Notes under the pieces: model-generated
Told to the model about the DNA's origin: nothing
Databases searched by the model: none
What the model saw: only the letters and a program-made list of their open reading frames with translations
Program-made: the position numbers and the translations under genes
Assembly (NCBI RefSeq): GCF_004745825.1
Contig: NZ_SRLA01000003.1
Coordinates: 620,001 to 684,000, forward strand
Reading direction: 5' to 3'
DNA: 64,000 bases
DNA from: Hymenobacter fodinae
Lineage (GTDB): Bacteria; Bacteroidota; Bacteroidia; Cytophagales; Hymenobacteraceae
Part shown: positions 1-64,000 of the stretch, piece after piece
How the letters are laid out: each line of letters starts with the position of its first letter
Numbering within the stretch: position 1 is the stretch's first letter

Positions 1-114
1 CGCTGGCGGGTGCCGGCCCCGGTCAGGTGCCCCCGGAACCCGTGTAGATTCCTGCCTTCGCGCTACATACAGGTGGCGCTTGACTGGCAGGTGCGGCTTT
101 AGCGGACATTCCCG

Positions 115-444
115 ATGAACTACTTTCAGCCGCTGGCATTGTTCTTTCTGGCTGGCCTTTGCGAAATTGGGGGCGGCTACCTGGTATGGCGGTGGCTGAA
201 AGCTGACCAGCCGGTGTGGACGGGCCTGCTCGGGGTGCTGCTGCTGGCTGCCTACGGTTGGGTCGCCACGCTGCAGGCCACTTCTTTTGGTAAAACCTAC
301 GCCGTGTACGGCGGCGTATTCATCGTCATGTCCATTGCCTGGGCCTGGTATTTCGACGGTTTCCGGCCTGACCGGTTCGATGTAATCGGCGGGGTGGTGT
401 GCTTCGTGGGCATCGGCATCATCCTGTTCTGGCCGCGAGCGTAG
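115..444 (+). CDS. ynfA: YnfA/UPF0060 family small membrane protein
   Basis: The 109-residue product is an inner-membrane protein with four predicted hydrophobic helices. It carries the family hallmarks CEIGGGYLVWRWLK near residues 16-29, GKTYAVYGGVFIVMSIAW in the middle and a C-terminal GIGIILFWPR. Length matches the family (about 108 residues). The family resembles small multidrug resistance transporters in topology, but its substrate is not established. It precedes the two-component/RND operon on the same strand, with about 95 bases between its stop and the regulator start. Family assignment is secure and function is not. Confidence 0.93.
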   Translation: MNYFQPLALFFLAGLCEIGGGYLVWRWLKADQPVWTGLLGVLLLAAYGWVATLQATSFGKTYAVYGGVFIVMSIAWAWYFDGFRPDRFDVIGGVVCFVGIGIILFWPRA

Positions 445-538
445 CCCGGCATAAGCTGGCGCGGGCAGGGTTGGCTTGCTCCGGGCTTGCTCAGAATTGT
501 GGCGCACATTTGTTTCTCCATCCCGAACCCGTGCGCCC

Positions 539-1222
539 ATGAAGCTCCTGATTGTTGAAGACGAAGCCGAGCTGGCAGCCAGCCTGGTCAGCCACCTGCA
601 GGCCCAGCACTACGTGTGCGAGGTGGCCGCCACTTACGCTGCCGCCGAGGATAAGATGCTGCTCTACGACTACGACTGCATTCTGCTGGACCTGACGCTG
701 CCCGGCGGCGACGGCCTGACGCTGCTGCGCCAGCTACAGGCCCAGCATAAGGCCGATGGCGTCATCATCACCTCGGCCCGCAACGAGCTGGACGACCGCA
801 TCACCGGCCTGCACCTGGGCGCCGACGACTACCTGCCCAAGCCCTTCCACCTTTCCGAGCTGAGCGCCCGCGTGGCCGCCCTGGTGCGGCGGCGGCGCTT
901 CAACGGGGCCAACACGGTGGTGGCCGGCCCGCTGACGGCCGACGTGCTGGCGCGCACCGTGAGCGTGCACGGGCAGGCCCTGCCGCTCACCCGCAGCGAG
1001 TTTGACCTGCTGCTGCTGCTGCTTTCCAACCAGAACCGGGTGGTGATGAAGTCCACCATTGCCGAGCACGTGTCGGGCGACATGGCCGAGCACTTCGATT
1101 CGTTCGAGCCGGTGTACACCCACGTCAAGAACCTCAAGCGCAAGCTCACGGAGGCGGGCCTGGGCGATTGCATCCGCACGGTGTACGGGCTGGGCTACCG
1201 CTTCGAGCTGGCCGCCGTATGA
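539..1222 (+). CDS. OmpR-family response regulator
   Basis: A 227-residue cytoplasmic regulator. The N-terminal receiver domain begins MKLLIVEDEAEL, has the phospho-acceptor Asp at residue 51 (CILLDLTLPGG) and the conserved Lys at 101 (YLPKPF). The C-terminal winged-helix effector ends ...TVYGLGYRFE, typical of OmpR/PhoB proteins. The ATG at 539 is chosen because the receiver fold begins there; an open frame extends further upstream but adds a non-homologous leader. Its stop overlaps the kinase start (ATGA), so the two are translationally coupled. It probably controls the TolC/adaptor/RND genes downstream, as CusR/CzcR-type regulators do (inference). Confidence 0.95.
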   Translation: MKLLIVEDEAELAASLVSHLQAQHYVCEVAATYAAAEDKMLLYDYDCILLDLTLPGGDGLTLLRQLQAQHKADGVIITSARNELDDRITGLHLGADDYLPKPFHLSELSARVAALVRRRRFNGANTVVAGPLTADVLARTVSVHGQALPLTRSEFDLLLLLLSNQNRVVMKSTIAEHVSGDMAEHFDSFEPVYTHVKNLKRKLTEAGLGDCIRTVYGLGYRFELAAV

Positions 1223-2514
1223 GCGCGCCACGGCCCCTGAAGCTGCTCACGCGCACGCTGCGCACCCAGCTCGTGTACGCGGGGCTGGTGCTGCTGGCCG
1301 GCACGTTCGTGTTCTACTTCGTGCTCCAGCAGCTCTACTACGCCGACGTGGACGAGGCCCTGCTGCTGCGCCGCGACGAAGTGGTGGGCAAGCTGCCGCT
1401 GGTGGCCCGCCCCGCCGACCTGGCCCTGTGGATGCGCCTGGACCGCGACCTGGAAATCCGGCCCCTGCGCCCTGGCGAGGCGGCCGGCCCCGCGCGCATC
1501 GTGCCCGAAAAGCGCTACCTGGCCGCCGCCGATGAGTGGGAGCCCTACCGCACCCTCACCACCACCGTGCGCTACCAGGGCCGGCCCTACCGGCTGGTGC
1601 TGCGCAGCTCGCTGGTGGAGAGCGAAGACCTGCTGGCCGCCATCGGGCTGGCCCAGGCCGGGCTGCTGGTGGTGCTGCTGGGCGGGCTGGTGCTGGTGCA
1701 GCAGCGGGTGGCGCGGCGGCTGTGGCGGCCGTTCTACCAGACGCTAACCCAGCTCCGGCGCTTCCGTCTCGACCAGCGCGCCCCCATCGAGCTGGCGGCC
1801 TCGCCCACGGTGGAGTTTGTGGAGCTGAACGTGGCCCTCACCGAGCTGCTCACCCAGCACCGCCGCCTGTTTCACAGCCAGAAGGAATTCACCGAAAACG
1901 CCTCCCACGAGCTGCAAACGCCGCTGGCCGTGCTGCACACCAAGCTGGAGCTGCTGGCCCAAAGCCCCGAGCTGACCGAGGCGCAGGCCCAGCACCTAGA
2001 CGCGCTGGTGGCCGTGACCCAGCGCCTGAGTCGCCTCAACCGCAGCCTGCTGCTGCTGGCCCGCCTGGACAACCAGCAGTTTGCCGCCACCGAAGCCGTG
2101 GACCTGCGCCAGGTGGTGCACAGCGTGGCCGGCCAGGTGCAGGAGCAGGCCGAAGCCGCCCACCTGACGCTGCGCGTGGCGGCGGCCGTTTCCGTGCTCC
2201 GGCAAGCCAACCAGACGCTGATAGAAATGCTGGTGAGCAATCTGCTGGTCAACGCCATCCGTCACAACGTGCCGGGCGGCTGGGTGCAGGTGCAGCTCAC
2301 GGCCCGGCAGCTCACGGTAGCCAACACCGGCCGGCCCGCGCCGCTGCCCGCCGGCCGCGAGTTTGCCCGCTTCCGCAAAGATGCCCTGAGCGCCCCCGGC
2401 GGCGTGGGGCTGGGCCTGGCCATCAGCCAGCAGATTGTCAGCACCTGCGGCCTCACGCTGGCTTACCGGTTCACCGCGCCCAACCAGCACTGTTTCGAGG
2501 TAAGCTGGCCCTAG
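1219..2514 (+). CDS. Sensor histidine kinase (partner of upstream regulator)
   Basis: A 431-residue membrane kinase. A first transmembrane helix lies near residues 17-37, a short periplasmic sensor segment follows, and a second helix lies near residues 135-160. The HisKA motif ASHELQTPL places the phosphorylated His at residue 230. The N box is NLLVNAIRHN and the G box GGVGLGLAIS. The ATG at 1219 overlaps the regulator stop by four bases, which fixes the start. The signal is unknown. The efflux genes 300 bases downstream suggest metals or toxic organics, but no ligand-binding residues are recognisable. Confidence 0.95.
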   Translation: MSAPRPLKLLTRTLRTQLVYAGLVLLAGTFVFYFVLQQLYYADVDEALLLRRDEVVGKLPLVARPADLALWMRLDRDLEIRPLRPGEAAGPARIVPEKRYLAAADEWEPYRTLTTTVRYQGRPYRLVLRSSLVESEDLLAAIGLAQAGLLVVLLGGLVLVQQRVARRLWRPFYQTLTQLRRFRLDQRAPIELAASPTVEFVELNVALTELLTQHRRLFHSQKEFTENASHELQTPLAVLHTKLELLAQSPELTEAQAQHLDALVAVTQRLSRLNRSLLLLARLDNQQFAATEAVDLRQVVHSVAGQVQEQAEAAHLTLRVAAAVSVLRQANQTLIEMLVSNLLVNAIRHNVPGGWVQVQLTARQLTVANTGRPAPLPAGREFARFRKDALSAPGGVGLGLAISQQIVSTCGLTLAYRFTAPNQHCFEVSWP

Positions 2515-2593
2515 CGGCCCGTCGTTACCCGCTCCGAAGCTGCTCAGAATTGGCCACTAGCTTGCCGGCCTAACCGGCCCGCCGGGCCTCGCT

Positions 2594-2815
2594 ATGGCAG
2601 CTACTCCCCCGTTTTTCCACCACGCCGCGCCCCCCGCCGGGGCGCTGGCCCCGGTTCCCGCGCCGGTGCGCTACCCCTTCCACGACAACGACGCCTGCCC
2701 CGTGGGGCAAGAGGTGAAGCGCAGCGGCCACTGGCAGTACTACGCGCCCCGCACCGTGGACGAAACCCGCGTGCGCTGTCCCGAGTGCGCCGCGCTCAGC
2801 CGCGCCGGCCTTTAG
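2594..2815 (+). CDS. Small Cys-containing conserved-type hypothetical protein
   Basis: A 73-residue protein of unknown function. The N-terminal third is Pro/Ala-rich and low complexity. The C-terminal half is more ordered: DNDACPVGQEVKRSGHWQYY, then RVRCPECAALS. The three cysteines (one C, then CPEC) could bind a metal, but a fourth ligand is not obvious. It lies between the kinase and the TolC gene in the same orientation, with only 10 bases to the TolC start, so it is probably co-transcribed. The close fit in the operon and the ordered C-terminus argue for a real gene. Confidence 0.6.
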   Translation: MAATPPFFHHAAPPAGALAPVPAPVRYPFHDNDACPVGQEVKRSGHWQYYAPRTVDETRVRCPECAALSRAGL

Positions 2816-2825
2816 CTTTTTTGGT

Positions 2826-4157
2826 ATGCGTGTATTCTCTTTTCCGGCAAATAGGTGGCGGCTGGGGCTGCTGCTGGTGGCGGGGCTGCTGGCCCACGCG
2901 GGCCGGGCGCAAAGCCCGGCCCCTACCCGCGACCTGGCCTATTACCTCGCCCAGGCCCGGCAAAACAGCCCGTTGAGCGCCGACGTGCATAACCAGGGCC
3001 AGGCCGCGCAGCTCGAAACCGAGCGCCTGCGGGCCTTTTATACCAAGGCCACCGGCACGCTGGTGGCCAACTACACCGCCGTGCCGGTGCTGGCCCACGA
3101 CAACGGCCGCACCGTGCTGCGCTACTCGGCCGACAACAGCGCCCGCTACGTGGGCTACGACGTGGCGCTGAGTAACGGCGCGCTCTACCAGGGCTACGCC
3201 CAGCTCACGCAGCCGCTGTTTGCCCGCCCGCGCTTCGAGGCCTACGCCCAGCAGGCCCAGGGCCTGGCCCTGAGCCAGCAAAGCCTGGCGCGGCTCTCGC
3301 TGCACGACCTGGACAAGCTGGTGGGCGACCAGTACATCCTGTGCCGGCAGGACCTCGACCAGCTCGACTACGTGCGCGAGCTGTTGGGCATTCTCGACAA
3401 GCAGCGCCTGCTGGTGCGCAAGCTGGTGGAAGCCAGCCTGCTCAAGCAGTCGGACTACCTGCTGCTGCAAATTGAGACGGAAAGCCAGCAGGTGCTGTTC
3501 AACACCTACCGCACCGCCTACCACCGCGACCTGCTCGACCTGAACGTGCTCTGCGGCCTGGGCGACACCAGCGAGGTGGCCCTGGCCCCGCCCGACCTGC
3601 CGCTGCGCCCGGCCGGGCCACTGCCCGGCCTCTCGGGCTTCACCGAGCGCTACCGCCTCGACAGCCTCAACCTGGCCGCCACTCAGCGCGTGTTTGAGCT
3701 GCGCTACCGGCCGGTGGTGAATGCCTTCGCCACCGGCGGGCTCAACGCCGTCACGCTCGCCGACATTCCCCAGCGCTTCGGGGTGAGTGCGGGGCTGAGT
3801 TTCAGCCTCTACCTCTTCGACGGGCACCAGCGCCAGCTCAGCCGCGACCGGACCCGAGTGCTGCTGGCCACCACCCGCGCCTACCAGCAAAACTTTGCCA
3901 CCGTGAACCCCGTGCGCCAGCAGCGCCTGCGCTACGAGCTGCGTCAGGTGGAGGAGCGCCAGCGCCTGGCCCGCCAACAGCTGGCCAACTACCGCCAGGT
4001 GCTCGACTCCTACAAGCGCGAAGCCATTGCCGGCCAGCTCTCCATCGTGGCCTACGTGCAGGTGCTCAAGAACTACGCCCTGGCCGCCCGCGACCTGGTG
4101 CTGCTGGAAAATAGCCGCCTGTTGCTCATCAACGCCTACAACTACTGGACCTGGTAG
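2826..4157 (+). CDS. TolC-family outer-membrane efflux protein
   Basis: A 443-residue outer-membrane channel subunit of a tripartite pump. It has a signal peptide (WRLGLLLVAGLLAHAGRAQ) and long Ala/Gln/Leu-rich helical stretches with the two-fold repeated layout of the family; one unit ends near the NVLCGLGDTSEV segment and the second holds the QRLRYELRQVEERQRLARQQL coiled coil (split here as helices). Length fits TolC relatives in Bacteroidota. It starts the structural part of an operon: TolC, adaptor (15 bases on), RND permease (overlapping). Substrate is unknown. Confidence 0.92.
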   Translation: MRVFSFPANRWRLGLLLVAGLLAHAGRAQSPAPTRDLAYYLAQARQNSPLSADVHNQGQAAQLETERLRAFYTKATGTLVANYTAVPVLAHDNGRTVLRYSADNSARYVGYDVALSNGALYQGYAQLTQPLFARPRFEAYAQQAQGLALSQQSLARLSLHDLDKLVGDQYILCRQDLDQLDYVRELLGILDKQRLLVRKLVEASLLKQSDYLLLQIETESQQVLFNTYRTAYHRDLLDLNVLCGLGDTSEVALAPPDLPLRPAGPLPGLSGFTERYRLDSLNLAATQRVFELRYRPVVNAFATGGLNAVTLADIPQRFGVSAGLSFSLYLFDGHQRQLSRDRTRVLLATTRAYQQNFATVNPVRQQRLRYELRQVEERQRLARQQLANYRQVLDSYKREAIAGQLSIVAYVQVLKNYALAARDLVLLENSRLLLINAYNYWTW

Positions 4158-4171
4158 CGCCCCTTTTCCGC

Positions 4172-5095
4172 ATGAAACGTCGCTTTTTTCTTTCCCCGCT
4201 GCCCCTGGCCCTGCTGCTGGCCGCCTGCCAGGGCAGCGCCCCGGCCGACGAGGCGGCCGGCCCACCGCCCCGCGCCCAGGTGCAGGTGGTGGCCCCGGCC
4301 ACCCAACCCCTGACGCAGTACCGCACCTTTCCGGCCACCTCGCTCTACCCGCGCAAAAGCGCCGTGACGGCCCCCGTGGCCGCCTACGTCACCAGTGTGC
4401 GGGTGCGCCTCGGCGACCGGGTGCGGGCCGGGCAGGTGCTTTTCACGCTCGAAACCAAGGAGCGCCGCGCCCTGGGCGGCTCCATTCAGCGCATCGACCC
4501 CTCGCTCAAGGGCTTCGGGCGGGTGGCCGTGGCGGCTCCCTCGGCGGGCATCGTGAGCGTGCTCAACATCCAACAGGCCGGCGACTACCTGCTCGAAGGC
4601 GCGCCGCTGTGCACCGTGGCCGAAAGCAGCCAGCTGGTGTTTCAGCTCAACCTGCCCTACGAGTACCACTCCCTGGCCCAGGGCCAGCCCGCCTGCACCA
4701 TTGTGCTGCCCGACAGCACCCGCCTCACGGGGCAGGTGCTGGCCCCGCTGGCCAGCGTGAGCCCCGGTCAGGCGGAGGTGTACCTGGTGCGGCCCCTCGA
4801 CCCGCCGGGCGTGATTCCCGAAAACCTGCTCGCGCAGGTGCGCCTCACCCAAACCCGGCAGCCCCGCGCCCAGACGCTGCCCGCCAGCTGCGTGCTGGCC
4901 GACGAAACCCTGCACCACTTCTGGGTGATGCGGCTGCTGAACGACTCGACGGCCGTGAAGGTGCCTGTGACCCTGGGCGTGCAAAATCCCGAAACCATTG
5001 AAATCAAGCGCCCGGTTTTCCGGCCCACCGACCGGATTTTGCGCTCCGGCAACTACGGGCTGGCCGATACGGCCAAGGTGCAGGTAGTACAATGA
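4172..5095 (+). CDS. RND periplasmic adaptor (HlyD/MFP family) lipoprotein
   Basis: A 307-residue adaptor linking the RND permease to the TolC channel. The N-terminus has a lipoprotein signal (PLALLLAACQGS) with the lipid-accepting Cys about residue 19. The first biotinyl-lipoyl half (APVAAYVTSVRVRLGDRVRAGQVL) and the second half (VAAPSAGIVSVLNIQQAGDYL) are separated by only a short linker, so the usual long coiled-coil hairpin is missing; this accounts for the short length. Its stop codon overlaps the permease start, indicating translational coupling. Confidence 0.9.
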   Translation: MKRRFFLSPLPLALLLAACQGSAPADEAAGPPPRAQVQVVAPATQPLTQYRTFPATSLYPRKSAVTAPVAAYVTSVRVRLGDRVRAGQVLFTLETKERRALGGSIQRIDPSLKGFGRVAVAAPSAGIVSVLNIQQAGDYLLEGAPLCTVAESSQLVFQLNLPYEYHSLAQGQPACTIVLPDSTRLTGQVLAPLASVSPGQAEVYLVRPLDPPGVIPENLLAQVRLTQTRQPRAQTLPASCVLADETLHHFWVMRLLNDSTAVKVPVTLGVQNPETIEIKRPVFRPTDRILRSGNYGLADTAKVQVVQ

Positions 5096-8000
5096 GCGAC
5101 CCGACCCCACTTCCCTCCTTAGCCCCTGCCGAGGCCGCCGCGCCCACGTTTTTCTACACCCTGCGCAAGCCCCTCGTGCTGGTGGGGCTGCTGCTGCTGG
5201 TGGCCGGGCTGTTTGCCTACGCGCGGATGCAGACGGCGCTGTTTCCGGAAGTTACCTTTCCCAAAATCACGCTCATTGCCGATGCCGGGCAGCAGCCCGT
5301 CGACCGGATGCTGATAACCGTGACCAAGCCGCTGGAGGCCGCCGTGAAGCGCGTGCGGGGCGTGACGGTGGTGAAGAGCAGCACCAGCCGGGGCGCGTGC
5401 GTGGTGCAGGTGTTTCTGAGCTGGGACGTGGACGTGTACGCGGCCAAGGCCCAGCTGGAAAGCCGCGTGAACGAGATAAAGCCGCTGCTGCCGCCGGGCG
5501 TCACCCTGGCCACTGAGGCCATGAACCAGTCGCTGTTTCCGGTGCTGGGCTACTCGCTGGAAAGCACCAGCCGCTCGCCCATTGCCCTGCGCGACGCGGG
5601 CAACCTGCTGGCCCGGCCGCTGTTTTCGCAGGTGCCGGGCGCCTCCAACGTGGTGGTGCGCGGCGGCAAGGCCAAGGAGTTCGTGGTGATTCCCGACCCC
5701 GCGCGGCTGGCCAGCCAGCGCCTCACGGCCGCCCAGCTGCAAGCCGCCTTCGCCACCACCAACTTCGTGCAGTCGGCCGGCAACCTGAGCAGCTTCCGCC
5801 GCCTCTACCTCACCCTCACCGACACCCGCCTGGGCACCGTGGACGACCTGCGGCAGGTGGTGGTGCGCGCCGACTCGGGCCGCGTGGTGCGGGTGCAGGA
5901 CGTGGCCATCGTGGACGTGCAGGAGCAGCAGGAATTCACCATCCTCAACGCCAACGGCCACGACGCGGTGCTCATCGACCTGGTGAAGCAGCAGGGCGTG
6001 GACCTGGCCACCTTCGCCGCCGCTGCCCACCAGAAAGCCGCCGCGCTGCGCCGCCAGCTGCCGCCGGGCATGACGCTACGGCCCTACTACGATCAGTCGG
6101 TGTTCGTGACCGACAGCATCGACAGCGTGATTCACAGCATCGTGGAGGGGCTGGCGCTGGCCATCTTGGTGATGATTGTGTTTCTGCGCTCGTGGCGGGC
6201 CAGCCTGGCCGTACTGCTCACCATCCCGGTTACGGTGTGCTTCACGTTGCTGGTGCTCTACCTGCTGGGCATCACGCTGGATATCATGTCGCTGGGGGCC
6301 ATTGCGGCCTCGGTGGGGCTGATTATTGATGATGCCATTGTCATCATCGAGCAGATTTACCGCACCCACGAGGAGCACCCCGACCAGCCGCCCGTGCGGG
6401 TGGTGCGGGTGGCCATTGCGGCCCTGCTGCCGGCCATGGTGGCCTCCTCGCTGAGCACCATCGTCATCCACTTTCCATTCCGGCTGATGAGCGGGCTGGC
6501 GGGCAGCTTCTTCCGCGAATTGTCGGACACGATGCAGATTACCATGGTCTGCTCGTTTCTGGTGACGTGGCTGCTGCTGCCGGTGCTGCACCTGTTCATC
6601 GGCTACCGGCCGGGCAAGCATGCCCACGCCCACAACGCCGCCCAGGAGCAGGCCGACCGGCTGGGCTGGCTCACGCGCCTCTTTGCCCGGCCGCTGCTGG
6701 CCCTGGGGCTGGTGCTGGGCCTGGGCGCGGGGGCCTGGCTGGCGGCGGGCCGCCTCGAAACCGGCTTTCTGCCCGACCTCGACGAGGGCAGCATTGTGCT
6801 CGACTACCACATGCCCGCGGGCACCGACCAGGCCGAAACCGACCGGGTGCTGCGCCGCGTCGAGCGCGACATCATCACCAGGCACCCCGACATTCAGAGC
6901 TACTCGCGCCGCACCGGCCTGGGCCTGGCCTTCGACACGCGCCAGCCCAACTATGGCGACTACCTCATCCAGCTCCGGCGCGACCACCGCCTGACCACGC
7001 CCGAGGTCATTGCCCAGCTGCGCCAGCGCATCGAGGCCACCGAGCCCGCCCTCACTGTGGACTTTGGCCAGCGCATCGCCGATTTGCTGGGCGACCTGAT
7101 GAGCAGCGCGAAGCCCATCGAAGTCAAGGTCTTCGGCGACGACCAGGCCACCCTCGAACGCCTGGCCGCCCAGCTCGGCCAAGTGCTGGCGCAGGTGCCC
7201 GGCGTGGCCGACATCAACGACGGCCTGGTGGCGGCTGGCCCCAGCATCGTCTTCCGCCCCGACGTGGCCAAGCTGGCCCGCTTCGGCCTCACGCCCCTCG
7301 ATTTTCAAGCCCAGCTCAGCAACCTGGTGGGCGGCCAGCCGCTGGGGCCGGCCGGGGCCACGCCGGTCAGCATCTCGCCGGCCCAGGCGGCCTCGCTCGG
7401 CGGCCTGCAGGTGGGCCAGGTGCAGGACGGCGAGCAGATGCGCCAGGTGCTGCTGCGCTACGTCGATTTCCGCCGCAACTCGCTGGCCCAGCTCGAAAAG
7501 CAGGTCATTGCCCTGCCCAACGGCAGCGTGCGCCCCCTGCCCTTCTTCGCCCGCGTGGAGGTGGTGCCCGGCGAGGTGGAGCAGCGCCGCGAAGACCTCA
7601 AGTCGGTGGCCCTCGTCACGGCCCGCCTCGACGGGCGCGACCTGGGCTCGGCCATCCAGGACATCCGCCAGCAGGTGAGCCGGCGGGTGGCCCTGCCGCC
7701 CGGCTACACCGTGGTCTACGGCGGGGCCTACGCCGAGCAGCAGGCCTCGTTTCGGGAGCTGACGCTGATTTTGCTCACGGCCTCGCTGCTGGTGTTCGCG
7801 GTGCTGCTGTTCCTGTTCCGCGAGTGGCTGATTTCGCTGCTGGTGCTCTTCATCTCCGTCATGGGCATCACCGGCTGCGTGCTGGGCCTGTTCGTGGCCG
7901 GCATTCCGCTGAACGTGAGCAGCTACACGGGCATCATCATGGTGGTGGGCATCATCGCCGAAAACGCCATCTTCACGGTCCACCAGTTCTACGAGTCGCG

Positions 8001-8271
8001 CCGCGAAACCGGCGACTTGGACCTGGCCATCCGCTACGCCATTGCCCTGCGCATCCGGCCCAAGCTGATGACGGCCATCGGGGCCATCCTGGCGCTGTCG
8101 CCGCTGGCGCTGGGCATCGGCCTGGGCGCCCAGATGCAGCAGCCGCTGGCCGTGGCCGTCATCGGGGGCTTCGTGGTGGCGCTGCCCATGCTGCTGTTCG
8201 TGCTGCCCACCGGCATGCGGCTGATTTATGGGGGTAGCGGGAGAAAGCAGGCAGCTGAGCGGGTAGCTTGA
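5092..8271 (+). CDS. RND efflux transporter permease
   Basis: A 1059-residue inner-membrane proton-driven transporter with the family's duplicated layout: one N-terminal helix, a large periplasmic porter loop, six helices, then the second half with the same plan. Helix 4 contains SVGLIIDDAIVIIE near residues 405-420; the Asp pair matches the proton-relay aspartates of AcrB-like pumps. The second half carries IIAENAIFTVHQF. It overlaps the adaptor by four bases and ends just before a strong terminator, closing the operon. Whether it exports metals or organic compounds cannot be decided from sequence. Confidence 0.94.
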   Translation: MSDPTPLPSLAPAEAAAPTFFYTLRKPLVLVGLLLLVAGLFAYARMQTALFPEVTFPKITLIADAGQQPVDRMLITVTKPLEAAVKRVRGVTVVKSSTSRGACVVQVFLSWDVDVYAAKAQLESRVNEIKPLLPPGVTLATEAMNQSLFPVLGYSLESTSRSPIALRDAGNLLARPLFSQVPGASNVVVRGGKAKEFVVIPDPARLASQRLTAAQLQAAFATTNFVQSAGNLSSFRRLYLTLTDTRLGTVDDLRQVVVRADSGRVVRVQDVAIVDVQEQQEFTILNANGHDAVLIDLVKQQGVDLATFAAAAHQKAAALRRQLPPGMTLRPYYDQSVFVTDSIDSVIHSIVEGLALAILVMIVFLRSWRASLAVLLTIPVTVCFTLLVLYLLGITLDIMSLGAIAASVGLIIDDAIVIIEQIYRTHEEHPDQPPVRVVRVAIAALLPAMVASSLSTIVIHFPFRLMSGLAGSFFRELSDTMQITMVCSFLVTWLLLPVLHLFIGYRPGKHAHAHNAAQEQADRLGWLTRLFARPLLALGLVLGLGAGAWLAAGRLETGFLPDLDEGSIVLDYHMPAGTDQAETDRVLRRVERDIITRHPDIQSYSRRTGLGLAFDTRQPNYGDYLIQLRRDHRLTTPEVIAQLRQRIEATEPALTVDFGQRIADLLGDLMSSAKPIEVKVFGDDQATLERLAAQLGQVLAQVPGVADINDGLVAAGPSIVFRPDVAKLARFGLTPLDFQAQLSNLVGGQPLGPAGATPVSISPAQAASLGGLQVGQVQDGEQMRQVLLRYVDFRRNSLAQLEKQVIALPNGSVRPLPFFARVEVVPGEVEQRREDLKSVALVTARLDGRDLGSAIQDIRQQVSRRVALPPGYTVVYGGAYAEQQASFRELTLILLTASLLVFAVLLFLFREWLISLLVLFISVMGITGCVLGLFVAGIPLNVSSYTGIIMVVGIIAENAIFTVHQFYESRRETGDLDLAIRYAIALRIRPKLMTAIGAILALSPLALGIGLGAQMQQPLAVAVIGGFVVALPMLLFVLPTGMRLIYGGSGRKQAAERVA

Positions 8272-8285
8272 GAGGGTAGTAGTAC

Positions 8286-8330
8286 AAAAGGCCCGGCAGT
8301 CGAAAGCTGATTTCGATTGTCGGGCCTTTT
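8286..8330. terminator. Bidirectional intrinsic terminator
   Basis: AAAAGGCCCG and CGGGCCTTTT form the outer stem, extended inward by imperfect pairing around the loop. A-rich and T-rich flanks on both sides mean it can work in both directions, as expected between the convergent RND gene and the minus-strand nuclease-like gene. Confidence 0.9.
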
Positions 8331-8351
8331 GATAGTGTGTTCTTTACTCGA

Positions 8352-9410
8352 TTATTCTGGCTGAATTGCGGTTGGCACCGCATCGGGGTCTTCGACTAGA
8401 ATAGATTGTTGGGCTTTGGCCCGCTCTGCTGTACTGTATTCATCGAGTACTAGTTGCAGCGCTTTTAATGTTGCCAAAAAGGCTCCTATATCCAACTCAT
8501 CAGCTTCATTCACAAGGAATGGATTCTTCAACACAGCCAACGTAGAGGTAGGTCCTGCCCGATATTTTTGCGGCTTGTGCAGCGTGAGTCCTTGTGCCTT
8601 GGCGTATGGTTGAAGTCCGTTCAATACCGTGTAGAGCGTGTCCACGCTAGGTGTCCAATCACCAATTTTGACGACCACCTTAATACCGTTGGCAAAACCG
8701 TTTTCAATTTGGATGTACAAATCAAATTCTTCCGTTCCCTGCCAGTGATACCAAAAGCCTAGGAAACCACCGGTCTGGTTGGGCACGTAGCGCCAGTCAC
8801 TCCATTCGCCGACTAGCTCCTGAAGACGAACAAAAAAGCCTTCTGCTGCTTTCCAATCGTCGGTGATGTTGCTAAAGGTTAGATACGAATTTGATTGAAG
8901 CTCAATATTCGACAAGTACTCCTTGAAATCGTTGAAAATATCGTTTTCAACCTGATGAGCTGCTAACACATCAACTACTAGCTTCCGGCTGACGATAGTA
9001 TAACCTTTGGTGTTTATTTCGTTCAGCGTAGTAATGCTCTCGTTGCCAGTTTTCAGATAGATAAAGACAAGTTTAAAGCTGGTGTCTTTGTAATGTTCAG
9101 TTGCAATTTTATGGTAGCGTTCTAGTTGCTCAGAATGCTCACCGGTGTTAGTCTTGTCTTCAATAGCAATGAAATATTCTCCGTTCACTTCTGCCCAAAC
9201 GTCAATACCCTGCCATTGCCGGCCCGCTTCCACCTGTTTGATTTCATAATCAGCAGGGCATTGCAGCAGGAGACGGATGAAATGTTGAGCGGCTTCATGT
9301 AGCGGGCCATCATATTGCTGACAATCCGTATTGCCCCACTGTAACAACCACGCGAAGAAACTATCCTGCGACAGCTCTTTGGTTGCCAACGAAAAGATAT
9401 TGGGTTTCAT
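8352..9410 (-). CDS. PD-(D/E)XK nuclease-superfamily protein
   Basis: A 352-residue protein of the PD-(D/E)XK nuclease-like superfamily. The core motif is GIDVWAEV...FIAIEDKTNTGEH: a first Asp, then the E-x-K pair after a strand, followed by a helix with Gln. The N-terminus (NIFSLATKELSQDSFFAWLLQW) is typical of the PDDEXK_20-like group, often found in accessory or defence regions. The ATG at 9410 is preferred; an in-frame GTG at 9431 would overlap the upstream gene. It follows the zinc-ribbon gene by five bases. Base composition is clearly lower in GC than the flanks, suggesting recent acquisition. Enzymatic activity is inferred. Confidence 0.75.
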   Translation of the reverse strand: MKPNIFSLATKELSQDSFFAWLLQWGNTDCQQYDGPLHEAAQHFIRLLLQCPADYEIKQVEAGRQWQGIDVWAEVNGEYFIAIEDKTNTGEHSEQLERYHKIATEHYKDTSFKLVFIYLKTGNESITTLNEINTKGYTIVSRKLVVDVLAAHQVENDIFNDFKEYLSNIELQSNSYLTFSNITDDWKAAEGFFVRLQELVGEWSDWRYVPNQTGGFLGFWYHWQGTEEFDLYIQIENGFANGIKVVVKIGDWTPSVDTLYTVLNGLQPYAKAQGLTLHKPQKYRAGPTSTLAVLKNPFLVNEADELDIGAFLATLKALQLVLDEYSTAERAKAQQSILVEDPDAVPTAIQPE

Positions 9411-9415
9411 AGCGT

Positions 9416-9646
9416 CTATAACTTTGTCCACTGGTGATGATTGCCAGCCGGGCAGTTAAAAGCGGCAGGCGTACTTTTGGATTTGACCAATGTCGCGCAC
9501 TTCTTGCACTGGTAGTTGGTAGGCCCCACTTCGCCAAGGTCTGTCCATTGATGATGTCCTCCTCCGGGGCAGTTGAAAACAGCGGGTGTAGTATTGTTTG
9601 TGAGATGCGTCTTACACTTTTTGCACTGATAGTTTTTTATTTTCAA
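9416..9646 (-). CDS. Tandem zinc-ribbon-like small protein
   Basis: A 76-residue protein built from two copies of a roughly 35-residue unit: YQCKKC, then a spacer, then FNCPxGxHHQW. Each unit supplies CxxC, a single Cys and a His pair, enough for one zinc site. The start codon appears to be TTG at 9646, since an in-frame stop lies shortly upstream and no ATG intervenes. It is immediately upstream of, and probably co-expressed with, the PD-(D/E)XK-like gene. Function is unknown; nucleic-acid binding or acting as a partner of the nuclease are possibilities only. Confidence 0.65.
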   Translation of the reverse strand: MKIKNYQCKKCKTHLTNNTTPAVFNCPGGGHHQWTDLGEVGPTNYQCKKCATLVKSKSTPAAFNCPAGNHHQWTKL

Positions 9647-9763
9647 TTGTTGGATTTTTTGGTTGGGATGAGAGCAAAGCTAATGCAAATTGCCCGTACG
9701 AGGCGTTTGAGAAAGAATGCAGTAACATGACCGCTGATAGCAAAACACGTCGCAGTTCAAGTA

Positions 9764-10363
9764 TCAGGTTTCGACGGCAGAACGAGTGGGCAGAATGGGA
9801 AACCACCGCGCTACGGCCCCAGCGTAGAGCCGACTCGTGCCGTAGGCCAGCGGCAGGCTCAGCAACAGGGGCACCAGCACGTCGCTGGGATAATGCACGC
9901 CTAAGTACAGACGGCTGTAGGCTACCAGCGTGGCCCACGGCAGCAGCACCCACGCCAGCCAGGGCAGCCGGTGCCGGGCCGTGAACAGCAAGTAGAAAGC
10001 CAGCGCAAACGCATTGGCCGCGTGCGACGACACGAACCCATACAGCCCGCCCCGGTAGCCGTGCAGCAAGTGTAGCTGACTAGCTAGGCCGGGCTCGTGG
10101 CTGGGCCGCAGCCGCAACACCCAAGGCTTGAGCAGGCCCGACGCCAGCTGGTCACTGGCCAGGATGAGCACGGCAATCAGCGGCACCAACACCCAGGCCC
10201 GCCGGCCGAAGCTACGACCCAGCACCACCAGCAACGCGGCGTAGCTGGGCACCCAGGTAACCCGCTGGCTTGCCCACCACATCACCGCGTCCCAGAACGG
10301 CGTGTGGTGGCCATTGGCCAGCAGCAGCAGGCGTGTATCCAGAAGTTGAAGCTGTTCAAGCAT
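9764..10363 (-). CDS. PAP2-family membrane phosphatase
   Basis: A 199-residue multi-helix membrane protein with all three motifs of the acid phosphatase/PAP2 superfamily: KPWVLRLRP (K-x6-RP), SSHAANAF (a variant of PSGH) and SRLYLGVHYPSDV (SR-x5-H-x3-D). Such enzymes dephosphorylate undecaprenyl pyrophosphate or phosphatidate-type lipids at the membrane. The ATG at 10363 (MLEQLQLLDTRLLLLANG) is chosen because the upstream open frame is non-homologous and overlaps the ClC gene region. It sits downstream of the ClC gene on the same strand. Confidence 0.9.
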   Translation of the reverse strand: MLEQLQLLDTRLLLLANGHHTPFWDAVMWWASQRVTWVPSYAALLVVLGRSFGRRAWVLVPLIAVLILASDQLASGLLKPWVLRLRPSHEPGLASQLHLLHGYRGGLYGFVSSHAANAFALAFYLLFTARHRLPWLAWVLLPWATLVAYSRLYLGVHYPSDVLVPLLLSLPLAYGTSRLYAGAVARWFPILPTRSAVET

Positions 10364-10412
10364 CGAGATGGAAGCGACGCCAGGCGCGTTAGCCCGGCAA
10401 GTGACGGAACAT

Positions 10413-11723
10413 CTAGCGGGGCGGTGGCAGCTGGTGCAGTGCGCCCAGGCGGCGGCCCTGTTGTCGCCCCAGCAGCGGGTGCTTGGCCTGCCCGATAACC
10501 TGCGCGGTATAGATGCCGCTGTGACCCGAAAACAGGTAGGCCACCACGCAGCTGATACCCAGGTAAATACCCGCGTGGGTGCCAAACAGCTCCAGGCCCA
10601 TCAGCAGGCAGGCCAGCGGTGTATTCGCGGCCCCGCTGAACACGCCCACGAAGCCCATGCCCGCCAGCAGCGCCACCGGCAGCGGCAGCACCCCGGCCAG
10701 CGCTGAGCCCAGCGCCGCCCCGATGAAAAACAGCGGCGTGACTTCCCCGCCCTTGAAGCCCGCGCCCAGCGTGAGGGCCGTCAGGGCCAGCTTCAGGGCG
10801 AAGTCCTGGATGGGGAGCGGGTGCCCGAAGGCCTCCACGATGACCGGCACCCCCAGGCCCTCGTAGCGGCTGGTGCCCAGTGCCCACATGCTAGCCGCCA
10901 CCAGCACCCCACCCAGCACCGGCCGCAGCGGCGCGTAGCCGATGCGCCCGAACTGTTTGCTCAGCCCGTGCGTGAGCGTGGCGAAGCCGCTGGCCGTGAG
11001 CCCGAACAGCGCCCCGGCCAGCAGCGCGCAGCCCAGCCCCAGAGCCGTGAGCGGCATCGAGGCCAACTCGGGGTAGGGCGTGTGCCCCACGCCCCAGGCC
11101 CGCGTCACGGCATCGGCCACCACGGCGGCCAGAAAGCTCGGTAGGATGGCCTCGTAGCGCATCGAGCCCAGCAAAAACACTTCCAGCCCGAACACGGCCC
11201 CGGCCAGCGGCGTGCCGAAGACCGAGGCAAAGCCCGCGCTCATGCCCGCGATGAGCAGCAGGCGCCGCTCGCGCCGGGGCAGCCAGCGGCTCAGCTGGTC
11301 GGCCAGGGCCCCGCCCATCTGCACGGCCGTGCCCTCGCGCCCGGCCGAGCCGCCGAAAAGATGCGTGACGAGCGTGCCGCCCAGCACCAGCGGCACCAGC
11401 CGCAGCGGAATAAGTTCTCCGGGGGCGTGGATTTCGTCCAGAATCAGGTTGTTGCCCTTCACCACCCGGTTGCCGAAATGGTGGTAGGCCAGGCCCACCA
11501 GCAGGCCGCCCACCGGCAGCAGCGCCAGCGCCCAGGGGTGCGCTTCGCGCCACGTAGTAACCGCCTCCAGCGCTACCAGAAAGCCCGCCGAGGCTGTACC
11601 CGCCAGCGCCCCTACGAGCGCGGCCAGCAGCAGCCAGCGCAGCACAAATAAGACCGTGAATGTAGTGGGGAGAGCCCGCAGCCGGGCAGGCAGCAGGCGA
11701 GGGAGGAAAGCAGGAGAAGCCAT
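10413..11723 (-). CDS. ClC-family chloride channel/antiporter
   Basis: A 436-residue polytopic membrane protein of the ClC family. The selectivity-filter motif GGSAGREGTAVQMG is intact, and the second filter region GGEVTPLFFIGAALG corresponds to GxFxPxL with Val-Thr in place of Phe-x. There is no C-terminal CBS pair, as in many short bacterial ClCs. It could be a chloride/proton antiporter or a fluoride-type transporter; the first-filter Glu next to Arg (REG) favours the classic gated type. The ATG at 11723 begins MASPAFLPRLL. Confidence 0.92.
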   Translation of the reverse strand: MASPAFLPRLLPARLRALPTTFTVLFVLRWLLLAALVGALAGTASAGFLVALEAVTTWREAHPWALALLPVGGLLVGLAYHHFGNRVVKGNNLILDEIHAPGELIPLRLVPLVLGGTLVTHLFGGSAGREGTAVQMGGALADQLSRWLPRRERRLLLIAGMSAGFASVFGTPLAGAVFGLEVFLLGSMRYEAILPSFLAAVVADAVTRAWGVGHTPYPELASMPLTALGLGCALLAGALFGLTASGFATLTHGLSKQFGRIGYAPLRPVLGGVLVAASMWALGTSRYEGLGVPVIVEAFGHPLPIQDFALKLALTALTLGAGFKGGEVTPLFFIGAALGSALAGVLPLPVALLAGMGFVGVFSGAANTPLACLLMGLELFGTHAGIYLGISCVVAYLFSGHSGIYTAQVIGQAKHPLLGRQQGRRLGALHQLPPPR

Positions 11724-11881
11724 GAGCGCGAACGAAATGATGAGCTACCCGACGCGGCCACCAGGGCCAGTCGGTTTCGTAGGAATCATCAGCGCGGCGC
11801 GGGAAGCGCCGGCGGTTCGCGGTGGAAATCCATCACCGTTGAGTGGGCAAAGATATACGATGTGGAAATTATATGAAACGG

Positions 11882-12643
11882 TTACCCCACCAAGTGAATG
11901 CGGCGCTTCAGCTCATCCTTGCAGGAACGGCTTACCGGCACATACTCTTTTCCTAGCAGCACGCTGCTTTCCTCGTAGGCCTGCACGTGGTCCAGGTTTA
12001 CGATGTGGGAGCGGTGGGTCTTGAAAAACTGGTCGGGCAGCTTCTGCTCCAATTCCTTAAGGGTGGAATCAAACACGAAGTTTTCCTTCACGGTGTGCAG
12101 GCGCACGTAGTTCTGCAGGGCTTCGAAATACAGGATGTCGCTAAGCAGTACTTTGACATGGCCTGAGCCTTTGCGCACGAACAAGTAGTCCTTGAACTTG
12201 GGGCAGCGCTCGGCCGCGCCCAGCACTTCCGAACCGGCGTCGGCCGTATCCAGCATCGGCCCCACCGGCCCGGCCTGGTAGGCATTGAAGAGAGCCAGCT
12301 CAATCTGCACCCGCAGCGAATCATCGGTGAAGGGCTTGATCAGAAAGCCGTAAGGCTGGGCCAGCTTGGCCCGGTTCAGAGTGGCCGAGTCGGAGCGGGC
12401 CGTGAGAAACACCACCGGCACGGCAAACTGCCGCCGCACGAGCAGCGCGGCCGCGATGCCGTCGCAGTCGCCGGCAATGTTGATGTCCATCAGTACCAGT
12501 TCCGCGGGCTGGGTGGCCAGCACGCTCAGCGCCTCGTCGCTGTTGTCCACGGGTGGCAGGGGCGTGTGGCCCAGCCGGACCAGGGCGCGTTCAATTTCGG
12601 CGGCAATCAGCAGTTCGTCTTCAACAATGAGGATGGTAGCCAT
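11882..12643 (-). CDS. LytTR-family response regulator
   Basis: A 253-residue regulator. The receiver domain begins MATILIVEDELLIAAEIERAL, with the phospho-acceptor Asp in LVLMDINIAG and the conserved Lys in LIKPF. The C-terminal LytTR DNA-binding domain runs from about residue 150 (FKDYLFVRKGSGHVKVLLSDI) to the end, with FKTHRSHIVNLDHV. It lies 34 bases after the TPR kinase in the same direction, so the pair forms a two-component system. Target genes are unknown; LytTR regulators often control cell-envelope or extracellular functions. Confidence 0.93.
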   Translation of the reverse strand: MATILIVEDELLIAAEIERALVRLGHTPLPPVDNSDEALSVLATQPAELVLMDINIAGDCDGIAAALLVRRQFAVPVVFLTARSDSATLNRAKLAQPYGFLIKPFTDDSLRVQIELALFNAYQAGPVGPMLDTADAGSEVLGAAERCPKFKDYLFVRKGSGHVKVLLSDILYFEALQNYVRLHTVKENFVFDSTLKELEQKLPDQFFKTHRSHIVNLDHVQAYEESSVLLGKEYVPVSRSCKDELKRRIHLVG

Positions 12644-12677
12644 AGGGTGGGATAAGGGACGAGGAGACGGGCCAGCG

Positions 12678-14528
12678 TTACGCGCTGGCCACGACTACCT
12701 GGGTGCCCGTGGGAAGAAGGGGAACGGTCGACACGCTGGCTTTTAGCTGTCGAGCAAGGGTAGTAACCAACTGCAAGCCCAACGAATGAGTTTCGGGCGC
12801 CGATTCTGCCACTGGTAATCCGGCCCCGTTATCCTGCACCGTCAGCTGAAAGCCGGCGGCGGTCTGTTCCAAGGCAACATGCAGCTGCCCGCGGTTTATG
12901 TCCCGGAAGGCATGCTTGTAGGCGTTGGTTACCAACTCATTGACCACAAGGCCCAAGGCACTGGCTTCTTTGGGGTCCATTACCAGCGGGGCCAGGCTGC
13001 TGGTCAGCTGGATGCGCTGCTGAGGCGTGGTGAGCGAGCGGTGCAGAGATTCCAGCAACTCGCCCAGGTACTCGTTCATGCGCACCTGCGAGAGGTTGTC
13101 AGCCCGGTACAGAAACTCGTGCACCAAGGCCATGCTCTGGATGCGGGCTTGCGAACTGGCCAGGGCCTGCTGCAGTACGGGGTCGGGCAGGGTGCTGCGC
13201 TGCCAGGCCAGCAGGCTGCTGACCAACTGCAGGTTGTTCTTGACGCGGTGGTGAATTTCCTGCAGCAACACTTCCTTCTCGGCCACAGCCCGGCAGTTGG
13301 CCTGGTTGGCCAGGGCCAACAGGGCTTTCTGCCGCCGCAGCCGCCAGTACAGGCCCCCACCCACGCCCACGGTCGTGGCAAGGCCGCCCAGCAGCAGCCA
13401 GAGTGAGTGCAGCTGGGCCTGCTGGCTGCGCTGTTCAAACTCAGCCGCCTTTTTTTGCTCGGTGAGCAGCTGCACGTCGTAGCGCACCTGCAGCTGGGCC
13501 AGGGCCTGCGCCTTGTTGCCGTTGAAGAGCGAATCGCACAGATCCTCAGCCCGGGCGTCGAGCTCATCCGCACGAGCGGGACGCTTCTGGTCGGCATAGG
13601 CCCAGGCAAGGCTGGAGAGGGCATCCGCTTCGTACTCGGGCATTTTCTCCGCGCGGGCCAGGGCCAGGGCCAGCTCCGCCGTGCGCTGGGCAGCCCGGGG
13701 CCGACCCTGCAGGCGATACACGCGCGCCAGCGAAAGCGCCGAGCTGGCTGCCTGCGGCTGGTAACGGTAGCGCTGCATGATGCGCAGGGCCCGCTGCATG
13801 TTCGTGGCCGCGGCCGCCAAGCTGGCCCGCGAGCGGGGCATCAGCTTGGCATAAACTTCGCCCCGAAACTGGTACACGTAACCCAGGCCCCGGGCGTCGG
13901 CCGCGCGCTGCATGTAAGGCAAAGCCCGCGTGGCGTAGTGAAGCACCGAATCGTAGCGCTGCAGCACCAGGAAGGTATTGGCCAGGTTCAGCAGCAGGCC
14001 ACCCCGCTCGCGGGGCCCTACCGAGGGGGTAGCGGCCTGCTGCCGGTAGGCCTGGCGCAGGTAGCGCAGGCCACCGGCCGCATCCTTGGTATCCACGGCC
14101 ACCAGGCCCAGGCACTGGGTGAAGCGCCACTGGTCGCGGGGCCGGTGCGCACGAGTGAGCTTCACGCCCTGCTGGCTGTAGTGCATGGCGGCCACGTAGT
14201 CGGCAGCCCGCTCACAGTTTACCACCAGCTGATACAAGGCGTCGGCTGCCCCTGACCAGTCAAGCCGGCGCCGGGCAAACGTTACTGCCTGCTCCCCTAC
14301 CCGGCGACCTTCGGCCACATCCTGGGCAAATAGCATATCGCTTAAAGCCAACAGCGCCTGAAAGCGAGCAGAGTCTGGCAGCGTGGCGTGGCGCACCAAG
14401 GCCCGCAGCGAGTCGATGGTCTGCGGCGTCTTAGGCGTCCTACTGGAAGATGGCGTCCGGGTATTGGCCAGGGCGCCGGGGCTGACGAGTAGCAGGCCGA
14501 GCACGGCCCAGATAGCTCCGCCCTTCAC
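12678..14528 (-). CDS. TPR-containing sensor histidine kinase (HisKA_2 type)
   Basis: A 616-residue kinase with a signal sequence (AVLGLLLVSPGALA), a periplasmic array of tetratricopeptide-like repeats over roughly residues 35-365, one transmembrane helix (LWLLLGGLATTVGVGGGLYW), then a HisKA_2 dimerisation domain with EIHHRVKNNLQLVSSLL (phosphorylated His in the HH pair) and a HATPase with NELVTNAYKHAF and DNGAGLP. The start is GTG at 14528. This architecture is common in Bacteroidota and pairs with the LytTR regulator directly downstream. Confidence 0.92.
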   Translation of the reverse strand: MKGGAIWAVLGLLLVSPGALANTRTPSSSRTPKTPQTIDSLRALVRHATLPDSARFQALLALSDMLFAQDVAEGRRVGEQAVTFARRRLDWSGAADALYQLVVNCERAADYVAAMHYSQQGVKLTRAHRPRDQWRFTQCLGLVAVDTKDAAGGLRYLRQAYRQQAATPSVGPRERGGLLLNLANTFLVLQRYDSVLHYATRALPYMQRAADARGLGYVYQFRGEVYAKLMPRSRASLAAAATNMQRALRIMQRYRYQPQAASSALSLARVYRLQGRPRAAQRTAELALALARAEKMPEYEADALSSLAWAYADQKRPARADELDARAEDLCDSLFNGNKAQALAQLQVRYDVQLLTEQKKAAEFEQRSQQAQLHSLWLLLGGLATTVGVGGGLYWRLRRQKALLALANQANCRAVAEKEVLLQEIHHRVKNNLQLVSSLLAWQRSTLPDPVLQQALASSQARIQSMALVHEFLYRADNLSQVRMNEYLGELLESLHRSLTTPQQRIQLTSSLAPLVMDPKEASALGLVVNELVTNAYKHAFRDINRGQLHVALEQTAAGFQLTVQDNGAGLPVAESAPETHSLGLQLVTTLARQLKASVSTVPLLPTGTQVVVASA

Positions 14529-14730
14529 GCGGTAACGAATTGAAGGTAAGGTAATGACGGATATAAGGGTTGTGTAGACATAGCGGGGTGGTAGTAGAGC
14601 CTCTCCCCTCCCCCACCGTTAAGCGCAGTATTGGGAAAAGGCAAGAGCGGGAAACGGAACGGCCAGCTCAACCACGGAAGGTGAGCCGGCCGCTATACGT
14701 ATGGAATAGCCCTGGGATACCAGCGCTGCC

Positions 14731-15423
14731 CTATTTTTTAGGTGCCATCATCTGGCGGATCTGCTTTTTCATCGCCTTCTGCAGCTGTGCTTCGTGCTCC
14801 TGCCGAAAGCGATTCAGAATGTTATGAATGATATCCGGGGCCGACGCGCCCCCGCCCAGGATAAAGCCGAGCTGGGTGAAATACTGCTGGTGGTCGGCCG
14901 TGATGCGCAGGGTGGTCGTCTTCTTCTCTGCCGAAGGCACGAACAGCTGCGCCAGGTCAAGCTCCCCACCCGCCGTGACCGGTGTGGCAACGGGCAACTC
15001 CTCCTCGGCTTCCTCCCCGACTTCTTCTTCCGGCGCGCTGGCCGGAGCTGGCGAAGGCAGTGGTGCGGGGGCGGCCGCGCGGGGCTCCTCCCCTACTGGT
15101 GCCGGCGCCGCTGCTGCGGGTTCTACCGCCTGAACGGGTGCCGCGGGTACGGCCGCCACCTCTGGCGCAGGCGTCGCCTTTTTTCCCGCTGGTTCCTTTG
15201 CCGCAGCGGGGGGAGCGACTTCAGCCGCGGGGGGCATCGACGGCGCGGCAGGAGTCTCCGCAACGGCAGCTGCGGATGCTTCAGCGGGCGCCGGTGCCGG
15301 CGCCACTGGCCGGGGGGCGTCGCCCATCAGGCTGAAAGCAGCAACGCCCGAGGTGAGGGCAGCAAGTTCACGCTGGCGCCGCTCGGCCGCGGCTTCTTTG
15401 GATTCAGTGGTTTTCTTGGCCAT
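14731..15423 (-). CDS. DUF3408-like RHH partition protein (ParB analogue)
   Basis: A 230-residue protein with a long Ala/Pro/Glu-rich, probably disordered linker (about residues 25-165) and a compact C-terminal domain: TTTLRITADHQQYFTQLGF, then SAPDIIHNILNRFRQEHE. The strand-helix-helix pattern fits a ribbon-helix-helix DNA-binding fold like those in Bacteroides TraB/DUF3408 proteins. It follows parA by 11 bases and is probably co-transcribed. By analogy with ParA plus small RHH partners (such as delta/omega), it may bind the octamer repeats upstream of parA. That link is inference; the gene itself looks real. Confidence 0.75.
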   Translation of the reverse strand: MAKKTTESKEAAAERRQRELAALTSGVAAFSLMGDAPRPVAPAPAPAEASAAAVAETPAAPSMPPAAEVAPPAAAKEPAGKKATPAPEVAAVPAAPVQAVEPAAAAPAPVGEEPRAAAPAPLPSPAPASAPEEEVGEEAEEELPVATPVTAGGELDLAQLFVPSAEKKTTTLRITADHQQYFTQLGFILGGGASAPDIIHNILNRFRQEHEAQLQKAMKKQIRQMMAPKK

Positions 15424-15434
15424 GGGAGCGGGCG

Positions 15435-16250
15435 TTATTTAGCGTTGTCGTCGAGGGTTTCAAGGGCAGCGGGGGCCGGCTGCTCGAATTCCGTGGGCGT
15501 GAAGTCAATGGTCTTGCCCGAGGGGGTAACCGTGCCCTTGCCGAGCACCAATTCCAGAATCTCCGTAATCAGGCTGCCCAGGCCGAGTTTGCCCAACTCC
15601 TTTTCCGGCATGGGGAACATCGTGGAGCGCTTGTCCTTGATGCTGACCAGCGACTCTACCCGGCTGTTGAGCAGCGGATAGCCCTTTTCACGAAACAGCT
15701 CGGCGGTCTTCGTGTAAACCGTCCGTTTCTCCGCCTTGAGGAATTTGTTCCAGAAGGCGTAAAAGCCTGCCAGGTTGGATTCCGGCCGCTGCTTATGGGT
15801 GAAGTTGCCCAGGATGTGCATGTAGGACATCGTGGAGGCAATGGTTCCCATATCCGGCTCCATGGGCAGGAAGATATAATCTACCCGCTCCAATAGCTCG
15901 CTCAACCCCACAACGTTGACCGTACCAGGCGTATCCACCAGGATAAAGTCGAACTCCTTCTCGGCCAGGGTGTCAATCGCCTCAACGGCCTTTTCAACGC
16001 TCGAAATAGCAATCGGGTAAGGCGTTACCCCTTGCTTGATGAGCCGCTCCTGAAAAGCCACGTCGGATTGCAGAAGCTGCTGCTCGTGGCTGCGGTAGGC
16101 GTGCAAGGTGTTCTGCGGATAGTCGCAGTCAAGCATCGCCACTTTGTAACCGTAGAGATAGCAGAGCGCCGAGGCGACGTGCGTGCCGATGGTGGATTTG
16201 CCAGCCCCACCCTTCTGAGTGGCAAAGGCAATTACCCGAGTGTTTTTCAT
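15435..16250 (-). CDS. parA: ParA-family partition ATPase
   Basis: A 271-residue cytoplasmic Walker-type ATPase. The deviant Walker A box is KGGAGKST at about residues 13-20 (RVIAFATQKGGAGKSTIGTHVASAL), Walker A' is VAMLDCDYPQ, and Walker B is FDFILVDTPGT. It lacks an N-terminal HTH, so it belongs to the short ParA class that relies on a separate regulator. It is transcribed away from the mob genes; the DUF3408-like gene follows in the same operon and a repeat-rich putative centromere lies just upstream. It is the counterpart of TraA in Bacteroides conjugative elements. Confidence 0.93.
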   Translation of the reverse strand: MKNTRVIAFATQKGGAGKSTIGTHVASALCYLYGYKVAMLDCDYPQNTLHAYRSHEQQLLQSDVAFQERLIKQGVTPYPIAISSVEKAVEAIDTLAEKEFDFILVDTPGTVNVVGLSELLERVDYIFLPMEPDMGTIASTMSYMHILGNFTHKQRPESNLAGFYAFWNKFLKAEKRTVYTKTAELFREKGYPLLNSRVESLVSIKDKRSTMFPMPEKELGKLGLGSLITEILELVLGKGTVTPSGKTIDFTPTEFEQPAPAALETLDDNAK

Positions 16251-16297
16251 TAGGTGAGTGGTTTTAAAAAAGTGGTAGTCGGTTCATAATGCGTCAA

Positions 16298-16777
16298 TGC
16301 TTCAAAGTTGCAATGTGTCAATGAAGCATTGACTCTTTGCTTCTGTGCTTCAGAGCTTCTAACTGTTCACGAGTCGCTGAAGCAAAGAAGCAAGGCATCA
16401 AAGATACATAGCCTCGTTGAATTATCGAAGTATCGAAGCAGACTGTCAGCGCATCAATACTTCAATGCTTCAATGAAGCATTGAAGTATTGATTAAATTG
16501 AAGCGCCGAAGTAATGAAGCACTGAAGCAAAAAAATAAAACTTTGAGAAACCTGTAGTGAAGCAATGAAGCGCCGAAGCACAGAAGCAATAGTAACGTGG
16601 CAATTTTACAAGTAGTATAAAAGCTACATGTGAAGCAATGAAGCACCGATTCTTTGAAGCAGAAATTGCAGTAGATAGTAGCAATGTGTATTCAAATGTT
16701 CTGGTCCTTCATCACCAAGTTTAATTCGTGTTTTAAGTGCTTCATTGAAGCAAGGAAGCAATGATGCAAAGAAGCGC
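16298..16777. repeat. 8-bp-phased TGAAGCA repeat array (putative centromere)
   Basis: At least 14 exact copies of TGAAGCA (either strand) occur between 16298 and 16752, plus many one-base variants. In several blocks they are spaced exactly eight bases apart: 16499-16530 and 16558-16589 (four units each), 16631-16646 (two) and 16746-16777 (four). Both orientations occur. The block sits directly upstream of parA. Tandem short repeats beside a ParA/RHH pair are typical of plasmid centromeres; the role is inferred. Confidence 0.8.
16453..16493. repeat. 41-bp perfect palindrome inside the octamer array
   Basis: Two 20-base arms, starting ATCAATACTTCAATG and pairing perfectly with ...CATTGAAGTATTGAT, are separated by one base. 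Each arm contains octamer units in opposite orientation, so the array changes direction here. It may be the loading point for the partition protein or an operator for parA. Confidence 0.85.
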
Positions 16778-16847
16778 GCTAGTTATAGTCCTAGCCCCAT
16801 TCAACGTCCTCGTTCAATATGCTCGTTCATCAACCAGCAGCAAGCCA

Positions 16848-16888
16848 TGTCATTGTCCGGACAAACTTCGTTTGCCCAAACAATGACA
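16848..16888. other. Candidate oriT hairpin
   Basis: Nested inverted repeats: outer arms TGTCATTGT (16848-16856) and ACAATGACA (16880-16888) are perfect, with inner arms CAAAC (16862-16866) and GTTTG (16870-16874). It lies 117 bases upstream of the first mobilisation gene, where Bacteroidetes plasmids often place oriT. The nick site is not identified. Confidence 0.5.
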
Positions 16889-17004
16889 CCGCCATGTTCG
16901 CAGGCTCACATAGCTTGGCTTGCTAGCTCTAGCTGCTTAGATTTGCGTGAATGGTGAACATTACTATTCAGTAGCCATTCTTCACGAAGCGCCGTAAGTA
17001 GCTT

Positions 17005-17328
17005 ATGGAATCAGAGAAGCCAGATGAAACAACTGCCGAGGCTGCGCGCACTTTGCGCATTGATGTGCGCGTAAGCCCGGATGAGAAAAAGGAGCTGCAG
17101 GAGAAGGCTATGGCTGCTGGCTACAAGAAGGTATCAGCGTATTTGCGGGACGTTGGACGGGGGGTAGAGATAAAAGAAAGCGTACCGGCGGAGTTGCGAC
17201 GGCAGCTGGTTGGCATTGGTACTAACCTTAATCAGATTGCGCGTCTGGCACAGGCTGGTAAGTCGTTTAGCAACCATGAGGCGCAGCTGTTGGAGGCGCT
17301 GACAATTATTAGAGGCTACCTGATATGA
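17005..17328 (+). CDS. MobC/MobA-like RHH relaxosome accessory protein
   Basis: A 107-residue protein with an N-terminal strand and helices fitting a ribbon-helix-helix fold (LRIDVRVSPDEKKELQEKA, then KKVSAYLRDVG) and a C-terminal segment RRQLVGIGTNLNQIARLAQ characteristic of bacterial mobilisation proteins of the MobC type. It would bind oriT and help the relaxase nick. Its stop overlaps the relaxase start (ATGA), so the two are coupled. The putative oriT hairpin lies just upstream. Confidence 0.88.
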   Translation: MESEKPDETTAEAARTLRIDVRVSPDEKKELQEKAMAAGYKKVSAYLRDVGRGVEIKESVPAELRRQLVGIGTNLNQIARLAQAGKSFSNHEAQLLEALTIIRGYLI

Positions 17329-18194
17329 TTGCGAAAACAACCACGGGTAACGACTTTGAGGGCGCGCTGACTTACGGGGCTGGGCAGCGGCAGGGGAGGG
17401 GTAAGGAGCCAGGGGAGGCGCCACTTTTAGTGGTCTCCAACGTAATTCCAGGAAGCCCGAAAGAGATGGCGCAGGATATGCAGGCCGTGGCGGCACGGAG
17501 CAAGCGCGTGCGGAAACCCGTGTGGCATACGGTCCTTTCGTGGAAGGCCGGGGAAGCCGTGAGTCAGGCGCAAAAGGTGGCGGCGGCCAAGCGCTATTGT
17601 GAGTTGATGGGAGCACCGATTGATCGGCACCAGGTGGTCGTGTATGAGCACCGGGACAAGCAGCACGCCCACGTGCACATCTACCTGAACCGGGTGCCGA
17701 TTGACGGCGGCCCGGCGTTGCGAACGGATAATAATTTCTACCGGCAGCCAGCCGTCACGCGGCAGATAAGCCAGGAGCTGGGCATGGACCCGCTACCCGA
17801 AAGGCGGCGTAGTTTGAAGACACTAGACCCAACCAAGGAGGCAGCGCGGCAGCGGGTAAGTCAGGCGTTGGCGCAGTTGCTGCGTCAGTCGGATAGGGAA
17901 GGGGAGCAGTGGCTGGCTTTGCAATTGCAAAAACTAGCCATCGAGATTCGCTACACCCACGACAAGGGCGGGGTATTGCGCGGCGTCAGCTTTGAAACGG
18001 AAGGAGTGGCCCTGCGGGGCCAGGAAGTAGGCTACAAAGGGGCGCAGCTGCGGGAGGCCCTGGCGGCATCCGTGATGCCGGTTATGGAGCCGGAAGCTGA
18101 GCGGAAGGCTCGTCCCAAGGTATCAACCACGCTGCCTCAGCCGGCGCCGCCTGTACGGCCGAAGCAAGCCCGCCGGAAGGGGCGTAGACAGTAG
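17325..18194 (+). CDS. MobB-like HUH relaxase
   Basis: A 289-residue relaxase/mobilisation nuclease. The start MIAKTTTGNDFEGALTYG is the usual Bacteroidetes MobB N-terminus, with a candidate catalytic Tyr at residue 17. The metal-binding His triad is HAHVH at residues 114-118 within QHAHVHIYLNRV. The protein would cut oriT and pilot the strand during transfer. It overlaps the accessory gene by four bases. The C-terminus is short and basic (ARRKGRRQ), with no primase or helicase domain. Confidence 0.92.
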   Translation: MIAKTTTGNDFEGALTYGAGQRQGRGKEPGEAPLLVVSNVIPGSPKEMAQDMQAVAARSKRVRKPVWHTVLSWKAGEAVSQAQKVAAAKRYCELMGAPIDRHQVVVYEHRDKQHAHVHIYLNRVPIDGGPALRTDNNFYRQPAVTRQISQELGMDPLPERRRSLKTLDPTKEAARQRVSQALAQLLRQSDREGEQWLALQLQKLAIEIRYTHDKGGVLRGVSFETEGVALRGQEVGYKGAQLREALAASVMPVMEPEAERKARPKVSTTLPQPAPPVRPKQARRKGRRQ

Positions 18195-18328
18195 GGGCAG
18201 GGCAGGGGGTGTCACCCTTCGTGTGCTGAGCGTGCACCTCACCGCTGACTTTGAACCGCTCGTCAAGTAATCCGTGCCAGAGGTAAGGCGGGGCGGTAAG
18301 TTGCTTGATTCACCAAGCGGTTCAAGCA

Positions 18329-20338
18329 ATGGAAGACGAAAAGGGGTTACGGAAAATCATGGAGTTTATGCGCCTGTTTGCCATTGGGCTGCTGGCCATA
18401 AACATCTACTACTACTGCTTCGCATACTTCCGCTCTCTGGGCTGGACAACCGGCGTGGTGGAGCACCTGCTGGAGAGCTTTACGCGAAATACCTTTCTGT
18501 TCAAAGCCAGCTGGGTCAGCAAGAGCCTAGCCGTGGTATTCCTACTGCTCAGCTGCCTGGGCACGCGGGGGCGGGCTAACCAAGAGCTCAAAGGCCGAAC
18601 GGTGGCGTGCTCCGCCGCGCTGGGGCTGCTGCTGCTCTTCGGGGCGGATGCAGTGCGCGGGCTGACGCTGGGAGCCGGGCTGACGACGGTGCTTTACGCC
18701 GGACTGCTGACGGTTGGCTTTCTGCTCTTGTTGAGCGCCGGGGCGTGGCTGAGCCGGCTGTTCAACAACGACTTGCTGAAGGACATCTTCAACAAGGAAA
18801 ACGAGAGCTTCCCGCAGGAGGAGCGGCTGATGGAAAACGAGTACTCAGTGAATCTGCGCACCGAGTACTGGCTGCGCGGCAAGCGCCGCCAGGGCTGGCT
18901 AAACGTGGTCAACCCCTTTCGCGCCACGATGGTGCTGGGCACGCCCGGCTCGGGCAAGAGCTTTGCCATCATCAACGAGTTTATCCGGCAGCACCTGGCC
19001 AAGGGCTTCTGCATGTACATCTACGACTACAAGTTTGACGACCTGAGCCGCATCTGCTACAACACGCTGCTGCGTCACCAGGACAAGTTCGATAGGCCGG
19101 TGGGCTTCTACGTCATCAACTTCGACAACCCGCGCAAAAGCCACCGCTGCAACCCGCTGCTGCCCGAGCTGATGACCGACATCGTGGACGCCTACGAAAG
19201 CGCGTCGACCATCATGCTGAACCTGAACAAGAGCTGGATTCAGAAGCAGGGCGATTTTTTCGTGGAGTCACCCATCAACTTCGTGGCGGCCATCATCTGG
19301 TTTCTGAAGCTGTTCGAGAGGGGCAAGTACTGCACCTTTCCCCACGTTATCGAGTTTCTGAGCCGCGACTACGAGGAGATTTTCCCGGTGCTGGCCTCGT
19401 ACCCGGAAATTGAGAATCTGGTGAAGCCTTTCGTATCGGCCTTTCAGAAGGACGCCATTGAGCAGCTGGAAGGGCAGATTGCCAGCGCCAGGATTCCGCT
19501 GAGCCGGCTGGCTTCGCCCCAACTCTACTGGGTGATGTCGGGCAACGACTTTACGCTCGACATCAATAGCAACGAGGAGCCCAAGGTGTTGTGCGTGGGC
19601 AACAACCCCGAGCGCCAGGCCATCTACGGGGCCGCGCTGGGCCTCTACAACGCTCGCCTGGTGAAGCTGGTCAACCAGAAGGGCAAGCGCAAGTCGTCGC
19701 TGATCATTGACGAGTTGCCCACCATTTACTTCAAGGGCCTCGATAACCTCATTGCCACGGCCCGCAGTAACAAGGTGAGCACCTGTCTGGGCTTCCAGGA
19801 CTTCTCGCAGCTGGAGCGCGACTACGGGCAGAAGGAGGCCGAGGTCATCAAGAACACGGTGGGCAACGTGTTCAGCGGGCAGGTATCGGGCAATAGCGGC
19901 AAGTGGCTAAGCGAGCGGTTCGGCAAGATTCTGCAGCGGCGCCAGAGCCTGAGCATCAACATGCGTGAGACGAGCACCAGCCTTTCCACGCAGATGGACA
20001 GCATGATTCCGGCCAGCACCATTGCCAACCTCACCCAGGGTAATTTCGTGGGAGCGGTAGCCGACAACTTCGGCGAGGAAATCGACCAGAAGGTGTTTCA
20101 CGCCCGCATCCAGGTAGACGTGAAGGCCGTAGCGGCGGAAGCCAGCGGCTACCAGCCCATCCCTGATATTACCAGCTTCATCAATCCGACTACGGGCAAG
20201 GACGAGGCCGAGGAGATGATTAAGGCCAACTTCAACCGGGTGAAAACGGACGTGAAAGAGCTATGCGCCCGCGAGCTGACCCGCATCAAGCAGGACCCAG
20301 CATTGCGCCATCTGATTAAGGAAAAGGCCGAGCAGTAG
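18329..20338 (+). CDS. TraG/VirD4-like type IV coupling protein
   Basis: A 669-residue inner-membrane ATPase that brings the relaxosome to a secretion channel. Several N-terminal hydrophobic helices occupy roughly residues 8-150. Walker A is GTPGSGKSFAIINEF near residue 203 and Walker B is SSLIIDELPTIYF. The ATG at 18329 is preferred over an in-frame TTG at 18305. It corresponds to MobC in Bacteroides mobilisation regions. No type IV secretion genes are seen in this window, so transfer machinery must lie outside it or come from a helper element. Confidence 0.92.
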   Translation: MEDEKGLRKIMEFMRLFAIGLLAINIYYYCFAYFRSLGWTTGVVEHLLESFTRNTFLFKASWVSKSLAVVFLLLSCLGTRGRANQELKGRTVACSAALGLLLLFGADAVRGLTLGAGLTTVLYAGLLTVGFLLLLSAGAWLSRLFNNDLLKDIFNKENESFPQEERLMENEYSVNLRTEYWLRGKRRQGWLNVVNPFRATMVLGTPGSGKSFAIINEFIRQHLAKGFCMYIYDYKFDDLSRICYNTLLRHQDKFDRPVGFYVINFDNPRKSHRCNPLLPELMTDIVDAYESASTIMLNLNKSWIQKQGDFFVESPINFVAAIIWFLKLFERGKYCTFPHVIEFLSRDYEEIFPVLASYPEIENLVKPFVSAFQKDAIEQLEGQIASARIPLSRLASPQLYWVMSGNDFTLDINSNEEPKVLCVGNNPERQAIYGAALGLYNARLVKLVNQKGKRKSSLIIDELPTIYFKGLDNLIATARSNKVSTCLGFQDFSQLERDYGQKEAEVIKNTVGNVFSGQVSGNSGKWLSERFGKILQRRQSLSINMRETSTSLSTQMDSMIPASTIANLTQGNFVGAVADNFGEEIDQKVFHARIQVDVKAVAAEASGYQPIPDITSFINPTTGKDEAEEMIKANFNRVKTDVKELCARELTRIKQDPALRHLIKEKAEQ

Positions 20339-20543
20339 AATCATTTATAGTGCGGTGGTGGGCCTGCCTGAGGATGCCGTTCGTGTACCCAGCCGGCACC
20401 TTACCCCCCAATTCTGACCACTCGTCAAGTTTCTGCTCCGCGCCTAGTGGTGGCCGATAGGTTTGCACAAGTCGAATTCCGGGCTGCCCGGCCCCGTGCT
20501 AAGCGGTCAGGGTGGCTTTTTCCTTCCTCTATTTCACTTTCCA

Positions 20544-22361
20544 ATGGCTGAGCAAGATGACGAGATGACCCCAGCGTCGTTGCCCCAGATAAAGGCCAGC
20601 GACGCAAACGAATCTTTGACTGCCGGGCAGGCGCAAACCCCGCCGCCACCCGTACCCCAGGCCGAGGAGGTGGCCATACCTCCAGGCGTTGCGCCGGCCG
20701 GGGATACAGCTCCTGTGGCGTTGGCGCCCGATGAGCTACCAGCCGACCCGGCAGAGCAACCGGGCAACACCCCGCAGGGGCCGGAGCCACCGGTAGGGGA
20801 AGGGCAGCAGGCCCCCGCCGGCCTTGCTACTGACGTAGCTGCAGCAGCGCCCGTAGGCGAATTGCGCATCACCTGGCAGCAGAAGGGCGACGAGGTGGCC
20901 CCGCTGCTGGAAATGCGCGCTTACCTCGACCAACTCCGGGAAGCCGGCGTGGCCGTGGGCGCGCTGCAGTTCGAGCGTAACCCGGCGGGCAAACTCACGG
21001 GGGGCTTTGCGGTCAGCTACGACCCCGAATCCAACAAGCTGGGTCAGCTGGAGGCGACATTACAGGGCTTCCGGCAGATAGGGAATGGCGTGGGCGTGGT
21101 AGAAAAGCCGGAGCAGGCGGCCGCCCGCCGGCAGGAGGCGGGCTACGATGACGGCTACGAGCCCCCGCGCAGCAAGCAGGTGCGGCAGGCATTCGGCGCC
21201 GGGCAGTGGGACGCACTGAGCGCCCAGCTCGCGGCCGTGCCCAAGCACGCGCTAACCGTCCCGGAGCAGGGGCAGCAGGCCGCAGCCGAGCAGCGCGTGC
21301 AGCAGCTGGCCCAGCAGCATGGCAGGACCACCGAGCAGGTGCTGCGCGACGGGAAAAGCATTTTCGACATCGACACCAGCGGCAACCCGGCGTCAGCCTT
21401 TCTGAAGAACTTCTACGCCCATCTGAACGGCGGCCCCAAAACCCGGCAGCACCTGGAAGTGGACTACGAGCAAACCCGCCAGGATTTGCAGGCGCGCCTG
21501 CTCCGTAAGGCGGGCACTGCCCAAGCAAAAGTTCTGCCCGACCAGGCGCCAGCTGCCATAGGTGCCCACGCGGTGGCCGTCGCCGACGCCGGCAAGCCGG
21601 CCCCGATCGAGGTGATGGCCCCGCCGGTCCCCGTCGCCCCGCCATTCCGGGCCAGCGACGTGCCGCAGCAGGTGCTGGCTTCGCTGGGCCTGACCCTGCA
21701 GACGCTGGAGCAGAGCGGGCAGCTGGAAAAGCTGCTGAGCGGGCGGCAAACCGACCTGCTGGCCATGCAGGTGACAGACCGGCCGGATCAGGACCCCGTT
21801 CGGTTTGCGGGGAAGATGGTGCTGCGCCGCGAAGCTGACGGCACGGCTACCCTGAAAATGGAGTTGCCCCAGGCCCGGCTGGTGATTCCCAATGAGATTG
21901 GAGGAATGCCCTTCACGCCCGAGCAGCGGCAGCGGCTGGAAACGGAGGGCAACGCCGGCCTGCTGCGTGGCCTCAAGGACGAGCAGGGCCGCACCTACAA
22001 CGGTTACGTAGCCGTGGACAAGGCCATGAACAAGGTGGTGATTCTGCCCGAGGACAAGGTGACGCTGCACGATACCATTGCCGGCGTCAAGCTTACGCCC
22101 GAGCAGAGCCACGACCTGCGCGAGGGCAAAGTTGTGGCCCTGGCCAACATGGCCAGCGGCGACGGCGGCCGGCAGTTCGACGGCACCGTGCAGGTAAATG
22201 CCGCCAAGGCCTGCATCGAGGTGCGTCCCGCCGCGCACGAGCTAATCCAGCACCAGGCGCCGCAGGTGCAGCAAACGGTACCGGGTGCTACCAAGACGGT
22301 GGTGGCCACGCCGGCCAAGGAGCAAACGACGCAGGTGAAAACCCGGGGGCCACGCCACTAA
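20544..22361 (+). CDS. DUF3945-type mobile-element protein
   Basis: A 605-residue soluble protein. Residues 1-110 are Pro/Ala/Glu-rich and probably disordered. A central region includes ELRITWQQKGDEVAPLLEMR (DUF4099-like). The C-terminal third has two similar units (LTPEQSHDLREGKVVAL and FTPEQRQRLETEGNAG, each followed by a Y/F-D/N-G strand), typical of DUF3945 proteins in Bacteroidetes conjugative elements. The role is not established. The ATG at 20544 (MAEQDDEMTPASLP) is chosen over an upstream start that would add a non-homologous leader. It is followed by a terminator. Confidence 0.8.
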   Translation: MAEQDDEMTPASLPQIKASDANESLTAGQAQTPPPPVPQAEEVAIPPGVAPAGDTAPVALAPDELPADPAEQPGNTPQGPEPPVGEGQQAPAGLATDVAAAAPVGELRITWQQKGDEVAPLLEMRAYLDQLREAGVAVGALQFERNPAGKLTGGFAVSYDPESNKLGQLEATLQGFRQIGNGVGVVEKPEQAAARRQEAGYDDGYEPPRSKQVRQAFGAGQWDALSAQLAAVPKHALTVPEQGQQAAAEQRVQQLAQQHGRTTEQVLRDGKSIFDIDTSGNPASAFLKNFYAHLNGGPKTRQHLEVDYEQTRQDLQARLLRKAGTAQAKVLPDQAPAAIGAHAVAVADAGKPAPIEVMAPPVPVAPPFRASDVPQQVLASLGLTLQTLEQSGQLEKLLSGRQTDLLAMQVTDRPDQDPVRFAGKMVLRREADGTATLKMELPQARLVIPNEIGGMPFTPEQRQRLETEGNAGLLRGLKDEQGRTYNGYVAVDKAMNKVVILPEDKVTLHDTIAGVKLTPEQSHDLREGKVVALANMASGDGGRQFDGTVQVNAAKACIEVRPAAHELIQHQAPQVQQTVPGATKTVVATPAKEQTTQVKTRGPRH

Positions 22362-22399
22362 GCGGGCCAACTGCTTCCACGCCATCATCTATTCACCCC

Positions 22400-22432
22400 A
22401 AGCCCGGAAGCTCTTTTCCGGGCTTCTTTTTT
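22400..22432 (+). terminator. Intrinsic terminator after DUF3945 gene
   Basis: AAGCCCGGAA (22400-22409) pairs perfectly with TTCCGGGCTT (22416-22425) across a six-base loop, followed by a T-rich tract to 22432. It separates the DUF3945-type gene from the primase gene, so the primase probably has its own promoter or depends on read-through. Confidence 0.9.
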
Positions 22433-22466
22433 CTGGGCTGCCCCCGGTCTAACCCATCCCCAAGCC

Positions 22467-24539
22467 ATGGAACACGAGCTGACTTTTCAAAAAATCAAGG
22501 AGCGGGTGGAGTTGCCCGAGCTGCTGAGCCATTTCGGCTACACCCTGAAAAAAGGCGAGCAGTTGGGCCGAGGCAAGTGGCATGTATTCGAGGGCGACGA
22601 TACCCTGGTCGTGTTTAAGGGCCGGGGCGGTGACTGGATGTATTTCAACGCCCAGGATGACCGCGACAAGGGCAGCGTCATCGACTGGATGAAGAACCGG
22701 GTAAGCTCGGGACGAATTGCTGGCATTGCCCAGCTGCCGGGTCGTACTCTGTGGCAGGCAGTCAACGACCACTTCCGCGCCTACCTGAGCCTGCCCGAGC
22801 CGCAGCGGCCCCGGCTCGATTTGCCACCTATTGCCGAAACCGCGCCCGGCGAGAAGTTCCACAGCATCTTCACTAAGGACTGCCGGCCGCTGGAAGACAC
22901 CACCTACCTCGAAGGGCGGGGCATCAGCCTAGCTACGCTGCGGCACCCGCAGTTCGTCGGGCGCATACTCAACCACCGGCACACCGTGCAGCGGGCCGGG
23001 CTGCCGCCCAAAACCTACGTCAACACGGCCTTCCCGGCCTACCACGAGGGGCGGGTAGTGGGACTGGAACTGAAAGGCGCAGGCTTCAAGGGGCAGGCGC
23101 CGGAAAGCCAGTTTTCCCGCTCCTTGTGGCTGAGCCGGCTGCCCGAGGGCCGGCCGGCGGCGGTGCTCGTAGTCAGCGAGTCAGCCCTCGATACGCTTTC
23201 CTATGCGCAGCTGCACCCCCAGGAAAGCGCCCTCTACGCTTCCACCGCCGGCACGCTCACCCAGAATAAGATTTTCGAGTTGAAACGGCTGCTGCGCGAG
23301 GAGCAGATTCCGGCCATCCGGGCTGCCTTTGACAATGACACCCAGGGGCACCATTTCGACACGCGGCTCTTGGCGGGCCTGGCCAGCGACCAGAATCCGA
23401 TGAAAGTGGTGCGCGAGCATGAGCACCAACTGACCGTCGAAATCGTGGCGCCCCAGCCGGCCGGCGTGCAGGCATTGAGCCGGCGGCTGCAGGCTTACAA
23501 CGAGCAGACGAGTCAGCAGTTCAGTCAGGCTAATGGAGCCCCCGGTACGCCGGCCACGAGCCCGACCCTGCGCGATGAGCTAATACACTCTCAGAAGCTG
23601 GGCGCCCACACCTACCAGTTTCATCTGCCCATGAGCCCGGGGGCGCTGCACGCCTTCAATCAGGCGGCCAGCCAGACGCTGGCCTTCGAGCACCGGGTGG
23701 AACTCGTGAAAAGCCAGGGCAAGGACTGGAACCAGGATCTAAAGCAGGACCAGCTGCAGCAGGTGGTGCGGCGCGAGCTGGGTGACGTGGACGAGGACCA
23801 ATACGGCTTCGGCCAGCAGCACTGGGACAATCCGGAAATAAGTGGCAGCGGGAAGATTGCCCAGCTGCACCAAGCCCAGGCCGAGGCCCGGACCCAAGGG
23901 GAGCGGCTGCTAGTGGTAGAGTTGCGCGAAAGCCGGGACGAAACGGCGCTGCTGCCCACCCTGCGCGAAAATCTGGAGCGCATCGGCCTGCACATCGACC
24001 ACGCCACCCGGCAGCCGCCCGGTGTAGCCCGCGAAATACTAACGGAACTGACCCTGCGCTACCCCGTTCAATCACCCCAGTTGCCGGCCATCAGCGACGC
24101 AGTGGATGCGCTCCGGCAGAATCCCCGGGTCACGGTGGTAGAATCCGGGCAGGACGCGGTGGAGCGCCGGCAGCTGGCCGCCGCCCGGGAGCAGGAGCGC
24201 CAAGCTGGCCCGCCATTGCGGCCCAGTGACTCCCCCGCCCGTGACCAGGCCCGTCAGGACTTCATCGAGGCGGCGCGGCAGGTAGTCCGCGAGCTGCGCG
24301 TGTGCGCCGCCGGCTTGGAGGCCGCCCGGCTGCAGGAAGTCAGCAAGCAGCTGCTGACCCGGCCGGCGCTGACGGGTATCAACCAAGAGAATGTCGCAAG
24401 GGTTCTGGCGGTGGTGGATACGCTGGACACGCTGAAAGCCAGCCCCGCCGTACTGCAGTTGCGCCAAGCGGCGCAGCTGCTACATGCGCCCAAGCCCCCA
24501 GTTCCGGAAAACCGTCCCCGGACCAGCCCCCGGTGGTAG
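22467..24539 (+). CDS. Toprim-domain primase-like protein
   Basis: A 690-residue protein. The N-terminal segment (FQKIKERVELPELLSHFGY, WMYFNAQDDRDKGSVIDWM) resembles the DUF3991-type start of Bacteroidetes plasmid primases but lacks the CHC2 zinc ligands. A toprim domain follows: acidic motif VVSESALDTLSYAQ and DNDTQG (DxD) near residues 240-290. The rest is helical and Gln-rich with no recognised domain. It would prime transferred or replicating plasmid DNA (inference). It closes the mobilisation block. Confidence 0.82.
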   Translation: MEHELTFQKIKERVELPELLSHFGYTLKKGEQLGRGKWHVFEGDDTLVVFKGRGGDWMYFNAQDDRDKGSVIDWMKNRVSSGRIAGIAQLPGRTLWQAVNDHFRAYLSLPEPQRPRLDLPPIAETAPGEKFHSIFTKDCRPLEDTTYLEGRGISLATLRHPQFVGRILNHRHTVQRAGLPPKTYVNTAFPAYHEGRVVGLELKGAGFKGQAPESQFSRSLWLSRLPEGRPAAVLVVSESALDTLSYAQLHPQESALYASTAGTLTQNKIFELKRLLREEQIPAIRAAFDNDTQGHHFDTRLLAGLASDQNPMKVVREHEHQLTVEIVAPQPAGVQALSRRLQAYNEQTSQQFSQANGAPGTPATSPTLRDELIHSQKLGAHTYQFHLPMSPGALHAFNQAASQTLAFEHRVELVKSQGKDWNQDLKQDQLQQVVRRELGDVDEDQYGFGQQHWDNPEISGSGKIAQLHQAQAEARTQGERLLVVELRESRDETALLPTLRENLERIGLHIDHATRQPPGVAREILTELTLRYPVQSPQLPAISDAVDALRQNPRVTVVESGQDAVERRQLAAAREQERQAGPPLRPSDSPARDQARQDFIEAARQVVRELRVCAAGLEAARLQEVSKQLLTRPALTGINQENVARVLAVVDTLDTLKASPAVLQLRQAAQLLHAPKPPVPENRPRTSPRW

Positions 24540-24575
24540 TGGTTGCCAGGTGCCGGGCGTCGAGAAGTTCACTAG

Positions 24576-24875
24576 CTAACGAGGCAGGCTAGTTGCAGAA
24601 GCATTGACTGCTATCCGACACTCTTCAATTTCCCGCTGCCGCATCCGGAAGCGTAGCCACCCGGTGAGCAGCACAACGCCGGCAGCACCAACCGCCCAGT
24701 AGCCCAACGACCCGGCGCGCACCGGATGAAGCTGAATCAGGGCCAGACCGAAGCCCAGCATAGCCAGACTGGTGCGCACGTAGGTGAGAAACGTACGCTC
24801 ATTGGCCATGCGGGTGCGGGCCGCGGCCAGGCCCTGCTGGTCATAGTTGGGCGGTAATGAAGGAAATGCAGGCAT
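24576..24875 (-). CDS. DUF202/YidH-family membrane protein
   Basis: A 99-residue inner-membrane protein with the family's LAAARTRMANERTFLTYVRT motif, followed by three hydrophobic helices (SLAMLGFGLALIQL, LGYWAVGAAGVVLLTG and an amphipathic end). Function in bacteria is unknown. It is convergent with the primase gene and follows the SoxB-like gene on the same strand by about 40 bases. Confidence 0.88.
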   Translation of the reverse strand: MPAFPSLPPNYDQQGLAAARTRMANERTFLTYVRTSLAMLGFGLALIQLHPVRAGSLGYWAVGAAGVVLLTGWLRFRMRQREIEECRIAVNASATSLPR

Positions 24876-24914
24876 GCGGAAGCAGTAAAGCGGAGGCCCG
24901 GGCTACCCCGGGCA

Positions 24915-26351
24915 TTATACCACTACGAACGTCGCGTGCGGATGCACAACCATGGGCCGGTGCTGGGTTAAGTATGCCCGCATAACGGCCACCACGTGCT
25001 GCCCGGTTTTGCGGCGGTTGCGGCCCACCTGATGTGGTACGCCCTGGGAGGTGATATACGCGGCCGTATAGGTCCGTTCCGGGTCTAGGGGCTGGTCTTT
25101 GATAAACACCGTTTGCAAGCGGCTGCCCTTGGGGTTCTCGGCTTTGAAGTACGCTTTCAAGCCCAGGGCCCGCTTCACGTAGCCGCCCATCTGGTGCAAC
25201 GGGTTCTGGCTGTAGGTGCCTTCCAGATTCTTCTCCAGCATCTGGCGCAACTCCGCGCCGGTGAGCTCGACCGTTTCAATCTCCGGGTCCATCGGCACCA
25301 GGTCGTAGAGGTCGTTGAGCTGCACCGGACCGGGGGGGATGGGCGCCCCGTAGCGCCAGCCGTTGGAGAAGTACAGGTCGGCGGGCACTAGCGCCCGGAT
25401 GCTGGCCAACAGAAAATCGTCGGCCGGGCACTCCACCGACGTGCCCCGGTGCAGCCCGGTGGCGGTGACGCCCACCACCTCGCGCAGGCTGGCATAGGGC
25501 AGCAGGGCCGCGTCGATGCGCGCCTGCAGAGCCGGGTCGGGCGTCAGGTCCGCGCTGACTTCCCGTAACTCATGGTCGTGGGCGGTGACGCGGCCGTTTT
25601 CCACGGTGAGCGTGAGGCGGCCGACAAAGGAGCCGTGGGCCCCGGACTGAATAACCAGACAGTCGCCCGCGCGGAAGGGATCGTAGAGGCGGTTGTGGGT
25701 GTGGCTGCTCAGGCACACGTCCACGCCGGGGTGCGCCTGCAGCAGGGCTACGTCCTGCGGGAAGCCGCAGTGGGAAAGCAATACTACCAGGTCGGCGCGC
25801 TCTGGGCCGCGCAGTTCGGCCACGTAGCGGGGCAGCTCCGCCGTCCCATCGGTGAAGCGCAGGCCCTCACCGAAATGGGCCGGCATGGTTTTGTCGACGA
25901 TGGGGCAGGCCAGGCCGATGACGCCCACGCGCAGGCCAGCCGTTTCGTAGACCTGATACGGCGGATACACCAATTCGCCCGAGGCTTTCTCATACACATT
26001 GGCGGCCAGCAGGGGGTAATTCAGCTGCTTAACCAACTGGCGCAGCCGGTTTGGTCCATAGGCAAAATCCCAGTGGGCCGTCATACCGGCCACGCTCAAC
26101 TCGTTGAGGATGGGCACCAGAATCTCGCCCTGGGTATCCACCACCGGCCGGGTGCCGTGAAACGTGTCGCCCCCGTCGAAAAGCAGATTTTCCGGGTATT
26201 GCTGGCGCCACTGCTGCAGCAGGGTGGCAATGCGGGCGTAGCCCCCACAAGGACGGTACTCGGGGCCGGTGGGCCCGTAAAACAGCTCCTGGTGCAGGTT
26301 CAGGTAGCCATGCACGTCGTTAAGCTGGAAGAAGGAGAGGGTGGTGCCCAT
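24915..26351 (-). CDS. SoxB-like/5'-nucleotidase-family metallophosphoesterase
   Basis: A 478-residue two-domain enzyme. The metallophosphoesterase domain shows FFQLNDVHG, LFDGGDTFHGT and SHCGFPQD...SSHTHN. The usual GNHDFDYG is replaced by MTAHWDFAYGP, which resembles the HWEF-type motif of SoxB proteins rather than classic 5'-nucleotidases. The C-terminal 5'-nucleotidase domain includes ELTGAELRQMLEKNLEG. There is no signal peptide when the ATG at 26351 is used; a TTG at 26363 is the alternative. Position at the end of a sulfur-linked run suggests a sulfur role, but substrate is not proven. Confidence 0.8.
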   Translation of the reverse strand: MGTTLSFFQLNDVHGYLNLHQELFYGPTGPEYRPCGGYARIATLLQQWRQQYPENLLFDGGDTFHGTRPVVDTQGEILVPILNELSVAGMTAHWDFAYGPNRLRQLVKQLNYPLLAANVYEKASGELVYPPYQVYETAGLRVGVIGLACPIVDKTMPAHFGEGLRFTDGTAELPRYVAELRGPERADLVVLLSHCGFPQDVALLQAHPGVDVCLSSHTHNRLYDPFRAGDCLVIQSGAHGSFVGRLTLTVENGRVTAHDHELREVSADLTPDPALQARIDAALLPYASLREVVGVTATGLHRGTSVECPADDFLLASIRALVPADLYFSNGWRYGAPIPPGPVQLNDLYDLVPMDPEIETVELTGAELRQMLEKNLEGTYSQNPLHQMGGYVKRALGLKAYFKAENPKGSRLQTVFIKDQPLDPERTYTAAYITSQGVPHQVGRNRRKTGQHVVAVMRAYLTQHRPMVVHPHATFVVV

Positions 26352-26365
26352 AGTGAATTGCAAGG

Positions 26366-27163
26366 CTAAAAATCTTCCAGCATGCCGCCTGCATCCTCGT
26401 ACACGATGGGCTCTGGAAACTGGATTCCGTGGTGGTCAGTTAGATATTGCCGGCTCAACAACTTAACCAAGTACTGCGCTTCAGATAATGGCATCGGATT
26501 GGCAGGCGGTTGGTTGTTGCTAGGGCCGTGACGCGCTAGCAAGCCCGAAGCGCCGAAGTTGTCCGCTGTGCGGGTGAACAGTTTGTACTTGGCGTTGGAA
26601 ATGCCCGCCGTCTGTAGAAGACCGTCAAAGTCACTTTCATAATGGCGCAGCGTATCCACAATGGCGTAGAGCGTGCGTAAGTCCAGTTCCTGGCCCAGTT
26701 GGGTCAATAGCGTAAGCACATCGGGCTCCGTGCGGGCAAGCAGCAAGGCTTGGCTCATCGGGCCGCTGCTGTAAACCGGATGCACTGGCTCAGCCAGCAC
26801 AGTGGCCGTGTAAGGATGCTTGCTTGGCTCATCCGGCGTTTCGGAGTCGAGCCCTTTATCAGCCCATAAATCATACAGATTATAAAGCACCGGACGTGCT
26901 GACCCGAAAGGTGAATTGGGAGATAAAGAGGCCAGTACGTAAATGCCATGGAACATATCAAGCAACTGCCGGGCCCTTCCCCAAACCTGCGCTGGCTCAC
27001 TTAATTCGTCCAGATGAGCAGATGTGAAAAAGAACTGAGGAGCACCGCTGTCGTACTCCTCGTTCATAAATGCCAGATCTGGACTAGGGTTGTGTGCAGA
27101 TAAGTCAAAGAGTAGTGGATGCGAGTAGCCCCGAATGGCAAAGCGGTAGTGGTAACCTTTCAT
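26366..27163 (-). CDS. Hypothetical protein, unrecognised family
   Basis: A 265-residue soluble protein with no signal peptide or membrane helix, beginning MKGYHYRFAIRGYSHPLLFD. No family recognised. Composition is less GC-rich than the neighbours. The ATG at 27163 overlaps the end of the frameshifted AraC remnant, which suggests this gene replaced the rest of that regulator. It lies 14 bases before the SoxB-like start and may be co-transcribed with it. Confidence 0.7.
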   Translation of the reverse strand: MKGYHYRFAIRGYSHPLLFDLSAHNPSPDLAFMNEEYDSGAPQFFFTSAHLDELSEPAQVWGRARQLLDMFHGIYVLASLSPNSPFGSARPVLYNLYDLWADKGLDSETPDEPSKHPYTATVLAEPVHPVYSSGPMSQALLLARTEPDVLTLLTQLGQELDLRTLYAIVDTLRHYESDFDGLLQTAGISNAKYKLFTRTADNFGASGLLARHGPSNNQPPANPMPLSEAQYLVKLLSRQYLTDHHGIQFPEPIVYEDAGGMLEDF

Positions 27164-27418
27164 AAGGTAGGTGTAGTAAGGCCAGTGTTAGCCTGATTAG
27201 AGTTAACTAGGCCATACGGCTCTGCCGTGGGCACGTTCAGGCAACAACCTGGCTCTATGCGGTTATAGGCAGCAACCAGAAAGATTACGCTTTGCCGGCC
27301 AGAAGGTACCCGAAAACCCGGCAATTACATCTTCCAGCCGCTGGGCGTGAAAGGCATCATGCCCGTGGCCTTCCGGGTAGGAGTCGATGCAGTAGACGGG
27401 AACCGGGGCCGTTTTCAC
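27164..27418 (-). pseudogene. Truncated, frameshifted AraC-family regulator remnant
   Basis: From a GTG at 27418 the frame reads VKTAPVPVYCIDSYPEG then DAFHAQRLEDVIAGFSG, typical of the N-terminal cupin of AraC regulators in this group. That frame stops at 27263, but a shift by one base gives VPSGRQSVIFLVAAYNRIEP, the expected continuation. The copy ends at the start of the 265-residue gene, and no AraC DNA-binding domain is present. The GTG overlaps the MFS stop, so it was once in the MFS operon. Confidence 0.65.
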
Positions 27419-28752
27419 GCGCAGCGTAGTAAGGGCCGGAACAGGTAGGAGCTTAGCGGCCGAACCAGACGCGTACTACTCAGGTGAAAGGTTGAAGCGG
27501 GCCGGGCGCAACTGCCGGTGAAGGCGTCTACGCTATCCGGCGCGGGCAGGCAGTACATGCGGCGGCGAATGACGAGAGAGGAGAGTACTGTTAGCCCTCC
27601 GATGGCAGCCAGGGCGGCCCCCAGGCCCAGCGTATCGGCCAGTATGCCCGTAAGCAAGGCGCCGATGGCGTAGCCCACGTCCCGCCAGAGGCGGAAGATG
27701 CCCACGCTGTGAGCCCGCTGGGGCAGGGGGGCATACTCGGCAATAGCTGCCAAAAAGGTGGGATATACCAGGGCCGTACCGGCCCCCAGCAGACCTGCCA
27801 GCAGTAGAAACACCGGGTAAGAAGAAGTAAACAGCATGGCCAGCAGCACCGCCCCCTGCAGCAGCATGCCCCAGAAGAGCAGGTCTTTTTTGCAGAGCCG
27901 GTCGGCCAATGGGCCGGTCACCAGCTGGCCCAGCCCCCACACGGCCGGGTACACGGCGGCCACGGTACCAATCTGGGTAAGGGTGAATCCCTTGGAAGCC
28001 AGCAGCAACGGCAGCAAACCCCAGACCATGCCGTCGTTGAGGTTGTTCACGAGGCCGGCCTGCGTGACCGAGCCCAGGTTGGGGTGGCGCCAGGTCACGT
28101 CCCAGAAGGAAAGCGGCGGCCCAGCTGAACTGCCGGCCGGAGCCTGAGCCGCTTCCAGAGCCACGTGGTGGCGCGTATCGCGCACCAGCAGAGAGCCCAG
28201 CAGGCCCAGCACCGCCAGGACGATGCCCAGATAAAAGGGATAAGGCCGCAGGCCGTACTCGGTGGCCAGCCAGCCCGAGGCAAACGCCGTAGCGGCCACG
28301 GCCAGATAGCCCGCCGACTCGTTCAGGCCCATGGCCAGCCCGCGCTGCTTGGGGCCCACCAGGTCAATCTTCATCACCACGGTGCTCGACCAGGCCAGGC
28401 CCTGATTCAGGCCCAGCAGCACGTTGGCGAAAATCACCCAGCCCCAGGAGGGAGCCCAGAGCAGCAGCAGGGGCACGGGCAAACCAATGAGCCAACCAAT
28501 AACTAGTAGGTTTCGGCGCCCCACCGTATTGGCCCAGGCCCCGGCGTAGTAGTTGGCCACGGCTTTCGTAAGCCCAAACACCACGATGAAGGAGAGAATG
28601 GCCGAGCGGGCTACTAAGTGGAATTCCTGCTCCGCCAGCCGGGGCAGAATCGTGCGCTCCAGCCCCACCATGCCCCCCACAAAGGCATTCACCAGGACCA
28701 GCAGGCTGAACTGGTGCCAGTTTTCACGCAGACCCAGACGCGGAGTAGTCAT
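27415..28752 (-). CDS. MFS transporter
   Basis: A 445-residue inner-membrane transporter with about twelve helices. The loop after helix 2 (YYAGAWANTVGRRNLLVIGWLIG) matches the MFS A-motif, as does the second-half copy VTGPLADRLCKKDLLFWG. The final 45 residues are hydrophilic, rich in Ser/Arg/Pro and look like read-through into former non-coding sequence. It is next to DsrE and rhodanese genes on the same strand; export of a sulfur compound is possible but unproven. Confidence 0.88.
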   Translation of the reverse strand: MTTPRLGLRENWHQFSLLVLVNAFVGGMVGLERTILPRLAEQEFHLVARSAILSFIVVFGLTKAVANYYAGAWANTVGRRNLLVIGWLIGLPVPLLLLWAPSWGWVIFANVLLGLNQGLAWSSTVVMKIDLVGPKQRGLAMGLNESAGYLAVAATAFASGWLATEYGLRPYPFYLGIVLAVLGLLGSLLVRDTRHHVALEAAQAPAGSSAGPPLSFWDVTWRHPNLGSVTQAGLVNNLNDGMVWGLLPLLLASKGFTLTQIGTVAAVYPAVWGLGQLVTGPLADRLCKKDLLFWGMLLQGAVLLAMLFTSSYPVFLLLAGLLGAGTALVYPTFLAAIAEYAPLPQRAHSVGIFRLWRDVGYAIGALLTGILADTLGLGAALAAIGGLTVLSSLVIRRRMYCLPAPDSVDAFTGSCARPASTFHLSSTRLVRPLSSYLFRPLLRCA

Positions 28753-28796
28753 GGCTAGTAGCTAATGGGGGGAGGAAGTATAGGAAACGTAGTTGT

Positions 28797-29270
28797 TTAG
28801 GGGTGCACGATAGCCCAGCCCTGGGCCTGGCGGATGATCAGCTCACCGTTGCCGGTGGGTACGTAGCTGATAAAGGGAAACAGCTCGTCCTTACTGATCT
28901 TGCGCTCTTTCATCGTGTTCAGGCACTGGGCCAGCAACACGCCCTGCTGTTGGAGGGCTTTTAGATCCGCCTCGTAGGGCTGGGCTTTGCGGAACACGTC
29001 CGTGCCGCCGCCGTAGGCCACCAGCTCCATCTGCAGCTTGCCCTTGAGGCGCGGGTCTTCCAGCGCGTTTTTCATGTTGCGCAGGGTCTGCTTGATGAGC
29101 TTGGGGTCGTCGCTGTCCAGCTGGTACACCACTTTGTACTCCGCTTTGTCCGCTACAGCACCTGTGAATTCGGCGGCTGGTTTACCGGCGGTCGGGGTCT
29201 GGGCCTGGGTGGTGGTAAGGCTGGCCAGCAGCAGGGCAGAGGCCGCAAGAAAGCGGAGAGGAGCGTTCAT
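28797..29270 (-). CDS. Secreted DsrE-family protein
   Basis: A 157-residue protein with an N-terminal signal peptide (FLAASALLLASLTTTQA). The mature part (YKVVYQLDSDDPKLIKQTLRN, then QMELVAYGGG and GVLLAQCLNTM) fits the DsrE/F-like fold, with one conserved-position Cys. Such proteins carry or transfer sulfane sulfur, here probably in the periplasm. It lies 17 bases after the porin gene and belongs to the sulfur-linked run. Confidence 0.85.
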   Translation of the reverse strand: MNAPLRFLAASALLLASLTTTQAQTPTAGKPAAEFTGAVADKAEYKVVYQLDSDDPKLIKQTLRNMKNALEDPRLKGKLQMELVAYGGGTDVFRKAQPYEADLKALQQQGVLLAQCLNTMKERKISKDELFPFISYVPTGNGELIIRQAQGWAIVHP

Positions 29271-29286
29271 GGCGAAGGGGAAAGGG

Positions 29287-30780
29287 TTAAAAATCGTAGT
29301 TGAGAATCAGATTCACCAGGTGCAGGTCTACTTTGTTGACTTCGTAGCGGGCCTCGCCGTAGGTGTTGCCCAGGCGGCCCTTGTACACGTAGAGCAGCTG
29401 CCCGCGCAGTCCCTTGGCCCAGCCCGGGAAAGCATAGGTCAGGGAAGCGTTCAGCTGGCGATACGAGGGCATACCGTACTTGTTGAGGCGGGTGTTTTTT
29501 ACGTCCGGCAGGTAGTAGTGGCCGTAGCCAGCTTCCGCTTTCAGGCCCGGCACTCGGGCAAAGGAGTAGCCTCCCAGCACGGCCGCCGCATCCACTCCCC
29601 CGAAGCCCTCTTCCCGCTCGCGGGGCAGAAACGTGTAGAACGGCTCCCGGCCCCACTCCCGCGGAAACAGAAAGCGCCCGGTGCGGGTGATGCGGGTGTA
29701 GTTGCCGCTCACGCTCCAGGCCCCGCGCTGGTAGCCCAGGCGGGTGCTCAGGGCATGGGCCCGGCGGCCGGGGGCGCTGTAGGCCAGCTGTGGATTCGGG
29801 TTGCCGCCAGAGCCCACCGTGCGCTGGTAGTGGTACTGCCCACCCAACGTGAGCTGGCCCATACCCAGGACCCGGCCGGTGGTCAGCTCCGCAAAGCTGG
29901 CGTTGAACAGGTTGTCAGCGTAGTAGTTCCAAACTTGGGCTGTGGTACGCGCACCTACCTGCCGGTTGACGCCCACAATCCCTAGCCCCCGGCTGTGCAG
30001 GTTGCCCGCGTACAGGGCCCGCTGACCGGCTTCCGTTACACCCGCCGGGTACAGGCCCACGGAGCCGCCTACTGAGGTCCAGTCGGTGGTGGAGCGCACG
30101 GCCAAGCCGGTTAACCAGCCCGCGGAGAGGGTGGTGCGGGGAAGCTCCCGCAGCTCCAGCCACAGCCCTTCGGCGTAGTTGGGGCTCAGGCGGCCGTCCT
30201 GGGGGTTGAGCAGCGGGGTAGTGAGCAACTGCCGGCCCAGCGTGAGGGTGGACTGCCGCCAGCGGTAGCGCAGAAACAGCTCCTCGGCCCGCCCGGTGAG
30301 CCGGCGCCGGCCGGGGTTCGTCACATCAAACAACCCCACCTCGTAGCGGCTCACGGCGCCGGTCAGCGAGTCCGGCGTCGCCAAGTCATTGGAGGCCAGA
30401 TTGGCCCAGAAAAAGCCGCCCACGCCCACCTGCAGTCCGTGGAAAGAGGCCGTTTCAAAGCGGGCCCCGGCTCCCAGGCCCTGGGCGTAGTAGTCGGGGT
30501 AACGGCCCTGGTTCAGGGTGGCCATCGTGTAGCTGCGCACCCGCCCGTGCCAGCGTCCCCGGCGGAAAGCATCCGGCAGGGAGCGGGCCCGCACCGTATC
30601 CGGCGCCGTCGGCGCCGGGTAGGGTGGCAGCTGCGTGCGCCCCGTTACCGGCCGGGTCAGGGCCGGCTCGGCGTGTTGCGCCCAGGCCGCCGCCGGCAGC
30701 AGCAGGCTGGCCACCAGCAGGCGCAGGAAGCGCGGCAGCGCGGACGACTTATTTGGCTTTGGCCAGTTGCGGGTGGGCAT
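29287..30780 (-). CDS. OprD-like outer-membrane porin
   Basis: A 497-residue outer-membrane barrel protein. A signal sequence (LLVASLLLPAAAWAQ) is followed by Arg/Gly/Tyr-rich beta-strand segments and ends LVNLILNYDF, with the terminal aromatic residue expected for barrel assembly. The GRVRSYTMATLNQG and GARFETASFHGLQVGVGG segments resemble OprD-family porins. The gene start overlaps the cytochrome stop by 32 bases. It may admit a sulfur substrate such as thiosulfate or tetrathionate to the periplasm (inference from context). Confidence 0.78.
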   Translation of the reverse strand: MPTRNWPKPNKSSALPRFLRLLVASLLLPAAAWAQHAEPALTRPVTGRTQLPPYPAPTAPDTVRARSLPDAFRRGRWHGRVRSYTMATLNQGRYPDYYAQGLGAGARFETASFHGLQVGVGGFFWANLASNDLATPDSLTGAVSRYEVGLFDVTNPGRRRLTGRAEELFLRYRWRQSTLTLGRQLLTTPLLNPQDGRLSPNYAEGLWLELRELPRTTLSAGWLTGLAVRSTTDWTSVGGSVGLYPAGVTEAGQRALYAGNLHSRGLGIVGVNRQVGARTTAQVWNYYADNLFNASFAELTTGRVLGMGQLTLGGQYHYQRTVGSGGNPNPQLAYSAPGRRAHALSTRLGYQRGAWSVSGNYTRITRTGRFLFPREWGREPFYTFLPREREEGFGGVDAAAVLGGYSFARVPGLKAEAGYGHYYLPDVKNTRLNKYGMPSYRQLNASLTYAFPGWAKGLRGQLLYVYKGRLGNTYGEARYEVNKVDLHLVNLILNYDF

Positions 30781-31801
30781 CTTCGATGGGCTGGTAGGGC
30801 CCGTATTTGTGCTGGCGCTCCGAGAAGGAGTCCGTATAGGGCCCGAAGGGATGATCGACGGGCTTTTTGCTGATATCGGGCCAGTCCCGGGGCGTGTGCA
30901 GGTGCGGCCGGGGCTGGGAGTTGACGAAGGCGGCCACGTCCCAGGCCTGCGCGTCGGTGAGCTGGGGGTGGTCGAAGGCCGCGCCGAAGGGCATGGCGGC
31001 CTTCACGTACTTGGCCAGGTTTGTGACGCGGTACAGGCCCGCCCCGTCGTTGTAGCTGCGCTTGCCCCAAAGCGGCGGGTACTGGTACTCGCGCCCGTCG
31101 GCCAGCTGCTTGCCTTCCCCGTGGGGGCCGTGGCAGCTCTGGCACTTGGCGGCAAACACGGCCTTTCCTATTACCGGGTCGGCGGCGCGTGGCAGGTAAG
31201 CCAGCTTTGTGAACCCGGTACCATACACTTTTTTCCCTTTAGGAATGTCGTGGCCCAGCCAGTTGATGTAGGCCACGATGGCGCGCATCTCCCGGCTGCT
31301 GTCGGCCAGGGCCCGGCCGTTGAGGCTGCGCTCCAGGCAATCGTTCACCCGCATCTGCGTCGTGACCATCGTGCCCGAGCGGGCCCGCAGCTTGGGGTAG
31401 GTGGCGGCCACGGCCAGGTAGTTGTTGGCAAAGCCCTTGGTGCCCGCATCCAGGTGACAGTTCTGGCAGTTCATGCCGTTGGTCAGGTGCGCTACCGAGC
31501 CCTGCGGCCCCAGATAGCGGGCAGTGTGGGCAATCAGGTCGCGGCCGTAGCGGATCTGCCGGCCGGCGGCGGTGCGGGGAAGGGTCGCCGTGTCGGGGGC
31601 GGCCGTGGCCGGGCGGTGGTAGCTGCCGGAAGGGGGCGGCCCCTCGTTGGCTTCGGCCACCGGGGCCGGCGGGGGCGGGCTGGCCGGGCCGTACAGCTGG
31701 GTCAGCACCACCACCACGACCAACACCAGCGCAGACGTCAGCAGCAGCAGGATGCGCACCAGCTGGGGCAGCCGGGCAACGGAATCAGACGGTGTTTCCA
31801 T
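30749..31801 (-). CDS. TsdA-like dihaem cytochrome c
   Basis: A 350-residue protein with an N-terminal membrane anchor (ILLLLTSALVLVVVVVL) and two haem motifs: CQNCH and CQSCH. The segments YPKLRARSG and RVNDCLERSLNG match thiosulfate dehydrogenase/tetrathionate reductase TsdA, in which a Cys at this place ligates the active haem. It would interconvert thiosulfate and tetrathionate in the periplasm. It overlaps the porin gene and lies between the YeeE/YedE half and DsrE. The TsdA assignment is by motif, not by alignment. Confidence 0.8.
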   Translation of the reverse strand: METPSDSVARLPQLVRILLLLTSALVLVVVVVLTQLYGPASPPPPAPVAEANEGPPPSGSYHRPATAAPDTATLPRTAAGRQIRYGRDLIAHTARYLGPQGSVAHLTNGMNCQNCHLDAGTKGFANNYLAVAATYPKLRARSGTMVTTQMRVNDCLERSLNGRALADSSREMRAIVAYINWLGHDIPKGKKVYGTGFTKLAYLPRAADPVIGKAVFAAKCQSCHGPHGEGKQLADGREYQYPPLWGKRSYNDGAGLYRVTNLAKYVKAAMPFGAAFDHPQLTDAQAWDVAAFVNSQPRPHLHTPRDWPDISKKPVDHPFGPYTDSFSERQHKYGPYQPIEDAHPQLAKAK

Positions 31802-31837
31802 GGCAGCGTAGCGAAGGCGGGCACCGATGCCCGGCAG

Positions 31838-32248
31838 TTAGTGAGGCAGCTTTTCGCGCAGGGCGCTGTAGGTCCAGGTGCCGGCCAGGGCCGCGAGTAT
31901 CAGCACGGCCGCGCCGGCCACGCCGCTGCCCAACTGGGCGAACATCGGGCCGGGGCAGGCGCCGGTTAGGGCCCAGCCCAGGCCGAAGATGGTGCCCCCG
32001 ATCCAGGTGCCGTGGTTGTACTTCTTGTCGGCAATGCTGATTTCCTCGCCGTTGATGGTCTTCAGGCGGTTGCGCTTGATGAGCTGAATGGAAATCAGGC
32101 CGACTACAATGGCTGAGCCGATGATGCCGTACATGTGGAAGCTCTGGAAGCGGAACATCTCCTGGATGCGCCACCAGCTCACCACTTCGCTTTTCGTAAG
32201 AACAATGCCGAACAACACGCCCAGCACCAGGTATTTCAGGTTTTTCAT
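31838..32248 (-). CDS. YeeE/YedE sulfur-transport family half (PmpB-like)
   Basis: A 136-residue membrane protein with about four helices and the motif GWALTGACPGPMFAQLGSG, the Cys-containing pore motif of the second half of YeeE/TsuA-type thiosulfate importers. The companion half is encoded at 32918-33478, with a methyltransferase gene between them. Split pairs of this kind (PmpA/PmpB) are known in bacteria. It probably moves thiosulfate or a persulfide-like compound across the inner membrane. Confidence 0.85.
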   Translation of the reverse strand: MKNLKYLVLGVLFGIVLTKSEVVSWWRIQEMFRFQSFHMYGIIGSAIVVGLISIQLIKRNRLKTINGEEISIADKKYNHGTWIGGTIFGLGWALTGACPGPMFAQLGSGVAGAAVLILAALAGTWTYSALREKLPH

Positions 32249-32269
32249 GTCAGGTAACAGAAGTAGAGG

Positions 32270-32893
32270 TTAGGCGCGCGTGGCCAGCAGGCGCACGACA
32301 TTGGCCGGGCCGGAGTGGAAGCTGCCCTCGTGCAGAACGACGCCCAACTCGTGGTTTTCCTGCACCGTCAGCCCAGCAAAGTCCTGGGCCAAGGTGTCGG
32401 GGTCGTAGAGCAGTTCGGCCGATTGTGGGCCGCCGGAGGGCAAGCCCAGCTGGCGGGGACTGAAGGCTTCCAGAATCAAGTGTCCCCCGGATGCTAGGCT
32501 TTGGGCCGCGGCCGCGTGCACGGCCCAGCGGGCCACGGGCGGCAGGTGGGCATAGATCAGGCCGATGGCATCGTAGCCGCCGGGCTGCTGCCAGCGCAGA
32601 CTGGTCACATCGTCCACCTGGTAGTCTAGGTGCACGCCCTGGGATACGGCCAGGCGTTGGGCCTTGGCGCGGGCCTCATCGCTGAAGTCCACCGCCGTTA
32701 CCTGCCACCCGCGCCGGGCGGCGTACACGGCGTTGCGTCCTTCGCCTTCGGCCAGCAGCAGCAGGCGGCCAGGCGGCAGCTTATCCAGTTGCTGGCGGAA
32801 GTAGGTGTTGGGCTCGGTGCCGTAGGCATACGCCTCGCTTTCGTAGCGGGCGTCCCAGAACTCGGCGGCCGCGGATTGGGAAGCAGTGTTCAT
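32270..32893 (-). CDS. Class I SAM-dependent methyltransferase
   Basis: A 207-residue cytoplasmic methyltransferase. Motif I is LLLLAEGEGRNAVYAARRG, and motif II ends VTAVDFSDEA. The N-terminus FWDARYESEAYAYGTEPNTYF is typical of TehB-like/thiopurine-type class I enzymes. Its place between the two YeeE/YedE halves suggests methylation of a thiol or other sulfur compound, but this is inference. Gene spacing is 21-24 bases on both sides, consistent with one operon. Confidence 0.85.
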   Translation of the reverse strand: MNTASQSAAAEFWDARYESEAYAYGTEPNTYFRQQLDKLPPGRLLLLAEGEGRNAVYAARRGWQVTAVDFSDEARAKAQRLAVSQGVHLDYQVDDVTSLRWQQPGGYDAIGLIYAHLPPVARWAVHAAAAQSLASGGHLILEAFSPRQLGLPSGGPQSAELLYDPDTLAQDFAGLTVQENHELGVVLHEGSFHSGPANVVRLLATRA

Positions 32894-32917
32894 GGCGGGT
32901 GGGGTAGCAGTACTGGG

Positions 32918-33478
32918 CTAAAACATCATTGGGTAGAACACCCACGTCATGAGCAGACCGCCCACGAAGAAGCCAATGACGGCCACCAGCGACACCCACT
33001 GCAGGTTGGACAGACCCGAAATGGCATGGCCCGAGGTGCAGCCCCCGGCGTAGCGGGTGCCGAAGCCGACCAGGAAACCGCCCAGCACCAGGAATACCCA
33101 GCCTTTCCAGTTCGAGAGGTTCTCCAGAGCAAACAGCTCCTTGGGCAATAGCCCCGAGAAGTCGGTCAGGTGCATCTGCGCTTTCAGGTCGCGCACGGTT
33201 TCCGGGGAAATGGCAATCGTATCGGCGTGGCCCATGAGCTGGTAGCCGATAAAGCCGCCGATGCCGATGCCCAGCACAAAAAACAGGTTCCAGAGTTCGG
33301 CCCGCCAGTTGTAGGTCAGGAAGGGAATACCGGCGGGCACGCAGGCGGCGCACACGTGGCGCAGCGAGGAACTGATGCCCAGGGCCTTATTGCCGATGAG
33401 CAGCAGGGCGGGCACGGTCAGGCCGATCAGTGGGCCGGCCACGTACCAGGGCCAGGGCTGGCGAAGTAATTCAAGCAT
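32918..33478 (-). CDS. YeeE/YedE sulfur-transport family half (PmpA-like)
   Basis: A 186-residue inner-membrane protein with four to five helices. The signature [20 protein letters not shown] contains the CxSGH motif that carries the conserved Cys of YeeE/TsuA transporters. Together with the shorter half at 31838-32248 it should form the full transporter. It is preceded by the rhodanese gene on the same strand. Confidence 0.88.
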
Positions 33479-33571
33479 GAAGTCAGAAGGTCAGGAGTAT
33501 GGACATCCGGCCCGCCCGCCGCAGCGGCCGGCCGGAATTCTTGCTAAACAGGAAGGGAAAATGGATGCGGG

Positions 33572-33946
33572 TTAGCGAACCAGCTTTTCGGGCCAGTCCA
33601 GCACGCCACCCAGCAGGTTCGACACGTGCGCAAAGCCGCTTTTGGTCAGCTGCCCGGCGGCGTTAGCCGAGCGGGCGCCGCTGCGGCAGTACACGTAGGT
33701 GGGCTTGGTTTTATCCAGAGCCGCCACGCGCTGGGCGAAGTCGGGCGCGGTGACGTCGATGTTCACGGCCCCGGGCAGGTGGCCACCGGCAAACTCGTCG
33801 GGGCGGCGCACGTCCAGCAGCACCGCGCCGGGCTGGCGCAGGGCCGCGGAGAATTGAGCAGGGGTGAGGTTTTTATAGGCGGGCGTAGCGCCTTGAAAGA
33901 AATTCAGCATGGCCAAGAGGGGAAGAAGCAACGTGAGCGAAGGCAT
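33572..33946 (-). CDS. Exported single-domain rhodanese
   Basis: A 124-residue protein with a short N-terminal hydrophobic leader ([16 protein letters not shown]) followed by one rhodanese domain. The active-site loop is [12 protein letters not shown] with the catalytic Cys in place. It would transfer sulfane sulfur, probably at the periplasmic face. The spacing to the flanking YeeE/YedE half and MBL-rhodanese genes (94 and 66 bases) is wider than elsewhere in the run. Confidence 0.9.
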
Positions 33947-34012
33947 AGGATAAGGCCGTCAGGCAACCGGAGAGCCCGCCTGCAGGGCGGCTCCCCGGTC
34001 GGCCGTTGGGAA

Positions 34013-35368
34013 TTAGTGCTGGGCGGAGGCGGACTGGAAAGACTTGACGGCCTCGCTCAGGTCGAGCACTTCCGTACCGGGCAGGGCATCGGCCACGATG
34101 CTGGAGCCCGCGGCCGAGCGGTAGCCGCCGGCGCAGTGCACTACCACGGGCTTATCGGTGGGGATTTCCTGGGCCCGCTCCCGCAGCTCGGGCAGCGGAA
34201 TGTTGAGCGCGTCCGCAAAAATGGGCTCGTCGCGGTGCTCGGTGGCGTTGCGGATGTCCACAATGGTGTACTGCTCGGGATGCTGGCGGAACTGCTCCAC
34301 ATCCAGCTTCGGTAGCTTCGCCTCAGAAGATGGCGAGCCGACCAATGCCCCCTTGATCAGGGCCTCGTAGCCGATTTTGGCCGTTTTCCGGATCAGGTCT
34401 TCCAGGGTCGCCTCGTCGGCTGCCCCCAGGTAGAACGGCTCTTCCGGCCCCACGATGGAACCCAGCCAGGTTTCGAACTTGCCGCCCTGCTGGATATTAA
34501 TGGCGCCGTCCATGTGGCCCTGCTTGAACTCTGCTTCGGGTCGGGTATCAACTAGGATGGTACCGGCTTCCAGAGCCGTGCCGGCAGCCAGGCGGTTCAC
34601 TTTCTGCACGCTCGGCTTGTAATCGGGCGCACCGGCTTTGTTCAGGGCCACGTCGTAGCCGAAGTATTTCGGGATGAAGGGCTGGTCAGCGAGCAGCTCT
34701 TTCACGAACTCCTCTTCACTCATTTCCCGCAGCATAGGGTTGCCGAATTTCTCGTCGGCGATGGTGCTGCTGTTAGCGCCGCTGAGTGCCTTGCCGCAAA
34801 GGCTGCCCGCGCCGTGGGCGGGATAGACTAGCACCTCACCGGCCAGGGGCATCAGCTTGTCGCGCAGGGAGTGGTACATCTGCCGGGCCAGTTCCTCGCG
34901 CTTGGCCGTCATGTTGCCGGCTTTTTCGCGCAGGTCGGGCCGGCCCACGTCCCCGATGAACAGCGTATCACCGGTAAACACGGCTTCGTCCTGGCCCTCG
35001 CGGCTCACGACGATGCTGATGGAGTCGGGCGAGTGGCCCGGCGTGTTCAGGGCGCGGAAGGTCAGTTTGCCCACCGTGAAGGAATGGCCTTCATCGAAAG
35101 CTTCGTGGGTATAATCAGCTCCCAGCAGCTTGCTCACGCGGATGGTGGCTCCGGTGGTCTGGGCTATTTCCAGGTGGCTGCTCACAAAGTCAGCGTGGGG
35201 GTGGGTTTCGATAACGCTGACGATTTTCGCGTCGTTCGCCTTGGCGTAGTCATAGTAGGGCTGCGGGTCGCGGGCGGGGTCGATGAGCACGATTTCGCGG
35301 GCGCACTCGCTGAGAATAGCGTAGGAAAAGTGGGCCAAGCCCTTGTCTTCAAACTGTTCGATTTTCAT
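34013..35368 (-). CDS. MBL-fold hydrolase with two rhodanese domains
   Basis: A 451-residue cytoplasmic enzyme of the persulfide dioxygenase/MBL-rhodanese type. The metal site is ETHPHADF with later GHSPDS, GDTLFIGDVGRPDL and YPAHGAG. The first rhodanese-like domain (about residues 260-350) has YLGAADE where the active loop belongs and no Cys, so it is probably inactive. The second (about 365-451) has VHCAGGYRSAAG with the Cys. The ATG at 35368 is preferred over a TTG two codons upstream. It probably oxidises glutathione-type or other persulfides. Confidence 0.9.
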   Translation of the reverse strand: MKIEQFEDKGLAHFSYAILSECAREIVLIDPARDPQPYYDYAKANDAKIVSVIETHPHADFVSSHLEIAQTTGATIRVSKLLGADYTHEAFDEGHSFTVGKLTFRALNTPGHSPDSISIVVSREGQDEAVFTGDTLFIGDVGRPDLREKAGNMTAKREELARQMYHSLRDKLMPLAGEVLVYPAHGAGSLCGKALSGANSSTIADEKFGNPMLREMSEEEFVKELLADQPFIPKYFGYDVALNKAGAPDYKPSVQKVNRLAAGTALEAGTILVDTRPEAEFKQGHMDGAINIQQGGKFETWLGSIVGPEEPFYLGAADEATLEDLIRKTAKIGYEALIKGALVGSPSSEAKLPKLDVEQFRQHPEQYTIVDIRNATEHRDEPIFADALNIPLPELRERAQEIPTDKPVVVHCAGGYRSAAGSSIVADALPGTEVLDLSEAVKSFQSASAQH

Positions 35369-35459
35369 GACCAAAAGTGGTTGGGAGGTGAGTGGAAGCG
35401 GAAAAACTAAAAGAGAGGTAAACCGGGAAACGAGAACTACCGGGATAAGAGCCAGCTGC

Positions 35460-36275
35460 TTAGTGGGTGAATACCAGCTCGCGCAGTAGAATGAAGGTGC
35501 CCATGGCTAGGGTGAACCAGCCGAAGGCCGGCTTGAGCTTGGCCCCGGGAATGAAGCGGGCCAGGTAGGTGCCCAGCACGATGCCCGCCAAGGCAAAGGC
35601 CAGGAAGCCGAGCAGGAAGGTCCAAGCAATGGGGGTGCCGGCGCTCAAATCGCCGGTAAAACCGATGAGGGAGTTCAGGGCAATGATGGCCAGGGAGGTG
35701 CCCACGGCCAACTTCATGGGCAGGCGGGCGCCCAGCACCAGGGCCGGAATAATCAGGAAGCCGCCGCCGGCGCCCACGAAGCCCGTGAGCGTGCCCACCA
35801 CCAGGCCAATGCCCAGAATCAGCGGGTAGTTAAAGGCGTACTTCTGGTGCAGCTCTTCGTCGAGCACTTCCTCGGCCTGCTTGCTGCGGATCATCGACGT
35901 AGCGGCCACGACCATGAGCACTGCGAAGGCCACCAGCACCAGCAGGTCCTTGGTGAAGACAATGCTGCCCAGGGTAAAGAGCTCGTGCGGGATGGCGGGC
36001 ATCAGCAGCTTGCGCACGGCAAACACGGCCAGCAGCGAGGGAATCAAAAAGACAATGGCCGTCTTCAATGACACGAGTCCCTTGCGGAAATAACCCGAGG
36101 CGCCCACTACGGAGGTGGAGCCTACTACGAAGAGCGAGTAAGCCGTGCTCAGCACCGGGCTTACGCCCATCAGGTACACCAGTACCGGCACGGTGAGGAT
36201 AGAGCCGCCCCCGCCCATAATGCCCAGAGAAAGACCGATGAATATAGCCGCGAAGTAGCCGACGATGTGCAACAT
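35460..36275 (-). CDS. TauE/SafE (TSUP) family sulfite exporter
   Basis: A 271-residue inner-membrane protein with about eight helices. The motifs [19 protein letters not shown] and [22 protein letters not shown] are the two repeated signatures of the TSUP family. It probably exports sulfite or a related anion produced by persulfide oxidation. It is the first gene after the ArsR regulator, and a palindromic operator candidate lies 27 bases upstream of its start. Confidence 0.92.
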
Positions 36276-36301
36276 GGATGAACGGGTGAACGTATGTAGT
36301 T

Positions 36302-36317
36302 ATGAAAAGTTGTTCAT
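36302..36317. promoter_or_regulatory. Candidate ArsR operator upstream of TSUP gene
   Basis: ATGAAAAGTTGTTCAT is a perfect 5-6-5 inverted repeat. It matches 13 of 16 positions in the site upstream of the ArsR gene itself and shares both arms with a third copy before the TlpA-like gene. Position just before the exporter start fits a repressor site. Confidence 0.6.
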
Positions 36318-36346
36318 GCGTTTTGGCAAAAAAAAGGCTGGTTCCC

Positions 36347-36664
36347 TTACAGGAACGTGCAGCCGGCCAGGCACTGAATCACGTCGACCACTTCGCGCAT
36401 CTTCAGTGCGTAGAAGATGTTCTTGCCGTCGCGGTGGCTGCTCAGAATACCTTTCAGCTTCATGCCCGTCAGGTGGTGGGAAAGCAGGCTTTGCTCCACA
36501 TTCAGCTTTTCGCTGATGTCCGTGACGGAAAGGCTTTCCTGATTAGCCAACAGCTGCACGATGGCAATGCGGGTCGGGTGGGCCGTGGTTTTGAGAATGA
36601 AGGCCACCTTCTCCATCTTTTCAGTGGTCAGGTTCAGATCGGCGGAGGTGGTAGTCGGTGTCAT
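36347..36664 (-). CDS. ArsR/SmtB-family regulator
   Basis: A 105-residue winged-helix repressor: AHPTRIAIVQLLANQESLS, the recognition helix region VEQSLLSHHLTGMKLKG and wing HRDGKNIFYAL. The only cysteines are a C-terminal pair, QCLAGCTFL. It lacks the CVC metal site of ArsR/CadC, so sensing of sulfur species or thiol oxidation by the Cys pair is plausible, as in BigR/SqrR regulators, though the Cys placement differs. The ATG at 36664 is chosen because a start at 36688 would overlap the operator. Confidence 0.85.
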   Translation of the reverse strand: MTPTTTSADLNLTTEKMEKVAFILKTTAHPTRIAIVQLLANQESLSVTDISEKLNVEQSLLSHHLTGMKLKGILSSHRDGKNIFYALKMREVVDVIQCLAGCTFL

Positions 36665-36680
36665 AAGGTGCTGCAAATGT

Positions 36681-36696
36681 ATGATCATTTGTTCAT
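36681..36696. promoter_or_regulatory. Candidate ArsR autoregulatory operator
   Basis: ATGATCATTTGTTCAT, a 5-6-5 inverted repeat with one mismatch, lies 17 bases upstream of the regulator start and 49 bases upstream of the divergent 5'-nucleotidase gene. The shared TTGTTCAT half with the TSUP site supports one regulator. Confidence 0.55.
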
Positions 36697-36744
36697 GTAT
36701 ACAACTTTCCCATTCTTTTTGGTTCCAAAATATTTCACCTGCTC

Positions 36745-38400
36745 ATGCAAGCTTCTCCAAATACTGACTCTATTACCTTTTCAACCCGCTTTTTAGCCCC
36801 GTGGCGGTGGCTGGCGCTGGGTAGCGCGGTGCTGGCGGCCGCCGGAACGCTGAGCAGCTGTCAGAGCAACTCCCGCCAGAGTGTCGCTTCAGCCAGCGGC
36901 TCCTTCACCATTCTGCACACCAACGATATTCACGGCCGGCACCGGCCCTTTACCGTGAGCCCCGGCAATGCCACCGCCCAAACCGGCGACCCCGGCCGCA
37001 GCCCCTCCTCGTTCGAGCGCGCCGGGCGGGTGGGCGGGTTTGCCCACCTGGCCAGGGCTGTGCAGCAGGTGCGGCAGGCACGCGGGGCTGCTAACGTGCT
37101 GCTGCTCGATGGGGGCGACACGTTCAGCGACGATCTGCTGGGCAATCTTACGAAGGGAGCGGCCAACATCAAGCTCATGAATGCGCTGGGCTACCAGTTC
37201 ATGGCCCTGGGCAACCACGATTTCGACTACGGCACGGCCCGCACCCGCGAGCTGCAGCAGTTGGCACGCTTCCCCATGCGTGGGGCCAACGTTACGGACA
37301 GGGCCACCGGCCAGCCGTTTCTGGGTGAGCCCGCTCAGGTGTTTACCGTGGGCGGGGTGCGCGTGGGGGTGCTGGCCCTGGCTTACCACAACACGGCCCA
37401 GACCGGCAACCCCGACAACACGAAAGAACTGGCGTTCGGTAGCGGTATTGAGGCAGCCCGGCGCTACGTGCCAGCCCTGCGCGCCCGCGCCGACGTGGTC
37501 GTGATTCTCTCCCACCAGGGCACCAAGGTGGATGAGCGGCTGGCCCGCGAGGTGCCGGGCATCGACCTGATTGTGGGCGCCCACTCCCACGACCGGATTG
37601 CGCCGCCCCGCCAAGTCGGTAATGCCTGGGTGGTGCAGGCGCTGTCAGACGCGGCTGTGCTGGGTCAACTTACCGTGCAGGTGAAGGCGGGCAAAATAAC
37701 CAGCGTCGAGGGCATCGCGCCCACGCTGTGGACCACGGAATACCCGGCTTACACGAAGCTGGCGCAGCTCGTGGACTCGCTGCGGGCGCCCCATAAAGCG
37801 CGGTTGGAAGAAGTGCTGGCCACTGCTACCGGCCGCATCGGGCGGCAATACAAATCGGCCAGCCCCTTCGACCAGCTCGCCGGCGAGCTGCTGCGCGAGG
37901 CCACCGGCGCCGAGCTAGCCTTCCTGCCCGGCGTGGGTTACGGCGTTTCCTTGGAACCGGGCCCCATCACCCGCGAAATGCTCTATACCCTGCTGCCGCA
38001 CCCCTCCAAAGTGGTGACGCTGGAACTGACCGGCGCGCAGGTGCGGCAGTTGCTGGAGCAAACGGCCACCAACCAGAACCCCGGCGACGACATGGCACGG
38101 GTGGGCGGCCTGCTGCAAACCAGCGGCCTGAACTGGACGGCCGACCTGAACCAATCCGTGGGCCGGCGGGTGAGCGACGTGCGGGTGAACGGGCAGCCGC
38201 TGGATGCCCAGCGCCGCTACCGCGTAGTCACGCACAGCGGCATGCTCACCGGCATTCACCGCTACACCACCTTCGCGCAGGGGACGAACGTGCTGAAGCT
38301 GGATAAAGGTGTGACGGAGGTTGTGGAGGGTGCTCTGCGCAAGCGCGGCACGGTAGCGCTGCCCACACCGGCGCGGGTACATATCGTGACAGCGAAGTAA
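36745..38400 (+). CDS. 5'-nucleotidase-family lipoprotein
   Basis: A 551-residue two-domain hydrolase. The N-terminus has a lipoprotein signal with lipobox LSSC near residue 36. The metallophosphoesterase domain shows ILHTNDIHGRHRPF, LLDGGDTFSDD, ALGNHDFDYG and GAHSHD, all canonical for UshA/5'-nucleotidase enzymes. The C-terminal domain carries LELTGAQVRQLLEQ. It would act outside the inner membrane on nucleotides or nucleotide sugars. It is divergent from the ArsR gene and a separate unit from the SoxB-like enzyme. Confidence 0.92.
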   Translation: MQASPNTDSITFSTRFLAPWRWLALGSAVLAAAGTLSSCQSNSRQSVASASGSFTILHTNDIHGRHRPFTVSPGNATAQTGDPGRSPSSFERAGRVGGFAHLARAVQQVRQARGAANVLLLDGGDTFSDDLLGNLTKGAANIKLMNALGYQFMALGNHDFDYGTARTRELQQLARFPMRGANVTDRATGQPFLGEPAQVFTVGGVRVGVLALAYHNTAQTGNPDNTKELAFGSGIEAARRYVPALRARADVVVILSHQGTKVDERLAREVPGIDLIVGAHSHDRIAPPRQVGNAWVVQALSDAAVLGQLTVQVKAGKITSVEGIAPTLWTTEYPAYTKLAQLVDSLRAPHKARLEEVLATATGRIGRQYKSASPFDQLAGELLREATGAELAFLPGVGYGVSLEPGPITREMLYTLLPHPSKVVTLELTGAQVRQLLEQTATNQNPGDDMARVGGLLQTSGLNWTADLNQSVGRRVSDVRVNGQPLDAQRRYRVVTHSGMLTGIHRYTTFAQGTNVLKLDKGVTEVVEGALRKRGTVALPTPARVHIVTAK

Positions 38401-38498
38401 AATAAAGTTGGCTTGAATGATAAACTATTGATTTTGCCAACTCTATAAAGAGCGTCCGCCCACAATGGACGGATGTTTAAATTCCATATTTCAAACAC

Positions 38499-39167
38499 AT
38501 GAGTACCGCTTCCATCAACCCGCTCACCCTCCTGCCGAAAGGCCGCCCGTTCAATGTCAGCCAATCGTTGAAACGAAAAATGGCTTCCTCATTCGCCGCT
38601 GATGCCAATGATTTCCTTTGGCGCGTTGGTATTCTGAATTCCAGCCGGCCCCACGACACCAACTCTTTCTTCTCCAAAATGTATGTCGACTTGTTGATGA
38701 GTGCGGAATGCGCCTTGAAGTCGTTGATTGTTAGTCTGTCACCGCCTAATGAAACACCCGAAGATGCTTACCTCAAGATCCGCAGCCTCGGCCACAATCT
38801 GGAAAAGCTTTACAAGGAAGTAGAACGGCGCGCTGTTAACCGCCTGAAACTGCTGAAGCCTGCGCAACGTGCGCTACTAATGGACGCAAACACCATTGGT
38901 GTAGGCTACCGGTACGACATCACTATCTTTTTCTTTTTGAGCCGGGAGTCCCGCCTGGACCGCGCATTCCAACAAGGCACTGTGAGTCGGATTCTGAACT
39001 ACGACTTCATCATGGCATTGTACAACATGCTACATGAGCTGCGGGATTTAGCTGATGCCGCCCAGCTTAAACGGTTCGGTCCTCTCACTGCTTTATCTAT
39101 GAAACAACTCGGGAAAATAGAGGAACGGGAAGATGCCTTCTTCGCGGCAGTAGGGCATCGCCTTTAA
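38499..39167 (+). CDS. HEPN-like hypothetical protein
   Basis: A 222-residue soluble helical protein. The stretch YVDLLMSAECALKSLIVSL followed by RSLGHNLEKLYKEVERR resembles the HEPN fold of nucleotidyltransferase-associated proteins, but no R-x4-6-H nuclease motif is clear. Composition is lower in GC than the flanks, so it may be acquired. No partner gene is evident; it sits alone between the 5'-nucleotidase and the small secreted protein. Confidence 0.6.
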   Translation: MSTASINPLTLLPKGRPFNVSQSLKRKMASSFAADANDFLWRVGILNSSRPHDTNSFFSKMYVDLLMSAECALKSLIVSLSPPNETPEDAYLKIRSLGHNLEKLYKEVERRAVNRLKLLKPAQRALLMDANTIGVGYRYDITIFFFLSRESRLDRAFQQGTVSRILNYDFIMALYNMLHELRDLADAAQLKRFGPLTALSMKQLGKIEEREDAFFAAVGHRL

Positions 39168-39304
39168 GTTTATTGTAAGGCTCCGCTGTCCTGACGGCGG
39201 CACGGTTTATGCGGCCCCGGCTGCAACCATGCCGCCGTCCAGTATGGCTTTAGCCCGTTCGGTTACCGAAATAGTGCGCACCTTTGCACCAAGCCCTATT
39301 GTTT

Positions 39305-39676
39305 ATGTCTCGTTTGCTGACCCATTTGCTGTTGCTGCTATATGCGGGTGTTTACCTGCATTGCCAGCCGCTGCCTGCCCGGGTCCCCGCAACGACCACT
39401 GGGCTGGGTAGTCCGCAGGAACAGTCCCAAACTGGCCTGTGCAAAAAGAAGCTGCAGACGGTGCAGGCCGATCCGCAGGCCGACCACGCACCAGAAGTAA
39501 AAGCCAAGCTGCTGCCGCTGGATCTGGCGCTGAGTGGTGATTTCCCGGCCCTGTATTTCGGGCTGCTGTTCCCGGCCGACGAGCCGACCCTGAATCCCGC
39601 CCGTGGCCCGAATGCCGGCCCCGAGCACTCGTTTGCCAACCACCCTAACAAGGCTCCGCCCGTTCGCTTTTCTTAG
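39305..39676 (+). CDS. Small secreted hypothetical protein
   Basis: A 123-residue protein with a signal peptide (LLTHLLLLLYAGVYLHCQP) and a Pro/Ala-rich mature part. Two mature-region cysteines are not arranged in a known motif. Function unknown. It precedes a strong terminator and, further on, the second efflux operon; short leader-like proteins often precede such operons in Bacteroidota, but regulation is not demonstrated. The ATG at 39305 is chosen because the signal peptide starts there. Confidence 0.55.
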   Translation: MSRLLTHLLLLLYAGVYLHCQPLPARVPATTTGLGSPQEQSQTGLCKKKLQTVQADPQADHAPEVKAKLLPLDLALSGDFPALYFGLLFPADEPTLNPARGPNAGPEHSFANHPNKAPPVRFS

Positions 39677-39703
39677 GAAAACGCGTCGTGGAGCCGGGTG
39701 TGT

Positions 39704-39748
39704 ACCCGGTTAGTTGCCCCGTTCGTGGGGGCGATAACCGGGTTTTTT
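39704..39748 (+). terminator. Intrinsic terminator before second efflux operon
   Basis: ACCCGGTTAGTTGCCCC pairs with GGGGGCGATAACCGGGT around a short GTTCGT-type loop, with one internal mismatch, followed by a T tract. It ends the transcript of the small secreted protein. The remaining 150 bases to the TolC start hold no gene. Confidence 0.85.
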
Positions 39749-39905
39749 ATGCCCCTACCAGCCCGCCGCCTCATGCGGCTGCTCTTAACCCTGGTTATCG
39801 GGTAGTCCTGCCTTTTCCTGAGAGTCCCAGCAAATCTGCCTAGTAACTGGCTGGCTACGCCCCTGTGCGCCCGGCCCGGATTTCTTTCCTGACTTCTCTC
39901 AGCCC

Positions 39906-41330
39906 ATGTTTTTCCCTTTTGTACCTCCTGTCCGGCGGCTGCCGGCAGGTAGTGCCTGGCTACTCGTCGCCCTGCTGTTGACGGGTCCAGTCAGCCAGGC
40001 ACAACAGCGCCCGGTTCATCCAGCCGCCGGCCGGCCACTTTCCTTAAAAGAAGCCCTGGATCTGGCCCGCACCCAGGCCCCGCACCTGCAAGCTAAAGCC
40101 TACCAGGTGCAGGCCGCCGAGGCCGATATTGCCCAGACCAAAACCCAGCGCCTGCCTTCGGTGCGCTTGAGCGGGCAGGTGAGCTACGGCTCCACCAACG
40201 CCGTGGCCGGCACCATGCTGCCCGTGGGCACTATCATTCCCAGCAGCGGCTCGCTAAGCGGAGTCAACTCCTACAACGCCGTATTCGGCAGCATGGGCAC
40301 GGCCCTTGCGGAGTGGAGTCCGGTCACCTTTGGGCAGTACCCGGCCCAGCGGGCCCGCGCCGAAGCCGCCCGCGACTACGCCCAGGCCGACGCCGACAAC
40401 GAGCTGTTCACCCAGCAGCTGCGCGTGGCCCAGACCTACCTCGACTTGCTGGCTACGCAAAGCCTGCGCCAGGTGCGCGAGCAGGATGTGCGCCGGGTAT
40501 TCATACTCAAAAAGACCATTACCCGGCTGGCGCTGCATGGTCTGCGCCCCGGCGTGGACAGCACCCTGGCCCGCGCGGCCGAGGCCCAGTCGAAGCTGGC
40601 GCTGGTAAGTGCCCAGGAACAGGAAGCCGACCGCCAGGCCCGTCTTTCCACGCTGCTGGGCCAGCCCGGTGCTACCTGGCAGCCCGATACGCTCTACAAC
40701 CGAACCCTGCCGCCCGCGCTGGTGCCGCCCACGGCCACGCACCCCACGCTGGGCCTGCAGCAGCGGGCCGTGGACTTGGGCCAAGCCCGCGAAACGGTCA
40801 TTCGCCGTCAGTACCGCCCCCGGCTTTCCCTGCTGGGGGCCACCTGGGGCCGGGGCTCCGGGCTAAGCTACAACGGCACCACCGACTACGGGCTGGGCGG
40901 GGCCGCACCCACCCGCTTCAACTACGCCGTGGGCGTGGGCGTGGTGTTCGACCTGCTCGACTGGCCCCGCGTGCAGGCCCAGGCCAAGGCCGAAAACCTA
41001 CGCACCCAGGGTCTGCAAGCGGAATATCGCCAGCAGCAGCTGGAACTCAGCAACCAGGCCACTTTAGCTAACCAGCGCCTGCAGCTGGCCGCCGAGCGCG
41101 CCCGGCAGGCACCCTTGCAGCTTGCGGCCGCCCGCCAGGCGTACCGCCAGAAGCTGGCCCTGTACAACTCCGGCCTGGCCACCGTGGTCGACGTGACGCA
41201 GGCCCTCTATGGGCTGCAGCAGGCCGAGCAGGACCATGTGCTCACGGCCAACGCCGCCTGGCATGCCGTGCTGCTGCAAACCGCCGCCGCCGGCGACTTT
41301 TCCTTCTTTTTCACCCATGTAACGCCCTAG
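39906..41330 (+). CDS. TolC-family outer-membrane efflux protein
   Basis: A 474-residue outer-membrane channel subunit. The signal peptide is SAWLLVALLLTGPVSQAQ. The two repeat units begin LSLKEALDLARTQAPHLQ and PTLGLQQRAVDLGQARET, with alternating helical and Gly/Ser-rich barrel segments. The C-terminus is VLLQTAAAGDFSFFFTHVTP, without the usual terminal Phe. It begins the second tripartite operon; the permease starts four bases after its stop. Confidence 0.92.
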   Translation: MFFPFVPPVRRLPAGSAWLLVALLLTGPVSQAQQRPVHPAAGRPLSLKEALDLARTQAPHLQAKAYQVQAAEADIAQTKTQRLPSVRLSGQVSYGSTNAVAGTMLPVGTIIPSSGSLSGVNSYNAVFGSMGTALAEWSPVTFGQYPAQRARAEAARDYAQADADNELFTQQLRVAQTYLDLLATQSLRQVREQDVRRVFILKKTITRLALHGLRPGVDSTLARAAEAQSKLALVSAQEQEADRQARLSTLLGQPGATWQPDTLYNRTLPPALVPPTATHPTLGLQQRAVDLGQARETVIRRQYRPRLSLLGATWGRGSGLSYNGTTDYGLGGAAPTRFNYAVGVGVVFDLLDWPRVQAQAKAENLRTQGLQAEYRQQQLELSNQATLANQRLQLAAERARQAPLQLAAARQAYRQKLALYNSGLATVVDVTQALYGLQQAEQDHVLTANAAWHAVLLQTAAAGDFSFFFTHVTP

Positions 41331-41334
41331 CCGC

Positions 41335-44300
41335 ATGTACGAACTCATCCGGTCGGCCCTGCAGCGGCCCCTCACCGTGGTGGTGGCCATGCTGGCCATT
41401 CTCTTTTTCGCCTTCGCCGCCGTGCGCGACATTGCCGTGGACATCTTCCCCAGCATGGACGTGCCGGCCATCTACGTGGCCGAGCCCTACGGCGGGCTCT
41501 CGCCCGAGCAGCTCGACGGTTTCATGGCCAACCAGTTTCAGAACAACTTCCTGTTCGTCTCCGGGGTCAAGAAGATTGAAACCAAGAGCATTCAGGGCCT
41601 GACGCTCATCAAGCTCTCCTTTTACCCCGGCACCGACATGGCCCAGGCCGCCGCCGAGGTGGCCACCCAGGTGTCGCGGGCCACGGCCTTTATGCCGCTG
41701 GGCACGCTGCCCCCGCAGGTGGTGCGCTTCGATGCCAGCTCCCTGCCCGTGGGCCAACTGGTGCTGGAAAGCGAGAAAAGCTCCCTGACCCAGCTCCAGG
41801 ATCTGGCCGCCAGCCGCATCCGGCCCATGTTTACCACCATTCCGGGCGTCACCTCCACGGCCCCGTTCGGCGGCAACATCCGCACCATCGTGGTGAAGGC
41901 TGACCCGGCCAAGCTGCGCGGCTACCAGCTCACGCCCGACGATGTGGTCAAGGCCATCGTCAGCAGCAACCAGCCCTCGGCGGCCGGCAACGTGAAGATG
42001 GGCGACGTGGCCTACATGGCCCCGGTCAACTCGCTGATTGAGAATCCCGCCGACTTTCTGGATGTGCCCCTGCGCACCGGTTCCGGCCCGGGCGTGTATT
42101 TGCGCGACGTGGCCACGGTGGAAGACGCCGCCGACGTAACGACGGGCTACGCCGTCATCAACGGCAAGCGGGCTATCTATATGCCGGTCATCAAAAAGGC
42201 CGATGCCTCCACCCTGAAAGTGGTGCAGCAGGTCAAGGACAAGCTGCCTACGCTACGGGCCCTGCTGCCCGAGGATGTGAAGCTCAGCTATGCCTTCGAC
42301 CAGTCGACTTACGTGGCCAACTCGCTCAAAAGTCTGGTGACGGAGGGCATTCTGGGCGCGGTGCTCACGGGCTTGATGGTGCTCTTGTTCCTGCGCGACT
42401 GGCGCAGCGTGGTGATTGTGGTGACGACCATTCCGCTGTCGGTCCTGTCGGCGGTGATTCTGCTCAAGCTTTTCGGTCAGACGCTCAACATCATGACCCT
42501 CTCGGGGCTGGCCCTAGCCATCGGCGTGCTGGTGGACGAGGCCACGGTGACTATCGAGAACATTCACCAGCACCTGGAGCGGGGCAAGCCCAAGGCCCAG
42601 GCCATCTGGGACGCGGCCCGCGAAATAGCCCTGCCCAAGCTGCTGATTCTGCTCTGTATCCTGGCTGTATTCGCCCCGGCCCTGATTATGGAAGGCGTGC
42701 CGCGGGCCATGTTCCTGCCCTTGTCGCTGGCCGTGGGCTTTGCCATGGTGGCCTCGTTTCTGCTCTCGCAGACCTTGGTGCCGGTGATGGCCAACTGGCT
42801 CATGAAAGACCACGCCCCTGCCGCCGGCCACGGTCACGACGAGCCAGCTGAGCATACCGGGTTCTTCGCCCGCTTCCAGGCCGGCTACCAGCGCCTGCTC
42901 ACGCGGGCCCAGGGCCGCCAGCGCGGCGTGGTGCTGGGCTACCTGGTTTTATCACTGGTCGTTGTAGGAGTGGGGTTTGCCTTCATCGGCACCGACATCT
43001 TTCCGCAGGCTAACAGCGGACAGTTCCAGCTGCGGCTGCGCGAGAAGGTGGGTACCCGCCTGGAGAAAACCGAGCAGACGGTGGCGGCGGTGCAGGCCAT
43101 CATCAATAAGGAAGTCGGCCCCGACAACGTGGAAATCACCTCCACCTTCGTGGGCACCCAGCCGGCCAGCTTCGCCGTCAACTCGGTTTTCGTCTTCACC
43201 ACCGGCCCCCACGAGGCGCTGATGCAGGTGGCCCTGAAGGAGGGCGTGCACGTGAACCTGAGCCAACTTAAGGAGCGGCTGCGCCAGCGTATCCACGACG
43301 CGCAGCCAGGCTTACAACTAAGCTTCGAGCCGATTGAGCTGGTGGAAAAGGTGATGAGCGACGGGGCGCCCACGCCCATTCAGGTAAACGTGGGGGGCAA
43401 AAACCTGAAGGAAGCCGCCGGCCACGCCCGCAAGGTGCTGGCTGCACTAAAGCAGATTGCCTACCTGCGCGACGTGCAGATTGCCCAGCCCCTGCAGTAC
43501 CCGGCTTTGCGCATCGACGTGGACCGGGAGCGGGCCGCCCAGTTTGGCCTCACCAGCCAGGAAATCACCCAGTCGGTGGTAGCGGCCACCTCGTCCTCGC
43601 GCTTCACCAGCAAAAACCTCTGGCTCGACCCCAAGTCCGGTCTGGGTTACCAGGTGCAGGTGCAGCTGCCCGAAGACCAGCTCACCCAGTTGCAGGATCT
43701 GGAGGCGCTGCCCGTCAAGGCCGGGCAGGCCCGCCCCACCATCGGGGAGGTGGCCACGGTGTCGGCGCGCATGATGCCCGGCCAGATTGACCGCCAGGGG
43801 CCCTACCGCCTGGTGAGCATCACCGCCAACGTGCAGGGCCGCGACCTGGGCACCGCCGCGCAAGCTGTGCGTAAGGCGCTCAAGCAAGTCGGCGAACCCC
43901 CGCGCGGGGTAGTAGCCAACCTGGTGGGCCAGCCCCAGTTGCTGGAAGACACCATGAGCAGCCTGCAGACCGGGCTGGGCATGGCCATCGTGGTCATCTT
44001 CCTGCTGCTGGCGGCCAACTTCCAGTCGTTCCGCCTCTCGCTGGTGGTGCTGTCGGTGGTGCCGGCCGTGGTGGCGGGTTCCCTGCTCATGCTGCTGGCT
44101 ACCGGGGCCACGCTCAACCTGCAGTCCTACATGGGCATGATCATGAGCGTGGGCGTGTCGGTGGCCAATGCCATCCTGCTCATCACCAGCGCCGACCACC
44201 TGCGCCACGAGCACCGCGACGTGCCCCTGGCCGCCCGTTTGGCCGCCGATACCCGCATCCGGCCCATCCTGATGACCAGCATTGCCATGATTGCCGGCAT

Positions 44301-44493
44301 GTTGCCCATGGCTTCGGGCCTGGGAGAGGGCGGCGACCAGATTGCCCCGCTGGGCCAGGCCGTCATCGGCGGGCTCATTGCTTCCACGCTGGCTTCGCTG
44401 CTGGTGCTGCCCCACGTGTTCGGCTGGGCCATGCGCCGGGTGGGCTACGAGTCCGGCTCCCTGCTCCCCGCCCGCACCAGGCAGGCTGCCTAA
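41335..44493 (+). CDS. RND efflux transporter permease
   Basis: A 1052-residue inner-membrane transporter with the duplicated RND layout. Helix 4 holds LAIGVLVDEATVTIENIH near residues 393-410, where the Asp-Glu pair differs from the Asp-Asp of the first permease and is typical of the AcrB/MdtB-like group in Bacteroidota. The second half has VSVANAILLITSADHLRHEH. The gene order TolC, permease, adaptor is unusual, as the adaptor normally precedes the permease. Substrate unknown. Confidence 0.94.
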   Translation: MYELIRSALQRPLTVVVAMLAILFFAFAAVRDIAVDIFPSMDVPAIYVAEPYGGLSPEQLDGFMANQFQNNFLFVSGVKKIETKSIQGLTLIKLSFYPGTDMAQAAAEVATQVSRATAFMPLGTLPPQVVRFDASSLPVGQLVLESEKSSLTQLQDLAASRIRPMFTTIPGVTSTAPFGGNIRTIVVKADPAKLRGYQLTPDDVVKAIVSSNQPSAAGNVKMGDVAYMAPVNSLIENPADFLDVPLRTGSGPGVYLRDVATVEDAADVTTGYAVINGKRAIYMPVIKKADASTLKVVQQVKDKLPTLRALLPEDVKLSYAFDQSTYVANSLKSLVTEGILGAVLTGLMVLLFLRDWRSVVIVVTTIPLSVLSAVILLKLFGQTLNIMTLSGLALAIGVLVDEATVTIENIHQHLERGKPKAQAIWDAAREIALPKLLILLCILAVFAPALIMEGVPRAMFLPLSLAVGFAMVASFLLSQTLVPVMANWLMKDHAPAAGHGHDEPAEHTGFFARFQAGYQRLLTRAQGRQRGVVLGYLVLSLVVVGVGFAFIGTDIFPQANSGQFQLRLREKVGTRLEKTEQTVAAVQAIINKEVGPDNVEITSTFVGTQPASFAVNSVFVFTTGPHEALMQVALKEGVHVNLSQLKERLRQRIHDAQPGLQLSFEPIELVEKVMSDGAPTPIQVNVGGKNLKEAAGHARKVLAALKQIAYLRDVQIAQPLQYPALRIDVDRERAAQFGLTSQEITQSVVAATSSSRFTSKNLWLDPKSGLGYQVQVQLPEDQLTQLQDLEALPVKAGQARPTIGEVATVSARMMPGQIDRQGPYRLVSITANVQGRDLGTAAQAVRKALKQVGEPPRGVVANLVGQPQLLEDTMSSLQTGLGMAIVVIFLLLAANFQSFRLSLVVLSVVPAVVAGSLLMLLATGATLNLQSYMGMIMSVGVSVANAILLITSADHLRHEHRDVPLAARLAADTRIRPILMTSIAMIAGMLPMASGLGEGGDQIAPLGQAVIGGLIASTLASLLVLPHVFGWAMRRVGYESGSLLPARTRQAA

Positions 44494-44522
44494 TCTTCTC
44501 CTTCTTTCCCTACTGAGTCTCT

Positions 44523-45692
44523 ATGAATGCCTTCCTGAAATTGATTGCCCCTTCACCCCGATATACTTCCCTGCTGGCGGCGGCTCTGCTGCTGAGCGGC
44601 GTGCTGGGCAGCTGCTCGTCCGGCGCTTCGGAACCCGCGGCCGAAAAACCCACGCCGGCCGCGCCGGCCACCGTAACTACCTTTCGGCTGACCAACGCCC
44701 CGGCCGTGCGCCGGCTGCGCTTGCCCGCCGAGCTCAAGCCCTATGAGCAGGTCGACCTTTTCCCCCGCGTGGGCGCTTTCGTGCAGCGGGTGCTGGTGGA
44801 CCGCGGCTCGCGGGTAACCAAGGGCCAGACGCTGGCCGTGCTCGAAGCCCCCGAGCTGGCGGCCCAGCTGGCCCGCGCCCGCTCGCGCTGGCAAGCCGCG
44901 CAGGCCAAGCTTTCTGGTACCCGGGCTAGCTACGAGCGGCTATTGCGCACCAGCCAGGAGCCGGGCACCATCTCGCCCAATGACCTAGAGCGCGCCCGCG
45001 CCGAGATGCAGGCCGACCAAGCCAATGTGCAGGCTGCGCAGTCTGAGCTGCAGGCCAGCCGGGAGCTGAGCAACTACCTGGTGGTGCGCGCCCCCTTTAG
45101 CGGCACTATTACGGCCCGCAACGTGTCAGCCGGGGCCCTGGTGGGACCGGGCGGGGGCCAGCCGTCGGCACCCATGTTCTCGCTGGAAAACAGCCGCACC
45201 CTTCGCCTGGAAGTGGCCGTGCCCGAGGCCGCGGCCGGCCAGTGGCTGCAGCCCGGCGCTGCGGTGCCGTTCACGGTACCGGCCTTTCCCGGTCAGACCT
45301 TTACCGGCGTGTTCCGCCGCAACGCCAGCCGCCTGAGCCAGACGGTGCGCTCGGAGCTGGTGGAGATGGACGTGCCCAACGCCGATGGCCGCCTGAAAGC
45401 GGGTATGTACGCCCAGGTGCTGGTGGCGCTGCCCACCGCTGCGAAAGCCGTTGCCGTGCCGACCTCGGCCGTATTTGCCACCCCGGACGCACCCAAGCAG
45501 GCCCAGGTAGTGCGCGTGCAGCAAGGGCGAGCCCAGTGGGTACCCGTGCGCAAGGGCCAGCTGCTAAGCCGCGACACGGTGGTGGTCTTCGGCCCGCTGG
45601 CGCCCGGCGACGAGTTGGTGCGGGAAGCCAGCGAGCAGGTGCCCGACGGCCAGTCCGTCACGGTGGCCAAGGCTAAGCCCGCCGGGGTCTAA
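44523..45692 (+). CDS. RND periplasmic adaptor (MFP family) lipoprotein
   Basis: A 389-residue adaptor with a lipoprotein signal (LLLSGVLGSCSSG, lipid-accepting Cys about residue 30). The first lipoyl half (VDLFPRVGAFVQRVLVDRG) and the second (VVRAPFSGTITARNVSAG) are joined by a full coiled-coil hairpin (about residues 110-180). A beta-barrel and a C-terminal membrane-proximal domain follow. It is the third gene of the second tripartite pump and starts 30 bases after the permease. Confidence 0.93.
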   Translation: MNAFLKLIAPSPRYTSLLAAALLLSGVLGSCSSGASEPAAEKPTPAAPATVTTFRLTNAPAVRRLRLPAELKPYEQVDLFPRVGAFVQRVLVDRGSRVTKGQTLAVLEAPELAAQLARARSRWQAAQAKLSGTRASYERLLRTSQEPGTISPNDLERARAEMQADQANVQAAQSELQASRELSNYLVVRAPFSGTITARNVSAGALVGPGGGQPSAPMFSLENSRTLRLEVAVPEAAAGQWLQPGAAVPFTVPAFPGQTFTGVFRRNASRLSQTVRSELVEMDVPNADGRLKAGMYAQVLVALPTAAKAVAVPTSAVFATPDAPKQAQVVRVQQGRAQWVPVRKGQLLSRDTVVVFGPLAPGDELVREASEQVPDGQSVTVAKAKPAGV

Positions 45693-45695
45693 TAT

Positions 45696-45711
45696 ATGAA
45701 CGTTTTTTCAT
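45696..45711. promoter_or_regulatory. Possible third ArsR-type operator
   Basis: ATGAACGTTTTTTCAT has the same ATGAA-N6-TTCAT arms as the TSUP site. It lies 34 bases upstream of the redoxin start, in the gap after the adaptor gene. Weaker than the other two because the spacer differs and the T run is simple. Confidence 0.35.
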
Positions 45712-45744
45712 TTGTTTGTTGTTGCGCGTTTAAATCCTTCGACC

Positions 45745-46344
45745 ATGAATCGTAAAAATCTGCTCCAGTGGCTGCCGCTGGCTTTGTTTGCCCTTGTTCT
45801 GTTCACCCCGCTGCGCACGCCGGTACTGGGTGCGCTGCAGCGCGGCCTGCTGGCCACGGGCCTGTGGAAACCGGATGTGCCAGTAGCAACTCCGGCCCCG
45901 GCCGACGCGCCCATCGTGCCGACGGGTGGCGCTGCTTATCCCCACAACCTGCCGCTACTCACCCTCGATGGCAAACATGCTAACCTGAGCGACCTGAAGG
46001 GCAAGGTGGTGTTCGTGAACCTGTGGGCCAGCTGGTGCCCGCCCTGCGTGGCCGAAATGCCCGGCATTCACGCTCTGTACAAGAAAATGGACCCGAAAAA
46101 GGTGGCTTTCGTAATGATTTCTCTGGATGAGAATCCGGCCAAGGCCCAGGCCATGCTCAAGCGCCAGGGCTACACGTTCCCGGTGTATTTCCCCGCCGGC
46201 CCGCTGACCCCGCCGTTTGATTCCAACTCCATTCCGTCCACGGTGATTCTGGGCCCGGACGGGCAGGTAGCGGCCCGTCACGATGGCATGGCTGAATACG
46301 ACACGCCGGAGTTTAAGGCCGCGCTGGAAAAGCTGGCGCGGTAA
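45745..46344 (+). CDS. TlpA-like thioredoxin-fold redoxin
   Basis: A 199-residue protein with an N-terminal membrane anchor (LLQWLPLALFALVLF) and an extracytoplasmic TlpA-type thioredoxin domain. The active site is NLWASWCPPCVAEMP (CPPC), and the cis-Pro region is NSIPSTVILGPDGQV. It would reduce periplasmic disulfides or cytochrome maturation partners. The ATG at 45745 is chosen because the anchor begins there. It follows the second efflux operon; a possible ArsR operator in the gap would link it to the sulfur genes. Confidence 0.92.
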   Translation: MNRKNLLQWLPLALFALVLFTPLRTPVLGALQRGLLATGLWKPDVPVATPAPADAPIVPTGGAAYPHNLPLLTLDGKHANLSDLKGKVVFVNLWASWCPPCVAEMPGIHALYKKMDPKKVAFVMISLDENPAKAQAMLKRQGYTFPVYFPAGPLTPPFDSNSIPSTVILGPDGQVAARHDGMAEYDTPEFKAALEKLAR

Positions 46345-46374
46345 GTATAGGCTTTGCTGATTTCTTTCGCGTTC

Positions 46375-46410
46375 AAAGCGCCGGCCACTAAGGCTGGCGC
46401 TTTTTATTTT
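46375..46410 (+). terminator. Intrinsic terminator after the redoxin
   Basis: AAAGCGCCGGCC and GGCTGGCGCTTT pair around a short ACTAA loop with one wobble, followed by TTTTATTTT. It ends the efflux/redoxin transcription. The rest of the gap to 46670 is AT-rich and contains the repeated element noted separately. Confidence 0.9.
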
Positions 46411-46563
46411 ATTGGTTACTACTTGCTCGTCAAATCATTGATTAAGACCGAGCGCACACGCTTCTCAATCAGCGTATTTCTCCCTGCCAGGGTGAATTGG
46501 ATAGTATCTCAACGCCGTCAGGGGAGACGAAATGAACAAAAGGGAGAAAATCAAACCTTGTGC

Positions 46564-46610
46564 CATAAATAAGCTAAAAAAGCATTTATAAATAAGCTGA
46601 AAAAGCAACT
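46564..46610 (+). promoter_or_regulatory. Repeated AT-rich upstream element (copy 1)
   Basis: ATAAATAAGCTAAAAAAGCA (from 46565) is followed by a second, nearly identical unit at 46586-46610. The second unit matches the element at 50645-50669 at 24 of 25 positions, and both copies end about 60 bases before a start codon. A shared promoter or regulator site is likely. Confidence 0.6.
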
Positions 46611-46670
46611 ATAAGAGGTTCATTTGCGTTTAATAAGTATAAGCAACGCACCTAAAACAGCTTGGTAATC

Positions 46671-46934
46671 ATGGTGTCAACGCCCCTTTCCCCTGCTTGT
46701 GCGCTCCTGGTTTCCTCAGCCCGTCGGAACCTGCGCGAAGTGCTCAACCATCCCGCCTTTAGCCCGGAGCGCCGCCAGAAGGCCGAGCCGCTGCTCAGTG
46801 CCTGCACCGATGCGGCCCAACTGCTGCGCTGGAAGCTGCTGGCCCTGCATGAAAGCGAAGCCTGGGAAGATGCCCAATTGGCCCGCGAGGCCCGGGAGCT
46901 AGGCCCGGCTGCTCATCCTGATTACCTCTACTAA
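46671..46934 (+). CDS. Small hypothetical plasmid protein
   Basis: An 87-residue soluble, helical, Ala/Leu/Glu-rich protein (MVSTPLSPACALLVSSARRN...) with no recognised domain. The ATG at 46671 is preferred over an in-frame TTG three codons upstream. It lies just before ArdC on the same strand, and its upstream region carries the repeated AT-rich element. Probably co-transcribed with ardC. Confidence 0.6.
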   Translation: MVSTPLSPACALLVSSARRNLREVLNHPAFSPERRQKAEPLLSACTDAAQLLRWKLLALHESEAWEDAQLAREARELGPAAHPDYLY

Positions 46935-46966
46935 CGCTTTTCTCACCTTTTACCCGCCTTTGGTTT

Positions 46967-47875
46967 ATGAAAAATGCCCCCGCTGCCGCCCCCCGCGCCG
47001 ATGTGTATGACATCATCTCCAACCGGATTATCCTGGCTTTAGAAAGCGGCGTAGCCCCGTGGAAACAGTCGTGGAACGCGGCCCACGACGCGCCCCGCAA
47101 CTACCGCAGCAAGCACGTGTATCAGGGCATCAACGCCCTGCTGCTGGCCATGCTCCAGCACGAGCAGCCCTATTACCTGACCTACAACCAGGCCCGTGAG
47201 CTGGGCGGGCAGGTGCGCAAGGGCGAGAAGGGGATGCCCGTGGTATTCTTTAAGGTGTCGAAGAAAGAGGACGCCCAGGGTAAGGAGAAAAAGGTAGCCA
47301 TCTTGCAGTATTCCACCGTGTTCAACATCGCCCAGATTGACGGGGTGGACTGGAAGCTACCCGAGCCGGTACAGCGCGAGCATACGCCCCAGCAGGCCGC
47401 CGAGCAGATTGTAGCCGGTTACGCCGGTGGCCCCCGCATCTGCTACGCCGGCAGTGAGCCCCACTACCGCACCAGCACCGACACCGTAACCGTACCCGAG
47501 CCGGCGAACTTCCACACGCCCGAGGATTTTTATACTACCCTGTTTCACGAGCTGGCCCATTCCACTGGCCATACCAAGCGCCTTGACCGGGCCACGCTCA
47601 CGGAAAAGGCCGCCTTTGGCAGCGAAACCTACGCCAAGGAAGAACTGGTGGCCGAGTTGGGCGCCGCCTTCCTGAGCAACGCCGCCGGCCTGGACCTGGC
47701 GGTGACCGAACCCAGCACCGCCGCCTACCTGGCCAACTGGCTGCAGGCCCTGCGCAATGATAAGCGCCTGATTATCTCCGCCGCCAGCCAGGCTCAGAAG
47801 GCTGCTAACCATATTCTGGGCATTGTCCCCAGCTACGAAGCGGATAGCGCCGAAGCCCTGCCCGAAGCGGCCTAG
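46967..47875 (+). CDS. ardC: ArdC-like antirestriction/zincin protein
   Basis: A 302-residue protein with an N-terminal ArdC ssDNA-binding domain (VYDIISNRIILALESGVAPWKQSW, then RNYRSKHVYQGINALLL) and a C-terminal zincin-like polyvalent protein domain with HELAHSTGHTKR (HExxH at residues 194-198). Proteins of this type protect incoming plasmid DNA during conjugation against restriction. Its place on the plasmid next to the replication region fits an early-entry role. Confidence 0.92.
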   Translation: MKNAPAAAPRADVYDIISNRIILALESGVAPWKQSWNAAHDAPRNYRSKHVYQGINALLLAMLQHEQPYYLTYNQARELGGQVRKGEKGMPVVFFKVSKKEDAQGKEKKVAILQYSTVFNIAQIDGVDWKLPEPVQREHTPQQAAEQIVAGYAGGPRICYAGSEPHYRTSTDTVTVPEPANFHTPEDFYTTLFHELAHSTGHTKRLDRATLTEKAAFGSETYAKEELVAELGAAFLSNAAGLDLAVTEPSTAAYLANWLQALRNDKRLIISAASQAQKAANHILGIVPSYEADSAEALPEAA

Positions 47876-48004
47876 TAGGGGAGAGGGTACCGGCTGGCAA
47901 CCGTCAGCCGGTACCCCGGCGCGCCAACAAAAGGAAAACACCCGGCCCCGAAGCCAGCGGCCCCAAGCTCCGCCGTTTCATCAGTCATCACTTACTGCCT
48001 CATC

Positions 48005-48415
48005 ATGTCCAGTTCTTCCGCTTCCGCCGCCCGTCAGCCCACCCTTAGCCCTACCGCCTGGATAGGGGAGCCGCAAGCCTGCCCGGCGTGGGTAGGGTTT
48101 CCCAGCCTGGCGGGCTTCCCGGCCGGGCTGCAGTGGTCCGGCCGCGGCCAGGTGCCGGCCATCGGTGACCGTGTGCACATCTACCTGAACAGCTTCGGGC
48201 CGGCCGAGGTGAAAGCCTACTTTCATGCCGAGGGCTTTCTGGGTGTGGTATGTGCTCCCGAAACGTTACCTGCCTGGTTTCAGCGGCAGTGCCCCGGTGT
48301 CACGCTGGGCCACTGCTTTGGCCGGGAGTTGGAGCCCTACCAGCCCACACCGGCGCCGGTCGTTGGCAGCCCCGAAGACTGGATACCCGACTATCCGCCG
48401 CAGGATGAAGAGTAG
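48005..48415 (+). CDS. Hypothetical protein
   Basis: A 136-residue soluble protein, Pro/Gly-rich at both ends, with a central VPAIGDRVHIYLNSFGPAEVKAYF segment that may be a small beta-barrel. It ends in an acidic tail. No family recognised. It is followed by the convergent rep gene. The ordered centre and the regular composition favour a real gene. Confidence 0.55.
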   Translation: MSSSSASAARQPTLSPTAWIGEPQACPAWVGFPSLAGFPAGLQWSGRGQVPAIGDRVHIYLNSFGPAEVKAYFHAEGFLGVVCAPETLPAWFQRQCPGVTLGHCFGRELEPYQPTPAPVVGSPEDWIPDYPPQDEE

Positions 48416-48526
48416 GCTGGGGCTAAGTGTCGCCCTCGGGCGGCACCGACCAGACGCTCCGGGCCAGGGGTATGGCTTTTTCTCTTTTGTTGCCATTGTG
48501 GCAAGCCTGCGCGTGGCCCAAGCCAC

Positions 48527-49468
48527 TTAACGTAGGCCCACCATCTTGAGAAACAGCCCGCCCGGGTTCTTATCGGCCTTCACTTTGCCGGTTTTGTGCT
48601 TGTAGCAGAAGGAAAAGAGAGCATTTAGCTTCTTGGCGTCCCCGAGAATCTGGCTGACCAGCTTAGGGTCCCGGATTTCCAGCTCTTCCAGGTTCTGCAG
48701 GGCCCGGCGCTGCTTTTCTTCCTCAGCCCCATCCTCGAAGGGAATGGGCAGTTGCTGGGGCACCTGGCCGTTGACGAAGAAGCGGATACTGTGGAAGGAG
48801 CGCCCCTTCTTAATCAGCTCATAGTTGATGCGCAGGTCGGTGTGCTCGTTGATTTGGGTGGTGGCCACGTCGAGCACATACTTCTGCAGGGCCGAAATCT
48901 TCTCGTACTGCTCCGGTTCGTGACCCTTTGGGTCTTTGAGCGAGAGCATGATCTTAAACTCGTCAAGCGTGAAGGTTTTCGTTTCCCCGATGTCCTTCCA
49001 CTGCGAGGCAATCTGGTAGATGCGCTTCGCGTACTTGCTCGATAAACTGAAAACCGACTGCAGGCGGTAGGATGTAAAGTTGTTTTTCAGGTCAATCAGG
49101 TAGCGCCGCATGCGCTCCGAGATTTCCAGCTCGATGATGCCCTCGCCCTTCACGTACAGCGCTGAAGCCAGCAAACCCACCTGCAGCACGTGCTTGTTGT
49201 CCTCAATCACGTACTCGCGGCTGCGCAGGTTGGAGGTTGCTTCCAGCAGGCGCTGGTAGTTCCAGGAGCGGCCCGTCATCTGCTCCAACTCCTTCACCCG
49301 GATGCGGTAAATAGTGCCCGGCTTATCTTCTTTGCGCAGTACCGAGAGCAGCGAGAAGACAATGTCCATCTCGACCGCGCTCATCTCATAGCGGGCGGTG
49401 GTAATGGCATTGTGCTGCCGGATTTCCACTCCGGTGGAGGGCGTGCTGGCGGTAACGGGGGTACTCAT
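48527..49468 (-). CDS. RepB/Rep_3-type replication initiator
   Basis: A 313-residue plasmid initiator with two winged-helix domains. The first includes ITTARYEMSAVEMDIVFSLL and the second YAKRIYQIASQWKDIGETKTF with FTLDEFKIMLSL, as in RepB/Rep_3 proteins. It binds iterons to open the origin and typically regulates its own gene. Seven iterons lie upstream of its start on the same strand. It is the only replication initiator in the window, which identifies this DNA as plasmid-derived. Confidence 0.92.
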   Translation of the reverse strand: MSTPVTASTPSTGVEIRQHNAITTARYEMSAVEMDIVFSLLSVLRKEDKPGTIYRIRVKELEQMTGRSWNYQRLLEATSNLRSREYVIEDNKHVLQVGLLASALYVKGEGIIELEISERMRRYLIDLKNNFTSYRLQSVFSLSSKYAKRIYQIASQWKDIGETKTFTLDEFKIMLSLKDPKGHEPEQYEKISALQKYVLDVATTQINEHTDLRINYELIKKGRSFHSIRFFVNGQVPQQLPIPFEDGAEEEKQRRALQNLEELEIRDPKLVSQILGDAKKLNALFSFCYKHKTGKVKADKNPGGLFLKMVGLR

Positions 49469-49496
49469 GCTAGTGGGAATAGGTAGAGCGTATGAT

Positions 49497-49504
49497 CAAA
49501 GATA
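49497..49504 (-). promoter_or_regulatory. -7 box of the rep promoter
   Basis: On the minus strand the sequence reads TATCTTTG, a perfect match to the Bacteroidetes TAnnTTTG -7 element, 29 bases upstream of the rep start. A clear -33 TTTG box is not seen; iteron-bound Rep may act there. Confidence 0.65.
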
Positions 49505-49543
49505 AGAGAGTTACAGACATTAAGGTAAGCCTTCCTTCAAGCT

Positions 49544-49688
49544 CTATCCTTTCGCTTACAAAATCTATCCATTGGGCTTACCATCCCTATCCTTTCGCTT
49601 ACTGTTCCTATCCTTTCGCTTACTGTTCCTATCCGTTGGACTTACCATCCCTATCCTTTCGCTTACCATCCCTATCCTTTAAGTGGCA
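49544..49688. repeat. Iteron array (seven units) at the replication origin
   Basis: CTATCC-containing units begin at 49544, 49565, 49587, 49608, 49629, 49651 and 49672, at 21-22 base spacing. Consensus is CCTATCCTTTCGCTTACNNT; units 2 and 5 carry ATTGG or GTTGG in place of TTTCG. The regular spacing equals two helix turns, as in Rep-bound iterons. The array lies directly upstream of rep. Confidence 0.92.
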
Positions 49689-49689
49689 T

Positions 49690-50060
49690 AAAAATCGAAA
49701 AGTCAGAGACTTACGAGCCCTGCAAATAGAGTAAATACTTGACAAATAAAAAAAACTCACAAATTTGTTGATGACGTTCGAACGAAAGGCTTTTAAAGGG
49801 TACAAAACGCTGCAACGGGACAAGAATACAACAAAGGGGAAGTATAAGCTAGCATAAAAGCGTTGTACTATTTCAAGAAATTTTATACTTTTATTTACTT
49901 TATTAGCCTTCCAGCCAGGCTGAGGCGACTTACAAGATTACGACTCCCTTTTTTCTTAGGCTCCACTTACCTCTAAAAACCTGCTGTGTCGAGCGGAGAT
50001 TTGCCAAGTTTATAGGCAGCTACCCGCACCACTGCTAAATCATCAGAATTACCCTACACC
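49690..50060. other. AT-rich origin segment without genes
   Basis: This stretch holds no plausible gene. It is AT-rich, with runs such as AAAAAAACTCAC and TTTTATACTTTTATTTAC, and is the probable DNA unwinding element. No clear DnaA box was recognised by eye. Confidence 0.6.
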
Positions 50061-50061
50061 C

Positions 50062-50430
50062 GAAAGGATAGAAATGATGAGCGGACGTGACCGACGCGGC
50101 CGAAAGGATAGAAATGGTAAGCCAGCGGGTATTAACTGATAGCGAAAGGATAGAAATGGTAAGCATTTACAGCGCCTGGAGGCTGTTTTTACTTTTTCGG
50201 AGGGTGACCTACGCAGCCTATCCCTGCAGAGTTAACTTACAAAACCTATCCTTTCCTTGACTGACCATATCACCCCGGCCCGATTTCCTAAACCGTTAGT
50301 CATAAGCGGTCCAAGGCTAGGAAGTTACCCTTTACAGCTCACCCGGCGGATAGCTGCTAAAAAGATTTTGGCCTTGCTCATCAGCCAGCAGAGAGAGCTA
50401 TTGGATGACTTACCATTTCTATCCTTTTCA
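50062..50430. repeat. Second, dispersed iteron-like cluster in mixed orientation
   Basis: Inverted copies of the iteron core (GAAAGGATAG followed by AAATGGTAAGC) occur at 50062-50080, 50102-50120 and 50144-50162, and direct copies (CTATCC) at 50246 and 50419. Spacing is irregular and larger than in the main array. They may handcuff with the main array to control copy number. Confidence 0.75.
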
Positions 50431-50644
50431 CTAACCCGGAACTAACCGGCCGCTACTTCCACTGGCGCCAGCCGTGCCCACGAGGCCCATTCGCCCGGTA
50501 CTGAGTGACTCCCTTCGATGGCACTCCAGCAAGTACTGACCAAATCACAGATCAGAGCTGAGCCACTGGAAAAACCACTTTTAATAAGCGAATAACGAGG
50601 GGGGAAACCGGGAGACTGTCACTTTTAAGACGCAATAAAAGCGC

Positions 50645-50669
50645 TTATAAATAAGCTAAAAAAGCAACT
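50645..50669 (+). promoter_or_regulatory. Repeated AT-rich upstream element (copy 2)
   Basis: A 25-base element beginning TTATAAATAAGCT and ending AAAAGCAACT, identical to the 46586 copy except at one base. It ends 62 bases before the start at 50732. The surrounding 50431-50731 region holds no gene. Confidence 0.6.
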
Positions 50670-50731
50670 TTATTGCCTATACTGGTGTTTATTAATAACA
50701 CCCCAATCCGTTCATAAATACCCTGTCAGTC

Positions 50732-51088
50732 ATGGATAAACCTATTCCTAATAGCCCTGAAATCGTTGAGGAGGCCTACATCATCCTGTTGCAGTTAGGA
50801 GGATGTCGGTTTTTGGCTATGACCGGCGCCAACCAACTACTGGCTGCCGGTCGCACGGCCACCAACCCCAACCCCTGGCTGCGCATGAATCTGCACCGCA
50901 ATGAGGCCGGCGTGAATCGGCTGAAGATTACGCTGATGCCCACCGATACATACACGGTCGAGTTCTACCATCAGCAGTTGGTCGACTGTGAGGCAGTTAT
51001 TACCCGCAAGCAAACCTTCGACTTGGTGTATGGGGAGGACCTGCCGGGCCTGTTCACGTCGGTGACCGGCTATGATACCCACCTGTAA
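50732..51088 (+). CDS. Hypothetical plasmid protein
   Basis: A 118-residue soluble protein with mixed alpha/beta character (GCRFLAMTGANQLLAAGRTAT, then LKITLMPTDTYTVEFYH). No family recognised. It is preceded by the repeated AT-rich element, and followed 11 bases later by another small gene, so the two are probably co-transcribed. Good coding character in a region of small plasmid genes. Confidence 0.6.
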   Translation: MDKPIPNSPEIVEEAYIILLQLGGCRFLAMTGANQLLAAGRTATNPNPWLRMNLHRNEAGVNRLKITLMPTDTYTVEFYHQQLVDCEAVITRKQTFDLVYGEDLPGLFTSVTGYDTHL

Positions 51089-51099
51089 TTGCCAAGCCA

Positions 51100-51390
51100 A
51101 TGAAAGCCACCGAAGCCCCCACCATGTGCCATCAGGACTGGAACAGGTTCCGCAGCCGGGTAATTGCCGCCGTGACCGACGTGGAAGCCCAGATGCAGCA
51201 GCTGGGCAAGAGTCTGAACTACGAGGGTCTGACCTGCGAGGTAGCCCCGCGGCTCGGCTTGGAGGTTAACACGCCGGACGATTTTGCCGTGCTCGAAAAG
51301 CTGGTGCGGGCCGTTCGCCCCATCGCCGAGGATGCTCTGCGCTGCACCCGGGAGGAACAGGGCGGACAATTTGCCTTGCTGTTATTATAG
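51100..51390 (+). CDS. Hypothetical plasmid protein
   Basis: A 96-residue helical protein (RFRSRVIAAVTDVEAQMQQLGK...) without signal or membrane segments. No family recognised. It follows the previous small gene by 11 bases and probably shares its transcript and regulation by the upstream AT-rich element. Confidence 0.55.
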   Translation: MKATEAPTMCHQDWNRFRSRVIAAVTDVEAQMQQLGKSLNYEGLTCEVAPRLGLEVNTPDDFAVLEKLVRAVRPIAEDALRCTREEQGGQFALLLL

Positions 51391-51484
51391 CGGGACCAGC
51401 CGTGGAACTAGTATGCTGCTACCGAATTGGTCGTGAATTACGCCGGGCCGTAATAATGCCAATTTAGCAACCTTTTTTTACGGC

Positions 51485-51817
51485 ATGAAAACTCCGAAGT
51501 CAACCCCACCCAGCGTGCACGTGCATCCGTTGGAGCGTGAGCAGCTGCCCGTTGCCCCCGTTGCCTGTAGCTCACTGGCCGAACTGATTCACTCGCTGGG
51601 TACCCGCAAAGAAGTAGCCGAAGCTTGGAAAGTGGTGCCGCGTACCTTGGCCCAGCGGATGCAGAAGCCCGAAACCGCTACCCTGGAGGAACTGCAGCGC
51701 CTGGCTGTGCTCGCCCGCCTCGACCTGCCCACGGTGTTTGAGCTGGCCTACTACCAGATGCAGCACCCCGTGGCCGTGCCGGCGCCGCAGCTGGGGCGCC
51801 CCAAGCAACAGCAATGA
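51485..51817 (+). CDS. HTH-like small protein
   Basis: A 110-residue protein. The central part (RKEVAEAWKVVPRTLAQRMQKPE, then LEELQRLAVLARLDLPTVFEL) resembles an XRE-type helix-turn-helix, with the first two helices of the motif clear. It may be a DNA-binding regulator of nearby plasmid genes. No partner is evident. It is followed by a 240-base gap with no gene. Confidence 0.6.
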   Translation: MKTPKSTPPSVHVHPLEREQLPVAPVACSSLAELIHSLGTRKEVAEAWKVVPRTLAQRMQKPETATLEELQRLAVLARLDLPTVFELAYYQMQHPVAVPAPQLGRPKQQQ

Positions 51818-52061
51818 GGTGTGACTTGGTATTCATTGGTCTTCCGGCAGGTACCCGCGGAACCGTTCGCGTAGTCGTGGTGCATTTCGCGGCTAACTTT
51901 TTACCATTCGTCCTTTTTTCGCCCCGGGCCTGCCCGCAGTTGGTAGCTTCGCAGTGTCCACCTGGTCGCGAAGGCACCAGAAATTGTAGACCGTCGGTTG
52001 GGTTTGGGTGCTGCACGAGCTGCTGCGGTGTCTACCCTGACCCGCCTAATCCTGAACCCGC

Positions 52062-52418
52062 ATGGAAGTTGAATGCCCGGTAGTAGCCCCGCTGCCTTTT
52101 CCCGACTTACAGCTGACCGTGACCTACGCCGAAGCGCTTCGCTACGCGCAGGGGCGGCTGAAAATGCTGGGCAACGGGGGCTTGAAGCCTTTTTGCGCGG
52201 CGCATCAGCTTACGTACCCCAACATCATCAACCTGAAAAATGGCAAGCTCAAACGCGAGGAACCGCGCCTGCTTCAACGGCTGCTGGGTTGCCTGGCGGT
52301 ACCCACCGAGCTGCTGCACTATCCGCTGGCCAGCAAGACGCCGTGCTTTCTGCTGCCGGATGCCGAGGCCCTGGCCACGTTCCGCGAGCAGCTACAGTTT
52401 CTGATAAACGCCGAATAA
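52062..52418 (+). CDS. HTH-like hypothetical protein
   Basis: A 118-residue soluble protein. The segment GNGGLKPFCAAHQLTYPNIINLKNG and RLLQRLLGCLAVPTELLHYPL resembles the XRE-type pattern of the 51485 product, suggesting a related DNA-binding or regulatory role. It precedes the VbhA-like antitoxin by 72 bases. Family assignment is tentative. Confidence 0.55.
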   Translation: MEVECPVVAPLPFPDLQLTVTYAEALRYAQGRLKMLGNGGLKPFCAAHQLTYPNIINLKNGKLKREEPRLLQRLLGCLAVPTELLHYPLASKTPCFLLPDAEALATFREQLQFLINAE

Positions 52419-52490
52419 GCCTCTTTGGGGAGCCTTTCGGCCAGTAAAAACGTTAATTACAGTGTACTCACGCGCTTAATCAGTCCCATT

Positions 52491-52790
52491 ATGCAAAAGC
52501 CCATCACGTATTCCGAGCGGGAGAAAACCCCGGCTCAGCGGCAGGAACTTATCGACAATGCCCGGGCCTGGAGTGTGGCGCAGGGAGCCGTGCCCAGTGC
52601 CCGTGCGGAAGCGCTGTATGCCCGCTACGTGGCGGGGGAGCTGACCCTGCAAGACGTCACCGAGGAGCTGCGGCGCCAGGATGCTCCCCGCGTAGCAGCG
52701 GCGGCTCAGGTTGCTTCCGGAACTAGTAACACTCCTACTGCCACTCCGCGCCGCGCGGAAATGCAGCCGGAGCAGGATTTTCTGACCTGA
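52491..52790 (+). CDS. VbhA-like antitoxin of the Fic toxin
   Basis: A 99-residue protein whose N-terminal half follows the VbhA pattern: ARAWSVAQGAVPSARAEALYARYVAGELTLQDVTEEL. Antitoxins of this class hold the (S/T)xxxE(G/N) motif on an inhibitory helix and block ATP binding by Fic. Here the aligned positions are Trp27 and Gln31, so the usual Ser/Thr and Glu are both absent while Gly32 is kept. It lies directly before the Fic gene. The alignment rests on the conserved G-x-V-P-S anchor. Confidence 0.75.
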   Translation: MQKPITYSEREKTPAQRQELIDNARAWSVAQGAVPSARAEALYARYVAGELTLQDVTEELRRQDAPRVAAAAQVASGTSNTPTATPRRAEMQPEQDFLT

Positions 52791-52809
52791 GGTCCGCCAG
52801 CAGCATCGA

Positions 52810-52845
52810 AACCCGTCCGGGCTGAACCCGGACGGGTTATTTTTT
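52810..52845 (+). terminator. Intrinsic terminator between antitoxin and toxin
   Basis: AACCCGTCCGGG (52810-52821) and CCCGGACGGGTT (52827-52838) form a perfect 12-base stem with a five-base loop, followed by ATTTTTT. It lies only 20 bases before the Fic start, so most antitoxin transcripts should stop before the toxin gene. Confidence 0.9.
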
Positions 52846-52864
52846 ACCAACTCACCAGCAGCTT

Positions 52865-53950
52865 GTGGCTATTCAGGACGGATTCTTCAACGCCCGCGAC
52901 CAGGTTATCTACAATCGGCTGGGTATTACCAACGCCGAGCAGCTGCGCCAGGTAGAAGCTGACTACTCCATTCCAATCATGGCCCAATTGCTGGTGGGCA
53001 CGTTGGAGATACCCGGCCAGTTCAACGCCGCGCACCTGAAGCAGATTCACCGGACCCTGTTTCAGGACGTGTATGATTGGGCCGGCCAAACCCGTGCCCA
53101 CGGACCAGAGGGGCCTTTTCAGGGGCAGAAACCGGCCTACGTGCTTAATCCGCAGGGCGACATGATGCGGTACGCGCCCTACGCGCAGCTCGACCAGCGG
53201 CTGGATGCTATTGGCGCCCAACTGCAGCAGGAAAATACCCTACGAGGCTTAAGCCCGGCGCAGTTCGCTGAACGGGCAGCATACTACTTCGACCAGTACA
53301 ATCATGCGCACGCCTTCCGCGAGGGCAACGGGCGTACCATTCAGGGGGTACTAGCCGTGCTGGGCCGGCAGGCCGGGTACCAGGTCGAATTAAGGCCGGC
53401 CGCGGCTGCTCAGCTCAACAACGCGCGCGACTTAGCTATCATCCGGCCCCACGGGCCCGGGCAGCCGGCGAAAAATCTGGAACCGCTGACTTTACTCCTA
53501 CGCTCGGGTATTACCCCACTACCGGGCCCGGAAGCCGCCCACTGGCGCTACCCCAGCCAGGCTCGGCCATTGGCCGAGCCAACGCCCGATATGCAGCGCA
53601 TGGAAGCGCAGCGGGTACTGCAGGCCAGTGCCTACGTCATCGGGGCGGCCCTACGCGACATTGACCGGGGCGATACCACCCGCGGCAATCAACTGTTGCA
53701 GCAAATGACGCTGGTGCTGCACGATCCTGGCCGGGCCGGGGAGCAGAGTGCAAGCTTGCAGCAGGCCGCATTAGAGGTATCCAAGCACCCGGTGTTGTGG
53801 CAGGAGGCGCCCCTCATGCAACAGGCCGTGGCCCTAGCCCACAGCGTGCAGCAGTTGGTCCAGCTAGAATCGCTTGCCCAGAAAAAGATGCAAAGCCAAT
53901 CCCTTAACGATACAGTAGCGGCTCCTAAACGCCGAGGACCAAGATTATAG
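52865..53950 (+). CDS. Fic-domain toxin (probable AMP transferase)
   Basis: A 361-residue protein with an N-terminal Fic domain. The core motif is HAFREGNGRTIQ at residues 149-160, against canonical HxFx(D/E)GNGRxxR; the final Arg is replaced by Gln160. The mobile 'flap' region (QKPAYVLNPQ) is present. The C-terminal 160 residues are helical and Gln-rich, with no BID domain. Fic enzymes AMPylate proteins such as gyrase. The start is GTG at 52865. It forms a toxin-antitoxin pair with the VbhA-like gene. Confidence 0.85.
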   Translation: MAIQDGFFNARDQVIYNRLGITNAEQLRQVEADYSIPIMAQLLVGTLEIPGQFNAAHLKQIHRTLFQDVYDWAGQTRAHGPEGPFQGQKPAYVLNPQGDMMRYAPYAQLDQRLDAIGAQLQQENTLRGLSPAQFAERAAYYFDQYNHAHAFREGNGRTIQGVLAVLGRQAGYQVELRPAAAAQLNNARDLAIIRPHGPGQPAKNLEPLTLLLRSGITPLPGPEAAHWRYPSQARPLAEPTPDMQRMEAQRVLQASAYVIGAALRDIDRGDTTRGNQLLQQMTLVLHDPGRAGEQSASLQQAALEVSKHPVLWQEAPLMQQAVALAHSVQQLVQLESLAQKKMQSQSLNDTVAAPKRRGPRL

Positions 53951-54010
53951 ATTTTCCTTTTGCTAACCACTGTGCATACCTAACAATAAAGCCTAATTCA
54001 TCAATCAGTT

Positions 54011-55306
54011 TCAAGGCCAATAGAGCTTAACTTGTATTTCCGTCAAGTTTGCGGCATGACGGGTCAGGAGTTCGAGTTGAATAGATGTCAATGGGGTAAG
54101 ATTAGTACCGACTTGGCATACCACCTGCCATTCATCTATAGTTAGGTCACGAGCGGCCAAATCGGCATATCCCACCTGTTGTTCAAGATGTTCTGTGAGA
54201 GCAAAACGATACTCTTTTGGATTAGCTATCCAGTCAGCACGTAATTGTCGGGCTGCCATCACCGCTGGGGAAATGTTTCCTTGGGCTAGATTATCGATAA
54301 AGCCTGGAATGCTGTTTTTTAATTGCCATCCTAGTGACAGATAAGCAACACACTTACTGTGCTCCGTTGCACGCTGGAAAAGGTTGGCCATCATCTGCGC
54401 ATTCTTGATGCGGTGCATGAACAAATCCACTGTGCGCAGTAGTAAGGCCGCAGTATTTGGATATTGGCGGCTACCTAAGGGGCTCAATCCAGCCCCAGCA
54501 TCCGACACGACAATGGTATTGCACTCATAGCGGCTGTTGGCCTGTGTAAGTTTCTGGATACCCTGATTATCATAAACCCCGCCGTCGATGAGCTGCGGTT
54601 GGGCGCGGCTGGCATCGGCTGGTTCTCGAAAGTATTTGGCGTCAATGGTAATAGGTGTGAAAGCGAATGGTACGCAGGAGGAAGCGGCTACAGCCCGTGC
54701 CACCGGGAAATCAGCCGCATCGAAATGCACCGGGGGCTGGTAGTAAGCATACGTCGAGTCTGCCATCCATTCCCGCGAGAAAGTAAATGGCCGTCCCGTC
54801 TGTAAATTCGACGTGCCAATAGCTAGAATAGGCGTGGAACGAAGGTGTTGTAACGTTTGGCCTTGAAAAAAAAAGGCATCGTAGGCCTGCTCAATCTCTC
54901 GACTAACCGGGAGCAGGCGAAACTGGTAGCGAAGCACCACAAGTACCAAGCCGACTAGGGGCACTAGCGAGAAGGGGGCCCAGTGAGTAAAAAGCAAAGC
55001 CCCGCTTGGCACCAGAAAGGCTAAAACCACCAATAAGAAACGCACGAAAGACCAAGACAGCAGGGCACGGCGAATGACGTTGCAGCACAGCAACGCCTGT
55101 ATCATCTGGTCATAAAACTCCTCAAAAGTCCCTTGGTGCAAGCAATAAGCTGCTCCGGTGATGGACCCACCCGAGATAGTAGAAATGACATCAATGGAAG
55201 CCAGCCGCCCCATCTCATGCAGTTTACGGAGCGTGCCCAAATGAAAGGCAGCGGCCCGGTAGCCACCACCAGACAAGGCTAGGCCAAAGCGGCGAGTAAA
55301 TGACAT
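54011..55306 (-). CDS. Membrane patatin-like phospholipase
   Basis: A 431-residue protein. The oxyanion-hole motif is SGGGYRAAAF at residues 12-21, the nucleophile Ser48 lies in SGGSITGA (Thr in place of the last Gly of GxSxG), and the second dyad residue is in IDGGVYDN. Two hydrophobic helices (about residues 92-140, RFLLVVLAFLVPSGALLF and FSLVPLVGLVLVVLRYQF) are inserted between them. It would hydrolyse membrane lipids; patatins occur as effectors in several phage-defence systems. Composition is lower in GC than the neighbours. Confidence 0.88.
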   Translation of the reverse strand: MSFTRRFGLALSGGGYRAAAFHLGTLRKLHEMGRLASIDVISTISGGSITGAAYCLHQGTFEEFYDQMIQALLCCNVIRRALLSWSFVRFLLVVLAFLVPSGALLFTHWAPFSLVPLVGLVLVVLRYQFRLLPVSREIEQAYDAFFFQGQTLQHLRSTPILAIGTSNLQTGRPFTFSREWMADSTYAYYQPPVHFDAADFPVARAVAASSCVPFAFTPITIDAKYFREPADASRAQPQLIDGGVYDNQGIQKLTQANSRYECNTIVVSDAGAGLSPLGSRQYPNTAALLLRTVDLFMHRIKNAQMMANLFQRATEHSKCVAYLSLGWQLKNSIPGFIDNLAQGNISPAVMAARQLRADWIANPKEYRFALTEHLEQQVGYADLAARDLTIDEWQVVCQVGTNLTPLTSIQLELLTRHAANLTEIQVKLYWP

Positions 55307-55387
55307 GCGTGCACGGGTAGTTAAGTAGAGTGTTGGCTGTCAACTAGGGCTGCTATTCTGCAACTGCTGTTTTCGCAGGCCGAGCGG

Positions 55388-56242
55388 CTAATAGTCATCT
55401 TTGAAAGCTCGTACCGCTCTCAAAAAATCAGCTATGAGCAGGCAAAGCTGCTTTTTTTCGGCTGACATGAGCCTGTTGAAATTCTTATTGGAAAGAGGTT
55501 GAATAAGAGTTGCTTGGATTGCATCGTAGTAGCCTGCATTGCCACGCTCCAGTTTGTAGCGTACCGCCGGCGAAGTAAAATGCTTCTTCTGCTTGGCCTT
55601 ATAGCGGTCAGCTTCGCGGCCTGATATAACGCCATCCATCATAAACTGATGGGGAAAGCCCTCGATAGTAGCGCTGAAAGAATTACGCAATGCCTGAATG
55701 GACAAGCTCTTGTCGGGCTCGTACGTCACCACACAGGCCTTATCAACTTCATCTTTCAAATAGTCGGTTAGAACCTGGCTGAAATCCTGTGTGTCGAAGC
55801 GCTTGTCTTCGTTCTTCACGGGCTGCCCGAGTTGCTGCGGCGCAAGGTATTGCTGCACGAACTGGCGTAGCACTTTCAACTCCTCAGCAGTTTCTAGCTG
55901 CGAGCCTATCTCAATGGAATTGCTGTTGGAAGAACCCAGCAGATTCAGTGATGTGATAAGGCCACTCGTTTCGTTGAAGTAAAACTTAGCGTGCAGCCAG
56001 GGCACGAGTTGTGGCGTAATACCCAGTGCTTCTACCTGTTCTTTACTGGTTGGGTCGTTGGGTTCGTGCCGGGTAAAGAAGGTAATGCGTACGCCCCGTG
56101 CATGAGCAGCCTTAATGGCGGTGGCCAGTTGCTTCCAGTGCGTTAGGTTGACGTAAGGTGATACCAGCACGAGTTCCTGCTGCGCCTCGTGGATGAGGTC
56201 GAACAACGCGCCGCTAATTTTATGCGGAGGTAGAATTTTCAC
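55388..56242 (-). CDS. PLD-like (HKD) domain protein
   Basis: A 284-residue protein with one HKD-like motif: HAKFYFNE at residues 84-91 and LLGSSNSNSIE. The Asp of the canonical motif is replaced by Glu91. A single copy means a dimer would be needed for activity, as in Nuc-type nucleases. Proteins of this class can cleave DNA or lipids. The start is GTG at 56242, 11 bases after the preceding small gene, so they are probably co-transcribed. Confidence 0.8.
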   Translation of the reverse strand: MKILPPHKISGALFDLIHEAQQELVLVSPYVNLTHWKQLATAIKAAHARGVRITFFTRHEPNDPTSKEQVEALGITPQLVPWLHAKFYFNETSGLITSLNLLGSSNSNSIEIGSQLETAEELKVLRQFVQQYLAPQQLGQPVKNEDKRFDTQDFSQVLTDYLKDEVDKACVVTYEPDKSLSIQALRNSFSATIEGFPHQFMMDGVISGREADRYKAKQKKHFTSPAVRYKLERGNAGYYDAIQATLIQPLSNKNFNRLMSAEKKQLCLLIADFLRAVRAFKDDY

Positions 56243-56253
56243 TGGGTCGAAAG

Positions 56254-56613
56254 TCAGGCTTCTTTGTAGGGCTGCGTAACGGCTAAGCCTTGCTCAATCA
56301 ACGGCAGTAGCTCAGCCGCGCTATTGCTGCCTGCAATGCGCGGTAATAGGGCTTCTAGTTGCTGCACTTCCACGGGAGAAAGCTTGCGTCCCCGGCGAGG
56401 CTTAATAAAGGCTGCTATGGCTTTTTCCAAGTATCCCTTCACCGCTGCCAACTGCTTGGCGGCCGAGCCCAGCGCACTAATTTTCAATCGACCAGATTCG
56501 GTATTCTGCAAGTTGCGGAAGTAGTCCAGAGATGCTCCTTTTCGGTGTCGGTCACAGCTGTGAGCTCGGCGAATGAATATTTCATAAGACATCGAGGAGG
56601 TATAGTCTTCCAT
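56254..56613 (-). CDS. Hypothetical protein upstream of the PLD gene
   Basis: A 119-residue basic soluble protein (MEDYTSSMSYEIFIRRAHS...; later FIKPRRGRKLSPVEVQQLEALLP). No family recognised. It lies just upstream of the PLD-like gene and looks translationally linked to it. The ATG at 56613 is chosen; a start at 56592 (MSYEIF) is also possible. Low GC like its neighbours. Confidence 0.6.
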   Translation of the reverse strand: MEDYTSSMSYEIFIRRAHSCDRHRKGASLDYFRNLQNTESGRLKISALGSAAKQLAAVKGYLEKAIAAFIKPRRGRKLSPVEVQQLEALLPRIAGSNSAAELLPLIEQGLAVTQPYKEA

Positions 56614-56850
56614 TAAAAGGCGGGATGAGAAAATGCTAGTGTGATAAGCAAGCACGCTAAGATACTTAGAAGGCAGAAATGTAAGCCGAGATAGTGCGAC
56701 AGTAACTCTCTGCTAAAAGCAGCGATTTTGGCAACTGATTTTTATAGGCTTTCACAAGCTAACCATCCCCGCACTCTTCCTCAACCACCTCGCTTACTGT
56801 TGTGCCTTCAGCGGGACCAAACTACCGCTACTGCTTATGCCTTCAACAGC

Positions 56851-57858
56851 CTAGTGATAGCGGGCGACGGCCTTGTTGAGCAGCTTCTGCATTGAATCGC
56901 GAAGTGAGTCAGGAGCGAGTACCTGCAGGTCAGGCCCGAAACTGAGTAGTCGGGATTTAAGTTCTTGATTTATAATCAGATATATCTCTATTTCTATGCC
57001 TTTAGTGTCTTGACTTACTGTGACTTGACTAGGGTGCAAAGGCTTTGTAAGCACATAGGGTGCCCGCCCTGCTCTGATGTATAAGCGAATATTCTCAACC
57101 TGTGAGTCTCTCTCTGGTATCGTTACCCCAATGAGGTGGTCGAAGTAAGTGCTAAAATCAGTATCGGTAGGCTGAAAAGCCACGGAGCTTGCACTAAGCC
57201 CCTTAATGCGGTCGAGCGCATAATTTTGTATATGAGGCCCTTTGGCTTCGTTGCGAGCTAGTAGGTACCAGCGGCCATTATAGGTTTTAAGCAGATAGGG
57301 ATGCACTACTTCTGAGCTAGCCTGCTCTTCCCGGTAGGGTTGATACTGCATGACTAGTGGTGTCTTTTCCCGGATAGCCTTGTAAAGCGGTTTTAAATAC
57401 TCAGTACCAATGTATTCGGGTGCGGCTTCTAATTGTAGAATAGAATTGGTTGCGGCCCCGGCACTGGGTTGTTTTCGTTCCAGACGCTGAATCAGATCAT
57501 CTAAGTCATCTGCCAAGCCCAGACCGCGCAATGCCTTCAGTGTGTGCAGGCTCTGATGAAGTATGAGCAGGTCTTCACTCGTGAGCGGTGTCTTGTGAAT
57601 CGAGTACTCGGGGTCTGTATAGTGATACCCACGCCGCCGGCTGTACGCAATAGGAGCATTGTGATGGGTTGGCAACTTCATGTTGTGCAAGTCGCCTTTC
57701 AGTGTCCGCTCGCAGACGCCGTTCTTATCAGGTGTAGTTTCCAGATAATCTTCCTCCACTGCTTTCAGCAAGTCCTGGATAGTCCAAGGACGACCACCTT
57801 GCTGTAAACAGCGGTCAATAATGAGGTAACGATTGTAGGCGTTTTTATTAATGGGCAT
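56851..57858 (-). CDS. WYL-domain transcriptional regulator
   Basis: A 335-residue regulator. The N-terminal part (RYLIIDRCLQQGGRPWTIQDLLKAVEE) fits a winged HTH. The central WYL domain has NGRWYLLARNEAKGPHIQNYALDRIKGL, and the C-terminal WCX extension ends QKLLNKAVARYH. WYL regulators such as CapW and BrxR control many phage-defence operons and sense nucleic-acid-like ligands. It is divergent from the MBL/E2-E1-JAB operon, with two perfect palindromes in the shared gap. That it controls the operon is inferred. Confidence 0.9.
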   Translation of the reverse strand: MPINKNAYNRYLIIDRCLQQGGRPWTIQDLLKAVEEDYLETTPDKNGVCERTLKGDLHNMKLPTHHNAPIAYSRRRGYHYTDPEYSIHKTPLTSEDLLILHQSLHTLKALRGLGLADDLDDLIQRLERKQPSAGAATNSILQLEAAPEYIGTEYLKPLYKAIREKTPLVMQYQPYREEQASSEVVHPYLLKTYNGRWYLLARNEAKGPHIQNYALDRIKGLSASSVAFQPTDTDFSTYFDHLIGVTIPERDSQVENIRLYIRAGRAPYVLTKPLHPSQVTVSQDTKGIEIEIYLIINQELKSRLLSFGPDLQVLAPDSLRDSMQKLLNKAVARYH

Positions 57859-57958
57859 CGGGACACGGGAAAATAGCCGCTCGCCACCTGCGCAGGTGAA
57901 AGAGCCTGGCGAAGAACGGTCTTTTCCTGGATTACAAAAGGCAGTAAGGACTTTAGAG

Positions 57959-57978
57959 AAATTTCATCGGTGAAATTT
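57959..57978. promoter_or_regulatory. Palindrome A in the WYL/MBL intergenic region
   Basis: AAATTTCA (57959-57966) and TGAAATTT (57971-57978) are perfect arms around TCGG. It lies about 100 bases upstream of the WYL gene start in the divergent promoter region, and so is a candidate WYL operator. Confidence 0.5.
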
Positions 57979-58047
57979 TATCGTTGTTTATCAGGTGATT
58001 GTGGCAAAATATGGGGTATTGAGAAAAAAATAATGGAGCAAGTCCTT

Positions 58048-58070
58048 AGTGTGCAAAAAGACTGCACACT
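58048..58070. promoter_or_regulatory. Palindrome B in the WYL/MBL intergenic region
   Basis: AGTGTGCA (58048-58055) and TGCACACT (58063-58070) are perfect arms with a seven-base spacer. It lies 165 bases upstream of the MBL gene start. A terminator role is unlikely because no T tract follows. The 58071-58234 stretch holds no supported gene. Confidence 0.5.
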
Positions 58071-58234
58071 TGAGCGTTTGCTTTGCCGGGGCAATGAAGG
58101 AAAGCCCATGCTTCTGGTCGTAGCCGGACATCGACCGGGGCGCAGGATTGACTTCTTGCCAACTGTTGTTTAACCGAACCCATTACGTCGCAGCCTGCGG
58201 CCACATGGTTTCCAAACCGTAACTGCTTTGCTAC

Positions 58235-59371
58235 ATGCACCAGATAACCATTTTTAACCTCGGAAACGCCGATACCTCGCGGATTGACCTCGCGAACGGC
58301 AAAAAGCTGCTGATTGACTACGCCAACATGCGGTGTGCCACCGACCCGAAAGACAAGCGCATCAACCTGCCGGTGGAACTCCGCGCTGACTTGCTCAATG
58401 CCAAGCGCGACAATTACGATGTTGTTGCCTTTACGCACCTCGACAACGACCACACGTGCGGCGCTTCAGAATTTTTTGAGTTGCTGCACGCAGCTAAATA
58501 CCAGGGCGCTGGCCGGGTAAAAATCAAAGAGCTATGGGTTCCTGCGGCTGTCATTGTAGAAGAGGGCTGTGAGGACGAAACCCGCATTCTGCGTCAGGAA
58601 GCTCGCTACCGCCTACTAAAAGGTGAAGGAATTCGGGTATTCTCCGGCCCGGGTCAACTCGACGATTGGCTGGCCTCCAAGAACCTCACGGTTGCCGACC
58701 GGGCGCACCTCATTACGAACGCCGGCACCCTGATTCCCGGGTTCAACCTGGCTACCGACGGGGTGGAGTTCTTCGTGCATTCACCGTTTGCCGGCCGTAC
58801 AGCCGGCGGGGGGTTGGCCCTAATGGACCGCAACAGCGACGCCCTTACCTTCCAGGCAACATTTGAGGAGGGCGGCCGCAAAACTCGTATGCACTTCTTC
58901 TCCGACATCGACTGGGAAGTCATCAAATCCATCGTGAAGGTGACCGAGTACTATGGCCGGACGGAGCGCCTGGAGTGGGACGTCTTTAAGATTGCCCACC
59001 ACTGCAGCTACCTCTCGCTCAGCAGCGAGAAAGGCACCGACGTGACAGTGCCGGATGCACACGTGAAAAAGCTATTCGAAACGTACGGGCAGAGCCGGGG
59101 CCGCCTCATCTCTACCAGTAAGCCAATTTCCAGCAACGACGAGGACAAACAGCCTCCGCACCGCCAGGCGGCGGCTTATTACGAAGCTCAGGCAACACGC
59201 CTCGGTGGGGAGTTTCTGGTCACGATGGCGCACAAGAGTATCCTATATCCTGAGCCCATCGTCATCAAGATTGACCAATTGGGAGCCAGCATTGGCAAGT
59301 TGGCGGCGGCTGCCGCCAGCATCGCAAGCGGCAACACGCCTCCCCCACGGGCTGGCCACCAAGGCAACTAA
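58235..59371 (+). CDS. ComEC-like MBL-fold hydrolase of the E1/JAB module
   Basis: A 378-residue MBL-fold protein. The metal motif is THLDNDHTCG (His68, Asp70, Asp72, His73), with HxDxDH in place of HxHxDH. The later segment FKIAHHCSYLSLS resembles the HHGS motif of ComEC/Rec2-type MBL domains, with Cys for Gly. The C-terminus is Pro/Gly-rich. It is the first gene of a two-gene operon with the E2-E1-JAB protein, to which it is linked by a short gap with a Shine-Dalgarno-like site. Substrate unknown. Confidence 0.85.
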   Translation: MHQITIFNLGNADTSRIDLANGKKLLIDYANMRCATDPKDKRINLPVELRADLLNAKRDNYDVVAFTHLDNDHTCGASEFFELLHAAKYQGAGRVKIKELWVPAAVIVEEGCEDETRILRQEARYRLLKGEGIRVFSGPGQLDDWLASKNLTVADRAHLITNAGTLIPGFNLATDGVEFFVHSPFAGRTAGGGLALMDRNSDALTFQATFEEGGRKTRMHFFSDIDWEVIKSIVKVTEYYGRTERLEWDVFKIAHHCSYLSLSSEKGTDVTVPDAHVKKLFETYGQSRGRLISTSKPISSNDEDKQPPHRQAAAYYEAQATRLGGEFLVTMAHKSILYPEPIVIKIDQLGASIGKLAAAAASIASGNTPPPRAGHQGN

Positions 59372-59376
59372 GGAGG
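59371..59376 (+). promoter_or_regulatory. Strong Shine-Dalgarno-like site before E2-E1-JAB gene
   Basis: AGGAGG lies three bases before the ATG at 59380 and six before the ATG at 59383. The second spacing is nearer optimum, so the true start may be 59383. Such a site is unusual in Bacteroidota and may reflect foreign origin. Confidence 0.5.
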
Positions 59377-59379
59377 CAG

Positions 59380-61656
59380 ATGATGGAACTACCTGAAATT
59401 GCCTATTATCCTATAGCGGGCGAGCCAGTGGCGGCTGACGCGCTGCTACTGCCTAAGGCTGTCGAAATGGTGCAAGCCCTGCAAAGTCAGGGCTTGCCCT
59501 ACGTGCGGCTGCTAGAGTGCCGACGCACACCGGAATACGAAATAGTCGTGGTGGATATTGAGGCCGAAGTGCCTCAGCATCCGGTACACGATGTGCGTAC
59601 TGTCGAGCGCATTGCTTTTGGCTTCGCCCCAGCCGATACCGACCACCAGGTTGTGTTGGCACTCCGAGAGGATTTTCCGTTGGTGCCCCATCTTCATTTT
59701 GGTGGCGAAAACATGCCGCGTAGCCTGTGCCTGTACCAGACCGCCTACGCCGACCTGAAGCCAACTTGGACCGCCGCCGCGCTGCTCCGGCAGTTGCAGC
59801 ACTGGCTGACTCAGACGGCACGCGGTGAGCTGCACGCTGCCGACCAGGCCTTGGAACAGGCTTTCTATGCGCCAGCCGAGCGGCTCGTACTACCGTCCGC
59901 TTTCTTTGCTGCTGAAGCAACCGATTTGGAGCCCGTGTGCGCCCGCATTGTCAGCAACGTGTTGGGGCAGACAACGCTGGTGGCGCTGCCACTGTCGGCC
60001 AGCCCGCCCACAGCAGGCTGGCAGGTACAGTTCGCCAGCTTTGTGTACACCACTCCGCCCCAGGTACACGTGCTGATTCAGGAGCAGCCTCGCACCTTGG
60101 CAGCATTGCAGACCTACTTGTCAACGGAGAACACCGATTTTCTGGATGCCTTGCGCCAGCACCTGGCCACCAGCAAAGGCCGTTCGGGCTTTAGCTGGGA
60201 CTATAAGCTGCTACTCATCGTGCGGATGCCCAAGCAGCGTACTGCAGAAGGCCCTATTGAAGGCATGGAAGTGTGGGCTTTTGCCACAGTAGGTACGTTA
60301 GCTGAAATCGGCACGGACGTTGGAATTTGGCGGGCTCAGCCTAACAAGGTGGTTGAGCTGTTTTACACTGATGCAAGCCGCACCGGCCAGCAGAGCCCGT
60401 TGGTGTTGCTTAATCCCGTGTGTGCCCTGACGCGCGAGCTAGCAGCGGCATATAACGACGTACCCCCCACCACAACCCGCTTTGTGGCCATTGGGGCAGG
60501 CAGTTTAGGCTCGCAGGTCGTTAATAACCTAGTAAGGGCTGGACAGGGCAACTGGGTGTGGCTGGACGAGGACTACTATCAGCCTCACAATACGGCCCGC
60601 CACTATTTGCCCGGCAGTGCGGTCGGTATGGGTAAGGCCGAAGCCATGGCAGCCTCCCTGCAGACCACGTATGAACAAGCGGAGGTGCAGGCTATTGCAG
60701 CCAACGTGCTGAAGCCAGTTTCAGACTCGGTACGGAATGCCTACGAAGCGGCCGAGGTCGTACTGGATATGTCGGCCTCGGTAGCCGTAGCGCGGCACCT
60801 GACCTTGGGAATAATAAGCCCAGGCCGCCGCATGTCGCTGTTTCTGAATCCGTCAGGTACAGACCTGGTGCTGCTAGCCGAGCCACGGGACCGCACCCTG
60901 CGCCTCGACCAGCTGGAGATGGAATATTACCGGTCGCTGCTCCGCCAGCCCGCCCTACAGTCGCACCTGCACCTGGCCGGCCGACCCATTCGCTACTCCC
61001 ACGCCTGCCGCGATGTTTCGGTGCGACTGCCGCAGGACCAGGTTGCTCTGCACGCAGCTATTGGAGCCCGAGCAGTACGCACGACGGTAGCCGAGCCGGA
61101 AGCCCGCCTCAAAATCTGGCAGGCTCAGCCCGATTTGACGGTAACAGCCCATGAAATCGAGGTATCTCCTTACATAGAAACGGTGATGAGCGGCTGGATG
61201 GTAAGCCTTTCACAGCAACTAGTACGGGAACTACACGCCCAGCGCCAGGCTCGCCTGCCCAATGAAACAGGGGGCATACTGGTGGGTGTGTTTGATACCC
61301 AGCAGCGCCGGCTGTACATCGTGGACCTTATTCCCTCGCCAGCGGACAGCTTGGAGTCGCCCACATCTTATGTGCGCGGCATTGAAGGGGTGTCCGCCGA
61401 ACTAGCCCGCATCAGCGAATGCACTGGTCGACAAGTAGTGTACGTCGGCGAATGGCATTCTCACCCGAACGGCTACAGCATCCGGCCCAGTGACGACGAT
61501 AAGAACCTGTTTGCCCGCCTGCAGCGCGAGCGGCAGGCCGAAGGTCTGCCGGCCGTCATGGCCATTGTGGGGGAAGATGGTGCCCTGGGGTGGCATGTGG
61601 CGACTATGGCTGCTGACGCGGAAGGACCGCATCTGGGCAGCCAGGCTATTAGTTAA
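59380..61656 (+). CDS. E2-E1-JAB triple-fusion ubiquitin-like conjugation protein
   Basis: A 758-residue protein of three parts. Residues 1-165: prokaryotic E2/UBC-like domain with PHLHFGGENMPRSLCLYQ; Cys117 is the likely thioester residue with His104/His106 nearby. Residues about 365-580: ThiF/E1-type adenylation domain with FVAIGAGSLGSQVV, DEDYYQPHNTARH and a candidate Cys543 (HACRDVSVRL). Residues about 620-758: JAB/JAMM protease, Glu629, HSHP (His693, His695) and Asp707. It would activate, transfer and remove a ubiquitin-like or other protein tag, as in type II CBASS Cap2/Cap3 and Bil systems. It ends overlapping the convergent ATPase stop by eight bases. Confidence 0.88.
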   Translation: MMELPEIAYYPIAGEPVAADALLLPKAVEMVQALQSQGLPYVRLLECRRTPEYEIVVVDIEAEVPQHPVHDVRTVERIAFGFAPADTDHQVVLALREDFPLVPHLHFGGENMPRSLCLYQTAYADLKPTWTAAALLRQLQHWLTQTARGELHAADQALEQAFYAPAERLVLPSAFFAAEATDLEPVCARIVSNVLGQTTLVALPLSASPPTAGWQVQFASFVYTTPPQVHVLIQEQPRTLAALQTYLSTENTDFLDALRQHLATSKGRSGFSWDYKLLLIVRMPKQRTAEGPIEGMEVWAFATVGTLAEIGTDVGIWRAQPNKVVELFYTDASRTGQQSPLVLLNPVCALTRELAAAYNDVPPTTTRFVAIGAGSLGSQVVNNLVRAGQGNWVWLDEDYYQPHNTARHYLPGSAVGMGKAEAMAASLQTTYEQAEVQAIAANVLKPVSDSVRNAYEAAEVVLDMSASVAVARHLTLGIISPGRRMSLFLNPSGTDLVLLAEPRDRTLRLDQLEMEYYRSLLRQPALQSHLHLAGRPIRYSHACRDVSVRLPQDQVALHAAIGARAVRTTVAEPEARLKIWQAQPDLTVTAHEIEVSPYIETVMSGWMVSLSQQLVRELHAQRQARLPNETGGILVGVFDTQQRRLYIVDLIPSPADSLESPTSYVRGIEGVSAELARISECTGRQVVYVGEWHSHPNGYSIRPSDDDKNLFARLQRERQAEGLPAVMAIVGEDGALGWHVATMAADAEGPHLGSQAIS

Positions 61657-64000
61657 GGCTAAGCGGGTAAAGCTGGGTTTGGTATTTTGCATCGCAGCCG
61701 CAGCCGCGATGGTCGGTGCGCAGGTTCTTGGGGATGTGGCCACACTGCTGGCAGGCTAGGGCCTCGGCCAGGTCGTAGGCTGCCTGCCCAAACTCGCGTA
61801 CATCGTTATCCGACCAGTCGTTGCCCAGGGCGTTAAAGTGTGCGCCCACTTCGTTGCGAATAAGCTTGATAGCATCAAGCTTTTCGTGGTGCTGCTTCAG
61901 GGCGATTTCCATCCAGTTTTCTTCCAAGTGTGGTGCGAGGGGATGCCCGTGTGTATCCCGTCGTATCCGCCGCACTTTCGCCGTCAGGAACAGCCTTTTG
62001 GTGGTGCGCAGCAAATCACCCAACGTATGCCCGCGGCCCGGCCGGTACTTCAGGCTACACTCGTAGTAAGCGGCCAAGTTATCGAGGACATTCTCCAGCA
62101 GTACGCCAGCCTTTGATGCTACTGCTTGCCGGTCAAAGTTGTCTGCTTCCAGGGCAGCGGCCAGTTCGGTCGCCAGTATCTGGTCCTCGTGCGGCCGCAG
62201 GCCCCGAGCCAGCGTCCAGCGTTCGAGCTTGAGCAGATGCACGCTGGCACCGCTGATTTTGTAATAGTCGTGCCAGAGCCGGTTATGCGTGGCGATAATG
62301 ACTTGTTGAAAATTAGCTGCTTGCGCCGCCAGCAAATCCGAAATCCGACGGAAATGCTGCGCGTCAACCGACGTAAATACGTCGTCGAGCACCAGCACCA
62401 ATTGCTTCGGATTGTCGCGCTTGGCTAAAGCCAGCCACAGACAGAACCCGAACGTGTCGAGGTGTGACTCGCTGAAATAAGCTTGGGGCACCACCCCTTC
62501 TTTATCTTCAAAGGTGGCGTGCTGGTCGAGCGAAGCACGCTTTGCGTCATCCATTTCGAGCCGGTGCAGGCCAATTTTTTCGCCGGGATGGATAAACTGG
62601 TACAGGGCATTCACTTCCCCAATGATTTCATCCAGAATGGCCTGTACAAAGTCACGGCGCTTATTTACTACCAGCGTGCAGGCCTTGCGCAGGCGGTCCA
62701 ATACAGCCTGTAGATGAGTCACCTCATCCGTACTCTTGGTCAGCGCCTGTGCCTGTGTTTTGATGTTGTTGTAAACGGCAAGCCGGGTTTGCAGCGTGTC
62801 GCACTCCGATTGCACCGCTTCTTTAACGGCAACCAGCTTCTCGCTTAGTGCCGCGACCTTAATACTGGTGTCATCATTGGCCATGGCCAATTCTATACCC
62901 TGCGCCGGCCAGTCGATATGCAACTCCTTCACAGCAGCTGGCTCGTGCTTCGTAAAGTGCGCCCCCATAGACTGTATTACCCGCACTAGTTCCTGATTAC
63001 AGCGCGTCTTTTCGTCGCTTGCTGTTTTGAAGCGAGCCTGGGCTTCGGTTACTTTTTGTAGGAGTAGGCGGGAGGTTTGCAGTTGGGCGAGCTGCGTCTG
63101 AATACGTGAGCGAAGTGCATCTGCCTGCACGCTGTTATCACACAAGGGGCAGCTGCTCGGCTCAACTGGCGGTGCTAAATATCGCTCGGCAGAACTCAGC
63201 AGGCTGATAAGCTCAGTGCTTCTGGCAGTGGCATCCTGATTCTGGTCTTGCAGGGCAGTGTTGGCGGTATCTAGGCCATCTTGTTCAAGGGTGAACTTGG
63301 CTTGGGACTGCTGCCATTGCGCCACGATACCTGCGAGTTGCTGTATTCCAGCAGGGCCTTTGGCCAGGAAGCCGAGTCGGCTTTGCAGCTCGCTCACATT
63401 TTCAGAAGCGCGGTGCTTAGCCCAGGTCAATGCGTTCTGAACTGGTTCGCCCGGCTGCCTTTCCTGCTCCCAGAGTGTTTGCAATGATTCCGCTGCCTGC
63501 GCTCGGGTAGCTTCAGCCGTGCCAAGTTGCCTTTCTACGGCGTTACAATCTACTCGCAAAGCTGCTTCCGCACTATCGACCCCTGAAACGGCGATAAACT
63601 TTTGAATGGCTTCGTAACGCTTTGCCGGCGTAGCCTCGATGAGTTGAAGTAAATCGCGCCGACGTAGTACCCGAATTTCGGGCATAACAGCATCCGCGCT
63701 GCCAGATGAGATGACAACCGTCTTGCCGCTTAGCGTGGCCTTGCGGGTGTTCCCCGCTTGGGTCGTCAGTTCCGCTTCGACCGATTGTGCATCCCGCGTA
63801 AGCGAAGCCACATACTTTTGCGGCGCTTGTATGCCGGGCCGGATGAGTGAGCCAAACGATGTATTCCCGATTACATCCAGCGCATCCACAATCGTGGATT
63901 TACCAGTGCCGTTTTCCCCGAAAATGACAACAACATTGGTTTTCACCCCACCTTTCTCAGGAGTGAATTTGATAGTGACCGGCTGCGTAGCACCCCGAAA
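61649..64000 (-). CDS. Rad50/RloC-like ATPase with HEPN-type C-terminus (partial)
   Basis: The gene runs past the right edge; 783 residues are visible. The frame is open from 64000 with FRGATQPVTIKF, so the GTG at 63946 is not the true start. Walker A is FGENGTGKSTIVDAL, CPLC (63134-63151) resembles a zinc hook flanked by coiled coils, and Walker B is LVLVLDDVFTSVD. The C-terminal region has RNEVGAH (61838-61858), an R-N-x4-H HEPN nuclease motif, and a Cys cluster (CQQCG, CGC). This recalls RloC-type defence ATPases. It is convergent with the E2-E1-JAB gene. Confidence 0.85.
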   Translation of the reverse strand, partial: FRGATQPVTIKFTPEKGGVKTNVVVIFGENGTGKSTIVDALDVIGNTSFGSLIRPGIQAPQKYVASLTRDAQSVEAELTTQAGNTRKATLSGKTVVISSGSADAVMPEIRVLRRRDLLQLIEATPAKRYEAIQKFIAVSGVDSAEAALRVDCNAVERQLGTAEATRAQAAESLQTLWEQERQPGEPVQNALTWAKHRASENVSELQSRLGFLAKGPAGIQQLAGIVAQWQQSQAKFTLEQDGLDTANTALQDQNQDATARSTELISLLSSAERYLAPPVEPSSCPLCDNSVQADALRSRIQTQLAQLQTSRLLLQKVTEAQARFKTASDEKTRCNQELVRVIQSMGAHFTKHEPAAVKELHIDWPAQGIELAMANDDTSIKVAALSEKLVAVKEAVQSECDTLQTRLAVYNNIKTQAQALTKSTDEVTHLQAVLDRLRKACTLVVNKRRDFVQAILDEIIGEVNALYQFIHPGEKIGLHRLEMDDAKRASLDQHATFEDKEGVVPQAYFSESHLDTFGFCLWLALAKRDNPKQLVLVLDDVFTSVDAQHFRRISDLLAAQAANFQQVIIATHNRLWHDYYKISGASVHLLKLERWTLARGLRPHEDQILATELAAALEADNFDRQAVASKAGVLLENVLDNLAAYYECSLKYRPGRGHTLGDLLRTTKRLFLTAKVRRIRRDTHGHPLAPHLEENWMEIALKQHHEKLDAIKLIRNEVGAHFNALGNDWSDNDVREFGQAAYDLAEALACQQCGHIPKNLRTDHRGCGCDAKYQTQLYPLSLN

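What the first reader, a model, noticed from the sequence alone, without database searches (positions are those of the whole stretch)
58235..61656. MBL plus E2-E1-JAB triple fusion: candidate ubiquitin-like defence system without a CD-NTase
One polypeptide carries E2 (Cys117), E1 (GAGSLG, Cys543) and JAB (HSHP, Asp707) features, coupled to a ComEC-like MBL protein and divergent from a WYL regulator. Type II CBASS uses Cap2 (E2-E1) and Cap3 (JAB) with a CD-NTase, and Bil uses a ubiquitin-like protein; neither partner is visible here. Target and tag are unknown, so this may be a distinct architecture. A related E1/E2/JAB operon class with MBL genes may already be known; a search must settle novelty.
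Basis: partly seen in the sequence, partly recalled or inferred. Interest (0 to 1): 0.85.

Follow-up and report, generated by a model that had tools for sequence, protein, structure and literature searches.

The report
6A-MBL ubiquitin-like defence operon
This is a two-gene bacterial operon of a type already on record as anti-phage; its hydrolase seems to carry a ubiquitin-like tail end of its own, so that enzyme may be what the partner protein attaches to other proteins.

Summary
In detail: 59380-61656 encodes E2 (Cys117), E1 (GAGSLG, Cys543) and JAB (Glu629, HSHP, Asp707) in one protein, behind a ComEC-like MBL (58235-59371) and divergent from a WYL regulator. The architecture is not new: it is operon type 6a of Iyer et al. 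2006, and both genes score far above the cut-offs of NCBIfam's 'anti-phage 6A-MBL system' models. The MBL ends in a disordered, variable tail that is nearly invariant only at Arg372 (64 of 68) and Gly374 (67 of 68), at or just before the C-terminus. 85 of 95 distinct MBL partners carry [RK]xG there, against 4 of 28 related MBLs outside such pairs; 64 of 95 end in Gly, against 0 of 28. Codons are degenerate, so selection is on protein. The best PDB match of the E2-E1 part is Cap2, which conjugates the CD-NTase C-terminus in type II CBASS. I conclude that the MBL probably replaces the CD-NTase as the conjugated protein. In 40 of 95 loci a patatin phospholipase gene adjoins the operon, in 17 a membrane-protein gene, suggesting membrane effectors. 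Conjugation, target and defence were not tested.

The parts
58235..59371 (+). MBL-fold hydrolase of the 6A-MBL system (378 aa), predicted conjugated protein
   Evidence: NCBIfam NF058524 375.7 bits, cut-off 220; AF2 pLDDT 91.8; best PDB match ComEC MBL 9ic4, Z 24.0; in 68 homologues H68, D72, H73, D224, H255, H256 are invariant and D70 is at least 90% conserved
59348..59356 (+). Codons of Arg372-Ala373-Gly374, predicted E1 substrate motif in the disordered C-terminal tail; Gly374 is the predicted adenylated and conjugated residue
   Evidence: R 64/68, G 67/68 in a variable tail; mean pLDDT 43 and 50 in the last two blocks; all synonymous codons used; DNA read
59357..59368 (+). Four residues after Gly374 (HQGN), predicted to be trimmed, perhaps by the JAB domain
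   Evidence: 31 of 85 tails with the motif carry 1-7 residues after the Gly, 54 of 85 end at it
59380..61656 (+). E2-E1-JAB triple-module protein (Cap2-Cap3 fusion, 758 aa)
   Evidence: NCBIfam NF058523 659 bits, cut-off 320; AF2 pLDDT 92.4; Cap2 best PDB match
59542..59919 (+). E2 domain (Prok-E2_A, residues 55-180), Cys117 at 59728-59730
   Evidence: 80.3 bits; Cys117 invariant in 67
60475..60792 (+). E1/ThiF adenylation core (residues 366-471); catalytic-type Cys543 at 61006-61008
   Evidence: 48.8 bits; Cys543 invariant in 67
61213..61575 (+). JAB isopeptidase domain (residues 612-732; Glu629, His693, His695, Ser704, Asp707)
   Evidence: 54.3 bits; residues invariant in 67
56851..57858 (-). 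WYL-WCX regulator divergent from the operon, presumed repressor
   Evidence: Pfam WYL 53.7 and WCX 40.8 bits; a WYL gene, divergent each time, lies upstream of 17 of 95 pairs, of which only 75 hold 1500 bp upstream
54011..55306 (-). Patatin-like phospholipase, possible effector of the operon (association inferred; not adjacent here)
   Evidence: Patatin 65.6 bits; its 6 homologues outside this genome among 395 genomes of the phylum each lie near an MBL-like gene, 3 of them at a canonical 6A-MBL pair

Best explanation
This is a 6A-MBL operon in which the MBL hydrolase takes the place that the CD-NTase has in type II CBASS. Proposed cycle: (1) the JAB domain trims HQGN so that the MBL ends at Gly374, a step not needed in relatives that already end there; (2) the E1 domain adenylates Gly374 and passes the MBL to Cys543; (3) the MBL moves to Cys117 of the E2 domain and is joined to lysines of a target (phage protein, host protein or another MBL); (4) the same polypeptide's JAB domain removes it. 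The MBL is thus both the tag and an enzyme, a ComEC-like hydrolase of nucleic acids or phosphodiesters, and conjugation switches or places that activity. In many relatives a patatin or membrane protein next door would carry out membrane damage. The WYL protein would control expression. Shown by computation: domains, invariant catalytic-type residues, tail conservation with its controls, gene neighbourhood. Inferred: conjugation itself, its target, trimming, MBL substrate, effector activation, defence.
For: Tail: R372 in 64/68 and G374 in 67/68 homologues, after a stretch (358-369) of 2.3-3.4 bits entropy per column, disordered in the model. [RK]xG in the last 14 residues: 85/95 MBLs against 4/28 MBL homologues outside the pairs and 0/20 ComEC-like proteins; ending in Gly 64/95 against 0/28 and 0/20. 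The stricter [PA][RKM]xG: 73/95 against 1/28, 8/766 other ORFs in the loci and 0/95 of the E2-E1-JAB C-termini. Terminal [RK]xG: 59/95 against 1/113 upstream genes of tight gene pairs. All six Arg, four Ala and four Gly codons occur, so it is not a ribosome-binding site. Grouped at 60% MBL identity, the motif is in the majority in 43 of 48 clusters. Positive control: two frames upstream of Cap2-like genes that PADLOC calls cyclases end FG and FA, like the conserved Gly/Ala of CD-NTases that Cap2 conjugates (PMC10097602, passages). E2-E1 matches Cap2 best. MBL gene upstream of E2-E1-JAB in 95/95 same-strand pairs, and identities of the two proteins correlate (r 0.77 over 90 pairs, 0 of 2000 permutations).
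Against: No thioester or conjugate was observed. 10 of 95 MBLs lack [RK]xG: L010, L011 and L013 end TQG, SQG and DHG; L023 and L111 have neither form; L039, L063, L082, L085 and L090 have C-termini unlike the family, perhaps broken frames, which I did not prove. L010, L013, L023 and L111 are over the 6A-MBL cut-off, so the exact motif is not universal in the family. I wrote the motif after seeing the tails. The pairs are not independent: at 50% identity there are 12 clusters, 9 with the motif in the majority. Background is not nil: 12 of 113 upstream genes have [RK]xG in the last 14 residues and 12 end in Gly; 69 of 766 ORFs and 14 of 95 E2-E1-JAB proteins end in Gly. A conserved C-terminal motif could be a docking or degradation signal. 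The window copy has four residues after the Gly, so it needs trimming. The paper behind the NCBIfam name was not seen.
Confidence: 0.75

Rival explanations
1. The MBL tail is a docking motif: its RAG end sits in the E1 pocket to hold the two proteins together, but no covalent transfer of the MBL follows, and the tag is some other protein, for example a host ThiS/MoaD-like protein.
For: Tail conservation alone cannot separate binding from chemistry. Some tails continue for up to 7 residues after the Gly, and some family members lack RxG.
Against: 54 of 85 motif tails end exactly at the Gly; E2 and E1 cysteines and the JAB residues are invariant in 67 homologues; no ubiquitin-like family among the window proteins scanned; in type II CBASS the same enzyme type conjugates its neighbour's C-terminus (PMC10097602 passages).
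Confidence: 0.13
2. The conserved Arg-Ala-Gly end reflects DNA selection, a ribosome-binding site or translational coupling for the downstream gene, not protein function.
For: The MBL stop often lies within a few bases of the next start.
Against: Arg, Ala and Gly use all synonymous codons; distance from the Gly codon to the called start runs from -110 to +442 nt; 113 other tight gene pairs show terminal [RK]xG once; in the window the AAGGAGG overlaps the stop codon, 12 nt after the RAG codons.
Confidence: 0.02
3. It is not a phage-defence system but a stress or plasmid-interference module on mobile DNA (this rival is about the role and could hold together with MBL conjugation).
For: 262 plasmid records hold a relative of the E2-E1-JAB protein at E up to 1e-20, 200 of them over at least 80% of it; MOB-suite of the 262 conjugative. 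A WYL regulator and mobility also fit other roles.
Against: NCBIfam names both families anti-phage; [quoted passage not shown] the window's 11.3 kb block also carries other defence-like genes.
Confidence: 0.1

Closest known systems
6A-MBL system (NCBIfam NF058523, NF058524); operon type 6a of Iyer et al. 2006
   Same: Same two proteins, same domain order E2-E1-JAB, MBL next door; both above equivalog cut-offs.
   Different: Nothing in the core. This locus adds a divergent WYL gene, a patatin gene 2.9 kb away and an AAA ATPase seen beside the pair only in Hymenobacter loci.
Type II CBASS (CD-NTase, Cap2, Cap3)
   Same: E2-E1 fold of Cap2, JAB isopeptidase, a non-beta-grasp neighbour with a conserved C-terminal Gly, patatin next door in many relatives.
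   Different: MBL in place of the CD-NTase; Cap2 and Cap3 functions fused in one protein; no cyclase among the window proteins scanned.
Bil (BilABCD)
   Same: E1, E2 and JAB functions with a tag whose C-terminus may need trimming (PMC11354881 passage).
   Different: Bil uses separate genes and a ubiquitin-like BilA (same passage); no such family among the window proteins scanned.
Lamassu LmuA, RT-associated MBL and ComEC MBL domains
   Same: Distant MBL relatives (LmuA 40.0 bits, RTasMBL 34.4 bits; ComEC structure).
   Different: Of 28 MBL homologues outside 6A pairs, 1 carries [PA][RKM]xG, 4 carry [RK]xG and none ends in Gly.

Membership tests
6A-MBL / Iyer type 6a | E2, E1 and JAB in one polypeptide in that order | tested here: met
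   Pfam domains in order; AF2; NF058523 659 bits, cut-off 320
6A-MBL / Iyer type 6a | Adjacent specialised MBL gene | tested here: met
   NF058524 375.7 bits, cut-off 220; 8 nt between the genes
6A-MBL / Iyer type 6a | Anti-phage activity (as named by NCBIfam) | not testable with these tools
   No plating data; '6A-MBL' occurs in 0 papers of the held library
Type II CBASS | CD-NTase in the operon | tested here: not met
   None among the seven window proteins scanned, 54011-64000; the genome's CD-NTase is on contig C14
Type II CBASS | Cap2-type E2-E1 fold | tested here: met
   7to3_A Z 25.4 over 509 residues
Type II CBASS | Cap2 joins its neighbour's C-terminal Gly/Ala to targets | not testable with these tools
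   Conserved C-terminal Gly found on the MBL; the reaction was not tested
Bil | Ubiquitin-like BilA gene in the operon | tested here: not met
   No ubiquitin-like family among the seven window proteins scanned
Bub | Bub operon genes | not tested
   No Bub model was searched for; BubCD structures appear only as weak Foldseek rows

The most novel reading that the evidence does not exclude
6A-MBL is a second way, after type II CBASS, of conjugating a whole enzyme that is not a beta-grasp protein: a nucleic-acid or phosphodiester hydrolase with an R-x-G tail is its own ubiquitin, and this module drives exchangeable membrane effectors (patatin, transmembrane proteins) without any cyclic-nucleotide messenger.
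Probability: 0.5. Interest if true: 0.82.

Novelty: new member of a known kind. Interest (0 to 1): 0.6.

Why it matters
[quoted passage not shown]). If the MBL is the substrate here, that list gains a widespread case with a direct test: change one glycine. It would also tie a hydrolase to membrane effectors without a cyclase, and it suggests a simple way to find further non-ubiquitin substrates: look at the C-terminus of the gene beside each orphan E1-E2.

Tried and rejected
A distinct new architecture: rejected, because the pair is NCBIfam 6A-MBL and Iyer type 6a. A hidden CD-NTase or ubiquitin-like gene nearby: none among the seven proteins scanned; the CD-NTase on C14 stands beside Iet genes, and the search of the genome with the 6A E2-E1-JAB family found only the window's own copy over the cut-off. 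The AAA ATPase at the right edge as a core part: rejected, found beside the pair only in five loci, the window's own and four Hymenobacter loci. The conserved tail as a ribosome-binding artefact: rejected. VIA-align rows do not cover the JAB part well, so absence of JAB rows there says nothing. Bub was not tested.

In the same 16, four upstream frames end FG or FA; PADLOC calls two of them cyclases (L015, L115) and finds nothing for the other two (L017, L018), so the positive control rests on two.

Literature: '6A-MBL' gave 0 papers. Searches for MBL with Cap2, JAB, E1/E2, Bil or patatin led me to passages in PMC1779556 (2006) and one sentence in PMC13373217 (2026) on MBL operons. I opened passages only of PMC10097602, PMC11354881, PMC11153139, PMC10419184, PMC12355090 and PMC13373217, and section 14 plus passages of PMC1779556; the other listed papers were seen as listings only. 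Ledvina 2023, Chambers 2024, Gong 2025 and Burroughs 2015 are not held. The library lacks most subscription papers and all preprints. I therefore do not claim that the MBL-substrate idea or the patatin link is unpublished, only that those searches did not find them.

Counts and what was dropped: the 95 pairs are distinct MBL sequences from loci with an E2-E1-JAB hit of at least 200 bits and an MBL hit of at least 100 bits on the same strand with gene starts less than 4 kb apart. Loci without a paired MBL were left out; in some the contig ends at the gene, in others up to 5.9 kb lie upstream. Alignment A3 used 67 of the 95 pairs plus the window after filters on origin, length and score and after dropping L039, L082, L085 and L090 by hand, which favours the motif; the 85/95 and 73/95 counts include those four. 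A4 also left out L040, whose ORF is short. The 766 control ORFs are mechanical ORFs, not all genes. Of the 28 control MBLs, 12 are 500-600 residues long and may be parts of ComEC-like proteins; of the 16 shorter ones, 3 have [RK]xG, 1 has [PA][RKM]xG and 0 end in Gly (recounted). One of the 16, L132 (84 bits), lies at a contig end, so it may be a 6A-like MBL whose partner is missing. The WYL count is a lower bound: 75 of 95 pairs hold 1500 bp upstream, and the window's own fragment L001 counts as without. The transmembrane group rests on BLAST linkage and a hydropathy window, so its 17 members may not be one family; a looser profile hits more and drifts.
Full report
What is there. The window lies in a 6.08 Mb genome at contig C9, 620001-684000. 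Its nearest named relatives at this locus are Hymenobacter, so I take its phylum to be Bacteroidota. The MBL gene (58235-59371) and the E2-E1-JAB gene (59380-61656) are eight bases apart on the + strand. A WYL gene points away from them at 56851-57858, and an AAA ATPase gene (61649-64036) meets them tail to tail. AlphaFold2 models both proteins with high confidence.

What it is. NCBIfam assigns both proteins to the 'anti-phage 6A-MBL system', at 659 bits (cut-off 320) and 375.7 bits (cut-off 220). The arrangement was described in 2006 as operon type 6a: a triple-module E2-E1-JAB protein almost always next to a metallo-beta-lactamase (PMC1779556, passages and section 14). That section names no ubiquitin-like partner for type 6a. 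[quoted passage not shown]). So the window holds a member of a known kind.

Spread. 262 plasmid records hold a relative of the E2-E1-JAB protein at E up to 1e-20, 200 of them over at least 80% of it; some of the partial ones may be CBASS Cap2. 31 of 5426 complete E. coli genomes match the pSE11-2 copy, which is itself over both NCBIfam cut-offs. In a draw of 395 genomes of the phylum, the window's own included, 15 match the E2-E1-JAB family at E up to 1e-30 and 7 exceed its cut-off.

The tag. The MBL model is confident to about residue 355; the last two blocks of the tail have mean pLDDT 43 and 50. In 68 homologues this tail is variable (2.3-3.4 bits per column over residues 358-369) except at its end: Arg372 in 64, Ala373 in 55 and Gly374 in 67; 46 of 68 have no aligned residue right after the Gly. 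Across all 95 distinct pairs, [RK]xG occurs in the last 14 residues of 85, and 64 end in Gly. Related MBLs outside such pairs do not show this: 4 of 28 with [RK]xG, 0 of 28 ending in Gly; 0 of 20 ComEC-like proteins have either. Other ORFs of at least 200 residues in the same loci have [PA][RKM]xG in 8 of 766 cases, against 73 of 95 MBLs; 69 of the 766 end in Gly. Among 113 other genes that sit just upstream of a same-strand neighbour, 12 have [RK]xG near the end, 12 end in Gly and 1 ends in [RK]xG, against 59 of 95 MBLs. The three residues use every synonymous codon, so the constraint is on the protein. Where residues follow the Gly (31 of 85), they are 1-7 long and variable; the window and its closest copies end HQGN, YQGN, RGN, SGN and RGLN. 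This is what a modifier precursor would look like.

Exceptions. Ten of 95 MBLs lack [RK]xG. L010, L011 and L013 end TQG, SQG and DHG. L023 and L111 fit neither form. Five (L039, L063, L082, L085, L090) have ends unlike the family. L010, L013, L023 and L111 are over the 6A-MBL cut-off, so the exact motif varies within the family.

Why this points to conjugation of the MBL. The best solved match of the E2-E1 part is Enterobacter Cap2, over model residues 21-595. Cap2 forms a thioester with the C-terminal Gly or Ala of the CD-NTase and joins it to other proteins (PMC10097602, passages), for example PspA in one system (PMC11153139, passages). In two loci with Cap2-like genes the upstream frame is a cyclase by PADLOC and ends FG or FA, so the same look at C-termini finds the known substrate type. 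The MBL lies upstream of the E2-E1-JAB gene in 95 of 95 same-strand pairs, and the sequence identities of the two proteins correlate (r 0.77 over 90 pairs, 0 of 2000 permutations). JAB residues are invariant in 67 homologues although 54 of 85 motif tails need no trimming, which suggests that deconjugation, not only maturation, is its task (inference).

The MBL as an enzyme. The sites H68, D72, H73, D224, H255 and H256 are invariant in 68 homologues and D70 is at least 90% conserved. The best structural match is the ComEC MBL domain (Z 24.0), followed by Pce phosphorylcholine esterase (21.6), CmlA (16.1), then RNase Z and RNase J near 15. A hydrolase of nucleic acids or phosphodiesters is the likely class; the substrate is not known.

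A possible effector. A patatin gene lies beside the pair on the same strand in 40 of 95 loci, 34 downstream and 6 upstream; at 60% MBL identity, 17 of 48 clusters include one. Of the 39 adjacent patatins of at least 300 residues, 38 have a Ser motif and 39 a DG[GAS]. A second group of 17 downstream genes encodes proteins with one to four predicted transmembrane stretches; one of them, L026's, is weakly related to Csx27. In the window the patatin is 2.9 kb away and on the other strand. Its homologues at E up to 1e-50 occur in 7 of 395 genomes of the phylum, and the six outside this genome all lie near an MBL-like gene. Three are at a canonical 6A-MBL pair (G190, G025, G322). One is at a divergent E1-JAB plus MBL pair whose MBL ends KEMGH (G361). 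One adjoins an LmuA-like MBL (G140). One has a weak LmuA-like protein (38 bits, no Pfam hit) one gene away (G166). This makes it a plausible, unproven member of the module. The 2006 paper says type 6a is 'usually with two genes', and my search for a paper with patatin and these terms found none that holds the word patatin.

Setting. Window 52865-64100 matches a Hymenobacter plasmid at 92.6% over 11,259 aligned columns, so the block moves as cargo. Besides the operon it carries Fic, patatin, PLD, WYL and AAA ATPase genes. A WYL gene, divergent each time, occurs upstream of 17 of 95 pairs, a lower bound. A WYL regulator, CapW, controls neighbouring immune operons in response to DNA damage according to PMC13373217 (passage, citing earlier work).

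Verdict. I did not see the paper behind the NCBIfam models, which may already report it.

Noticed in passing
window 52865-64100 against L118 (NZ_CP110140.1 plasmid): An 11.3 kb block with Fic, patatin, PLD, WYL, MBL, E2-E1-JAB and AAA ATPase genes is 92.6% identical to a Hymenobacter plasmid, with further matching pieces between 51116 and 52669: mobile cargo.
   Followed up: partly
window 61649-64036 (-): SMC-like AAA ATPase of 795 aa, weakly LmuB-like (64.7 bits for the part in the window), tail to tail with the operon; relatives beside the pair in four other Hymenobacter loci.
   Followed up: partly
window 55388-56242 (-): PLD-like protein, weakly related to MkoB and DrmC, between the patatin and a small ORF without family match.
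   Followed up: no
G000:C9:595368-596303: LmuA-like MBL (97 bits) about 25 kb left of the window, a possible Lamassu on the same contig.
   Followed up: no
L207 (G000:C14:20000-32000): CD-NTase (PADLOC cyclase 327 bits) directly beside IetS and IetA homologues.
   Followed up: partly
L211 (G361:C8) and L114 (viral contig): Divergent E1-JAB proteins (787 and 789 aa) whose upstream MBL-like proteins end KEMGH and RPMGLE: perhaps a sister class of 6A-MBL with an M-G end; L211 also has a patatin on the other strand.
   Followed up: partly
L212 (G140:C44) and L210 (G166:C1): Patatins of the same family near LmuA-like MBLs without E1-E2; L212 also has a ThsB-like TIR gene.
   Followed up: partly
L029, L049, L087 downstream genes: Small membrane proteins downstream of 6A-MBL; L029's matches the PADLOC candidate PDC-M48A (210 bits), and L114's MBL-like protein weakly matches PDC-M48B (32 bits), so PDC-M48 may be linked to this system.
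   Followed up: no
L102:1908-2627: A frame that reads as the first half of acetate kinase ends in the family-like tail PPRAG right before an E2-E1-JAB gene: a deletion, insertion or assembly join, unexplained.
   Followed up: partly
NZ_CP011136.1 (E. coli VR50 plasmid): An IS3 transposase is annotated inside the stretch that matches the 6A-MBL operon, which aligns in two pieces, so this copy looks interrupted.
   Followed up: no
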